Assembly: GCF_020740795.1 (NCBI RefSeq)
Contig: NC_067282.1
Location: 133,977,132 to 134,041,131, forward strand
Direction of reading: 5' to 3'
DNA from: Apus apus
Taxonomy: Eukaryota > Chordata > Aves > Apodiformes > Apodidae
Length of the DNA stretch: 64,000 nucleotides
Every line of letters begins with the position of its first letter. Positions within the stretch are counted from its first letter, which is position 1. Positions 1 to 64,000 of the stretch are shown here, in pieces. Made by a program: the position numbers and the translations under genes. Under the pieces are notes generated by a model. It ran no database searches, was not told the DNA's origin, and saw only the letters and a list, made by a program, of their open reading frames with translations.

Positions 1-1579
1 TAATAGGAGTATAAATGAATTGGCACCATATCTGTTTTGTCTCATCGTTTTATTGTGGCATCATCCACAGGTAATATACACCTACAGACTAATGTGTATA
101 AGTTAAAATACTTGGACTGCTCTACGAAGACAACAACTTCAGCCTTCTTGCTCATTCTCTGTTTACCCATCTGGAATAAAATGTCTGAAAATAAAGAAAC
201 TTGAAATTTCATCTGTAGAGATGTTTTTAAGTCCAGAACCCCTGACTATAAAACAATCCAGTTTTTCCTTCATAAAAATATGCTTTCACATCTCCTCCAC
301 CTTCTTGAACTCCATCTGTGTAATAGTTTTTACCACATCAGAAAATAATGTTTAAACACTGATTAAAAAAAAGTGGTTTCAACTAATAAGGTCGTTCTGG
401 CCACCACAGAAAGAGCAATTTTTCTGTTAGTCCTTCCCCTGCATTCCCCCCTCCACCCCCAGAACCCTCAGTGGGATCACTGTATGTTTGAATGTGGTGT
501 ACCCTATAAAGCACAGACACAGAAAACACAAGGGGAAAGGAAAAAAGGGAGCAAGGAGCTGTTTGAAGAGAGGGAAATCATAAAATCACTGGCTCTGTAG
601 CAAGAGGTTCTGCTGTAGCAACCCAATGCTCCAGAGAGCATGGAGTACCTGAAGGTATGTGTGGGCTGATGGTGATTACTAGTGATTTTTGTGTTCCTGA
701 AAAGGATACAGTACAGGAGCTATGCATTACTACAAAGCTGATGGTGCTGAAGAAGGTATTGCAATTTTGTACAAATATGCTAAATGTCTTTATTATGTTA
801 ATTATATTTATTCTTAGCATTGAATAAGTATCTCAGTAGTTCCAGTCCTAAGTGCTTACAAAAATCACAGGCTTTTATAGAAGAAAAAACTATATGAGTA
901 ATTTGAAGATTATTGAAAAAGAAAAAAAGATAGAGCTTTCAGATCTCCTTTGGTGCCTTTTTTCAGATGTTAGATTTCATATACCAAATTCTCCTCTATT
1001 GTGAAGAATGCTTAAGTGATGAAAGCTGCAATTCTCTTTTCAGAACAGTGTTTCTTTCACAGAAGATGCAGAAAACCATTAAGTGTAAGATCATCAGGAC
1101 CAACACCACTGTGAGTATTTTTTGTTGCTTTTCAAGGGTTCCTTGTAGGGCTTTCCTTTTTTTTTTTTTTAATTTTAGTCAGCCATGATGTCTGTCTTCT
1201 AAAATGTTCCTCCAATGCATGATCTTGTTTCTGCTTTTTTATATTCTTAACCAGACAAATGATCTTGTCTTCATTGGGTTTTACTGAGTAGGGAAAAGTG
1301 CCTCTGACTACCAGTCCTTCTAGTCCAGAAGCGTGTTTGCACTAAGCAGCTTCCAAATATAGGGGACACTTGACTTGTGGAGAGTTATGTAAGAATTGTA
1401 TAATTACGTACAAGTAACACGAGGGGAAGAAAGCACAGCAATCTGTTTCTCTGCAGTCATAAGTAAGTCTGTTGAAAGTCAGTCAACCCAGGGAACAATT
1501 CCAAATTGCAATCTATCTTTGCCTCTGTATCAGATCAAGCACTGCCTGCTGGGGAGAATATACAGCAAAAGGCTTAAAC

Positions 1580-1580
<1 letters not shown>
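1..1580. other. Intergenic AT-rich DNA, no gene seen
   Basis: No coding exon, RNA gene or recognisable repeat is visible. Open frames here are under 90 codons, have no family resemblance and several begin at non-ATG codons. Short A and T runs occur but nothing structured. Confidence 0.6.
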
Positions 1581-1620
<40 letters not shown>

Positions 1621-1656
1621 GCTACTACTACTACTACTACTACTACAACAACTACA
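1581..1656. repeat. (TAC)n trinucleotide microsatellite
   Basis: A nearly pure TAC/CTA tract of about 22 units runs to about 1646 with one interruption (a GCT at about 1620), then decays through ACAACAACTAC. It reads as poly-Thr, poly-Leu or poly-Val depending on frame, so the open frames across it are artefacts of the repeat. Confidence 0.95.
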
Positions 1657-3429
1657 TAAATTATCCATTGTAATGCAAACTGAAATAAGTTAAATTCAGA
1701 GCAGCACATGGCAACCATGCTACTTGAAGTTTGGCTTGTTCATGCGGACACAAAGGCAAAAAAACAGAGGAGAAGGCTGAGCTCTCCCATGTCAATGAAC
1801 AACTCCAACCACCAAATCTGGTGCAAAGCATCTTCATCTACTGCTGCTTTTGTCCATTAACACATTCCCAGCAGCGTGCAATAGGTGAGATAATTTTACC
1901 TGCTCAGAATAAACAATCTTTCAGTGTGCATGAGGTTCAAAACTCATTAGCAGAAGCTTGCAATAAATCTTGGGTAACTATCTAAATAATAATTGCTGTG
2001 TAAAAAGGATTTTAAAAAATAAAATCCACATTTAGAAAAGTAAATGTAATACTAGGTGCTTAAAGTTAAGCATCCTTTAAGAAGGAAATAATCATGGCTT
2101 CAGTTTTCCTGCCCATAAAATGGGGGTAATGTTACATAGCCATTTTCTAAATTACTACAGGATGTTTAGATGGGAGTCTCTGCATTAGGGCATGATAGTG
2201 TTCTTTTCAGTCTCTCTCCACACAATATTAAGTGTAATGCTTCCAAAAACATACCCTGTCTACACTGCCACATAGTCAAGTCTGATTTAAAAAAAAATAA
2301 AGGAGAGCGAGTGATCAAGCACACATTACAGCTGTGCCACTGGGTCAGTAAGTGAGAAGTTAAAATAAGAAGTTCATTCAATAAAATATTGATTCTGGAA
2401 ACAGATTACAGGAAATCATACTGTACCACTAACTTAATTTATGAGTATTTATATTGCAGGAATTATACCAATATATCAAACACAATGCCTTCAACCTTAG
2501 TTCAAAAGAGAATTTTATCTCTAAGCTTTAACAACAGGGCTGAAAATAATTCAGATTATATGGGCAACATTTTAGCAGCCCATTTTCATCTTCTTTAAAA
2601 GCAACACTCTAATACATGATGGTTAAGGATCAAGTTGGGATTATGTGGAGAATGTTAAACATATACCAAATAATACATCTGTTTTGAATAAAAGATGTTG
2701 CATAGAGTTCCAGCTCATTTTTTCAACTCTTCGCTGTACGTGTTGGAGCTGCTAAGTGAAACCACGCATCAGATAAATCCATCAATTCAGCAACAGATTG
2801 CTAATCAATTGTCTGACTTGCTCTGAAATATGTGGCTTAAAAATACTTGGGGGCAAATGCTTTTCTAGTTGAGAAAAAAAAAACAAACAGTTTTGTGTTT
2901 TCTTGTGGTTCATTCTTCCACCTCTGAGCTGCTAGGAGTCCTACCATTGTCTCTAGGCTGGTGCTAGATCATTTCCTCCCTGGTGGGAAAGCAGCAGACC
3001 TTACACCACGTTCTCTGGCTGCAGACTTATTTGCTGACCTGACAATCTCTGGCCAACAAACGGGTTGCTTCCAGCAAGAGAACCACTAATAGACAATTTG
3101 ATTGCTGTATCTTACAACTTGAATACTGTTTTGAAGCAACCAATTTTTCAAAAAATAAATTTGGGAATTCTGATACTTGGATTAATTTTTTTATTTTTAA
3201 ATCTTCAATTGGAATAGGAAATTGAAAACTTTCCGTAGCACACAGATTGTCAAAAACACAGTGTTTGACTCACTAATAATTTCATTTCAATAATGTCAAA
3301 ACATTACACTACAACACATTAATGTTAAATATCTACATAATCAAATCTGTATGATAATATTAATAACCAGCATGACTATTACTAACATTCAAACAAGAAT
3401 ACATTTAATACTTCAACACTTTTATTGAA
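1657..3429. other. Intergenic AT-rich DNA, no gene seen
   Basis: No exon, RNA gene or repeat family recognised. The 3120-3430 part is especially AT-rich. Confidence 0.55.
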
Positions 3430-4520
3430 ACAACCATTTAGCACTTTTCATCATCCTTGCAGGGGGCAGCCAAAGAAGCTCCCACGTAGCATCAGAAGGC
3501 TGCTTGTCGTGGGTGACCAGTTCCTCCTCTGGTCCCCTTCCCATGTTGGCTGACCTTTGTGTCCAGACCTGCTACCCACCTCCCTGAGCACCTCCACGAG
3601 GAAGTGCAGGCCTTCACCTCAGTACATGCAGGAAGAAAGGCTCTCTCTGCCACCACTTTCATTCCCCTCAGTTGAGTCCCTAAGAGCAGAGGTCTGTGGG
3701 ACTACGTTTGGTGGGACAGAGTGGATCCTGTGCTGCTTGCCCAGCACGCTGCATGAGCAGTGACTGTACCTCCCACAGCTTCATCTAGAAGATGAAGGAT
3801 GCTTTGAATCCTGCAGTCTTCTGCCTCAGGTCACTCCTGTGCAAGAGTAGTCCAGCACAGACCCTGAAGAGCTTCTCTGCCTCATGATCTTCCCTGGCCA
3901 CCTGCCACCCAGCACTCTTTAAGCCTCCGTTGATGCCAGTCCAGTACACCTTCACACTGTGCTCCAAGTCACTTAGACAAGTTCCTACTCCTCTCAGTCC
4001 CTTTCCCAACAAGCAAACCACTTAGTGGCTGTCCCTCTTAGCATCACATGACTGGTGAGAAGCCCCAGTTGGCCAGCTTGTACTTTAAGTTACAAGCAAC
4101 TTGGTTCACTAGGGACAGAAATTGAAGATTCCTTTGTGGAGCAGTAGACATGGGCACACTCATAGGGTTCCCAGAAACACATCACTTCCCAAGACAAGGG
4201 GAAATGGGTGCATGTGAACACTGCATGTGCTAGGCTGGAGCCACTCTTCTGGTTCCTCCAGAACTTCTTATTGAATTTCTGGCAGCATTTCTCCCCTTTT
4301 CTCATTCTTGATGTTCACCCAATCTTCAGCCTCACCTCCTTGTCTTCACAAGAGCTTTCTGTCAGCCTCCTCCAGGGGCAGAGAAGTAGGGCATTTACAC
4401 TTTTATTTCCTAGTGCAGAAAAAACAGCAGAAACAGCTGCCTTACAAAGACCTGGAGTCTAAGACCAGTGCAATTATGCAAATACTTGCACTGAATACTC
4501 ATCCAGCCTCCAACTGACTC
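3430..4520. other. Unexplained GC-richer block in AT-rich DNA
   Basis: Composition changes sharply around 3430 and fades around 4500. The block is rich in CCTCC, CAGC and CTGC words and contains several short open frames on both strands, for example 3785-4021 and 4090-4305 on the minus strand. None carries a domain I recognise, and stops break every frame. The look is that of decayed protein-coding or lncRNA-exon sequence, or of an old repeat family I do not recognise. There is no CR1 3' end and I saw no clear LTR. Confidence 0.35.
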
Positions 4521-5680
4521 CACTCAGGAGTCATTGGCATTTTCTGTATATTGAGTAGTTTAAACTCCATTTGATGCCCTCTGCTTCTCATACTGGAGAA
4601 AACAGTGAACAATCAATCACTCTTCATCTTCTTCACTCCTATTGTATCATCATTCAGTGGTGTCTTTTCCATGCTGAAATGTTTTGGACAATTGATTTTG
4701 GTCAAAGAGCATCACAGCCACATTTTTCTGTCTGCCACTGCTGTAACCCATCCAAGCCTTCTCACATTCGCCTCAGGAAGAAATATTAACCAAACAAGTC
4801 CACATGCATTAAGGGGTCCTAACCTTGCCAGCTCCCAGGAACTTGACCATTCCTACATCAACAAGCACATGGAGACAGAAAGCTTAGTAAAAACACAGTC
4901 ATCACCTGTCACCCAGGTTGATCCTGGGCTGACCTTCAAACATTCCCTCACTGGTGTAATTCTCTGTGGTTTTGCTGATAACCTAAGGCAGATGCATGTG
5001 ATGACAGAAGAAATACTTTGAACCTCATATACTGCTGGGTTGTGGTTTTGTGCAGTCCTTTTTGTTGTGACTGTGAAGCAGACAGAGAGGTCTTACTCAC
5101 TGTAGGACCTGCTGAGCACCAGGGCCATTTACTGGCCATTTACTATCTGGCTGAAGACCAGATCCTTTCTGCTACAGTAGCAATCCTCCTAGGATAGACT
5201 GTCTAGCATAAGAAAGCTGCTAGTGCAAAGGCATAAATGTTTCTGAGGCAAAGAAAACCTAGTCACATCAGCAGATGTTCCTGCAGCCAGTGGAAACTGG
5301 CACACACACAACTTGGGGGGGCAGGGGGTGGTGGAATCTATTTATGGAGCGGGAAGTTCTCAAAGAGGCTCTTGCAGTCTAAAATGACACCAATACCAGC
5401 CCTGCCAACAACTCTTGCTGTGTTCTCAGCATCCCATTCTCAGTATCTTTATGTCCTCTTTGTTCTCATGCAAAATACATCTCAGCTACTGGCCTAAGTG
5501 AGGCTCAGACTATGATCTGTCTGCAGTTACAGTCCCAGTGAGTGTTACAGCCTTTCTGTGGATCTCTGCAGAGTGATTGCAAGGTTTGCCAACTGAAGGA
5601 GAATTTGTGGCATTGCAGTTACACTGGGCTCTGCACCCAACAGGTTAATCTGGCAGCAGCTTTCTCCTGGAAGCACATCT
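4521..5680. other. Intergenic DNA, no gene seen
   Basis: The longest open frame (4605-5021, plus strand) begins at an ATG but shows no domain, no codon bias and no splice context, so I treat it as chance. A CA/G-rich low-complexity stretch lies near 5300-5335. Confidence 0.5.
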
Positions 5681-5796
5681 GTGTCTACAACAGGAACTTT
5701 GCTGGCTGAGCTACATGGGGCAGGTGGGATTTCTGTTTTTTTCAGACCAGGGCTAAGATCACTGTGTGAACAAAACTTTCTAATGTAGACCTGGTC
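5681..5796. mobile_element. Probable ancient MITE-like DNA transposon relic
   Basis: The two ends look like degenerate terminal inverted repeats. The left end carries TCTACAACAGGAACTTTGCT. The reverse complement of the right end carries TCTACATTAGAAAGTTTTGT. The unit is about 116 bp with no coding capacity. The ends resemble an old hAT-like MITE group that I remember as widespread in reptile and bird genomes, but the family assignment is from memory. Confidence 0.4.
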
Positions 5797-8700
5797 CTAA
5801 AAGGAGCATCTCCAATCCTGATCTAAAAACCTTAGTTACTTCTGCACGTATCAATAAGCTTGCTTGCCCCTCAACTCCAACTGTATAAAAAAAAATTAAT
5901 TTATGTCCTCCAAAAAAGGGAGGTGAGAAGACTGGTAATGTTGGTGGATCACAGGAAATTCAGAAGTGCTTATCTGGTTTTCCTGTGGTAGCAACATTTG
6001 GTTGCTGCACTAACAAGGCAATTGGTGAAGCTGCTGCTTACTGCTGGGATGTTGCAGACATGGGATCATGATACACATTAGAGCAGAATCTGCTTCAGCT
6101 TTGGAAAGCAAAGGAAAAATATTGAGTTTTTTAGAACCTGCAGGACCACTGCCATGCACAGTCCTTTTAAAAAAGACATTTAGTCAATTTGTTTAATTGC
6201 TGGGCTTAAAGATGTCCTACTTTCAATTCTAGTACAGGGATGAGAAAGTTACACAAAATTAATATGCATTTAGAAATTAATCAACACATTGAACATTAAT
6301 GCCAGATTATCTGTTCAATTGTTGACATTTAGTATCTCTTTGCTCTAGGACCACACTTGCATTGCCAGAAAAAAAACCCAAAACACCCTCTTTGTATGAA
6401 GCTCCTCAGAAAAGTAACAGAACCTGGAGATCTTACAGTGTTTGACAAACAGAATTGAGCTGGAAAGAAAGTGATGCAAAAGGGCTTTTTTCTGTGTGCC
6501 GTGTGTTAGAAATGACAGCTTGTTCTTCCTTGTAGTTACACATTAGTTATGTCAGTATTTTATTTTGAAAAGCCACAGTATACCCAGCGTACTTCACTGC
6601 AGAGAGTCAGATTATAAGATCAGCCAACAAAGAAAGACAAAAAGAATAAGCAAGTAACGTGTCATACCTATATCCATGTCAGGCTCACACCACTTTACTC
6701 TGTTTTGAGCTGCTGTCACCAGGAACATCTCCCACTATCCTTAAGGGTCTTGCAGACTTTTACAGTTACTTTTTTCTGTTTCAATTGATTTAAAAACAAA
6801 GCAATCTTCACTGAGATCAATTTTGCAACTCGTGTGACAGATACCTTGAACCAGGACCAGTCAGACATCTTAAGTCATGTGTCAAGTGAGTCAAGAAAAA
6901 CAGTGCCAATGCAATATTAACACTGGTCATTTTATAAATTAGGAAAATTGAAAAGTTCTTGAAACATAATATGAGGTTCTTTGTATTCAGGCAGTATATT
7001 ATGTGTCTTTGATTACTAAATATGTGCATTAACCTAATGGTTGTTATTTCAAGTGAAAAATCAGTACACACACAGGGTATGTAGAGCATAGTTGAAGTCA
7101 CACCTCTGTAAAAAGCCTATCTTTTGCATTTTATGACTTAAAAGACACTTGAAAACTTGATACATTTATAAAATCTGAAATACGGTACATTAATAATAAC
7201 TCAGTGTTACATAAAGTTGAAATCTGCTGCCAGGCGTTAAGGGTGCCAAGTTAACACTGACTTGCAGATAACCATTATCATGGTGGAGGGTTTTTTTCTG
7301 AATAATAACTTATTCACTGAAAATGCAGTTTTCACAAATCAAAGCAATCCTTAACTCATGTCAAATCTGGCAAACACATCTGAACATATTTTTTCAGTGA
7401 CAAAATCCTTTGGCTCTATTAATTCAGTGGATCACGAGCATTCAAGAGCATGACCCCACAGGGCAAAGGTTAAGGCACTTGCCTTTGAGTTGGGATATCT
7501 ATTTTGCAGTTTCTGCTCTGAAGAAAAGATTTGACTCTTCTGTGTTTTAGTTCTCAAGGTAACTTACTCACTGGGCTTCTAGTAAAAGAACAGAGGAAAA
7601 GAGGAATTATGAAAACTACCATCTACAACTATTTATCCAGATATATCACTCTCTTTCATGAAAAGTGGCCAGAAACACTTTGTATAAAATGGTTATGTTA
7701 ATATGCAATTATTAAAATGTTTGGGTTTGATTCTACCTGAACCAATGTTTAAAACCCCAGCATAGCTGCTGAAACCAAATCCCTGTTTATTCACCTCTTT
7801 TTTTTTATTACATCAGTGCCTTTCGTAATGAATTTCCCAGGTCTCTGTTCCTTTTCCAAAAACCTGTCTCAGAGAACCCTGCCACATCCAGAAAAAGAGA
7901 AAGTAACCAAATTCAGCCAGGCTGAAAAAAAATCTCATTGGTGTGCACATGCATGGACAGGAAGCAGAAACAATATTAACCATCAATAACTGAGAGAATG
8001 AATACAGAGCCTAGATTTTACTAAGAAGTACAGGTTGCAGGTGCTGTAGCCAGCATATTAAACACATAGAAAAGCAGATTTTTATCAGTTAGAATGCTTC
8101 ATTTCCGTATGTAATACCAAAAAAACCCTAAGGTCAGCATCTGAACTGCCTGAACCAGGTACATGGTGATCAATCTGACTCTGACCACCTGCTTTTGCTG
8201 AGATCAGCCTCTCTGAGCACTCCTTCCTCGGCTGCACTCAGAATTAATCCCAGATGATCCAGATTAGGGGGAGCTGAAACCCAGATTAGATACCACTCCC
8301 ATTTAAAATATAATCCCAAGAAAATTATATTAGTATATTTTAGAGGTTTCTAAAACAGTCCAGTTCCATTTAACTGACTGAAAAGAATAAACAAATTGCA
8401 ACAAGGAAAAAAGAAGGGACCTAGTTGGGAACCTCTTTTGCTGGGATTTGTGGACACCTCAGTAATTTCACTATATTATTTTATTTTACAGAAGGCCTGG
8501 TTTAGACCTTTTAAGAAAAAGCTGTCTCCAAGATATAAGGAAAAAAAGTCTTCTCAAGAATCAGCAATACTCTCTAGGGGTTGTTTTAGGCCTTTCTAAT
8601 TTTACAGTTTCCTCTTCACATGGGATAAAGATCTTGGATAGTGTCAGAGATTTGGTATGTGCACAAGATCTTGGCCCTGGAACATGAAGTTGTCATAGCT

Positions 8701-9459
8701 ACTTTGGATGGTTTCTAAACATGACCAAATCCTCCACAGGATCCCTCCCAAGTTTAAAGGGGTCTTCAGCAAAGGCTGGTTCTGAGTGTTTCAAAGCAAG
8801 TCTCACTGTTTTGCCTATATGTATTGGTACTGATGGAAAGAAAAGGAGTCACTAAATCAATGACAAGGCAAGTTTAAAATTAGTAACTAAATTACTAAAT
8901 AAAAAAGAGTCCAAGACTGTTTAAGAGCAGCGTTCCTTGTACTTACACAGCACATTTTCATGGTCTGCAGTGGACTTCTCTTTTAAAAACAAGATTTTGC
9001 AAGACTTCGTGTGTAACAAGTTTTTCAGGTAGAGAGTTTGTCATTGTTCTATTAAATATACAGTTAAAAAAATATGATTGTACTTTTGAATATGGTATTG
9101 TAAACCCCCTGACACAGGAGAGAGCAACATTTCCCAGACTACATTTTCCCCTGCATCTTCAGATTAGTCTCCATTTTTTTCCCTTTTTGATGCAAGAGGT
9201 GAAAGCAAAATAAATTGTGACCTTGAACTGTTATAAGAAGAACAGGGACTGTTGATTCCAAAGGTAACTACAAGGTAGAATCAGAGCAGAGAAAATTAAA
9301 AGGGAAATCTAGTAAATGGAAGCTGGTTTGGAACAAGGTCTTTGGCAAGAACTGTCACCATAAAATACTGCTATTGAAATTAAATTAATTTTTAAAAAAT
9401 CATAATTAAAACCCCACCAACAAAACCAACCCAAAACAGGGCCCAAACTGCTTAGTAGG
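5797..9459. other. Intergenic AT-rich DNA, no gene seen
   Basis: No exon, RNA gene or clear repeat recognised. Open frames are short, unsupported and without family resemblance. Confidence 0.55.
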
Positions 9460-9537
9460 TTAGGTCTGCTTTGAGTAGGAGGTTGAACCAGATGACCTCC
9501 AAAGTCCCTTCTAACCTAAATAATTTAATGATTCTAA
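9460..9537 (+). mobile_element. CR1 LINE, 3'-end fragment
   Basis: The stretch contains the CR1 3' terminal pattern: a GAGGTTGGACTAGATGACCTCC-like segment (here with GAACCAGATGACCTCC), then TCCCTTCTAACCT and an ATGATTCTA-type end. It is a severely 5'-truncated copy of under 100 bp with no coding sequence left. Confidence 0.8.
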
Positions 9538-9540
9538 ACA

Positions 9541-12500
9541 AACTCAATTTTTTCTTGTAAATGCATTTATTCAAGAGATTAAAATAAATTTAAAAAAATG
9601 TATATTGATTGGATAGGTAGTCATTACTATAGCAAAACTTACGAGTCACTCACAAATAGCAAAAATGCTACTTTCTCAGTAATACAAAAAGTAATTACTT
9701 TATGGATTGAAAATTAAGTCAAGTTTGGTCAGAGAAAAATAAAATGTGTAACTTTCAACATTTCCCCTAAGCTTTCCCACTGATGAAACACAACTTTTTG
9801 GTCATGTATATCACTGTTTCTCTTTCAATTGCAGTCCTTGTGTTGCACTCCAAAAGACCCAAGGAAACAACACTGTTGGATACAAAATATGATGAGTGTT
9901 ACACAGTAAAGGCCTGTTGGAAGATATTTCAGCGTACAACTTCTGGGAAATTTAGTCTTAAATGTGGGATATGCATCACTCATGAACAGAGAATTGTATT
10001 TTTATTGCCTTGTTGGTTAAGTTAATTATGTTATAACTGCTAGTAATTTTTCATCAAAACAGGAGGCTGTCCTACCATACTTTTTTCCTTTTGCTTCACT
10101 GGAGTGCACTGGAGAACATCACAAATGTGCACAGGGGAGCATTGGTAAATGTTGGTATTTGTGCTCATAAATTCAAATTAAAATTAGGTTGCTGTAAACC
10201 AACAATAGAATGGAATATAAGGCTGACATTAAGTTAAAGGAGTGGAATTTGTCACAATGAAGTAATGAAAAGAGGGATATTTTAGAGCTTTAGCTTCACG
10301 TGCATTTTAGGTGAAAAACAAGGCATACAATTTTGTATTGATTCTCCTGTTGGTCTTGTGTTACTTAACAGTGCTTTAGGGTTCCACTTGTAGATGAGAA
10401 CATGGTCAGGTGAGCTACTAAACAAAAGCAACAACAAAGGAGTCACAGAGACTCTGCTGATGCCGGTGCATGTGGACTGACCCAGTCTTGAATTGCTTCC
10501 CCACCTGAAAATCCCACTGAGATTTCTGTTTCCATCCCACTCGATCTAATATCTACAGAGAGAATCTGGTTTTCTTCCAAGGGAAAGATTAGAGTCAAAA
10601 TTGGAACTATACAAACTAATTTGAACAATAAATGCAATCTTTCTTCCTAATGCAGTTAGAGTAAGCCCAAAGAACTCTGTTCCTAAAAATCTGGTCATTT
10701 TCATGCTTGCATTTTTACACAGATCCATAATCCTATGAGCTTTTTTGGCATTCATCATATCCATCTCTGTGTTTTCTGAGTGTTTTTATGTGAAGGTCAG
10801 TTTTTATGTCTTCATTCAAGTCTCTGAATAAGCAGCAGTTCAAGTCCGGAAGACAGGGAAGGCACAAATGGCTGCAACCACTAGTTGCAAATCTTTACAT
10901 TCATTCCTCTCCCAAAGAGACACTGAATCAGTTTCAGCAACTTCAAGGTAGATGTCAGTAAGCACGTTCAGAATTCAATTATAGAGCATTTTCACCCCTC
11001 TTACTGGAGGAAGCACACTGCCATTGACTTAAAGGGGTCTGAGCTTCTGCTGATAGTTATCCTCTAACCGTTGGGACCAGTTTTGACCTACAACACGTGA
11101 AACAGTGATCTATATATGGTACCATTATGGTCCTAAGAGAAATCTGGTTAAGATATTCCTCGAGATCAGCACAAGGGAAGTTTATCCAACTGCTTTTAAA
11201 TGCACAAGTACCATTATATATTCTGTTTCCTCTGCTTTCATTATGACCTTGCTGGTAGCATTTCTTTCTTTGCTGAGAAAGCCACAGTTTAAGCCCTCTC
11301 ACAGAAAGGTATCTTTCCTTCATACAGCTTTATAGCTTGACATTTTTTGCTTTGGTTTCCCTTGTAGTACACTTTTCAACATTTTTAGGATGTATACTTC
11401 TTATAAGGAGCAGCAGATATTTCCTGAGTCAATGGAAGTGCAGAGACAACAAAAGCCTCTTTCCTCACCAAGATGTGTACTGCTCCCTCTCACTTTTTTT
11501 ATTTGGGTTTTTTTGGGTTTGTCTTATTGTTTGGTTGGTTTGTTTTAATTTTCCCCCCCTCCCTCTCTTTGCTAATCATCATCTATTTGGAAAGACTGGC
11601 CTGTCCTTCTTCAGATGAGAGCACTTTATCACTTTAGCACCAATATTTGTAATTCTGGTCCACGACACAAGATGCTGTGAAGACACCAACTATAAAGACA
11701 GTTCCTCTCCTGAAAAGTTTATAATTAAGTGGCTGACAAGAGATCCCAGTTGGACACAAAGAGAAAGAAGAGAGAGACCTGTCGTGTTACTTGGCAAGAG
11801 GTCAGAAAAATTGTCACCTGAACAATATCCTGTTCTTAGGAGATCACTGATAAGACCTGAATGACCAGATGACTGCTGTTCAGTTGTGCTTACCCATCCA
11901 AACTAACTCCAGAGGGAAAACCAGTGCTGGGCAGGATATCACAGCAACTCATGAGCATTGAATGATTCTATTTTGAACCCTGAAGCCCCTCTATATCTGG
12001 AGAAAGAAATCTCCCTGACCTTCTCAAAGTACAATATTTTGAGGGCTTTTTCTGCTACTCTTCTCTCACTTAAACCTTTCTAAAGTCACCACCAAGGAGG
12101 GAAGAAGATCCAAAGATGACAACTTACAGTTCTCTAAGGTCCCACAGGTGGAAAACTTGGGACAGCTGGAGAAGAAGGTTGTTTCCTCCTTCCATGTGCC
12201 TCCTCCCTCTTCTAACCCATGCCTTGCCATGTAGTGCCTCCATACTCTTGGAATATTTTTATTTGATCTTAACTATAGCCAAGTCCTGTGCTACACTCCA
12301 GTAAGGCTAAGCTGAAAGGCCTGATGAGGAAATGCTGCTGGGAAACATCTGTGCTTTGTTTTATGCAACCAAAGAGTTAAAATTATTTTCATAAATACCA
12401 TAATGTATAAAAGCTGTGAACACCCAACTGTAGTGTCAGACTTCCAAATTGAATAAATCTATTTGTTTCTCATATTAGTAAAAGTTATTTGAACAGAAAT

Positions 12501-14370
12501 AGCACATTGTAACAGCCTAACAAGAAGCAGTCTTTCTGGTGACGTTTGAGACTGCTTTGCTCCACTGTATGGAAATATTTAAGACTTAAAAGATTTATAT
12601 TACAACACAGCATTTTAAATGGCTCAGTACTGTTCCCAGTAAAGTCAAAGAGGATTTTTACCATCAGCTTCAATGGAAATGGCATAAGGGCCAAGAGGCA
12701 TTTTAACACGATTTTTTTTTTTCCTACTTTGTTCTAAGAGTAAAAAAGTTTCTCCAGAGTCCCCCCACACCTAAAAAAAAAATATAAATAAATAAATTAA
12801 GCATGTTATCAAGCACCAGTCCCTATCATAGCCAGACATTAACATCCATTGAGACCTCTGTGCAGGTAACAGTATCTGAGTATCAGAGTTCCACCACACA
12901 CAACACACTGTGCGCAGAGAAACACAGTGTATTTGTAAGTGCATTATTGGAAAGCTTCTGTGTCCTTTTAGGATCCTTTCTCACGATATCCAACACACTG
13001 TCTTATTTGCTCTGAGACATAAATTCTCACCTTACACGCACACTTCAAAGATAAAACTCAACATGAACTGGCAAGTGATAAAATCTGAGCCTTTAAAGGG
13101 ATTTGACTTTGAGTAAACTCGGCAGTCTTTGATCCATTTTCTTTTTCTGTGATTGACAGATAACAAATTGAATGAGATAAATGAAGGAACAGTCCCATAA
13201 ATTTTTAAAATCCACATTGTAATTTACATATTGCAAGAACAAACACCGTTTCTCTTCAACTGAGTTATACCACCAGCCTCCAGTATTAAAATGTTATTGT
13301 TTGTTGTTTTTTATGTTTTATGCTTGGGTTTTTTAAAAATAATTGTTTAGGTTGTGCATTTCTCTTTTCTATTGAGCCTTAAGTGACATATGAGTAGCAA
13401 AAGCATATTTAGCTTCTTGATAAAAGTTTACAGTAAATATGGAAATTACACATTCTAATATTTAGTTTGTTCTTCCGTCTTCTGTTATTCGGTTTTTGGC
13501 AGGGGAGGGGGGGTAGGGGTGTTCTTCTCCTGTCTATCAGATATTCCTCTGCTATAGTGCCCTAAATATCAATTTAACAGCAGAAGTTTTTCTCTAAAGT
13601 ATCCTCCACTACATTTATTAGTGGTGTATTTTCCAAAAAACTTGTTTGACATCCCTTAAAATAGCAACTGCACCAGGACACCAGTCCTCACAAAGTTAAC
13701 AATAATAAGCCAGGCAAACCGTCTATCTGCTCATCTTTTTAACTTCATCCACTGGATTTATCTGACCACAGACATTTATCTCAAACAGCTGGTGTTTAAT
13801 TAGCACATCTAACAGCTGAAATGAAGAAAAAAATCACAGGAATTAAAAGCTGCATTTCTCATTTAGCTGTATAGTTTCATACATTTAAAGAAAACAAAAA
13901 GAAACTAAGCTTGCAATGAAGCCACTGAGCTGGGACAAAGGTGATTTTTATTTTTATTTTTAATTTGCTGTTTGAGCAAATTTTTTTGCAGAAGCTTAAG
14001 AACTGGCTAGTATGAAATTATTTTTCCACAAAATCTCAGATGCAATATGCATAGTATTAAAACAGGAGTCACCCAATATCAACATTCAGGCCTGCATCTT
14101 CTTTTCTCTTTAATATAAGTGGTGAGTGGTTTCTGAAATACTTGCAATTTAGTTTTCAGCGGAGCCCATTTCAGTGAGTAAGGGAGAGGTGTGTAGGATA
14201 AGCAGCTAAATTGCTTCCAAAATATTCAAGCAGGAATGAATACTGGAGGACTCAACAGCTCGTCAGAACTGGGAGTACAGTGTTTGGAAACAAACTGCTA
14301 TAATAAATAAACAAAGTAAGAACGAAGATTTGCTCAACCGCTCTTCTATTATAATTTCTGTTCAGTACTT
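9541..14370. other. Intergenic AT-rich DNA, no gene seen
   Basis: No coding exon or RNA gene recognised. Open frames such as 11057-11323 and 11337-11618 overlap on opposite strands without any domain and are judged random. Confidence 0.5.
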
Positions 14371-14420
14371 GTGTGTGTGTATATATATACATGTATACAT
14401 TCATACGCACACACACACCA
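14371..14420. repeat. Compound GT / AT / AC microsatellite, near-palindromic
   Basis: A (GT)5 tract runs into (AT)n, then ATGTATAC, then a mixed spacer and (AC)n. The left GT arm can pair with the right AC arm, so the whole block is a potential cruciform or hairpin. Confidence 0.85.
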
Positions 14421-16500
14421 TGTATGAATAAAAGAAGTCACACTGAAAAAAAAGCCTTTCAAATTGCCTTCCGAATTTTATTTTTCCAGTGAATAACCAA
14501 CTAACATTGCCATGAAAACTGTGTCTCAGTGGGTAAGCATCAATATTTATATGTGCAGATAAACACAAGAAATGCTCTTGCTGAAGTTTAAGGTTTATAA
14601 TCCCCTGTTAATGGCAAGGTCTTCCATAATTTCCTGAAGGATTTGCTGTTAGGGCTGAGGTTACTTATCCTGGTGCTGCTCTGGACTGTGGCGTGATGCT
14701 TCCCTCCCCGCGGCTGAGAAGCAGGCAGGTGCTCAGCACAAGCCACAACGCAACCTTGTAGGTGTGGAGTTGTGCATGTGCCAGCCTGTAGGTCCCACAA
14801 GTAAGGATGTACCAGCACAGCACCCCACACCGTCAGGACGGCACAGAAACACACCAGGCACGAACACGACGGTGCCCCGTGATAGTTGCCATGGGAATCC
14901 TAACTTTGAATTTCCTTGTGCCCCCGTGTAACAGCAGCCTTGGCGGTGGGGCGTTCAGACGGGGGAAGGGGGGTGGCTTGGCACCCTTTAGGGACAGAGC
15001 TGAACGCTCCAGGTATCAAAATCAAATCGATTTGAGCGTTTTACTCGCTTCTTTTCGTGCTTCAGTGTTGTTCTTTTTGAAGAGCCCGAAGTGACCCTTG
15101 AAAGCTCAAACACAGCCAGACAAACTTTTATCCCAGCCAATGATGAGGGGAAAACACGCTCATGTCACGCAAACGTGATCCAGTGACTTAATTAGAACCA
15201 AGTTAGCAGAAGACTGAGAGAAGCTGTAAATCTCCTGAGACTCCTCAGGGGGGGCTGTTGCGGGAGGGTGAAGCGCTGGGAAAGGGCAATACAAGGACGG
15301 CAAAACAAAAACAAAAACAAAAAACAACCCAAACCCACAAACACAAAACACAACAAAAGAAACCCCACGCATTTCTGAGGGGGGAAAAAAAAAAGAAAAA
15401 AAAAACAAAAAAAAAAGTTCTATCAGGCCGTGTATTTTTAAAGGAAAAGGTTAAAACAGCGGTTAGAGGGAGAGCCCAAAGAGTTAATTTCCAGCAGTAC
15501 TTCCAAGCCGGCAGCTGCCTGGGAAGACTCCCGGCGCCCTCTGGTGCGAGGCAGCAGCACTAGTGGAAATTTCCTTTGGAAACCAGCTTTGTTTCAAAGT
15601 TCAGACAGATTAAAATGACTCTTAAACGTGCCGACGTTATTTCCCTGAGCGACGAGGCGGGACAAGGGAAGCCTTGCTTGGGGGGCAGCTTAGTCTGGGG
15701 GTTATGGGGAGGGAAGGGGGAAGGTTGCTTTCTTTTTTACTATTCGAGTGATGGGTTTTGTCTTGATTTTCCCCCTTATTTCTGCTCCGGAGTCTCATGT
15801 TGAGCCGGCTGCGATATGAAGAAAGGGCAGTGAGTGAAAACATCGCAGGCTCCTCAGAATAATGGTTGTAGCGTGACAAGCATCTTGGGAAGGGGCGGGG
15901 GGGGAAGGAGAAAGAAAAAAAAAATAATTTAAAAAATCGCCATGCACGCCTGTTTCCCTCCGGTCTGGAGTTTCCAAGGCAGGACTAGGCTAAACGAGCA
16001 AGGAGAAGAAATGTCTTCTTCCTACATGACTTTAATACTAAGCGGGAAGAGCCTAAAATAAAATAAAATAAAATAAAGCATTCTTGAAATGAAGAACCTC
16101 TCCCTTAAAATTGAAGATACTGCAGTCGACACTCTTAATTGCCAGGACACTGAGGACTCCTCTCTGCTACCAATCTGCGATTTCACTTCCTTTTTTTTTT
16201 TTTTTCTTCGTGCTGACAATAAATAACAGGGATTTCTAGCTACTTTTCAGAAACAAACCGCACAAGCACACACACAAAAGCCTACCAATAAACGAAAAGG
16301 GGATGACAGCTCGAAATGGGAGCACGAACCGCTGGGTTATTCCTTTAGGTACCTGCTGGGGAAATACGCTCTGGTTTTAATCTCGAAAAAAAACGAGGGA
16401 TGGGGAGGGGTGACTAGGGGGGGAGATGGAGGCAGCTTCTCAGCTCATCTTCACCAGCTGTTTCTCCTTCATTCCTAACACCTCCCCAAAATCGACCATT
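14421..16500. other. Transition zone rising in CpG content; low-complexity tracts
   Basis: No gene recognised. CpG dinucleotides become more frequent from about 14700. A-rich low-complexity sequence lies at about 15300-15420 and an (AAAAT)n tract at about 16055-16078. Open frames over the A-rich tract are lysine-rich artefacts. Confidence 0.5.
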
Positions 16501-16857
16501 TTCCATCCAGTGCATCCTCCATCACTGCAAGAGACCTGACAAAAAAGCAGGTACCGCTTTTTAGGGGGGGTAGGAGATGGGACACGCACACCTGCAGCCG
16601 GAGCCCCCCCACCACAGCTTAGCTTACGTTCCCCCTCGCCGCGGAGATGCCCTGCAGGGGTGGGCGATGGTCCTTGTCGGTACCTGGATTACAGCGATGA
16701 TGTTAACGGGGTTTATATCTCGCCTTTGCCCGCTCTTGCTCTTCCACTCGGCATCCTTTCCACGGAGGCAGCCGGCGCTGGGTTCCTCCCTTGGCAAATG
16801 ATAAATTTACATTTCAAAACAAATCTAAAAGAGTTGGGTTGTTTTCCTGTGGGTTTT

Positions 16858-17010
16858 AAGGGGGGGTTGTGGGTTTGGGTGTTTATTTTTGTTTGTTTGT
16901 TTGTTTGGTGTTGGGTTTTGGTTTTGTTTTGTGTTTTTTTCTTGAGGGGGCTTTTGTTGTTGTTGGGTTGGTTTGTTTTGGTTTTTTGGGTTTTTTTGCT
17001 TAAAAGGAGA
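16858..17010. repeat. G/T-rich low-complexity tract with (TTTG)n
   Basis: Over about 150 bp the plus strand is almost only G and T, including a run of TTTG units near 16890. The translated frame here (F/V/W/L-rich) is an artefact of composition. Confidence 0.9.
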
Positions 17011-17689
17011 CTTTTAAAGTAAGTGCTTTCACCTCTGCCCCGAACAGCTCTTGAGAAAGTTTGGGGAAATAAGCATCAAGTTCCGGACCGTCGCTCTGCT
17101 TTTTGTATACCAACCAAACCACATTTCCCTGCAAAAAATAACAACACAAAACTCAACACAATTTGTTGAACAAAAGCCAACAGATTTCTACTGTCAGGGT
17201 GCGGGCGAGGGTCCGCTCCTAACCTGGCTTGCAGACATGTACACATGCCACTCTTCCACTCCGAGCTCGTCATCGAAGTGCTTTAACAGGGAACAGATAT
17301 TTTTCTTTCTTTTTCTTTTTCTTTTTAAGGGACCCATTTTGCAGCCAGCCATAAGTCAAAGCAAATTGTCGCCGAATACATGTAGGAAGGGTCATGCGCA
17401 GGCGGATTTATCCTGTTAACAGGGACACAGGAAGAGCCGGGAGAGCGAAGGTCTGCCCTGAAGACAACGTGGGATGTTACTTGGGGTAGTATTTTAAGGA
17501 CAGGCACTGGAAATCAGTACTTCGTGCATGCTCGAACGCGTCGCTATTTCGCGCTAAATAACATTTTAGAAGAAGCTCCCCCGGCTTTTCTGCTGGAAGG
17601 ATGCAGGATTATTTGGAAGCAGTAGTAAAATGGGGGCGGGGGGCTGAATGAATACAGAAGAGAGCTCCCTGTTGGGAACCTAATCAACA

Positions 17690-17880
17690 TTATAGATTAT
17701 AAACGTTCCACTATCAAAGGTTGCTTCGCCGCAATTAGTTTTAAATCATAAACATATAAATACAGGAACTAATTACGAGACCGCATCGGAGTTTATCTGG
17801 CAATGACTGGAAAGTAACCAACCATTCCCAAAAACTGTCATTGCCTTCCAGGGAAGCCTGTTGATGCTGAAGAATTTACA
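17690..17880. promoter_or_regulatory. Candidate conserved non-coding element
   Basis: AT-rich sequence with retained CpGs and dense homeodomain-type TAAT/ATTA cores. It also contains TATCAAAGG near 17712-17720, close to a TCF/LEF site in reverse orientation. Nothing codes here. Conservation cannot be tested from one sequence, so the call rests on composition and motif density only. Confidence 0.3.
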
Positions 17881-17939
17881 GTTGGCCGGGGAAGAAACCG
17901 CTGTTCCTGCGCTCAGAAGGCAACACAAGATGAATTCCT

Positions 17940-18120
17940 GAAAATCCCGATCACCTAATTGTTACTTTTATAGGTGGAATATTGGCTGAAACCGTAGACA
18001 TTAAAGATCTCTTAGTAACAGGCTATTACAGACGTAAGGAGCATTTTAAATACGACTCCAACAGTTTAACAAGAAAGTATTTTAGGTAACGAGGCTACGA
18101 TAGCTATTAATTTTCCTTAA
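17940..18120. promoter_or_regulatory. Candidate conserved non-coding element
   Basis: An AT-rich, non-repetitive stretch with scattered CpGs (such as CCCGATCACC and CAGACGTAAGG) and several TAAT-type cores, next to the previous candidate. The basis is composition only. Confidence 0.25.
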
Positions 18121-18257
18121 TTAGAAAGATTTTTTTTTTCCATTAATTATTTTCACAACAGTGACTTCGCAAAACAAGATTTCAGTATCTTTGCTTGTAG
18201 GTTGTTGAGGATTTTATTTCGGTTTTGATTTAATTCGGGCTTTTACTGTGTTTTGTT

Positions 18258-18272
18258 GGGGGGGGGGGGGGG
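18258..18272 (+). repeat. G homopolymer (15 nt)
   Basis: A run of fifteen G residues follows TTTTGTT in a T-rich context. Such runs are unstable and can form G-quadruplexes. Confidence 0.95.
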
Positions 18273-18798
18273 TTATCGCATATTTTGTGTCCATGTTTAT
18301 TACAATTATTAATTTTCAGAAGAAAAAAAAAAAACAACAACAACAAAGATAAGGAGGCGATAAGGACGGCCTGACTATACCTCTTTATTAAAGTGAAAGA
18401 CAAAACTTCTATTGACTTACGCGGGAACAGAATGAGGCCCTACAGGAATGTCTGCTGGGTGTCCCTTGTGCAGGAGCCAAGTTCATTTTCCATGTTGAGA
18501 GAAGAGACGGACACCGACCCGAACGCACCTAGTCCAGTTCTCCCAGGCGGTTCCTCGGTGGTGGGGCTGGAAGCCGCCTGTGCCTTCCCAGGGACGGGCT
18601 CTCACACCGGGAGGAGCGATGATGCCCCTTTCTCTGACCCTTTTCTCTGCCCAAGAGCCGAGACCCGCTCCGGCAGCTGCCGGCACCTCTCCCTGCCAGC
18701 ACCCCGCCTGGCGTGGCCGTGGGAGAGGACAGGGGACACGGGTGGCAGCTGCCCGCCGTCAGCGGCTGCCGTTGGAGCAGGACCTGCCGACAGCAGGA

Positions 18799-18836
18799 CC
18801 GACGGACAGACCGACAGACAGACCGACAGACAGACA
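18799..18836. repeat. (CAGA)/(GACC) tetranucleotide microsatellite
   Basis: Alternating GACG, GACA and GACC units run to CAGACATGG. Open frames through it read as TDRQ/DRPT or SVCR repeats and are artefacts. Confidence 0.9.
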
Positions 18837-18954
18837 TGGTAGCGGGCTCCCAGCCGGCGTGTTTGCCTGTTTCTCGGGAAGCGAATATTGGCCACGCAGC
18901 AAAAACAAGCCTGGCGCTTCACAAATGTTCCTTCCACGGCGCGAAGGGGCTTAA

Positions 18955-19145
18955 ACTGAATTATCAAGTACCCCGCAATATTCTGCTTTCATTCATGTTT
19001 CAAATAAATTATTGTATTAACGACCCATTAACTGTTTTAATGACCCATGTTATTTAATCACCAATGCTCCGTGGAAATTCTTATTTATTTCAATCTTCAT
19101 TGCAATTTCCAGTCACCCTCCACTTACCGTGGGTATAACGTGCAC
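18955..19145. promoter_or_regulatory. Candidate conserved non-coding element
   Basis: AT-rich and non-repetitive, with retained CpGs (CCCCGCAATA, TTAACGACCC, ACCGTGGGTATAACG) and several TTAA/TAAT cores. A minus-strand donor-like ACGGTAAGTG occurs at 19121-19130. The call is by composition only. Confidence 0.25.
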
Positions 19146-20619
19146 TAAGAGACGAAAGCAGGAAGGCTCTAAATTAGAAAAGCACAGAGTGAGTCCCACA
19201 TATTGACAGACGAACACGACACTTAGGCTCCTAGTTCCATTTTTAATACAAATAATAGTATTTTCCCACTCCCTAAGCACTCACTGTTCCTGAGATGTGC
19301 CTGGAAGGTGCTGGATACAGAAGCCAGAGAACAGGCCACCTTTCAAAAAGGCCTAACTATGGATTTAAATAGCTTAACTTGAAGCATCTACGTTAACAAA
19401 CAAGAAGCCCCTACGACTTCTTTTCGATCTCAGATTCACTGTACCACGCTCCAAAGATGACATAAACAGATGTGAGCACTGTAATAACAGCGGGAGAAAG
19501 TAAAGGAAAAAAAAAAAAGAAAAAAAGGCTATCATAAACGAAAAACGTTTATTTTAGGGGATGTTAGCACAGTGCCAGCCGCACTGCAGAGGACGACCTG
19601 CAAACTCCTTCATTCCCTCTGGGAACACAGCCTGTCCATCCCTACGGCCGTCCCAGTAAGGGTATCGGCGCTGCTAAACTCATCTGTAACTCGCCGTGGC
19701 ACCGGCTCGCGGAGGGGGTATTTACCGAGCAAGGGTCACCAACTAATAACCTTGTAGCAAGATTTCAGGGGGACGAGAACAGAGTAATGCCCCCGACACC
19801 CCCGATATATTTTTGTCCGGGTCCGGCCTGTGCAAGCGAGCAGAATTTTGCTCCTAGACGGGACACACACACACACCCCCCCTTTCTCAGTCCCCTAAAA
19901 CTGAACCGCGCTCTGCCTGAAACCCAGCCCTGTGCCTTAGCTTTCGGACTTCAGATACGGTGGGACAGATTCAGCCCACGGGGGAAGAGAGGAAACCACG
20001 GCACCAACAGGGTGCCAGGGACCGAAGTTGGGACCCTCTGGTCCTTCTGCCCCGGCCCGTGCCGGGGTGGGGTGGACACGGAAGGGGCAAGCAGGGCTGC
20101 AGGATCGGGCCCAAACGCTCCGCTCCCTCAGCGGTGAATTAGCAACAGAAATAGCCAACGGAATTGCCGCAGAACTAAAAACACTCTCGAGATCTCAGCA
20201 AAGCAAAGGAAAAACAAACAATAAAAAACCCAAACTAAAGCCGGAGGGGAGCGGTTAGCGGCACAGCACGACGTGTTCCTCGCCGCTGAACTGCTGCTCG
20301 GATGTTCCTCACGACGCTCCCACCGCGAAGGGAATGAACCTCTATTTCCCCCCCCCCCGCAACGTCTCTTGTCTTTTTCTGCACAAGGCAGCAACCCTGT
20401 CTCTCTGTGCTAGGCCTTGTACAACGTCCTAAAACAGCTCAGGGTTAAATACAGGGTATGTGCAAGATTGAGACATTCTGATTGACGTTTATTTTATATT
20501 TAAAAAAAACCCCACCACCCTGCATCTCTAACTACACCGGGGTCAAATTAGACCCGAGGTAACGCAAAGTCTGTAACAGAAGCAGCTATTCTCTAGCCAG
20601 GCATTGTCTTTATGTCTGG

Positions 20620-20850
20620 TTTACACAGTGCTTAGGAAAATGGATTAAGCAGAACGATCCCTCGGTGACTCTAAGCAGTGTGATAAACCACAGTGATAAA
20701 ATATGGCCGTGCCATTCTCTACATTACACCTCCGGATTATTTTGTAATGGTACATTCCCCCGTTATTACCTCTGCTCATGACTAACGACCGCGGGGTCGG
20801 CTGCCGGAATTAAAATGCACCGTCAAACCGGGGAAAGTTTTAAATCCCAG
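20620..20850. promoter_or_regulatory. Candidate conserved non-coding element upstream of CpG island
   Basis: Non-repetitive sequence with intact CpGs (CGATCCCTCGG, GACCGCGGGGTCGG) and a palindromic GACCGCGGGGTC-like core at about 20787-20798. It lies about 0.5 kb from the start of the strong island. The function is unknown. Confidence 0.25.
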
Positions 20851-21309
20851 GACTGACCTCCCTCCTCACGAACAATAATAAAAAAAATATGCAGCGTTCA
20901 GGAGGCGCGCATTTCTCCTCTAGCAATAAACTCTTATTAAAACTGTGACATGGAAGCCGCGCGTATATTTTTAAGTAACGGTTGTGGTGTTTTGAAAGAA
21001 TTTGTGTGACTTCAGCAACTTCGTCTTTAAAAATACCCTTCGGGGCCGCTGAGTATTAGGTGTTCAGTAGAGGCAGACAGGAGCGCTCTCGATGATAGCA
21101 TTTTGGTTTGTGGTTTGTTTGCTTGTTTTTAATTAGAAATAAAGCAAGACAAAACGAAAAGGAGCCCAGAAGCAGGAGCAGTCACTCCACACAACACACC
21201 CTCGCCATTTTTTTAGAACAGTGACCACGAAGGCCCCGGTTCTCGCGCATTAAACGGGGAGACGTGGAACGCAGCATTTACATCAAATAGGAATAAAAAA
21301 ACCCCACTA

Positions 21310-22740
21310 AGTGGGGGGCTGCGAGGGAGGCGAGCGAGGTGCTCAGGGGGCGAGGTGATGTCCCGGCGCTGCCCCCCGCGCTCCCGCCCCGGCTGCCGAG
21401 CTCTGCCCCGGGGGGCCGGTCCCGCAAAGGCGACGGGAGACGGGGAGAAGAGAAGCGGGGACCCCCGCTCCTTGGGGGACTCCCAGGCAGACAGGCAATC
21501 GCAGCCCCGCCGCACGGTCAGCGAGAGAGCTGCAGCTTCAGGGACCCGGGAAGCCAAAGAAATAGTAATAATAATAATAATTAATAATAAGGGAGGAGAA
21601 TGGCTGCCCCCTTCCAGTCTTGCTTCCCAGGCGGGGCCCTCCAAGAACACCCGCCTGTCACCCAGCCCGGCGATGGGGGGGGAGGAGGGAAAATAAAGAG
21701 GTCTGCGCGCTGCCGGCGGGTGCTCCCCGCCTCCTGCGGCGGGGCCAGCGGGGACAGGGCGGGCTCGGGCGGGCGGGGAAGGGGGGGCAGCGGGAGATCT
21801 GCCTGCGGGAGCTGCGCTCCCCGCCACGCACGGGCCTGGGGAGCCGGGGACAGCGAGGGAAGCCCAGCTCGGCCAAGGGCGGAGGGAGAAAATGGAGGCA
21901 GGCGAGGGGAAGGCGGGATCCGGGCCGGCCGCCAGCGGGGCCGGGCCGGGCCGAGGCGGCTGCGCCAGCGCTCCGCAGCCGCACGGCGGCAGGCGGGGCG
22001 GGCCCCTCGCAGCGGGGACCCGGGCCAGCAGGGCGGCGCGGAGCGCGGCAGCGGTTCTTTTCCGCCTCCGAAGGCGGGCCGGGGGCTGGGCTAGCGCCGG
22101 AGCCACCCGAGCTTCGAGCGCGGGGCGGGGAGCCGGGCAGCCTCCTCGCCCTCTTCCCGTACGCCGAGCCGGGACGCTGCAGCCACCCGCGGCCACGTAG
22201 TGTCCCCCCCCCGGCCTTCCCGAGCCTGTCTCTGCCCCGCCTGCACAGCCCCTCCCGGCCGCTGGAAGCCGCGGTGTCCCTGGCGGCAGCGCCGGGAAGG
22301 GCTTGGCGGTGATGCCGTGACGGACGGACACGGCTGGGGGCCGTCCCGTCCCGTCCCGCCGCCCTGAGCAGCCAGGGGACGGGGTCAGGCAGCCGGGCCA
22401 GGCCACAGGGCCACCCGGTCAGCGGTGGAACGCCAGCGCCCGCCGCGGCCCGGCCTCTAGCGCAGGGCAGCCGAGCGCCGGGGGTCGCAGGTAAAACGGC
22501 GGCTTCTTCCAGAACCTTCTCGGCGCCCTGCCTGCCTGCCTGCCAGGCGCCATGGCCTGCGGCGGGCGCGGGGCGCCCTCTGCCGCCGCCCGGGGAGCAC
22601 CGCACCCCCCGCCCGGGGAGCACCGCAGCCTCCCCGCCCCCCGCCGGGGAGAGACCCCCTGTCCCGGGAGCCCTGCCTCCGGCGTGGGCCGGGATCGCCC
22701 CTGGGGGCACCGGGGAAAGCCGGGAGAAACGGGCGCAGTT
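21310..22740. promoter_or_regulatory. Strong CpG island, candidate promoter of an unidentified transcript
   Basis: About 1.4 kb of very GC-rich, CpG-dense sequence with many GGGCGG/CCGCCC Sp1-type boxes. Very long open frames exist on both strands (for example 21213-22406 minus), but they are low-complexity Pro/Ala/Arg/Gly strings. That one begins at GTG, so it is not a vertebrate gene start. A plus-strand donor-like CAG|GTAAAA lies at 22490/22491. A minus-strand CAG|GTGAGT donor-like site lies just outside at 22948-22956. In mammals the let-7a-3/let-7b host gene starts upstream of WNT7B in the opposite direction. This island sits about 22 kb upstream of exon 1A and could be its promoter, but that is inference. 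Confidence 0.6.
21562..21592. repeat. (AAT)n microsatellite inside the CpG island
   Basis: A short tract of TAA/AAT units lies within otherwise GC-rich sequence. It reads as poly-Asn or poly-Ile in the frames that cross it. Confidence 0.85.
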
Positions 22741-22988
22741 AGAAACGGAGCGTTTGTTCGTGCAGTGGTTCAAAAAAAAAACCCCATCATCATTCAAAGC
22801 GGATTGGGCATCCTATAATATATATCCCACCCGCCCCCCCGGACGTATCATTTTTGTCAGGATTTTGTCAAACGTGTTTTGTTCGCAGCCGGAGCGTTTT
22901 AAGGCAGAAGTGCTGAGTTGCCAAGTAACAGGAAAAGTTCGAGTTAAACTCACCTGACTGGCAGAACACAGGTGTTTTTCGTTGTTTT

Positions 22989-23002
22989 GGTTGGGTTGTT
23001 TT

Positions 23003-23036
<34 letters not shown>

Positions 23037-23037
23037 A
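22989..23037. repeat. (GTTTT)n low-complexity tract
   Basis: G/T-only sequence with GTTTT units, ending in a T run. The open frame here (F/V-rich) is an artefact. Confidence 0.85.
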
Positions 23038-23675
23038 TGAATTTCAAAAGTCAATGCCTGTTTAATCACCGCTTTCTGTTGGTTTACAGTTTCAGCAAGC
23101 AGCTCCGAATATCAGATCGCCAGTACCAAAAGCATGCAAATCCAGTTTGTGTAATCCAGAGTGTAAAATGCTCTTGTGATGTCACAAAATGATGGCTTGA
23201 TGGCTTCTAAAATATTTTCATTTCATTAGGAAGCACTAAGAGGATTCCTGCAAGGAAAAAAAAAAAAAAAAAAAGGCAAGGAAGCTCAGTTTGAATTATT
23301 TATATGCTGTGAGCTATCATGATTGCTGCTGAAGCTTTGAAAGTACAAAAGTGAAGGCTTTCCTCACTTTTTAGGCCCTAATTCTTTAATATTCAGGCAT
23401 GCAAATGCTTGTCAAAGGGGCTTAATTATGCAGGTAATCAAGATTTTATTCTAAGTTTACTTTTAAAAAGCAAAGATTAGCTGATATTATGTCCATTGTG
23501 GCTGGCACAGGGTTCACCCACTGAAAGGCTGTTTTAAGGGATGAACATGGTTTGGGGTTTCATTAAAGTAAAAAGGGGTGTGGATGAATTCGGGCCTTGC
23601 GTAAACTGAGGAATGCAATCCATGGCAGCATTGCTGTGGTCAGCTGGCATGGCTTGCTGTCCTGCAAGAGAGAAG

Positions 23676-23860
23676 CATCATAGATTGGTTTGGGTTGGAA
23701 GGGACCTTAAAGATCATCTACTTCCCACCCCTCCTGCATGGACTCCTCCCGCAAGGTTAGATTGCTCAACGTCCCATCCAGCCTGTCCTTAAAGATGGGG
23801 CATCCATAACTTCCCTGGGCCGCCTGTTCCAGATGTCCTCCGTCAGCATCAAGTGCTCAT
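23676..23860 (-). mobile_element. CR1 LINE, 3'-end fragment
   Basis: Read on the plus strand, the piece begins with TGGTTTGGGTTGGAAGGGACC, then AAGATCATCT, and continues with the CR1 ORF2 C-terminal region (ATCCATAACTTCCCTGGG, GCCTGTTCCAG). The element is therefore on the minus strand. It is a 5'-truncated copy of under 200 bp with small internal deletions and no intact frame. Confidence 0.88.
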
Positions 23861-26800
23861 CTTCCCCCTCCTTTTGCAGTGATGTGTACAAAAATATGTA
23901 CCCCAGCATGTGCCGTGAGGAAGTGGGGAGTTTAGAGGCTGTTTTTTTGGGGGGAGGAGTGAACTTGGGAGCCAGAGGCAGGAGTAAGACCCTTAATTCC
24001 ACCATTTTGAAAAGCTGGGATGGCCTCTGTCAGGGTGCCACCTGGTGCCCTCAGGGGCCTGTCTCCTCTGGGAAGATGCTGTATTTGTTACACAGTGTCG
24101 TGATGCTTTATTTAGCTGCTCTGTTCCCACCTGCTTCACAAATGTCTGGACATCGGGATGGTGTTGAGTGTCTGAGTTTGGGAGTGAAAGCACACCGAGC
24201 TAGGGGTGACTAACCGCCATGTGAGGAAGCTCAGCTTCTGTACCTAAATGCTACACCGTATCATTTCATCAATTATGCTGTCAGAAGTATCACAAAATAA
24301 CACCAAGAGTGAGCACCATTTACACCTCAAAAAATGTTTAATCACACCTGGTTTGATCAGGTAAAGAAATAAAGCCATACCCTACAAAATGCCTTTTTGG
24401 AGCTGGAAAAAGAGAGTTGTTGGATGCCTCTGTCAAAAGATCTGAATCTGAAGAGTTAAGGAGTAATATTACTCTATTCATGGTCCAAGGACAAGAAAAT
24501 TAGGTTTATTATGCCAGAGGATTATTTTAAAATGTTAGGACAAGAGCTAGAGGTCTGTGGAATCAGCATCCCTAGTCCTTTGGAGGTGGCGTGTCTCTTT
24601 CATCTTCCTCCCCCCCTAAAATTGCTCCACTCCAATTGCTCAAAGCACCCTCTAGGCAGCAGGGAGGGGTACACGCCAATTTAAAAAGCTGTTTTATTTC
24701 AGACTGACAAAAATGTGCTACAGAGTCTGTCTGAAGCACATACAGCAACTGAAAGTTTTCACTTTCTCTGACCAAAGCCATTTCCTCAACAGTCCCCCAA
24801 CAGCCACTCCTTACCTCAGGAAAAGGAAAACCTAGGCCCTAGCCACCTTTCCCCTACCAGCTGGTTTGCTGGCAGTTATCCTGAAGGAAAAAACAGACCT
24901 CTTACCTTTGTGAGTGAGTGTTATGTTTTTTAATCACTGATGAGACTGGTGGTTAAGCAGCATCTACAGTGTGGCAGTTGTGAGAAGGAAAAGACAGTGG
25001 TAGGGACAGTTGGTACAGCAGGGAAAAACTACACATTTTATAGCCAGTCACATTCAGTTAGATGGACACCATCATGCAATGAGTTTTATAGAAAATTATA
25101 CAGAAAATTATACAGAAAATACTTGTAGTAAATATACATTTACTATTTACAAATAGTAAATAGCCTTCTCAAATAATAGAAATAGTAATGCTTCTCTTAA
25201 TTAGCATTAGTATTAGCATAGTATTTTTCAGCCAACTTGAAAGAAGACATCCTGTTATGAACAGAACCAGTCCAAGCACACCCTTTTTTTTTTTGAAGGT
25301 AGCTTCTGCAATCTAAGGAAGACTGCTTAACCCTTATTAAAATAAGTCACAATGAGACAACCTGCATGCTTGCATCTTCTGGTGACATTTACTTGAGATA
25401 GGAAAGGAGAAGAAGGAGAAATTAAGCTCAGAAAAAAAAATCTCATTGACCCCCTTATTTTGTGAAAACATGATGAAACATAAAGAAAAAAAAGCTCATC
25501 ATAAGCATGCACACAAAACAGATCACAACCAGCACTTGAAAATGGAATGATGACATTCTTTTTACTTCAGTATAACAGTGAGGTATCATATAGGACAGTT
25601 TAGAGATGGTTTACAGAATGCCCACACTCAGGACTTGCAAGCCATAGTTACTTGCAAGCTGTAGTTACATCAACGAAGCCATCACAGTGCAAATCCCTTT
25701 GTAGATACTGTAGTATTAGTGTGATTTCCAAGAAACTTCCTGCCTAAGGACAAAAAGGGGAAGGGGGGGATCAGACATCTTCTTTTCTCTCTGATGTCAC
25801 ATTCAGTTTCTCAAAGCATTGTTTCTCCTGCCCCAGGGATGGAGGCCACTTCCAGCTTTGGGTGGCTAGAAGAAGAAAGGGCCAGGAGCTGATCTTCAAT
25901 TGTATGGAGTGAACAGCAACAGATGGAGAAATAGGAGACAAATGAATTGTTCCTTCCCTTTCTGGATCTCTCTCTGGATTTAATTATCCAGTGATTTTGT
26001 AGCTGTTAACTGATGGATGTGCAGTCTACCAGTGCCTTCTGGCTAATCCACTTTGAGGCTGTATTAGATTGGTTGAAAAATGATTGAATTAGAATATTTA
26101 GCTGTAACAAAAAACAATAGTGGGAGAATGGGGAAATCTATGGGAAAAGTATTATTGGTATCAACAGAAGAAACTGAATTTCAGTTTCTAAGGGGTAAAT
26201 CTGAGTTTCAGTTACATTAGCCCAGCACCACAGAGAGTTGTGCTCATTCTTACAAGATTGAGAATTACATCAAAGAAAAAAATGAGAGACAGAAAAAAAA
26301 TACAAAAAAATAATAGGAGCTATGGTCTTGTGGTTTGGTAGGAATCCAAACAGAGGATATTTAATTTGGTTTGTGTGGTCAGCAGCATCTTGTAAACCCA
26401 GATGCAGAACACAGAGAGTGCTAAACCAGTAACAACTGGAGGGAAAGAAATGGAAAGTTGTAGACCTATCAAAAGAAATATGAGTGAGCTCCTTTAAATA
26501 AGTACTTGAGGTTTACACAACTGGAGATGTGTCTTATGCTGTAAGAATTCTCTCTCTCAGTGTGTGAAGTTTTTATTCAATGAATCATATTTAAATGAAA
26601 AAAAAAAAAACCCAAAACAAAACCACACACCCAATAGGCAAACCCACAGAATGGTGCTTAAACAAGGGTGTGTTTTGACACTGTGTATCCATTCTCATGT
26701 TCTAATCTTTCAGTAATAGTTTACTCTTAAAGCAGTGATTTGGAGTTGGGCACTGAGTAAAACAAGGGATTCTCAGTATACCTTAAGGTCCAAGGAAACT

Positions 26801-27341
26801 TGCTTAGTGTATATGTTTCTTTAATATTTTCTGCTTAGTGCAACAAACACACTGGGTCTTTTGGCAGAAGTGTGAAAATTGTTTCTCCATTGATGGGATG
26901 CCTTCATCATCCTGAAATGTTTCCTCAGTTTTCTGTAAGAAACTGGGATAGGAAAGTATTTTTTCATACAGACTATTTGCATACTGAGAAGTAATACGTT
27001 TCTGGAAACGTCAGTACTCTTAGGAAAGATAGATATATCATTATTTTAGTATCCAGTGTTTATGAAGGGAGTAGAAATGGCCACTAAATGCAAAGAGCCT
27101 GTACCTCCACAAAATTCCCTGAACAAGCCAAGACTCAGGGAGTATCACTACATCTCACCAGGTACATATGACGTCTTCCACAAGATAAGCCTGATCTCCT
27201 TACTTGTTCCTGTCCCTAAGAAGCAATGCTAATTTTTCCCCATTTTGCCCGTATCAGTAGTCAAACAGATAAAGAAAGGAAGGCCTCTCAGGTGAGAACA
27301 CCACCAGCAATATTCCTTATAAGGAGTAACAACTGATGTGG
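23861..27341. other. Intergenic AT-rich DNA, no gene seen
   Basis: No exon or RNA gene recognised. It contains minor direct repeats (12-bp units near 25088-25125; a 17-bp imperfect duplication at about 25634-25667) and several A-rich runs. Confidence 0.5.
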
Positions 27342-27392
27342 TGACTTGCATCTACAGATGACTAGCATCTACAGATGACTAGCATTTACAGA
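27342..27392. repeat. 17-bp tandem repeat, three copies
   Basis: Three head-to-tail copies of a TGACTAGCATCTACAGA-type unit differ at two positions (TTGC versus TAGC, ATC versus ATT). This is a small local minisatellite. Confidence 0.9.
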
Positions 27393-30290
27393 TGACTTCT
27401 TCAGTAGTACTTTTATTACAAATTTGATTACAAAGATCAGCCAGTACTCTGTCCTTTATGTAAGAAAGTCTTAACAACCTTCTCAGTAATGACATCAAAA
27501 CTTCCCTGTTACCATTTGCAAGCCATGAAGACAAATGTCTAGCTCACAGTTATGGCACTTCCCATGCAGCAAAGCTGGCTCAAACATGTAAAGGAAGTGG
27601 TGTAGATATATCATTTGACTTTGCTTTTGCTTCTTTTGTATGAAACTACTACAGTCCATTTAGGTTTTTCATCACTGATTATATCACCACTGTCTTTCAT
27701 AGCACTATGAGCAGATAGCAAAGTATACAGAGAAGAAACTAGGATGCCCTTACCTCCTCACTGAGGCAGGAGGCACAGTGATGGAAACTGCTCACACAAA
27801 GTCATTCAGTAGGCCAGTGATTCAGTGCAAACTAGCATTAGCCACGTCAAATTCGGTATACTAAAATTTCCTTAATGTCATGACAAACAACAGGAACAAT
27901 GACTAGCTGAAGTAACACGTGACCAAGAATTAAACAGCAGAAGGCACCCCTTGCCAATGGTTTGATTTCTACGGGTAAGGGTTGTATTATTTTACTGTGT
28001 TATCAGCAGGATGCCTTGACAAACAGTGTAACAACAAGGCAACTGCAGCTGAGTTGGTCTGTCAGCATCTACAAGGAAGACCATCAGAAAAGCCACACAA
28101 GTCTGATGGAGAGGTAACGGATTCTGATTTCAAAAAGGGAGCTATAGCTATGGAAATCAGTAGCAGAAATAGAAAATTACTCAGTAATCCCAGAATTACT
28201 ACATTTCCTGTAGTATTTCACTCTTGAAAACAGTATTTATTTTTATTTTCAAAATATAGTTGTTGAGTTACAAAAAAATTCAGAGAAATACCAAGAAATG
28301 CTGCACTTCCTGTATGTTTTCAGTACAATGGTTCATTTTACCAAAGTGCTTCTCTTTCATTTGGTTCCAAAATCCTTCTTTCCTTCACTCTAACTCCAAT
28401 TAACACATCTCTTCTATTTCCACTGTCTGCTGACTCTCTTCTGCACTCCATTTTTCTATTATATCACTGTTCATTCCCAATTTTTCTGAAAATTGCTACC
28501 TTACATTTTCTGTTCTCTTACAATCCTTTTTTTGTCAATGTGTAAGTATAATAGCCACCCTTAAAGCCCTTTGAATACTTACTGTCCTATATAAATTCTT
28601 CCAAAGCACACACTTAATGCTACCTACAGAAAACAAATTGCTCTCTATTATGACACCAAGAAGGAAGATTTATTAATAGGGCAATCTTTACAGGAGCTGA
28701 CACAATGCAGTTGAAAGGAATGACAGACAATTCAGATTTGGTTTTCACATTACAAAGGAAAAGTACCCACACAACAACAGAAAGGTTGAAAAGAACTTTC
28801 TAGAAAATTACATGTTTGTTTGGTTTTTTATTGCCAAAAGTAAATGGTCACCTACAGCTGTCAGCCAAAAGAGGGGTTTTCACCTTTACCTCTACTCTCC
28901 ATTGGTTGTGAGAGACATTGTTCTTGGACAAAGTGGGACAACGCATTTAGAACCAAACCAAGTTACGACTTTCTAAAGGAAGAAAAAAATATAATAAGGA
29001 AACATTTAGCCAAGTGACTGTGTTTGATAAAAGCAATAAATACATTTGCAGTTCATGGCTCATGGAGACTCAGTAGGCAATGGTGTAACCATCAACCGTA
29101 GTTTGAAAGATCCCTGTTACACCCATCAAAGAGCAAAAGAAAAGACCATGTTAGCTCTGGCATGGATACAAACAAGCCCATAATGAATCTGTGAATAAAG
29201 CTTTCTATCACTTTAGAGGGAATAATTTACTCAGCATAACACTTCCCTGCATCCAGAGACCCTGCAGACACAATGTGAAGTGGTGAGGAACATCCCACAG
29301 AGGGGTACTAGATTTCAGGGCTCTACTCTGGATGTGGAAGGAGTTTGGGGATTAATATTTTAAAGTTGGTAATTAGCAATTCTGTGTTGTGGTGCCAGCT
29401 TGGGGAGGAGAAAGAGGATGTGTAATAGCTTAACACAAAAAATGAGACAATCCACCAGTCAGGATTCCTAGATTTTTACTGCTTTTGTTTTCTAGCTAGA
29501 CCAAACAATAAAAAAACATTTTAAAAAGGAAGAATGATCATTGGCTTACATGCATTGCCATATATACAGAGACCTTTTCAAAACATTTCTTGGTGAGAAG
29601 TATGTATTTTCTTTATTTAGGGCCTTATGAGTGAACATAGCTACTTTACAGCTACTATTTTTACATTAAAAAATCTCCATTGACAGATGATATTGTCCCA
29701 CCATTTCCTACTAGCACAAACAGCATTCCTTATTAATGTTTGTATCACAGCATCATGTAAAGGTCACAAAGTTAGTCTCCGATGTGCTAACCCTTGTAGG
29801 AATATGTAGAAAAATGTTAATTGTCTGCACCAAAAGAGGACTGAAATTATTTCCCTTACACTCTGGTGTGAAACCTGTCTGTCCTACAGGAACTGTTTAT
29901 ACTTTCTCCAACGATGCCCCAATTCTTCAGTTTTCTGGAGGCACAAGTACACATACACAGTGGCACTTCTACTTATTTTCTGCTTTCTTTTTAAAAAGCA
30001 GTAAGATAAATTTATTCTAGACAAACAGACAAACAAAGACTTGGTACTGAGGCAGGATCTTGGAGACTTTGTTTGCTGAAGCAATGAGAGAACTGATTTC
30101 TGCTCTGTGCTCTACTTGTTTTGTCATCATGGATGGTAGGTATCACAGGAGCCCAGCACCTGTCGGCCCAGTGTGTTACAGAATTTATTTTGCATATTTC
30201 CTTAGGTCACCTGTCCTCATGCTTTTCAGCTTTCAGGGAGCACACTACATGAGGGAGAGATGGGGGCTATGGTGGCCACACAATGGTTTC
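27393..30290. other. Intergenic AT-rich DNA, no gene seen
   Basis: Nothing coding or RNA-like recognised. Open frames at 27982-28227 and 29736-30020 have no domain and no splice logic. Confidence 0.5.
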
Positions 30291-30365
30291 AGAGAATCCT
30301 AGAATGGTTTGGATTGTAAGAGACTTTTAAAGGTCATCTAGTCCAGCCCTCAAGGCAGGAGTGCA
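30291..30365 (-). mobile_element. CR1 LINE, short 3'-end fragment
   Basis: The plus strand shows AATCCTAGAATGGTTTGGAT followed by AAAGGTCATCTAGTCCAGCCC, the reverse complement of a CR1 3' terminus. The copy is about 75 bp and has mutated from the family pattern. Confidence 0.8.
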
Positions 30366-32566
30366 GGTGTCATGCCAAGAAGGCATAATAGGGAAGCTAC
30401 TGCCCTTTGGGGCTCTTGCTCAGTTAGCCCGTGCTTGGTTTGGAAAGAATATTTTTAACATCTTTTGTAATGCATGTAAGGTATGTTAGGGCTGCATCCA
30501 AAAAAATGCTGAGAACCTTCAGCTCCAATGAAGGTGATGAAAGAGTAGAGGCAGTCAACACCACTTAAGATTTAGTCCCTGGTCTCTACAGAAATCTTGT
30601 AGTGAGATTAATCAGACCCTGTATTTAAGAAAAGATTTAAATCTGAAAAGTAAAGTATGCACTTTTAAATATCTCCTAAATTGCTTATAACTGCACAAAA
30701 TACCGCAGGGTGCATGTGAGCACCCCCACGTGAAGCTGAACTGCAGCCAGATAAAATATCCTGCAGCTTTTGCTGATAATCCTGATGAAAGAAAGGCTTA
30801 TTGTAATAGAAAGAAAATGTAGGAAAGATTTGTAGATAAGTGTTCGTCATAATTCAGTGACCTGGGGGAGGACATGACACAAACAACATTATTTGATGAA
30901 TCGTTAAAAACTGTAAAAGGAAGAGAGACAAACCTTTCTAGATTATTTCCAAAGCATGGCCACTTCTATATAAATAAGTGAATATAGCCAATGTCATTAT
31001 ATCACAGAACTGCAGTGTGACAACAACATAGCTACATTAGTCAAAACCTGGTACACAAAGAGGCAAAGATTAAAATATCAGCGTAGAAGAGACCAATGTT
31101 TTAGAAAACAGATGAAGGGGGAGTGAAGGGTAAATTTAGTTGGACACAGCCTTATAAACTACTCATTAGGCACCATCTTCACCTGAAAACCTCTTTAATG
31201 GGCAGGTTTTTTAGATTTAAGACACTAGACATAGATCAAACTCTTAAGAAGCAGGCTAATGAATGGACATATAGCTCTCCACTGTCATTACTGTAGATTT
31301 AAATGAAATGCAATCCCTCCCAGGTAAGAGCAGTAGAAGGTCCTTGATGATGGTTGGGTGGAAGAGACAGAAAGCTAAACAAATCATTGTCCTCATGTTT
31401 GGGTTGGCAACGTTAGTATCATCAATTCAGTGTTTTCAAAACTAATGCCTGAACTCCCCCTCTCCCTACTCCCATTATTAGATTTACTTAAAAAAACAAT
31501 CACAATCATTTTAAAAATAGCAAATCTAGATGTGTTTTCTTTTCTTAGAAGGCCATAGTCTGTGAAAGGAGGGGGAAAAAAAAAATCACATTTAGGAGCT
31601 TTTCTTGGCATTTCACATGTATGGGAAAAAAATCCAGAGGTTCTCATCTGTTATTTAAAAAGGTCAAGCATTAGAAGGCATGTGATTAGCTTTTGAAATC
31701 TGGCAATGATGTACTGTCAAGTGTACATAACTATGGATCATCAGAGTAATTTTAAAAAAAAACATACACAAACTTGATAGATGTTACTTTTATTCCAAAC
31801 AGGAAGGCACGCATTCATACAGATTTATCTCAAAATAATAAGCACTATACCATAAAACAAATGAGTAATTTCAATATTATTAAAGCCTATAAAGTCCTGG
31901 TTTTATATGCAGAGATGGTTATCAAGTCCTTTAATGAGTTATTCTTAGGAAAAAGTTAATGTTTAAAAGCTCAATTACAAGATAAAAAAATATGACCCAA
32001 ACATATGGCTGCTGTTACAAAGTTTCTTATTGGTTGCTGAAATCTGTTGAATATTTTCTAGATAAGAGAGGAAAAGAGATGCTATTTTTTGGTTTTCTGC
32101 ACTTACTGTTCACCTTGTTTCCCTAACAGCAGACTGCACCAGAAAGCTAGAGCTGCTATAGCAAGAGATGGATGTGCACTTTTACTGTAGATCTGAGATT
32201 TCTGGGAAATGTAGTTTAGAAATCAGAAAGGGAAATAAGCACAGGTTTTTAATATGGTTATTTGCAAGTAGTGAAATTACAAGATTTTTGTATGCTTAAA
32301 TGCAGTCATGGTTCACTGGTCTAGTGGCTATCCCACAGAGATGTGTTTCTCCTGATGACAGAAACACAGTTAACAATTTGTCTGAGAGATTATGGGTAAT
32401 ACCTTTGAAAGCAGTAAGATGACTTGCTAAAGAAGATTCACTTAATTAAGCTGTATCACCAGGGATATATTAAGAAATGAAAAAAGTGATCAGCTCATCT
32501 ACGCTGTGGTCAAGCCGATGGGAAATGAGTAATCTCCACACCTCTCAAATTAGAAAGGAGTAAATT
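30366..32566. other. Intergenic AT-rich DNA, no gene seen
   Basis: No coding exon, RNA gene or repeat family recognised. Confidence 0.5.
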
Positions 32567-33868
32567 CACAGAATCACAGAATCATCATGGTTGGAAAGGA
32601 CCTCTGAGATCACTGAGACCAACCATCAGCATAAAAAAACCCAACAACCTCCCGCAAAACCAAACACAAACAACCACACACATTCCATCAAAAAGCACCC
32701 TCAAAAAGCCCCACAACCTCAGCCACTAGAGCATGCCCTGAAGTTCCACATCTACACGTTTCTTGAATACCTCCGAGGATGGTGACTCCACCACCTCCCT
32801 GGGCGGGCTATTTCAGTGCCTGACCACTCTTTCAGTAGAGAAATTCTTCCTAATATCCAATCTAAACTTCCCCTGCCACAACTTTAAGCCATTTCCTCTG
32901 TTCCTGTCATTACCCACCGGGGAGAAGAGGCTGAAACCCACCTCCCTACAACCTCCTTTCAGGCAGTTGTAGAGGGCAATGAGGTCTCCCCTCAGGCTCC
33001 TCTTCTCCAAACTAAACATCCCCAGTTCCCTCAGCTGTTCCTTGTATGACTTGTTCTCTAGGCCTTTCATGAGCTTGGTAGCTCTCCTCTGTGTCCAGAA
33101 CTGAACACGGTACTTGAGGTGCAGCCTCACCGGTGCCTTGTACAGCAGCACAATCACTTCCCTACTCCTGCTGGCCATGCTATTCCTGATGCAGCCCAGG
33201 ATGCTGCTGGCCTTCTTGGCCACCTGGGCACCCTGCTAGCTCATGTTAAGTCAGATGTCAACCAACACCCCCGGGTCCTTCTCTACCATGGAGCTTTCCA
33301 ACCAGCACCCCCAGTTCCTTTTCCTCTGGGCAGCTCTCCAGCCACTCCTCCCCAGGCCTGTAGTGTTGCCTGGGTTTGTTGTGACTGAAATGCAGAACCC
33401 AGCACTTGGCCTTGTTGAACCTCATACAATTGGCCTTGGGCCATTGATCCAGCCTGTCCAGGTCCCTCTGTAGAGCCTTCCTACCCTCTAGCAGATCAAC
33501 ACTCCCACGCAATTCAGTGTTGTCGGCAAACTTACTGAGGGTGCACTCAATCCCCTCATCCAGATCATTGATAAAGATATTGAACAAGACTGGCCCCAAA
33601 ACTGAGCCGTGAGGGACAGCACTGGTGACCAGTCACCAACTAGATCTGACCCTGTTTACCACAACTCTCTGGGCCTGGACACTCAGCCAGTTTTTTACCC
33701 AGTGGAGTACACTTGTTTATGCCATGATTCACCATCTTCTCCAGGAGAATGCTGTGAGACAGTGTCAAAGGCCTTATCAAAGTCCAGGTAGACAACACCC
33801 AAAGCCTTCCCCTCATCCAATAGATGGGTCACTTGGTCATAGAAAGAGATTCAGAATTCCTTCTCACT
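32567..33868 (-). mobile_element. CR1 LINE, 5'-truncated, reverse transcriptase and tail (inactive)
   Basis: The 3' terminus (CACAGAATCACAGAATCATC on the plus strand) is at 32567 and the body runs to about 33868. The minus-strand reading gives the C-terminal half of CR1 ORF2: a KAFDTVSHSILLEK stretch after the motif A aspartate, then [20 protein letters not shown], then the catalytic motif as FADN instead of FADD. The conserved LRELG/RLRGDLI tail region follows. Stops and frame changes interrupt the frame, so it cannot mobilise itself. An A/C-rich low-complexity insert sits at about 32630-32700 near the 3' end. The element abuts a plus-strand CR1 at its truncated end. Confidence 0.93.
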
Positions 33869-33869
33869 G

Positions 33870-36265
33870 TCTAGCAATGAGGCAGGGGCATTAATGGATG
33901 GAGATATCTGTTGGAGGGAAAACACAGCTTCCTTCTCCAAGTGATAGAGGAGCCAAAGAGGAGAGATGCTGTGCTGGATCTTGTTCTCACCAACAGGCAG
34001 GACTGGTGGGGAATGTGAAGCTCAAGGGCAGTCTTGGCTGCAAGTGACCATGAGTTGATTGAGTTCAAAATCCTTAGGGGCGTGAGGAGGGTGCACAGCA
34101 AGTTCACTACCATGGACTTCAGGAGAACAGACTTTGGCCTCTCCAGGGACCTGAATTGTAGAGCACAAGGGGATGAAGCTCTGGAGGGAAAAGAAGCCCA
34201 AGAAAACTGATGAATATTGAAGAATCACCTCCTCCAAACTCATGAGTAATGTGTCCCATCAAAGAAGAAATCAGGCAAAAACACCAGGAGACCCACATGG
34301 ATGAACAAGGAGTTCCTGTACAAACTCAGACATAAAAGGGAAGCCCACAAAGGGTTGAAGAAAGGACAGGTAGCTTGGGAGGAATACACATAAATTGTCT
34401 GAGCAACCAGGGGTCAGGTTAAGAAAGCTAAAGCTTTGATAGAATTAAATCTGGCCAGGGACATAACAGGCAACACCAAAAGCTTCTATAGGTACATTGG
34501 TGACAAAAGGAAGACTAGGGAAAATGTAGACCCTCTGAAGGAAAAGGGAGACCTGCTTATCCAGGATATAGAGAAAGCTGACGTACTCAATGACTTTTTT
34601 GCCTCAGCCTTCACTGGCAAGTGCTCAAGCCACACAGCCCAAGTCACAGAAGGCAAGGACAGGGACTGGGAGAATTAAGAACCACCCACAGTAGGGGCAG
34701 ATCAGATTCAAGACCATCTAAAGAACCTGGAGGTGTGCAAGTCCATGGGACCTGATGAGATACATCCACAGCTTCTGAGGGAACTGGCAGATGAAGTTGC
34801 TAAGCTACTATCTATCATATTTTAGAAGTCATAGCAGTCTGGTGAAGTTCCCACTGACTGGAAAAGGGGAAACATAACTCCCATTTTTTAAAAGAGAAAA
34901 AAAGAAGACCCTGAGAACTAGAGGCAAATCAGTCTCTGTGCTTGGCAAGATCATGGAGCAGATACTCCTGGAAACTATGCTAAGGCACATAGAAAATACG
35001 GAGGTCATTTGTGACAGTCAACATGGCTTCACTAAGGGCAAATTCTTCCTGATGAATTTGGTGGTCTTCTGTGACAGGTTACATCGTTGGTGGATAAGGG
35101 AAGAGCATCAGATAACTGATGTTATCTACCTGGACTTAAGGAAAGCGTTTGACTCTGTCCTGCATGACATCCTTGTCTCCAAATTGGAAAAACATGGACT
35201 TGACAGATGGATCGCTCAGTGGATAAGGAATTGACTGGCTAATTTCACTGAAAGGGTTGAGGTCAATGGCTCTAAGTCCAAGTGGAAATCAGTGATGAGT
35301 GGCGTTCCTCAGAGGTCAGTATTGGGACCAATGCTGTTTAACATTTTGTCAGTGACGTGGATGGTGGGACTGTGTGGATCCCTCAGCAAGTTTTCTGACA
35401 GCACCAAGCTGTGTTGTGTGGTAAACACACTGGAAGCAAGGCATGCCATCCAGAGGGATCTTGACAGGCTTGACAGGTGGGCTGATGTCAATCTCATGAA
35501 GCTCAACAAAACCAAGTGCAAGGTCCTGCATGTGGATTGTGGCACTCCCAAGCATAAATGCATGCTGGGTGGAGAATGGATTGAGAACAGCCCTAAGGAA
35601 AAAGGATTTCGGTTTTGGTTGATGATAAGCTTGACATGAGCCAACAATGTGCACTTGCAGCCCAAAAAGCCAACCATGTCCTGGGCTGCATCAAAAGAAG
35701 CGTGGCCAGCAGGTCAAGGGAGGTGATTCTCCTCCTTTCCCCTTTCATGAAAGTCCATGTGGATGCTGTGTCCAGTTCTAGCGTCTCCAACATAAGAAGG
35801 GCATGGAGGTGTTGGAGCAAGTCCAAAGATGGGCCAAGATTATCAGAGGGCTGCAGCACCTCTCCTATGAAGACAGACTGAGAGAGTTGGGGTTGTTCAG
35901 GCAGGAGAAGAGAAGGCTCAGGGGAAACCTTATAGTGGCCTTCCAGTACCTGAAGGGACTGCAGGAAAGCTGGGGAGGGATTGTTTATAAGGGCATGTAG
36001 GGATATGACAAGGGAGAATGGCTTTAAACCAGAGGAGAGTAGATTTAGATTAGATATGAGGAAGAGTTTCTTTACTGGAGGGTGGTGACACATTCAAACA
36101 GGTTGCCCAGAGAAGCAGTGTATGCTCCATCCCTGGAAGTGTTCACAGCCAGGTTGGATGGGGCTTTGACCAACCTGGTCTAGTGGCAGGTGTCCCTGCC
36201 CATGCAGGAGGGTTGGAACTAGATGATCTTTCATGTCCTTTCCAACTCAAACCATTCTATGATGC
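33870..36265 (+). mobile_element. CR1 LINE, 2.4 kb, ORF2 linker, RT and 3' end (inactive)
   Basis: This is the longest repeat in the window. It reads through the region between endonuclease and RT (near 34040-34680, including [20 protein letters not shown]), then RT motifs ([20 protein letters not shown] near 35140-35190, GVPQRSVLGPMLFN near 35295-35340), then the C-terminal domain ([15 protein letters not shown]). It ends in the CR1 3' terminus (AACTAGATGATCTTTC, then CCATTCTATGATG). The catalytic FADD motif is FSDS. Several stops and a frameshift near 35620-35640 break the frame. Its 5' end is truncated and it meets the preceding minus-strand CR1 almost end to end. Confidence 0.93.
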
Positions 36266-37989
36266 TATAAGGCAGAATATGTGGAAACCTCACTAGACCT
36301 TAGAGCTCCAGATGTTGACATCTGACTCAACTGGAGGAGAGAACCATTGTATCATTTTATTTATCAGTAATGCTTCCCCCCCATATTTCTCCTACTTCTT
36401 TTTCAATGAGTGTACCTTTGATAATTCTTACCAAGGTGTCTCAGCTTCTTACAATGAAAAGTGCCTCTGCAGAGGGTTACCTGGAGAAGGAATCAAAAAG
36501 ACCTGAAACTCGAGACTCACCATGTAGCTACACACGACAGGGTTGAAGCTAACATTAAATGAGGGGACAGGTGCACTGGTGGAAAGGCTATAGTAGAGCC
36601 TGGAGAAGTTTCCAGCTTGGCAGTTAAAAGACACTAATATTTCCGTGATATTTCTGCAAGGAAGCGATCTCCCTTTATCACTGGTAGAGGAGTTCCATGC
36701 TCCTTACCTATAACATCACTCCACCATTTGGTGCTGTGGCCCCTCTTGCCTTACTTACACCAGGATGCTGCCCTAGTGACAAACAGTCTGTGTGTCTTAC
36801 TCTATCTGAACCAAGGCAAAGATGTTGTTTGCCTTAGCCAGATTTTAAGGTTTGTTCCTGTGATGCAAACAACAATTTCTAAGTCATATTTGAAATCTAA
36901 AATCATGCCATTTCACCAGAAAAAAATCAGGCCAAATACTCAGAATAGGTACAGCTTTAGTCTTCACAGCTCATTATCAATGCCTACTGATTGCAAATCA
37001 TAGAAGCCAAAAAAAAATTTTACATCAGATGGACTAAGATTACAATAGAATAAGATCAGTTAGGGAAAAAAGACTCTTCTATAGACTGTTTAACAATACG
37101 TAGCTTCCCTTTTAATAATATAAAAATTCCAGCATACAATAGGCAAGCAAAAAATTTAATATATCACATAATATTAAGTTACTTGCTTGAGTCTTGAAGT
37201 GTAATCAACCCAGCATGGTGTCTTTTGTACTCATAATTTGAAAGCACGGATCATTAAAAATGTTTGCCCACCTATACACGGCAAAGAATATGATTAGAAA
37301 ACAGGAATGAATACATAAATCACAACAAAAATTCTGAATCCTGATATTCCTTTGTTGCATTACAGGTAGTTTTTGACCTAGAGACTTGCAATGGCTCCTA
37401 GAAAAAGGGAATAGGAGGGATTCCTCTTTAAGTGACACACACACAAAACCCAAAACAATATAAAATGGTAAAAGATTGTGCTGATTACTAGACTAAATGT
37501 ATTTTATCTTAATTTCAGCATACACCTTGTTGACCTCAATATTTAGTTTGTATTCATTTGGGATACCTTATATTAGGGTCACCTTAGGCAAACAGCAGAC
37601 TTCGGTTCAGTGAGGTTGTCCAGCTCTATTACCTGAAGCATGTTGTTCCCAGAGTTTCAAAACCTAAAGTCTCAAACCTTAAGTCTCTGAATTGCTGAAC
37701 TAATATACGAATGTGCCGAGTCCTTTTATTAGACATTTTATTTGTAAGGACCAGTGAGAACACTTGTTACTGCAAGCTTAGTATTAAATGGGTCTCTCCA
37801 TGAAATAGACCCTAGAGACAACTGCATTGGGTGTTCGTCTGAGCTCCTGGATACAGACTATATCTCTTTTGGTCAAGCTAGATGCTTTCTGAAACTCTTT
37901 CAGAGTAAGCTGGGAAGGTTTAATTTATATCTCATCACACTTAATGAAGGAGAAATAGAATTTTCACAGCAAGGCAGCTGAAGGCAGAG
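36266..37989. other. Intergenic AT-rich DNA, no gene seen
   Basis: No exon, RNA gene or repeat recognised. Open frames are short and domain-free. Confidence 0.5.
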
Positions 37990-38395
37990 TCACAGAATCT
38001 CAGGCATCATGTCTAAAACGGACCTTGATGCTTGTAGCCTGCAGTAGGATCCTGTACTACTAAATTTCTGCAGATGTTTAGTTAACTTGATCTTAAATCT
38101 TAGGAAGCTTTTCCCTGTCAAACTAATTTTGCCTAAATGATGCTCACATCCATTTATCCCTTGTGTCTGTGTACAACGATCCCTGACCTTGACATATTTG
38201 CAACATGTTTTCCCACATTTGCAGACTATTATCCTCTCTCCCTGCTCAGTCCCTGTTTCTGTAAAATGGACAAACACAGCTGACTCAGCTGATCTTCGTG
38301 CATCATGTCTTCTATACATCTTCTTATTGTTCATGTCTGGATCATCTCCATCTTGAAGTACACTGCCCAGAAGACACAGTACATCCATCAGGATA
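37990..38395 (-). mobile_element. Old, strongly diverged CR1-like LINE fragment
   Basis: The plus strand starts with CACAGAATCTCAGGCATCAT and keeps the reverse-complement order of CR1 tail words: a 'CCATTTATCCCTTGTGTCTGT'-like segment, 'ATCCTCTCTCCCTGCTCAGT', and 'ATCTCCATCTTGAAGTACAC' followed by TGCCCAGAA. Divergence is much higher than in the other CR1 copies here, so it is probably an older subfamily. Boundaries are approximate. Confidence 0.55.
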
Positions 38396-39136
38396 GGCTT
38401 CCTACTGCTGCAAAGAGTAAAAGGATTCATTCACATACAACATACGAATACAACATGCCAATTCATTCAGAGTATTTAACATTTTTTTGCAACTGTATGA
38501 AATGGCTGACTCATGTTCCACTTTAACTGCTGAACCTTCTTCTGCGGAGAACCTTTCAGATGTATGTAGTCAATGGAGTAAGAAGCCAGTTCATGAAGAA
38601 CAAAAGGAAGAATCTAAAATTATATAAATCCAGTGTAATAAATCTAATAAAGATCCATTTAGCAAGGGAGGAGTTAGTGAGAAAGTTTGTTAGTTCCATT
38701 TCATGCTGGTACCCCAGACATGTGTAATATATAAAATTATATATTTCTGAGGCTTGAACAGTGCCTCTCAGCTTTGATGAAACAGAGTAAACAAAAATTT
38801 AAAACCAAGATTAATCTGAGTATGTGAAACACGTGAAGCAACTGAGCAACTTACTAGTCTAATTTGGTGTCCTCTAAACTGATTAAATGTTAGCAGGCAT
38901 AGGAATTGCAGGAAGACAGCCTGAGAAACAGAATGTATTCCAAGTAATGAGATGTAAGGGAGAAGAAAAAAAAAAAAAGTTGAGAAAAAAAGGGAGTGGA
39001 CAGTGCTGTGCTGAACACCTTACCAGATGTATGTCCCAAGAGCATAATCACTAATGAGATGAGTTTCATAACCTTCTGTTGAATCAAAGCTCAAGGACCA
39101 GATGACTGAGAACACGGCTCAGCATCAGAAACCCAC

Positions 39137-39555
39137 TGAATCATAGAATCATAGAATCATTTAGGTTGGAAAAGACCTTTAGCCCTACTTTACCATGTTC
39201 ACCCCTAAGCCATATCCCCAAGCACCACATCTACACAACATTTAGACACACCCAGGGATGGTGACTCAACCACCTCTCTGGGCAGCCTGTTCCAATGCTT
39301 GACAACCATTTCAGAGAAAAAAAAAAAAAAATCCTAATGTCCAGCCTAAATCTCCCCCATTGTAGCTTTAGGCCATTCCCTCGTCCTATCACTATTTACT
39401 TGTGAGAAGAGACCAGCACCTACCTCTCTACAGTGTCCCCCCCAGGTAGTTGCAGAGAGTGATGAGGTCTCCCCTCAGCCTCCTTTTCTTTAGAGTAAAT
39501 AGGCCCAGTTCCCTCAGCCACTCTTCATAAGACTTGTTCTTTAGGCCTTTAGGAT
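39137..39555 (-). mobile_element. CR1 LINE, 3'-end fragment with octamer tail
   Basis: The plus strand begins with tandem ATCATAGA octamers, then TTTAGGTTGGAAAAGACCTTT, and continues through the CR1 tail (GGGATGGTGACTCAACCACC, TGAGGTCTCCCCTCAGCCTC). An A15 run interrupts it near 39317-39331. The minus-strand frame 39428-39613 ends in the LRELGLF...RLRGDLI region of ORF2. It is 5' truncated and inactive. Confidence 0.92.
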
Positions 39556-41325
39556 GAAGGACATCCCCAGTCTTAAAAAAAGCTCTAGAGGCAGAGAGCA
39601 GGTTTGGTAGCATCTCATCTTAGACCTAGGAAGCAGCTGAATAAATGAGAGAATTAATAAAACACTTAATGTGCAAAGGCCTGGTAACACACATAGAAAA
39701 TATTAAAGGCTAGTAGTAAATGCATATACTTAGTGTTAGTGTTACATTTCTTAAGAACACCTGTGTAAGATCCTGGTCAGCTCTCAGATTACCTCTCTTG
39801 GTATGCTTTCTGTTTTCATTTTTCTTCTTACAGTTATTTTCCTCTTTTTCAACCACATATACTCTTGTGTATTTTCCCTGAGGAACATTTTCCTGCTTTT
39901 ACTTTCTTAGCATTAGATGGGGGCCTTCATCTACCATTGCATGGAGCAACAGTGCCAGGCAGTGGCTGGCCAGCATAAATGCAGCTGGATTTTCCCTCGA
40001 GTTTGACTTTGGGATCCTGTGACTACTAGTTACCTATGACTGATCTGAGCAGTACAGACAGAAGAGAAAGGCATGTAAAGAAACCTGACAGAGGAATTAT
40101 TCCTGTTGTCTGTGTGCCCCAGAAATTTCCCACGCTTGTTCTGCTTTTGAACACAATGTTGGAAATAAGCTCTAGGGAAGATGATGTGAGCTGCAACCAA
40201 CAGTTTAAAATTCCTTTCCCCTTCCATGCTGCTTACACTTCCATTTACAGAGCTTTACAGTGGTCTTTCACCTCCTCATACTGTGAGGATTCTCCTCCTG
40301 CTGGGACAGTCCTCTGTCTGTCAGGTCCTACAGGCAACAGCAGCCCAGGTGAGACTAAGAGCATGAGTGCTGTGCAGTCTGGAATAAAATGAGACCCATG
40401 ACTTGGCTAGTGACTCTTCATTCCTGTCATCTTCTTCTTTCTAGAGACTGACACCCACGTTATTCCTGAGTAACTGCACACCCAGTAGTTACCTCCTGTT
40501 GACTAAGCTGTCAGATAAATTCACAGCCTCACTGGTGATTTCTGAAGGTCATGTGGATTCTCCTTCCTAGGCACAGGAAAAGCCTCTCCACTTGGAGTGG
40601 GGGTAAATGGATGATGAAAGCTGAAGTCCAACAAGCCTTTGAAATATTTTATCACAGGAGACATTTTATCTAGAGGGAGGCTAGAGGGAGGTATGGGGAT
40701 CAGGCAGCAATGTTGTATAGCTGACCTTTCTTTCTATGGCTTTAGAGGAGTGCATCTTAAGCTTTGTCAGCAGAAGGTCAGTGTGTGGAAATATGTATCA
40801 GTGGATTTTCTATCTACTGTATGACCTTCCATGCCAGTTATATTGAATGAGAAGCAAATAATGATGGCGCACTAGAAGAGCACTTCATGGTTTCAACCTT
40901 CATCTGCCAATACTTCTGTATTTATGAATGTTGCCTTATCTTGAGGAAGCCTTTTAGCATTATTAAGGTCGTATTTGTTTAAAGTTGTTCAATGAGCTTT
41001 ACATATTTTGCCTACAACTTTAAAGCAGCTGTCAATTTCTGAGCGCTCATATGAGAATTACCTATTTTAATGTTTTGCAGGGTTTTTCCTCTTAAATTGC
41101 AGAGTTAATCAGCTTAATTAAATCTTCTTATCCTCAGCCTAAGCTCTGAGCAATAGTTAAGCTGCTATTTGAAGGAAGGAAAATGTTATCATTTTTTCCC
41201 GAGTCCAGGTTCTTCAAATCAATTATCTGAACAGTGGAGCGTCAAAATACAAGAAGATTTTTCCCTGAGCACGAAGCTAGTTCACGCACAGCCTAGTTTA
41301 GTTTCTCTTGCTGAAACTCGCTGGG
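39556..41325. other. Intergenic DNA, no gene seen
   Basis: Nothing coding recognised. A small direct duplication of CTAGAGGGAGG lies near 40670-40692. From here to the window end I see no CR1 copy. Confidence 0.5.
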
Positions 41326-41329
41326 TGTG

Positions 41330-42110
41330 CGCGCAAACACGAACAACTGACCCGTTCCCTGAAGCCGAGGAGCCCGCGCTCGCCTGGCGGCCCCGGCAGC
41401 CGCGGAGGAGGCGGGAGGCAGCCTGAGCTGCCGTCCTGCTCGTGCCGTGGGCTTTCTGGGAAGGAAAAAGGAAAGGAACACGTGCGAGCGAGCCTCAGAG
41501 CAGGAGCAGCAGCAAGCGTCGTGCCGCCCAGTGCCTCCCTCCCGGTCTCCCCGGCCGGCGAGCGCCCCGTTCCCGCGCGGCAGCCGCCCCCGCCGGGCCT
41601 CCTGCCGCCCACGCCGCAGACCCACGCCCGCCTCCCGCGCGGCTGCGGGGGCGGCCGCGGGACGGGAGGCAACACCCAGACTCCGCGCTCCGCAAGCCGG
41701 CGAACCTGCTCGGCCCTGGCTGGAGGGCCGGGGCCGGGAAGCTGCGGCACATCATCCCCCCGACAGCCCGGCGGGAACGAGGAGCCCATCCCCGCGCCCT
41801 CTGCGCAGGGAGGACGGAGTCCCTGCAGCCGCCCGGCCCCACCTGGCTCGGCCCGGCCCGGCCCGGGTGCCCCCGTGGGCGCAGCCGCCTGCCGCCCCTG
41901 GGTGGCGGTGTTATCCCGCGGGACGCCCGGGGCCGCCGCCCGGCCCCGCTCGCAGTGTCGGGGCGCCGAGCCGGTGTGTGCGGGGCCTGGGGCAGAAGCC
42001 GCAGCGTCCCGCCCGCCTCCCGCCCGGCCGCGGGCAGCTCGGGGCTCAGCCCCTCCGTTCGGGACTCGGAGGGGACGTTTCCCTTTCCAAGGGCTTTAAA
42101 AAGCGGGGGT
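41330..42110. promoter_or_regulatory. CpG island 2.2 kb upstream of WNT7B exon 1A
   Basis: Sharply bounded GC-rich, CpG-dense sequence with GC boxes (GGGGCGGCCGC, CCCCGCC). Long frames over it (41308-42099, 41442-42215 plus; 41495-42382 minus) are low-complexity Arg/Pro/Ala/Gly strings with no domain. I judge it an upstream promoter or regulatory island of WNT7B. It could equally start an unannotated non-coding transcript. Confidence 0.6.
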
Positions 42111-43600
42111 GGGGCGGGGGAATATACAAAAAATAACGGGGTGAGGAGAGGGGAGGCTGCCTTTAGGCTTCCCTTTAGGTGTGGGTCTGAGTGTTTGGGT
42201 GGCGGCTCTGGGTGAAGTTTACGAGGCTTTGGGAGGAACGGTTTGGAAAAGGGAAAATTGGCCTCGTCCTTTAAAAAAATAGTGGTGTTGAAAAATAATA
42301 ATAATAAAAAAACCACACAACAAAACAACCAACCCCCCCTAAAAGAAAAGAAAAAAAATAATTCCGAAAGCCCCCAAACCAAACAAAACCTATAGCATCA
42401 GAGGAAATAATAAAGGACATTTAAATACAAAGGAAAGAGCGTGAAGGGAAGAAACAGGGTTTTAAAAGGAAACGTCGTTCACAGTTAAGGAAAACGCAGC
42501 AGCAGCAGTCCGGAGGAGGGAAGGCTGCCTGCAGGAGCCGGAGCGTTGATTATTAAAGAATAAAACGTGAGGAATGCGAGGGAAGAGGCAGAGCGAAACC
42601 GATCAGCAGGGAAAGATAGCGGAGGGCTCGGTGGGGTCCTCAGGTTGGGCTGTCTCCTTCCCTCCCTCCCGGGAGACTCGGCGTGAACCGTCCCGCAGGA
42701 GGGCCACTCTCTGTCCCGCTTCTGCTTCCCTTTCTCAGGGGCTTGGCTTGGGATCTCCGCACCAAGCTCCGAGAATACCTTCTTTTCGGGAGCTGGGTGG
42801 GTGATGCAAGGTGCGGGAAGCCTTGACTGTGGGGGGAATCTAGAAATGACCTGCGATTTCACACTGCATCTCTTCAACCACTGCAGCCTGGCTGGGCTTT
42901 CAAAAATCCTTTGTTTTCTCCGTCAGGATAGATATTTTACGATGAAGTGCTGTGTTCAGCCTCTTTGGCTTGCTTGTCACTGCCTGCTTTCCTTTCAGCC
43001 GTTACTGGTGTGTGTTTAGCTGACTCTCTTTCAGAGAAGCCTAGAGCTATCTATGTTTACTGTACTACACGTATATAAGTGTATGTGTATGAGTGGGCTT
43101 AGGTGCACGGGTTTATCCCTATCTATATAACTTACCACAGCCCACAAACTTGTATTTGAGTGCTATTTAAGCGTGCATATGCATGCCGACATATGCCTCC
43201 AGACAAGCACACATTGTGTAGTAGTAGACTGGAACAGAGAATTCCACAGAACGCAGGAATAAACTGAAAAGCTCAGAAATCAGTGAGGAAGAAAGAAAAG
43301 ACAGAAAGAAAAGGAAGCTTTGCTTGATTGTTAGTGTCTGAACACAAAGTGAGTTTTTGTTTCACTGATTAATCTCCCTAGGAGCAGCAAATCTAAACTG
43401 GTGTTAAAAGCCAAGTCTATATGTTTCTTAAAGTAAGATGCTTTCTTACTGTGGAAAATGAAATCAAATTTAGTAACAGGCGTTTGTGTACAGCAGGGTC
43501 TGATAACCGAGGAGAAATAGTCTGGACACATACACACGTATATTGCCTTTTAGGACACGGAGCTGTAAGCAAACGAGGGTTAAATCCTGCCTCTTTTTTA
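42111..43600. other. WNT7B 5' flank, no exon seen
   Basis: Mixed-composition sequence with an AAT/A-rich tract at about 42290-42360. A forkhead-type TGTTTAC lies at 43054-43060. No coding exon recognised. Confidence 0.45.
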
Positions 43601-43601
43601 T

Positions 43602-43664
43602 GGGGGGGGGGGGGGGGGGGGGGGGGGGGAAGGGGAAAAAAAAAAAAGAGAAAGAGGAAAAGAG
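43602..43664 (+). repeat. 63-nt homopurine tract with a run of 28 G
   Basis: Twenty-eight consecutive G residues (43602-43629) are followed by AAGGGG, twelve A and a GA-rich stretch to 43664, with no pyrimidine. It lies about 0.7 kb upstream of the exon 1A ATG. It has G-quadruplex and triplex (H-DNA) potential. The exact G count is likely to vary and may be affected by sequencing error. Confidence 0.95.
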
Positions 43665-43873
43665 TTTTAACAATGTCTTTTGCGAAGTCCGTACATTGCA
43701 AATCCAGCCGCTTTACCATGCTAGAGGAAATGAAAAAATGCTTAGGTTGCAGAGGACGAGTCCTTTTTTTCCCCTCATTGGGTACGTTTCATGTGTTTCC
43801 CCCAAAACTCCGGCTTAAGGACATGCCTTCTGAAAAACAAACACACGCACAACTCGCACACGAACATGCACAC

Positions 43874-43888
43874 AGATAGATAAGATAT
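43874..43888 (+). promoter_or_regulatory. Cluster of three overlapping GATA motifs
   Basis: AGATAG, AGATAA and AGATAT overlap within 15 bp, about 475 bp upstream of the exon 1A ATG. Mouse Wnt7b promoter activity in lung has been linked to GATA6, NKX2-1 and FOXA2, which makes the cluster a plausible site. Binding is not shown by the sequence. Confidence 0.35.
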
Positions 43889-43927
43889 GTATTAGATCCT
43901 GACACATACGGGGTGGGGGGAAGAGCA

Positions 43928-43974
43928 GGAGAGAGAGAGAAAGAGAGAGAGAGAGAGTGAGAGAGAGAGAGAGA
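43928..43974. repeat. WNT7B: (GA)n tract upstream of exon 1A
   Basis: About 47 bp of nearly pure GA repeats, with one AA and one GTGA interruption, end 383 bp before the exon 1A ATG. A similar tract lies at nearly the same distance from the exon 1B ATG. Confidence 0.95.
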
Positions 43975-44063
43975 TCCTCCTACCTGGAGCCATAGATTGC
44001 AAGATACGTAGTGTTACCTGGGGAAGTCAGAACAAGTAAAAACACATTGAACTTCAGGTCTCT

Positions 44064-44144
44064 ATGAGGCAGTTGATCAAGATCAGTGCTTGCTCATTTT
44101 CTCCCTCAGACTGTCTGTCTTGGGTTTTTGTTTTACCGTTTTGA
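44064..44144 (+). other. Upstream ORF 1 in putative exon 1A leader (26 aa)
   Basis: An ATG opens a 26-codon frame ending in TGA, wholly upstream of the WNT7B start. It is in the mRNA only if transcription begins before 44064 and the acceptor-like site at 44177 is not used. The peptide has no recognisable feature. Confidence 0.4.
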
Positions 44145-44195
44145 GCAGCTCTTTCTATTTTTTTCCTCCCTCTTTAGCTTTAGTATCGGAGCACT

Positions 44196-44297
44196 ATGGC
44201 TCTGGGAAGAGCTGCTTATCTGCTCGGTGTCGATTTTTTACAGTTTGGCCGGCTTTGCTCCTGGGTAGCTTCAGCAATGCTCTTGACTGGGATTTAA
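44196..44297 (+). other. Upstream ORF 2 in putative exon 1A leader (33 aa), strong start context
   Basis: The ATG has A at -3 and G at +4, a strong Kozak context. The frame runs 33 codons to TAA at 44295-44297, 59 bases before the WNT7B ATG. If present in the mRNA it should capture scanning ribosomes and lower WNT7B translation. Confidence 0.5.
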
Positions 44298-44332
44298 TCG
44301 ACAAGATCAGTTCGACTTTTTGTGCAATTTTT

Positions 44333-44353
44333 ATGGCTCAGTCCATTCTCTAG
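44333..44353 (+). other. Upstream ORF 3 (6 aa), stop three bases before the main ATG
   Basis: ATG opens the hexapeptide MAQSIL, and its TAG is followed by one codon (ATC) and then the WNT7B ATG. It lies in the main reading frame, so the TAG also fixes 44357 as the first usable ATG of that frame. The -3 base is T, so initiation is probably weak. Confidence 0.55.
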
Positions 44354-44356
44354 ATC

Positions 44357-44427
44357 ATGCACAGAAACTTTCGGAAGTGGATTTTCTACGTGTTTCTATG
44401 CTTTGGAGTCATCTATGTCAAATTAGG
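44357..44427 (+). CDS. WNT7B: WNT7B first coding exon, form 1A (partial gene)
   Basis: This is the signal-peptide exon of a secreted, lipid-modified Wnt ligand that acts through Frizzled/LRP receptors. The sequence shows ATG then MHRNFRKWIFYVFLCFG, followed by VIYVKL and two bases of a Gly codon. As I remember the mammalian WNT7B N-terminus, it differs by about one residue (Ile for Leu near position 19). Residues 2-7 form a basic n-region (His2, Arg3, Arg6, Lys7) and 8-20 a hydrophobic core; the cleavage site would lie past the junction. An in-frame TAG sits six bases upstream, and A at -3 supports the start. The exon ends at GG|GTAAGT (donor 44428), phase 2. Exon 2, beginning ALSSVV in the family, is not in the window. 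WNT7A is the closest paralogue, but its N-terminus fits less well. Confidence 0.93.
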
Positions 44428-44999
44428 GTAAGTCCTTGTGCACGACAAATCTCCTTGGCTTTTGGGTCACGTTATTACGGAGTTGTGAACAAAATGTTGC
44501 AAAGGAGAAAAAAAAAACAAAAGGAAAAAAAAAAAAAAGGTAGCAAAGGAGAGAGGAGGTGGTTGTTTCTGTCTCCCCGCCCTGCTCCCTGGGTTGTCCA
44601 AGCGGTGGCAGCCCCCAGAAGGTCCCCGAGTTTCTCCCCGGTCCCGGGACAGGGCGGTGGGGCGATACCCAGCCACAGGGTACTCCGGGCAGCGCCGAGC
44701 CTGCAGGAGCCGGTCGCTGGTGATGACGGGTCCTTTTTATTTTGTACTGCTTAAGAGAACTTAAATATTATCTCTGGCATACGGTACCCTCAGAAAAAAA
44801 AACAACCAAAAACAAAACCAAACAACCAAACACAAACGCGCAGCCCGACAGAGTTAACTCAGCTGCTGCTGCTGGGACAATAGATCAGAGCTTAAGTATT
44901 AAAAAGGGGAAAAGGGCGGGAGGAGTGGAATCCCTGCTCTGAACCTGCACTCAGGGATTTGTTTTATGCAGGCCTAGACACAATTTGCGTTTCTATCCA

Positions 45000-46330
45000 T
45001 CACACGGACGTGTTGAAATTAACTTGACAACTGGTCCGTCTACCTCCGCGCTGAAGCGTCCGGGAAGCCAAGCGGGAACCGGCTCGGGGCCCGCAGGCCG
45101 CCTGGCAACGGGGGCTCCCGGGAAGCTGGCTCCTCGGGATTTGATCACCTCGATCGAGATCACTCTGTTATTTTAGTTGCCAGGTTTCTCCTTCTGCCTC
45201 TCCCCCCTGTACCTGTATGCCCTTATTAATATTGCTCGTCGCAGTAGGCTGACTTGAGTTGAATTTCCACATTCCTGAGCCCCAGCCGAGTCCTTACCTG
45301 TCGAGTAACAAACTCTTTAAAGATCCTGTCTTTGCATAGCTGCGGGATTTTTTTTTTTTTTTAAATGATCAAGAATGCATAAGGTGAGTTGCAATCCAAA
45401 AGCGCTCGCTTCTCACCTTGAAATCAATACGGAGAAGAGGAGGGGAGCCAAAGGGCAGCCCCAAAAGGTGGGAGAGCGGGGACAACTCCCCGGACGGAGG
45501 GCAGCACCCCGTCCCGTCCCGTCTTGGAGCGGGAGAGCAACGGGGAGCTGCCCGGCCCTGCCCCCCCGGCCGCCGGGACGTGCTGAGGCCGCGCAGCCCG
45601 CCCGCCCCGCCGGCGCTGCTCCGGGCACCGTGCGCGGCGGGGACAGCCCCGTCCCCGCTGGTAGCAGCCCGGGCAGCGGCGGGGAGGAGGGAGCTGGCGG
45701 GGGGAAGGGAGGCAATCTGCAAGAGGGAGCACGCCAGAGATGAGGATTAAGGTTTTCACTGGGGGCGGGGAGGGATTAAATCGGTCTCCTCGGGGATGAG
45801 AAGGGAAGCAGAGCTGCCCAAGCACGGCCGGTGCCCCTCAGTGGGAGTTCCCCCTGCCCGCTCCCTCCCCGGCTGCAGGCAGGAAGGGCAGGGCTGCCGG
45901 TGAAAAGCACGGGCTGCCTGCCAGAGGGTCCCCAGCAGGTTGCTCGGCGGGCACCAGCCGGATTGCATCCCTGTGTGTGCTTGCTTCTTTCCTTATTTAT
46001 TTATTTATTTATTTATTTATTCATTTGGCACTGCTCTCAGCCCGCCCCCACTGCCACAGGTGCTGCCGCGGGGGCCGGCGCATCACGGCGTTGTCCCGCT
46101 GGCGACCCGCGAAGGATGCGCGGAAGCGGAGGGGCGCGGGTGTCGCTTTCCGCCCTGCCCCCCTGAGAAGCCAACATTCACCCGTGTCCCGTCCGGAGCA
46201 CATGCCCCTGGGCTATCCTCAAATCCGGCCTGTGGAAGACCGGAGGGCGTTTTCTGTGCTCTGACCTCGGTGGGGCTGAATACCTGCGCCGCTCTTTGTC
46301 GTAGCGGTGGTCGGCAGCGAGGGGCTCTGT
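45000..46330. promoter_or_regulatory. CpG island downstream of exon 1A
   Basis: CpG-dense in two lobes (about 45030-45140 and 45470-46310) with an AT-rich gap. GC boxes are frequent. The open frames across it are low-complexity and unsupported. Its position 0.6-2 kb into intron 1 suggests it belongs to the WNT7B promoter domain. Confidence 0.6.
45993..46026. repeat. (TTTA)n microsatellite
   Basis: About eight TTAT/TTTA units, the last with a C substitution, lie inside a CpG island. The frames that cross it read FIYLFIYLF and are artefacts. Confidence 0.95.
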
Positions 46331-47689
46331 CGTCCTCCAGGCTCAGAGTGGCAGGGACTTGGATGAGAAGTGAATTTGGTGAGGATGTGTGTCCACACAT
46401 GAAGCTATGACGGGGGCACCCCCATGTGCTTCAATAGCAGGAGGACTTCATACAACGCATCCCTCATAGAGAGGCGAGCTCGAAGCAAATACTTTGCAAA
46501 GTAGGGGCAATGGTATTGCTATTCACTTTCACTGCGGTTTTATTTTTAAAGGGAACAGAAGACTGGGCACATGTTACAGTCTGGAAGGCAAATCTCTTTT
46601 CGAAATTGATTGTGGCTGTTTTAGAAGGGGATTCAGAGCAAAAATCACAAGAATGCAGTTGGACTGAGCCTGGAAGTAAAATTGAGTGAACAGCAGGAAC
46701 AGTAAAAGCTCTTACAGAAACCCCATCAGATCCATCACCATGCCTGTAAGATGATGAGGATACTACACTTTCTCTTAACAATAGGAGAGAAATTTGCTCT
46801 GAGGTCCAGTGCTACTTCTAGGCTAGGCATGTGGGATGTAATTATTTCCTCTTTCATCAGCCACTGGAACTACCATTTTGTTGAAACCATATCCTTTGAG
46901 TGTAATGATACCTTTTCGAGTGAGCTCTTTGCACAGAAAAGGGGATGGGGAGATGAAGTGAGATAAAACGTAGTTTGTCTTCCAGTGTATTAGGTTTATT
47001 TTGCAGCGTGAAGTAGAGAGCCATTGTGCCAGCGATAGCAAAGAGGTTAGATTTGGCACGCCTTTTCTCTCTCTTTTTTTTTTTTTTTTCTTCCCTTTGC
47101 TGGGGAGCGAACACGTGTTTATATCTTAATAAAACGTGCTAAAAGTTCCACTTTTGGTGGCAAACATGAGACCGAGGGGATAGAGAAAAACGCAAGAACT
47201 TCATAAGTATTTACCCAGATGTTGTACGGGGGCGTGGGGTATGTCCCACGGGGTGACATGGCAGGGTACAAAGAAGCTGGTATGTCCAGTTAGGAGGAGA
47301 GAGCAACATCCCGCTTAGGCAGTCGCCCCTCTGAGGGAATCCCCGTTGTTACCGTATCTATTTCCTATCCCCGAGTTTGCCGGAGAGAGATGCGTCAGTT
47401 GAAGCATCCCTTGATATTTCTGTCCATGACGTTTCCGTTCAGGCAGCGAAGCGTAAAGTGTCTGGAACCCTTGCTGACTCCACGGATCTCCTCGTGGAAA
47501 TGGATCACACCAAATATTGACCCCAGCTAGCAGCAGGATAGAAACAAAAATTTCCTGTGAAGATCGCAGAGCGCTCGGCTCCACTTTAATTAATAAATAC
47601 GTCGGAAGTTGAAAATCACAGCTGTACCACAGATGCAAATCACAGCGGATGCTCTGGGGACGAGCAGTGTAACTTTTGAAAAGACGGAG
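46331..47689. other. Intronic DNA, no exon seen
   Basis: Mixed composition. A T-run lies at about 47074-47089. No coding exon recognised. Confidence 0.5.
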
Positions 47690-48480
47690 CCGCGGGCAGT
47701 GCCCGGATCAGGGATCCCGGGGCAAACCCCACCCTTTTCCTCTTTATCTTTCCTAGAGGGAAAGAAGGGGGACAGCCGGGGCAGCGCCAAGGGGAGCGGG
47801 GAAGACACGCTTCCTCCTGCGGGGAGCAGGTCAAGGGATGTTCGAGGGATGCAGGCGGTGGGTGGGAGTTGGCGTTGCCCAAGTGGGCAATGCAAGGCAC
47901 CTGCACCCCTTCCGAGGGCGGCGGGGCCGCTTCCTCCGTGCCCCTGCGGCAAATTCGAGCGGAGCTGAGGGCTCATAGAGCTGCGGACGCCGGGCAGTCC
48001 TGCGCGTCCTGGGGCGGCTGGAGCACGCCGCTCCCTATAGGGACTCCCGGGAACTCTGTGGCGAGGAACGGGCCAAACTGACCCCGCTTCGCGCCCCTAC
48101 AGCGAAGCTCGTCCTGGCTTTGCGGAGTCTGCAGTAAACGCCAACGAAATCCCCCTTCCCTCGCCCACCCCAGGGCTGTATGGCGGCAGAGAGCCCGGGC
48201 GGCCGGCCCCTCCAGGCTCGGCACCACCGGCCCCGCTGCAGGCAGCGGCTGAGGCGCAGCCTCGACGACGGGCACCACGTGGCAGCGCCGGGAGACCCGG
48301 CGAGACCCCGAGTCCCAAGAGGAGACGGGTGCAATTTATGCTCAGAGCCCTGGACTGTGCGGCTGAGGCACCGGGGCTGCCTGGTACCGTCCCCCCGGAG
48401 GGACTACACGGTCCCCGGCCCCTCCACGGGCACCCTCCGTTTTTCCGCCGCCACTCCTCACCCTCCTTGCCAACCGGACA
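47690..48480. promoter_or_regulatory. CpG island in WNT7B intron 1
   Basis: GC-rich and CpG-dense with sharp edges. Overlapping open frames on both strands (for example 47590-47976 minus and 48180-48551 plus) are compositional. No TATA or splice pattern allows an exon call. Confidence 0.55.
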
Positions 48481-50000
48481 TCCGCTTATTCCAAGCGACT
48501 CATCATTCCTCTCTGCTTATTTCCCCTGGCACTAAACTTGCAGTTCTGTGAGCTACAAGATACACCGTATTCTGACCAGAAAGGAGTCTAGTGTGTTACC
48601 TACCGGGCATGCCTTCAAAGCTCTTACCGGCTTCCGACGTGCTATTGTGGCGGACACTTCCTGGGTTTGGGATAAGAAAGAAACCACAGCTGGGAATAAA
48701 CAGATACAAGAGAAAAAAAAAATAAATTTAAAAGTAAATAATTTATTCATGCCCGCTCTGCTTCATCTGCCCGATCTGTGGTGTCGGCAACCATTTCAGT
48801 GCCGTACTGCCACTGTTTTGTCCAAAAGACACGTGTTTGTGGAAGAAGGAACTACAGATGCTGAAATGCCTATATTAGGTGTTACCGACAATACCCTTTC
48901 CTCCTGTGCCACGTAATGTTATTGAAGGGAATATGTTTGGCTTCAATCAACAAAACAAGTGCACTTCTCACTACACCCGGCTGCCATGCTTATAGAAACC
49001 ATTTGGATGACATTTAGATTATTCTTATCAGCATCATCATAATCATGAATTTTGCGACAGAAAAACCGAGCCATGGTTTTAGAGTAAAATTTAACTTCCA
49101 GAAAAGAAACGGCACAATTTGATTTCTTTTATACAACTTTCCACCTCCCTTCACCCCTCCCCGAGGTAAGCTCGGGGATAAGACCGGCTTCGATCTGAAA
49201 ATTCTGAAGATTTGGAAACGTCTCCGTTTCAGCTGTACTGGGTCGAACTCTGCCAGCACCACTTCGAAGTTTTCCTGAGCCAGCCTTTCCTTTTTATTTT
49301 TACAATTCACTTTTCCTTGTTCTTCTTCTTTCCCCCAAGCACATCTTTAAAAGCAGAGGCACATTAAAAATATATATATATATCTGAAGGCGAACAAACA
49401 CTAGAAATAGAACATTAAAAGTCTCTCCTGGCTCTCCCAGTTCACCTCCAGCGCAGCTGCCCCAGCCCCAGCCTGAAGGTCTGACAGGGAGAATGGGCAT
49501 TACAGGAGATACACATCTGTGTGTCTATATGTATATACATACGGACACACTTACAGAAGTATAAATACGACGATTTCAGAATCTGAAAGAAATATAAACA
49601 AGATTATTTTGGGATGTAAATAATCGTTGAAATGATTAAGCTTCTGTCTCTTGGTGATCGATATTAGTGTTTCACAAAAGGACGTCCCAGCGTCTGAACT
49701 GAACTTGTGGATGAAAGTGGCTAAGTTAAACCAAACCACGAGAAGGTTTTTTTATCGTATATTGGCCGGCAGACAACGTTATCAAACCAATAGTGCAATC
49801 CCGATTCCACCTGAAGGAATATTTCGTTGTGTCACGGGGAAAGCTGGACCCATGTCCTGGGTCTGGTTAACTGGAGGAGGTGCTCCCAGGGTGCCTGGAA
49901 GAGCTTTTTGCCAAGAAAACTCCTTCAGTCATTAGATAATTAACCTGAAACGAACACTGGCAAACGCTACGGACCCAGGAGACTTCGGAGCCCGGTTCTG
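48481..50000. other. Intronic AT-richer DNA, no exon seen
   Basis: No exon recognised. A short (AT)n tract is at about 49371-49383. Scattered CpGs persist (for example TACCGGGCATGCC), consistent with low methylation in the promoter domain. Confidence 0.45.
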
Positions 50001-50009
50001 GCTCATTTC

Positions 50010-50490
50010 GGCTACATTTGTGTTCAGTTATCTGCGGCGCACGTTTCTCTTTCGGAGTTCGTTTTCAAACCCGAACCCCGGCATCTGCAGCGCACGTCTG
50101 TCCACCAAGCCTTCCACCACTAAAAGTTCTTTTTTTCTTTCTTCCCTCCTCCCCGCCCCGCAAAAAAAGGACAAATGTCCAGCGAGGCAAAGAGGAAGAG
50201 CGACTGTCTCCTGCATGGTTGCAGCTACACGGGGCGGGGAAGGGTCGAGCATCCAACGGCGCGGCGGTGCCGAAGGGGGTAAGAAGCCGTTCGGCTGGGA
50301 GAAGGGCAAAGGAGAGGCAACTAACCTGCAGGGAAACGTCTCTTCTGACTGGCATCTTCTCAGGAAGGAGAAAGGGAAGAGAGGAAACGCCAGCTCTTCC
50401 TGCGGGAGCGGCGAGGGGTGCGGGGACCCGGCAGGCGCTGGCAGACGCTGCGACCCCGGCGAGGCGCTGAGCGCCCCGCTCGCCCCCTGA
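50010..50490. promoter_or_regulatory. CpG-rich patch about 1 kb upstream of exon 1B
   Basis: GC-rich with many CpGs. It is shorter and less dense than the other islands. It probably belongs to the exon 1B promoter region. The open frames over it have no domain. Confidence 0.5.
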
Positions 50491-50606
50491 CACCGGTTGT
50501 TTCACACCAGTCCTCTCCCTCCCCTTCTCACGCCAAATTCAATCTAGCCAGGAAGCTACGAGTGTGCGTGTCTTTATTTCTCATTCAGGCGGGCTAGGAC
50601 AACATA

Positions 50607-50609
<3 letters not shown>

Positions 50610-50639
<30 letters not shown>
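50610..50639 (+). repeat. T homopolymer (30 nt)
   Basis: Thirty T residues between ACATATAC and AAAGATCC. There is no retroposon body attached, so it is a simple repeat rather than a tail. Confidence 0.95.
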
Positions 50640-50646
<7 letters not shown>

Positions 50647-51018
50647 CCCCTGAAACCGGATCATATTTTTCCACACCGAGGACAAGGAGAGCCAAACCCC
50701 TGCCGAGGATGGAAGGACAGAGGAGTCCTTCGGGGGAACTGGGGCAGCCGCCCATAATAAAGCAATTAACCGAGAGCGGAGCTGGGAGCTGCCAGCTCCT
50801 GCAGGATCTCTCCCAGGGCGAGCTGAAAGGGTGCCACGGCAGATGCAGGGAGCCAGCCTCTCGCAGCCCGCAGAAGGAGAGCCTTAAAAAAGCCCCATGA
50901 AGCGGGTGAGGAGAGTTTGCGGAGTGAGGCGTGCGGAGAGGGCTCAGCCAGAGAGCATGGGTTCATTGCAGCCTGGGCTAGACTAGATCAGTGTCTCTCC
51001 ATTGTCATCCTCCCCTCT

Positions 51019-51063
51019 AAAAAAAAAAAAAAAAAAAAAAAAGGGGGAGAGAGAGAAAAAAAG
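51019..51063 (+). repeat. 45-nt homopurine tract upstream of exon 1B
   Basis: Twenty-four A residues are followed by GGGGG and a GA/A-rich stretch without any pyrimidine. It lies about 450 bp before the exon 1B ATG and parallels the longer homopurine tract before exon 1A. A CCAAT box (51089-51093) follows just downstream. Confidence 0.95.
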
Positions 51064-51088
51064 TAGGCGGATTGCAGTGACTGACTGC

Positions 51089-51093
51089 CCAAT
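51089..51093 (+). promoter_or_regulatory. WNT7B: CCAAT box of the putative exon 1B promoter
   Basis: CCAAT occurs in CTGCCCAATGGCAG, a good NF-Y context, about 425 bp before the exon 1B ATG and just before the (GA)n tract. If it works at the usual 60-100 bp spacing, transcription would start near 51150-51190. No TATA box was seen. Confidence 0.35.
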
Positions 51094-51120
51094 GGCAGCC
51101 CCGAGTCTCAGGAGAGTTAC

Positions 51121-51125
51121 AGAGA

Positions 51126-51156
<31 letters not shown>

Positions 51157-51157
51157 G
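51121..51157. repeat. WNT7B: (GA)n tract upstream of exon 1B
   Basis: About 37 bp of almost pure AG repeats (one GGG interruption) end 360 bp before the exon 1B ATG. This is nearly the same position as the GA tract relative to exon 1A. Confidence 0.95.
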
Positions 51158-51237
51158 CATTTTCTGCCATCCAAATCCCTTAAACCATCCTCATTCCAAC
51201 ACGAGAACCCACTGTAACAACTTCCAACCACTGAGAC

Positions 51238-51318
51238 ATGACAGGCAGGAGCCCAGAGGCAGCAGCAGCAGCGAGAGCAGCAGCAGCAGCACATACTCTG
51301 CACAGGGAGCAGCATTAG
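51238..51318 (+). other. Upstream ORF in exon 1B leader encoding a poly-alanine peptide (26 aa)
   Basis: ATG with G at -3 opens a 26-codon frame ending in TAG, about 200 bases before the WNT7B ATG. A CAG-type repeat is read in the GCA frame, giving five alanines, an Arg, then five alanines. No other ATG lies between it and the WNT7B start, so reinitiation downstream is possible. It needs a transcription start before 51238. Confidence 0.5.
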
Positions 51319-51345
51319 CACCAGGGGAATACTAGACACAACAAT

Positions 51346-51372
51346 ACAAACAAACAAACAAACAAACAGACA
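51346..51372. repeat. (CAAA)n tetranucleotide repeat in exon 1B leader
   Basis: About six ACAA/CAAA units end in CAGACAAAG, inside the presumed 5' untranslated region of exon 1B. Confidence 0.9.
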
Positions 51373-51516
51373 AAGCCCCCCCAAGCCCAAGGGACTGGAT
51401 TCCAACTCAGATTCAAGCCACAGCTGACACCAAAAAGGGTGGGGAATTACGACCAGGGGGGGCCAGAAAGGAATAACCAAGGAAGCGAACTCCAAGAGTG
51501 TAAACGGGATTCAGCC

Positions 51517-51599
51517 ATGATCCTTTTTTCATCTCGCAGTGTGTTACTCTCAGTGTATTACCCTCAGATTTTCCTCATCCTTACCAGTGGGAGTTACCT
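51517..51599 (+). CDS. WNT7B: WNT7B alternative first coding exon, form 1B (partial gene)
   Basis: This is a second N-terminus for WNT7B. The sequence shows ATG (G at -3) then MILFSSRSVLLSVYYPQ, then IFLILTSGSY and two bases of a Leu codon before CT|GTAAGT (donor 51600). The exon ends in phase 2 like exon 1A, so splicing to the shared exon 2 gives ...GSYL then ALSSVV. I recall a mouse Wnt7b isoform with a very similar start (…PQIFL…GSYLALSSVV); that record should be checked. The peptide has one basic residue (Arg7) and two hydrophobic segments (9-15 and 18-23), so it is a less typical signal peptide than 1A. It lies 7.16 kb downstream of the 1A ATG with its own CpG-rich flank, CCAAT box and leader. 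Exon 2 is outside the window. Confidence 0.85.
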
Positions 51600-51618
51600 G
51601 TAAGTGATCCAGATTCTT

Positions 51619-51655
51619 TTTTTTTTTTTTTAAATTTAATTATTTTTTTTTTTCA
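51619..51655. repeat. T-rich low-complexity tract after exon 1B donor
   Basis: Two T runs separated by AAATTTAATTA begin about 20 bases after the donor. It is low complexity, with no retroposon body. Confidence 0.9.
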
Positions 51656-51761
51656 AAATCCTGTCTGAAATGACCCCGCTAGCAGCTACCTAGGGGCAAT
51701 ACGCAAAGCAAGCAGAGGGAGCCGGGAGAAGCCAGCACGGGCAGCAGCTCCGTGCAGTGCC

Positions 51762-51835
51762 TGGTGGTGAGGATGGTGGTGGCGGTGGTGGTGGCGGTGG
51801 TGGTGGCGGCGGAGGTGTGCTGGTGGCGGCGCTGG
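51762..51835 (+). repeat. GGT/GGC-rich trinucleotide tract, G-quadruplex-prone
   Basis: Repeated GGTGGTGGC-type units begin about 160 bases after the exon 1B donor and lead into the CpG island. Frames across it read poly-Val on the plus strand and poly-His or poly-Pro on the minus strand; these are artefacts. Confidence 0.9.
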
Positions 51836-52900
51836 CGCTGCTGGTCGGACCCCGCCGAGGGAAGGTGCACACCGCCAGGTAACTCCCGGGGCTGCCCCGC
51901 CGGCGGGGCCGGGGCCCGGCGTGCCCGCAGCGGGGGCGGCGCACCTTGGAGGGCGGCGGGGCACGGGGCACGGAGCGGCCGGCGTCTCCCCTGGGGACTC
52001 CGACCCCGACTCCTCCTCCTGCCAAACCGGAGACGGGCACCGCTTCGCGCTCGGCGGGGGAAGTGTGTTTCTGCGCGGAGATCCCGAGGAGCGGGGAGCT
52101 GCTGCAGCCGGCGGGGAGCGCCCAGCACCGCAGCCCCGGGGAAGAGCCCCGGCCGCGGAGGCGCTTGGCTAGCCGGCTGCTTTTGCTCCGGAGGGATCTC
52201 CAGTCCCGCAGTTAAAGCTGGCTCCAGGACCTTTTCCTTGTGAGGAAGGGGGTGGAGGTAGGGGTGGGGGAAATGAGAGTCGGTGGGTGGGACTGCAAGG
52301 AGTTTCTGTCTCTTTTTTTTTTTTAATATCTATATCTGTATCTAACGTTGCGGTGGATAAGTAGCGGCTGGGCTAGTCTGTGCGGGTTGCGGAGAAGGTT
52401 TCCGCCGTCGTGTTCCTGCAGGTCCCCCGGCAGGTCTCTGTCCCCCTGGGCTCCGCATTGGGGGGCCGACGGTGGCGGGCCGGGGTCCCGGCGCCGGCCA
52501 ACCGGGGTGCCGAGGGGAGCCGAGGCCGGGCGGGGCTGCACGGCGGAGCTTGGAGGGGCTGGCAGGGAGTTGTCAAGGGCTTCTCCTCTCCCACACTCCA
52601 GGCCAGACCTGACCACGCTTTGGGGCAGCTGTGGTGAGGGAAGGGCGCTGGGGGCAGCAAGTTCCCCGGCCAGTGGAACCGCTCTAAAATCGGGACCCTT
52701 CTCTCCCCCTTGAGCATCCCTCCGGCCCGGGGCGCGGCGTGTCCCTCCATGCCGGGACTCGGGGATCGGGCCCAGGAGAGCTCCGGGAAGAGCAGCGGGA
52801 GCTTCAGGCTCACCTCGGCTCGGGTGAACTCTAGTCGGTGATGGGGAAAACCCGCCTCAGTATCCCCGGCCTCGCATTCCCTTCGGCCGCGGCGTCCGGG
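51830..52900. promoter_or_regulatory. WNT7B: CpG island just downstream of exon 1B
   Basis: About 1 kb of CpG-dense sequence with many GC boxes. It starts 0.2 kb after the exon 1B donor, with one AT-rich gap at about 52310-52350. The long open frames on both strands are compositional. It is best read as the downstream part of the exon 1B promoter island. Confidence 0.65.
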
Positions 52901-53394
52901 CAGATTTCCCTTCTCTCCCATCCCTGTGCCGAGCTCAGACTTTTCTGCATCCTGGCGGGTGCAAAATTTGAGCTCCTACCCCTAAACTATATGTGGACTT
53001 CTATAACTAGAGCTATTTTTTCTGTCTGTGCATGTACGGGAGCACATGCACATGAACAAGCACGTGTGCGTGTGTTTCCTCTGGGTGTGTGTTGTGTATT
53101 TTCTGTGGGCTATGGAAAAAAATACGACCCACCGCTATGGAAGAAAAGTAGGAATAAACACACCCATAAAAAGAAACTGAACGCCTATTTCTGCGTTCTT
53201 AATTCTTAATGAAATGCATATGCCTTGGCTACCAATTTTTAAAGGCGCTTGATTTATGAAAGCACTTCAGGTTTAATTCGGTTGGATGCTCTTGATTAAA
53301 CCAGATAGCCAGAGCTGCGTGTTTCTATTCACAGGCGGGATATGTCTGCTGGTAGGTGACCACTAGTTTGTAACAAAAAAAAATTGCAGTGCCA

Positions 53395-53455
53395 TTTTAT
53401 TATTATTATTATTTTTAAACAGGAGGAAGGAGTCTTAATAAATAAATAAATACAC
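53395..53455. repeat. (TTA)n and (AAAT)n short microsatellites
   Basis: TTATTATTATTATT is followed some 30 bases later by AATAAATAAATAAATA. These are simple repeats in intron 1. Confidence 0.9.
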
Positions 53456-53729
53456 CCTTTTAATATAAGCGTAGCCATATTTTTCTCAAAACCGTAGGAA
53501 ATTACTATCCTACAAAGTTTTCCTTCTATAAATAGTTCAAATCTTGAAACAAAAGTTTTCAACCGCACACCAGATGCTGGGATGCTCGCGGTTTCCCTTG
53601 CTGTGTGACATAATTATAAGGTCCGAAAGCAAAAGCTATAGAAGTATAATAATAATACTAAGGCGACTGCTGAGGGGAAATACAAGGGAAGCAGTGCTTG
53701 CTTTATTTAGAGCGAACTGCTTGGGGATC

Positions 53730-54180
53730 TTTTGAGCGCTGCCCCGCGACAATGAGGAGTTGTTGCGGAAAAAAAAAAAAAAAAAAAGCTCCCTCGCCAT
53801 TCCCTGCTCCATCCCCAGTTCATCCCCTTAGCGGCAGGTCACCCGGAGCTGGACCCGCGGAGCCGAAGCCCAAGCGACTATTGCAGTCCAGCAGAGCAGA
53901 AGGGAAAGGGATCAGGAGGTGAAACCCAACAAAGCACACTCCCAAACCAACGCGCACATCCCTCCATCCATCACTCCAGAAGGACGGAGCCGGTTGCCTC
54001 GCCGGGGAGACAGCAGCGTGCCCGGGGCCGGCGGGAAGAGGCTGCCCGGCCTCCCCCGCCCCAAGCACTTTGCCATCCCCGGCCCCAGCCCCCGGCCGGG
54101 CTTGCTGCGTCTCAGCTGGGTAGCCCCGTTCACCCCCTGTAAGCGGGGAGCAGCAGCGGGGAGAGCTGGGCACGCTGTGA
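53730..54180. promoter_or_regulatory. Weak CpG-rich patch in intron 1
   Basis: GC-rich with a moderate number of CpGs and an A-run at about 53769-53787. This is the last CpG-enriched stretch of the window, marking the downstream edge of the WNT7B promoter domain. Confidence 0.4.
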
Positions 54181-54199
54181 TGCTTTGCCTCGCTCCCAT

Positions 54200-57100
54200 T
54201 TCAGAGTTGAAAGAAAGAGGAGTTATTTCAGTTCTTAATGGATAGTAGCCTAGCGAACTTGTGGTGTTTATCTTGTGGGTAAATATACTTCTCTGGCTTA
54301 CTAATGGTAGCTTTTGAAGATTAAAGCATAGTAGAGCCTGTTCGAGCATTATCTTCTGGTGCCTGTTTCTGCTACCCTCACTCTCTGGAGGGGAGGATGC
54401 TTCCCAAGCTGCTATTAACTGAGCTCTCATGCACTGTCAATGGTTACGTAAATTTTGCCTGTCATCTCTACCATCTTTTGACTATGGGAACAACTCCTTG
54501 GCCTCGGCGTTGCTGGTCCTTCAGGGATAAAGATGAACCCATGTACAAGGGGCAAGATGTAGTGGATAAACAAACCACTTCCAGGGTGTCTGTGCTCTGC
54601 CTGTCTTGGTGTGTGCGACGCAGGCTGAGGCGGGGGTGACATAGGATGCAGCTCATTTATTCTGCTAGAAAAGCTGTAAAGCAAAAATCCCATTGCTATG
54701 AACTGGGATTTTCAGAATGAAAAGACAATGACAAAATGAAATGTCATCTTCCAAACTGAAAAGGCACTAGGGCCTCAGTGTTTTGAGTGCATTAGCTGGG
54801 AAGAAAGTTGTAATATCCTACATTACAAATTTGTTTAAATAACCAACTTCTTTACCAAATTTATTCCTATATTGTAAGCATGCTATCTGATAAAGTAATC
54901 TTTTGTGGCGTGCTTGCATACTAACCTTGGGCCCCCTGAGACACTGCAAACATTTTTACAACCAGAAGCAATTAGTGTCTGACTTTTCAAAAAAGAAAAC
55001 TGACTGCAGCTAGAATAGCTGGCAGTAGCATGATTGATGCATTTTAATGCTCTGGACGTATTTTGGTAATCCAATTACATATTTAAAGTATAAAACTGAC
55101 ATTTAATAATACCGATGTAATTAGTATAAATGTCTAAAAAACAGGATTATGTATAATACTTTTTGGCACTCTTTCTTGCAGTGTGTGTTTGAGTGTGTGT
55201 GTATCTGTACACATAACAGTATTTAGCTTCTTTGAAAGGTGGTGGTGCAAGTCTAACTTTCCATTTGTGTACTCCTTTCACTGTTCACCTTCTTTAGGGT
55301 TGGATGCATTCACCAGCAACATGAGAGTAGGTTGTTAAGAAGCTTATTTCAGAGATTATCTGCTGGTACCTAGACAGAGTTGATTCAGTTACTTGCTATA
55401 AAGCCATTGGGAATAACTCATAAGAGAGAGTGTGTGTGTATGTGGTGATGGCAGCATATATCTTCAAAGCAGCAACATATTTTAAGATCATAATACAACA
55501 AATAATTTGTATTAGTGAGTAGATATTACTGCCTGGTTAGGAAACGCAGAGGCAGAAAAATCCTCTGCATGTTTTGCATCTGTTCTGCTAATGCTCCTGT
55601 GTCCTTACAATTCCACATCCTTTACAACAGGGCTTCTCCACACTGGTGGGAAGTAGGTTAGAAGAAATGCATATTTGTCATATGCCTACAGGAAAGTACA
55701 CGTCTAATCCCTAAAGATTAGGATTGCTGAGGACAGTCCCTGAGATCTGTCTCTTTGTCTATGCAGAGAGGGAGGGAGCTACACAAGCAGAGAACAGCCA
55801 GTCTGCTCTTTGGTGCAGACCCTTCTAGGGGACAGCAGGCATGGCAACCAGCATGACTGTTGCTCCCACATTACCTGAAACAGTCAGGGCTACACAATCT
55901 GGCCCACTCTTCCCATTCTGGTTAGATTAGGATTGTATTGACCTCTGTGATAAAACTGGCTGTTATGTGAACAGGATTATCCCTGGCTCAGTCGCTGGGA
56001 AATCCGTCATTTCCCTGCTTCTGCACCTTATTTATCTTATAACTGACACTGTGCACTCTTTAGGGCAATCTTGTTCTCCCAGCCTCTATTTGTGCAGTGT
56101 CCTGTGCCTGAGGAGAGTTCTGCTGAGATCCTTAGGATACTCCTGTTACATGGTACTGTAATAATAGTAATATATAAGAGTATTTGGAATAGGTCCTCAA
56201 CTTTACTATCCCTACACAGAGGTGTGTTGGCTTAGAGACAGAAGAGGTGACCCTCCAGGAGATATCAACTATTTTCAGGATCACCTAAAGCTAATGCTTT
56301 TGCTCAGCAGAAACAAGAAAGATAAAGAATATTTGCATGCTGGGCTGCCATGATCACTATGAACTTCGCTTACCTGCCTGACACAGGTTATTTCCATGTA
56401 CTGAAGCTACACACAAAGATGGAGAGTGTGATATGGCTTCTTGGCACCTCTGGAGGATAAAGTCCACCATTTCTCTGAGACTAAAATTTTCTGTCTAAAA
56501 CCACAGAGTTTTGGTAAATCTATGACTGGACACCACTCTCCCAGATGTTGTCTAGGCCAGGCATCCAAGTTCTGAATATCCTTGAATCCAAGTGCATTTG
56601 GAGGTGGGCACCTCTCTCAATCCTTTGTGGCAAGCAGATCCTGAGAATTAGACATCTAGCACACCTTAAAACTGAAAAAAAGCAATGACTTAGGTAATTA
56701 CAAGGAAAGGTAGCAGCATCCAGAGTTTCTAGGATGACAGTGTGAAATTATTACATGTGCTGGATTACTAACAAAATATAACAAGTGAATATAAAGCAAC
56801 GTGAAATATTCAGATGAGTAGGTAAGATTAAATGCAGATATGCTTGCATATTAAACAAAGAACAAAGCTAATCCCTCAGAAGACAATTTACAAAGGAGGT
56901 GTTAAGGAGCAAAACAAAGTGAGCTGCAATTATACAGTTAGACTGGCAAATACATTTTATGCAGCTGAAAAAATGCACCATGTGTACCTGGCAATATGGC
57001 ATGCTAAAGGTAGGACGGTGCCAAGTGTTTTCTCAGTGTATGGGACTGTGTAATTTGGACAGAAATACTGTCAGAGAGATTCCTAGGTCCCAAAATACAT

Positions 57101-60100
57101 TTTAACCCTCTAGTCCTCCCAAGTCACCACAAGCAACAGAAAGCTGGGACCAGCTCTAGATCAAAGGAGTTCTGCAGACATGCTGACACCACGTGTTACA
57201 GAAGTGGTTAATGTTGCAAGCCTGATTTCTTCAGCCCATAACCTTTGTATGTCATTTGATCCTCAGTGGATCTCACTGGTGTCTTTCATGCATGCTGGCA
57301 AAACACCTTTGCCTGCTAACTACCTGACAGATGGCTTTTTGCAACTCCAAGTTCAACTGTCTGCTTGATTTTTCTCATTAGTTGTGTTCTTTCCTCCCTG
57401 ATGCCTTGCTGCCCTCCTGCACAGCATTACTCCAACTTGCCCCAGGTATATAATTTATGTAGTTTTACAGTAGCTCTCTACATGCAAGAGTTGTATGAGA
57501 ACCAGCCAGGCCTCTGGTCATGAGAACCATGACCAAAATATCTATGCACAAAAGTAAAACTTCCATGAGTTCTGGGTTCTGGGATTGTGCCACGCACATG
57601 TGAACACCCTGGCAATGAGCTGAAGAAACTTGTCACTGAAAGCTTTGGGTTTACAAGCCCAGAATTACTTGGGAGGCTAAGAAAGATTAGGAGTTTAGGT
57701 ACAGGAGTGCTCTGGAAGAAAAGCCAAGGAGGGCAGGTTCCTGGAGAATGTCTTTTAGTCTTTTAAGGGTTATTAGCACCCTCTCCTTCTCATTTACTCT
57801 TGTTTAATTCTCCCCCAAAGGTAAAATGATACAGTTTTCTTCCGTTATGGAGAGCTGCATGGGACTTGCTGTCTTGTTAAGACAACTCCTATGTATTTGC
57901 TTTTGCTACAACACATGCATAAGGAGCATTGCAAATACTTGAACTAGAGCAAATATGAAGAAATTCTAGATACAGAGACTTAAAGAGACTTACATTTTTT
58001 TCAGTAGGCTTTTCTGTCCATATGCAGTGTATTTCTATGGCTTTGCTCTTTTGTTACTGCCTAAATGTTGTTAGGAGAAAGCTTCAGATAAAGCATGGAG
58101 TTGTCTTTTCTATGCTTTCCTCTTGGACTTACTTTCTAAAAGGCAGTTTTCTTTGATAATGTGATGGAGCTGAAAGCTGCTTATTCAATTCTAATAAGGT
58201 ATAGGCATCTTGTCTAAAGTTAGGATAGTTAAGGTCAAATAGTTGCTCTCATAATAAAAAAATCTTCCTTCCACTAGGATCTGACAGTAAGATGATTATC
58301 ACCTATTAATTATTTCTACAGCAAATCAGGCCTTCTCTAGAAAATATGAAGACAGACTAAATTAGAGAGTTATTGTATCTTTTTCTGGAAATAATTTTTA
58401 TTGTGCATACAGTGCGTACCCATGTCATGGTTGCAGTTTTGAACATTTATTTTCTTTTCAGCCTATACTTGTGGATCAGATTTCCCTCATGGCAGAAACC
58501 CACAAAGAATAAAATTCACATTTATGCAGAAATCCCACTTAATCATCATGGTGACATAGTCTTTGTTCCAGCTCTTTGTCCAAGGTCAAATTTCACCCTG
58601 AGTTCCTAAGGAATAAGAAAAAAAGGACATCCAGTGGTACAGCAAGTGTGCAAATGAAGGGAAAAGCTAGCCTCAGATGTTTAACATGTGCCAGAAGAAT
58701 TTGCTCCTGTGAGGTGGCACCAAGTTCACTAGTCACTGTACTGCATCTCTCAATTTTTTTATTTGAAGTAGAGCCACCCTGTTGCTAATCAGTGGCGCCG
58801 CTTTCAAAACTTGCTTGAACTCCAGGGACTTCACTGGCAGATTTGTGGTGCAAAGCTAATGCTGATGAGTTGTATCTTCCACCAGCACGTACCTGGAATG
58901 CACAACAAAGGCATTAAAAAATATTTTCTCCTGGGTGGCCATCACTATAACTCTGTGCAGACTTCTGGGAAGCTCCTATATCTTGTCTTTTCAGTCCCAA
59001 GGGCCGGACATTTCTTCTCCCTGGACTTTCATCCACAGCTCAGCAAGTTACTAAGGCAGGAGTGACTCTATTGAAGTCAATGGAGTGACTCCAGTGCAAG
59101 TGAGAGGAGAACAAAACATAAAATCAGCACAAGCTTTGCTCTACCAGTATCCATTTGAGTACAGCCTTGGCACAGGCTGTCATATTATGCAGTTTAAAGG
59201 GAATGTGGCCATATTTCTCAGGAACATAAAGCAAAAGCAATACTAATAGGAGCTATGTCAGACAAAACCCAAAATCAGTTCTATGGGCTATTGGAAGAAC
59301 CGTTACGGCCTCTGGAGCCAGTAAGAGCTGAAGTAAAAACAAAACGCTATTTATTTTTTGAGGGGAGAAGCACTTCAAAAGCACTGTGGCATTTGCTTGT
59401 TACGTGTGAGGCATTATAGGGCAGGCTAGCTTTCAAAGCTGGAAGTAAGCATAAGCCATAAAGATATAAACCACTGTCTGCCTGCAAGTAGCGCCTGGAA
59501 AACAATTTGAGGTGCATTTAATTTAAAATTGTTGAAGTACTGCAGTACTGGGACTGGGTATCATATCCACCCTCCTAATCTGGCTGAACTTTATGAAATG
59601 TGACTACTATTTAATAATAGTTTCTTACTTTAAAGGATAGTAAGTGAATTAATTCTCCCTGTATTCAAGTGAACTGTGCAAGGATCATTTCACTCACTGC
59701 TGGGGTGGAATGCAGCACCCAGTGGAACTGTATGGACATGCAGGACCACCACTGGTCCTAACGTTCCCAGTAGCAAGGCAAGAGAGTACCTGGAAAAGCC
59801 CAAAGGTATCTCTGATTGATCAGGTCCTTGGACAAGGCAGTGGGATAGCCTCTTTTTTCCATGCTTCTCTATGGTGAGTTTTGCTGTGTAGTGAAGACAG
59901 GCAGTGTCCAAGACTGGACCAGTGCCTGAAATGCTGAATAGCAGAATGCTGACTTCTGCCTGCCTCAGTTCCCCACAGCTTTAGTAGGGCAATGCTGGCA
60001 TGGCTTGGAGGTAGGGGAGGGGCAGGAGAGCGAAGCTGCCACAGCACTTTGAAAAAGGAAAATGCAGTGTAAGTGCCACGTCATTACTTTCAGTGACTCT

Positions 60101-63100
60101 TTTCCGACCACAAGCAGTGAAGACAGCATGATTGTGTCTCATCTGAAACATGGCACCGCTATCACCTACTTCACCACCATGTCCAATGTGGCCCTGAGGA
60201 GAGGGCAGGGGGAAAGCACCACTTGCCAAAGCCAGGAGCATCATTTCTGACAGTGCCTCCTCCTCCCATGGGAGCCAGCCAGCCACCCATGGACACAGCT
60301 GAGCAATTCTTGGCTGGGGAGAACTGCTGGCCTTGAGGTGTGAGGTGGCTGGTGGCAGGCTGGGTAGCAGGCAGGACATGGTTAAGGGAGTGCTGAGGGG
60401 AATGGCAGCATCTCTCATGACTCCTTTGGCTGCTGGCCAGGGAGCCATGTGACTCCTTGGTTAAAAGAGTCCTCTCAAGCATGAGACACTTTTTTTCCCC
60501 CCTCTGGTTGTACCTTTTCTTTTCTGAACTTAAAAGAAAACAAAACATACCCACAAAACTTTCCACATTAAAGTTGTATTGTAGTCTGATGACTAAGGAT
60601 GAGAAATTCAAGGGGAATGAAGAGGAAGGGGAACATTTCTGAATCAGACCTGTTGTGCTGAGCCTTAAAGGAGAGGAGGATTTTGCTGGATGGAGAACAG
60701 CACTGCTGTACAGCATGGTGAGCAAGGAGCAAAAGACGGCTTAAATCTACTCCCTGCTGCTGTGGGCTACAGCCGAGTGTGTCAGAGAAGCTTCAAATCC
60801 AGTGGACTTTGATGCTATCAAAAGGGCTAAGGGTGGGAGTATGAATAAATATGGCTTAATCTGATTAACAGTAAATTACTTTTTCTCCACTCCCATGGCC
60901 TAAAGGGTACATCATCCAGCTTTACAGTTTTTGGTTGTTTTCTTTTATTGGCACCTCTCATCACAGTATCTGAGCACCGCCCATAACAATTAGATTGGCA
61001 CATCCCTAGTGTAGACTTCTTGGAGTCTTTTGTTCTTCTCCCTTCTCTGTCTCTGGGGAGCTCTGCCTAGGGTAGATGCTTCTGAGGGGAGGGATGGGGT
61101 CAGGTTATTGTTGTTAATGTCACTCTGGTTATGTTGTAAAGGGTATATCAAAGAGGAAGTTCTGGCACTATGACCTAAAGGTCATCAGACTCTGGATTAG
61201 TCTAATCTCTGAAAGTTTGTTCCCTAGACAGATCTTTTCGACCGCGAGTAACTTACCTCTGGGCTCGGAGCTTTGTCTTGTGTTTTACGCTCTTCGTTGT
61301 TCCAGAGGAGCTCAACAGCCCTGGCAGGGGCAGAGGCTTGGTGTGTTTTCCCTTGATCCACTAATTGCTGTGTGGTGGTTAGGCTTCACACCTTGAACTG
61401 GAGATGAAAGAGGAGAGGTGGGAAGGGTTTACATGCAGAGGCAATATGCCCAGCGTAAGCTCACCTGGACACATGCAACCTCCTTTGAAGTCGGCATGCT
61501 GTTTTTATGGTCAGAGCACTTTGGAAGTCATAGAGCCTGTGTCTCACTTTGGCTTTGTCCTCTTCTGGGAGAAAAGGGCAAAACATTTTGAAAATTGTCA
61601 GCAGGGCAATTTTTCAGGCTCATCCACCTGTTTGAGTCTGTTGTAGGCTGCACTGAATGGCTGGAAAAGCTGTGGCTGAAGAGTGGCAAGTTCAGGGATG
61701 TCCATTAACCAGTAACACACAATGCAAGCATGCTGAGGATGCGAGGGGTGTGGGAGAGGATTTAGAAACAACAGCTTGCTCCTTTGTAACCCCAAATGCA
61801 GACATGCTTCTGAGCAGTACCAAGGCATCACCTTGGTGTAAATACTCAATTTTAAGGAATGCACTTGAGACAAGCATGTGTGCCTGCCCCTGTGTGCTCC
61901 TATCCCCACCCCAACTATGCAGCATGCCAAAGCCAGCTCCTCAGCAACAAGACTTGGCAGGTGGCACCTGATGAGATAATCATGCCCCTGGGACATTAGG
62001 AGGCATGAGGTGCAGCCAGGTGCTCTTAATCTGTCCATGGGTGTGATTTTCTGTGGTAACCACACCCTCAAGTGTTGTCTTATTGCAATTAGGAAATTTG
62101 TTCAGTTTAGGTCAAGTACTTCTATTAGGGTGCTCTTCACATCTAACATGTGTTGGCATGGCAGGAGCATGTGGATGTCCAGGGTCATGCAATACACTGT
62201 GCTGAGTGGTGTTCCTGCAGCTAACAGGAAGAGGGCCTGTCTCTCACCACTTTGCTCTGAGCTCATTTCCAAACCTGGACCTTCCCTTTAGGAAGATCCA
62301 CTAATCTGAGCATTAATTCTGGTGCAAATAAAACCCAATGGAAATGGATCCCTGGGACAAGACATTTTTGTGCCACAGACAAGGAACCTCTTGAGAGTTT
62401 GCTGCTTTTGCTTCCTGGGATTTCAATTTTGTAAGAATTGCTTTACAAAATAAAACATATGAGGGCCATACTGCAGAAAAGATCAAATGACAGCTCCTTC
62501 TGGTAGGTAGAAAAGGCCTTGCTTTCACAGGCTGGCTTGCACTTCAGTCTTACTATAGGTATGGAAGCTACATGTTGAAGTAGTAGTGGAAAATACCAGT
62601 CTGATAAACAGATGAAGTCAGGTAAAGACTTGATGTAATAAAATACAAGCAATGAGGTGCTCTGGCTATCATAGAGGTGTATAGGTAAAGGGGAGCCTCT
62701 AGCTGCTTGCAGAATTCATACCCTGTCTCTTGGGCAGAACTGATGTTGCTTGCCATGTCTGCTGCAATTCTGTAAGAGGTATAAAATGAAACTGCACAGA
62801 AGTGGCTTCAAGTGGTGCCAAGGTTTTGGGGTGACTTTGGGGAAGCCTTTCCCACCTCTGCACTGCATTTTCTCTTCTAGTGTTGCCAGCTTGGACTGCA
62901 AGCTGGGGAAGGTCTCTCTGTGTCTTAGCACAGGGAAGCACATTCAAAACGTGCTATTTGCCCTTCACTCAGCCATCCTAGGTGCTGCCTTGTTTGAAGT
63001 TTAAGTTAATTTTTGGCTCCATCCAACCATTGCCTGAATAGTGGCAGGATTAGCTCACAGTATTTTGCTAGGACAGTGCTGTTTCTTGGGAAAAAGTGGC

Positions 63101-64000
63101 AAAATCCATCAAGTCACTGAGGAGATCTCCTACACTGGGTAAAAATAAATCAGAAGGACTGGTGTATTTTACCTCTCTGAAAATGAAAAGCAATTTCAGT
63201 GCTAACAATAGTCCTGCTTTTCTTCATATTACACACATATGTTTTTTGAGGTGTACCAGATCTTTGCTTACATGATAGTTGCCAGTGTATACCTAATTAG
63301 AAATCAGCTTTAGCTTTCTGACAATAGCTGGCACAGATTATATTCACCCTAGGACATCTTGTGAGATAATTAAAATGATGACTGACAACATAGCACAGCA
63401 AAAGGAATGTTTCTCAAAGTAGAACTGCTTTACAGGTTGCTTGTAGGCATTTTGTTAAATGCAGTATAACCACCCTGGCTCTGATGAATTCCCCAGAAAT
63501 CTGGTGTCTTATTTTTTGAGAGCAAATCCTGAAATTATCTCAGTTTCTGACTCCTTCATGTTTAAGCACATGTATATGAATATACTGCTTACGAAGGGTG
63601 CCTGAATCACGGCCCTGGAAAATGAATTCCTCTCCTTGCCCACAAAACCAGTACAGCACAAGCAGAGGGTGTGTGAGCTTCCCCACTCCACCCCATCCTT
63701 GTGTCTCATCCATGACCTAGAGGGGCAACCTCTAGCTAGGCATAAGCGGGTGGCTCAGCCTCTGTACTTATTTAATCCTTGGCCAACCTGCTAAGGCTGC
63801 CAGTAAGGGTGCCAATTGTGGTGGTGGTTTCTGTGATGTGGATAGTTGTCCACTGGGAACTGGATTAAGACCATCAACTCATTTCAAATACTCTAGGCCA
63901 CAAAGCATCTGCCAAACGGTAACCATTTTTTTGGTCACTACTGTCTTGGGTCATGTTTGGATCAGCGATGAAAGGCTCCATATCCCAATACCAGTCCCCT
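54200..64000. other. Intronic AT-rich DNA, no exon or gene seen
   Basis: Long stretch with few CpGs. Open frames reach about 184 codons (60171-60725 minus) but have no domain, no codon bias and no splice support. A short stretch near 59068-59105 (TTGAAGTCAATGGAGTGACT) resembles an ancient amniote repeat tail. No RNA gene recognised. Confidence 0.55.

Follow-up and report, generated by a model that had tools for sequence, protein, structure and literature searches.

WNT7B occurs in mouse and human in forms of 349 and 353 residues. For the same gene in a bird, the chicken, alternative first exon isoforms are stated in a 2017 paper on the turkey (PMC5420122). The sentence that says so cites no source and gives neither coordinates nor sequence, and the paper's own table has WNT7B without change or signal. 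Since the statement is a single sentence without coordinates or sequence, equating the chicken exons with those described here is something that we infer—most likely, they are the same two. The literature searched, a coverage that leaves most subscription papers outside, turned up no further mention of first exons in WNT7B, and the peptide strings of the two exons gave 0 matches there; the accessible parts of PMC12842694, PMC3675378, PMC3180702, PMC8601470, PMC4162578, and PMC13162999 have no bearing on the subject. A described parallel within the family is WNT5A, in which two transcription starts (exon 1 and exon 1-beta, the alternative exon lying in intron 1) change the signal-peptide end (PMC3832467). 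In WNT5A, an internal ATG serves as the start of the short form, whereas the WNT7B exons each bring their own ATG and putative signal sequence. The mature WNT5A proteins were shown by N-terminal sequencing to lie 18 N-terminal residues apart—WNT5A-L being the longer, with one of the sites missed by the predictor used—whereas the mature WNT7B proteins are predicted to be alike. WNT16 and WNT2B are named in the discussion of the same paper as further Wnt genes using alternative promoters.

The window, that is the whole 64-kb stretch of Apus apus DNA analyzed here, holds two candidate first coding exons of WNT7B on the forward strand, 1A and 1B, with 7,160 nt between their ATGs. The coding part of exon 1A (44357..44427, 71 nt) encodes MHRNFRKWIFYVFLCFGVIYVKL and ends with GG, two bases of codon 24. 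It is open from its ATG, with an in-frame TAG two codons upstream, and is followed by a GTAAGT donor at 44428..44433, whose site score ranks 17 among 7482 GT in 144 kb. Its leader, directly upstream of the ATG, spans 44178..44356 and contains four upstream ORFs; an acceptor-like site ending at 44177 ranks 16 among 10601 AG, and hence a further untranslated exon may lie upstream of this leader. The coding part of exon 1B (51517..51599, 83 nt) encodes MILFSSRSVLLSVYYPQIFLILTSGSY and ends with CT, two bases of codon 28. It is likewise open from its ATG and followed by GTAAGT, at 51600..51605 (rank 184 of 7482 GT), and its start codon carries a G at −3. Its frame stays open for 66 codons further upstream, until a TAG at 51316, with no in-frame ATG between this stop and the 1B start; in the 400 nt ahead of that start, a single ATG occurs, at 51238, and it lies before the TAG.

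Exons 2–4 gave no tblastn match inside the 64-kb window. Searching the genome of the bird itself (1.10 Gb in 110 contigs) places them on the same contig and the same strand, at 100783–101009 (exon 2), 131028–131299 (exon 3), and 141756–142235 (exon 4) if the numbering of the window is continued beyond its end. The acceptor of exon 2 has the top score among the 10601 AG in 144 kb, while those of exons 3 and 4 rank 24 and 2044. The first introns measure 56.4 kb from 1A and 49.2 kb from 1B. Exon 2 begins with an A, so that GG+A gives Gly after 1A and CT+A gives Leu after 1B. Joined through exons 2–4, the two precursors are 349 (1A) and 353 (1B) residues long and bear no internal stop. Two ATG-bearing exons of the same phase lie ahead of one acceptor, which is the arrangement that marks alternative first coding exons. 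The initial annotation had proposed two unrelated first coding exons with interchangeable phase, and this stands: each breaks off after the second base of a codon, at a GTAAGT. The common exon 2, which it had not seen, would take both in frame as read from the genome. With exon 2 fixed 56 kb off, outside the window, the full gene model is settled and both first exons fit it.

The same annotation had named the gene as WNT7B, and the joined model bears this out. Pfam wnt (PF00110, 8.2e-127) is the sole Pfam match and covers residues 45–353 of the 1B form; in Rfam, the window gave 0 matches at gathering score. Exons 2, 3, and 4 show 96%, 91%, and 93% identity to human WNT7B, and the other best locus of the genome, on contig C10 and taken as WNT7A, shows 76–81% to the same query. 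Judged by these identities, the gene is WNT7B rather than WNT7A. The best PDB match of both precursor forms is WNT7A. The 1A-type precursor, composed of 1A from this genome and a human remainder, aligns to it over residues 1–349; the 1B form does so only from its first exon-2 residue, number 29.

A comparison with WNT7A of the same genome separates the two exons by their history. Exon 1 of WNT7A (C10, about 1141387–1141457) is of the 1A type and uses the same phase-2 GTAAGT donor; it is identical to WNT7B exon 1A at 12 of the 24 residues and at 43 of the 71 nt (E 2e-8). This homology means that the 1A type is older than the split of WNT7A and WNT7B, and that exon 1A is beyond chance and needs no further test. 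WNT7A differs in its first intron, of about 0.8 kb vs 56 kb in WNT7B, and in the 1B type of exon: a 28-residue query for a 1B relative found none in the 40 kb that precede WNT7A exon 2 (best E 0.2). The best E was likewise 0.2 across 42 kb at WNT7A; in the 144 kb at WNT7B, it was 0.67 outside 1B itself. Genome-wide, a 27-residue 1B query matched itself only; as a single candidate passed the first look of this search and was scored, a diverged copy could be missed. The idea that 1A and 1B are duplicates of each other was rejected, as neither query finds the other at E up to 10.

Taken together, the dual first-exon arrangement is real, and it is an ordinary one, of an already known kind and previously stated for this gene. 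What the genomic sequence itself holds is both exons, both donors, the common acceptor, the matching phase, and open precursors of 349 and 353 residues. Beyond this, we consider it probable that the two first coding exons are mutually exclusive, each having its own promoter and each being spliced to the one exon 2 in phase 2. Each would then have its own transcription start, and both donors would be in use. The choice between them would mainly determine the place and time of WNT7B production, together with the leader and the signal peptide. Signal peptidase would remove the exon-1 part, leaving mature ligands that are identical or a few exon-2 residues apart.

The two promoters are suggested by the exon structure and not by CpG content. 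Each exon had been credited with a CpG-rich flank of its own, which is only loosely true. Islands do lie downstream of both: three neighboring ones follow exon 1A (44901–45290, 45351–45830, and 45891–46440), and two adjoining ones lie just downstream of exon 1B (51631–52600 and 52631–53010), beginning 544 nt (1A) and 114 nt (1B) past the ATGs. The 500 nt upstream are poor, however, with CpG observed/expected ratios of 0.41 (1A) and 0.23 (1B), and both leaders are CpG-poor; a TATA-like box is absent from both. The islands are too unspecific to prove two promoters. The window has 14 islands of at least 300 bp, making up 15% of its length, and between 40 and 56 kb, 49% of all positions have an island within the distance seen for the 1B start, and 79% within that for the 1A start.

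A further expectation, a secreted ligand whose N-terminus depends on the promoter in use, is not supported. Cleavage was predicted with a weight matrix (column sums of 161 each), for which 3.5 is the usual cut-off. The best scores are 4.53 for 1B (after residue 31), 2.22 for 1A (after residue 33), and 0.19 for the WNT7A control. The matrix is a weak predictor for the Wnt family and, since the control and 1A both stay below the cut-off, the cleavage argument is a weak one. The three best sites follow residues 33, 31 (1.70), and 38 in the 1A form and residues 31, 32, and 37 in the 1B form. As 1A supplies 24 residues and 1B 28, all three of each precursor lie inside exon 2; only the fourth-best falls inside exon 1, after residue 17 (1A) or 20 (1B). 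In the literature on Wnt7a, a signal peptide of 31 residues is used (PMC11633749), which ends past the 24 residues of exon 1. Secreted WNT5A-S begins with IIGAQ (PMC3832467), and in the alignment with the PDB matches this start falls on ALGAN of WNT7 exon 2. As far as predicted sites can tell, the mature ligands of both forms are thus likely identical or almost so, and what the choice between 1A and 1B decides is more likely the promoter, the leader, and the signal peptide than the mature N-terminus.

That the two exons nevertheless lead to secreted ligands with different N-termini and activity, as is reported for WNT5A-L and WNT5A-S, we regard as unlikely. The WNT5A precedent speaks for it with its sequenced 18-residue difference (PMC3832467), and so does the best predicted site, which is not the same in the two forms: after residue 31 in 1B (ALS/SVV) and after 33 or 31 in 1A (VALG/AN or VVA/LG). 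All these sites lie in exon 2, however, so that, if used, they would leave no exon-1 residue on the ligand and a difference of 4 to 6 residues at most.

Very doubtful, in our view, is the reading of 1B as no exon but an open reading frame that by chance precedes a donor-like site. Frames running in phase 2 from ATG to GTRAG and encoding 14–40 residues were surveyed on both strands of 186 kb and filtered for hydrophobicity and the lack of acidic residues. The survey gave 82 frames, 10 of which pass this filter; 3 of these 10 run into a stop at the junction codon. Exact GTAAGT occurs in only 3 of the 10, namely WNT7B 1A, WNT7B 1B, and WNT7A exon 1. An order-4 Markov null yields on average 0.117 comparable exons per 100 kb; one or more appeared in 7 of 60 runs and two or more in 0 of 60, whereas two are observed upstream of exon 2. 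The threshold for this null was chosen after 1B had been seen and set just below its own score, and an earlier, stricter filter (including hydrophobicity) passed 1A and failed 1B. For both reasons, the anatomy of 1B—taken alone about a 1-in-9 event, from the 7 of 60 null runs—is modest evidence. Chance is favored by the roughly 0.12 such frames expected per 100 kb and by the rejection of 1B under the stricter filter, as well as by the searches that found no 1B relative elsewhere in the genome (one candidate scored) or upstream of WNT7A (best E 0.2). Against it stand the exact GTAAGT, the right phase, the absence of a junction stop, and the G at −3 of 1B, together with the chicken isoforms stated in PMC5420122. 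This published statement weighs more for 1B than its anatomy does.

We give slightly less credit still to the view that the 1B region serves, at least sometimes, as an internal cassette, spliced from 1A to an acceptor at 51539/51540 and adding 20 residues before exon 2. The stretch in question (51540..51599, forward strand) is preceded by a strong acceptor-like site within 1B, ATCCTTTTTTCATCTCGCAG/TG, ending at 51539 and ranking 29 among 10601 AG. It is 60 nt long with phase 2 on both sides, and 1A joined to these 60 nt and exons 2–4 stays open over 369 residues. Such a protein would, however, need two consecutive hydrophobic segments. Acceptor scores are not decisive either, given that real exon 4 reaches only rank 2044 of 10601, and the pyrimidine-rich start codon region can mimic an acceptor through its composition. 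In print, moreover, the wording is "alternative first exon" (PMC5420122). The most elaborate version, in which 1B was added to WNT7B only, is lacking in WNT7A, and acts both as first exon and as cassette, giving three precursors (349, 353, and 369 residues) with different ER handling or mature N-termini, is highly improbable.

In the preferred reading, two alternative first coding exons ahead of one exon 2, the secreted ligand of WNT7B need not change with the promoter, contrary to what had been claimed. It also bears on how the gene might be disrupted: if 1A alone or 1B alone were lost, WNT7B would probably still be produced from the exon that remains, and an edit meant to abolish the gene in birds should therefore target exons 2–4.

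The first intron of WNT7B spans 56 kb, in contrast to ~0.8 kb at the locus taken as WNT7A in the same genome (L015/L033, C10:1141387–1142263). Ahead of the first coding exon 1A (44357–44427), a strong acceptor-like site, TTTTTTTCCTCCCTCTTTAG (44158–44178), lies 179 nt 5′ of the ATG and ranks 16th by site score among the 10601 AG dinucleotides in 144 kb at WNT7B—hence, an untranslated exon may exist upstream of 1A. This putative exon is perhaps located in the CpG island at 41211–42790. Further CpG islands lie within 16521–22870 upstream of WNT7B, the longest measuring 1.7 kb (21161–22870); neither these nor the island at 41211–42790 carry a gene assignment. For mouse embryonic kidney, a published study lists Wnt7b with genes having antisense transcripts, mostly head-to-head (PMC3180702).

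Within 300 nt 5′ of the 1A start codon, four upstream ATGs are found (region 44064–44353). Three of the corresponding open reading frames terminate before 44300, and the fourth, MAQSIL*, ends at 44353, three bases 5′ of the ATG. The 400 nt of leader before the alternative first coding exon 1B (51517–51599) hold a single upstream open reading frame (51238–51318). The two leaders, if transcribed, would differ in their translation.
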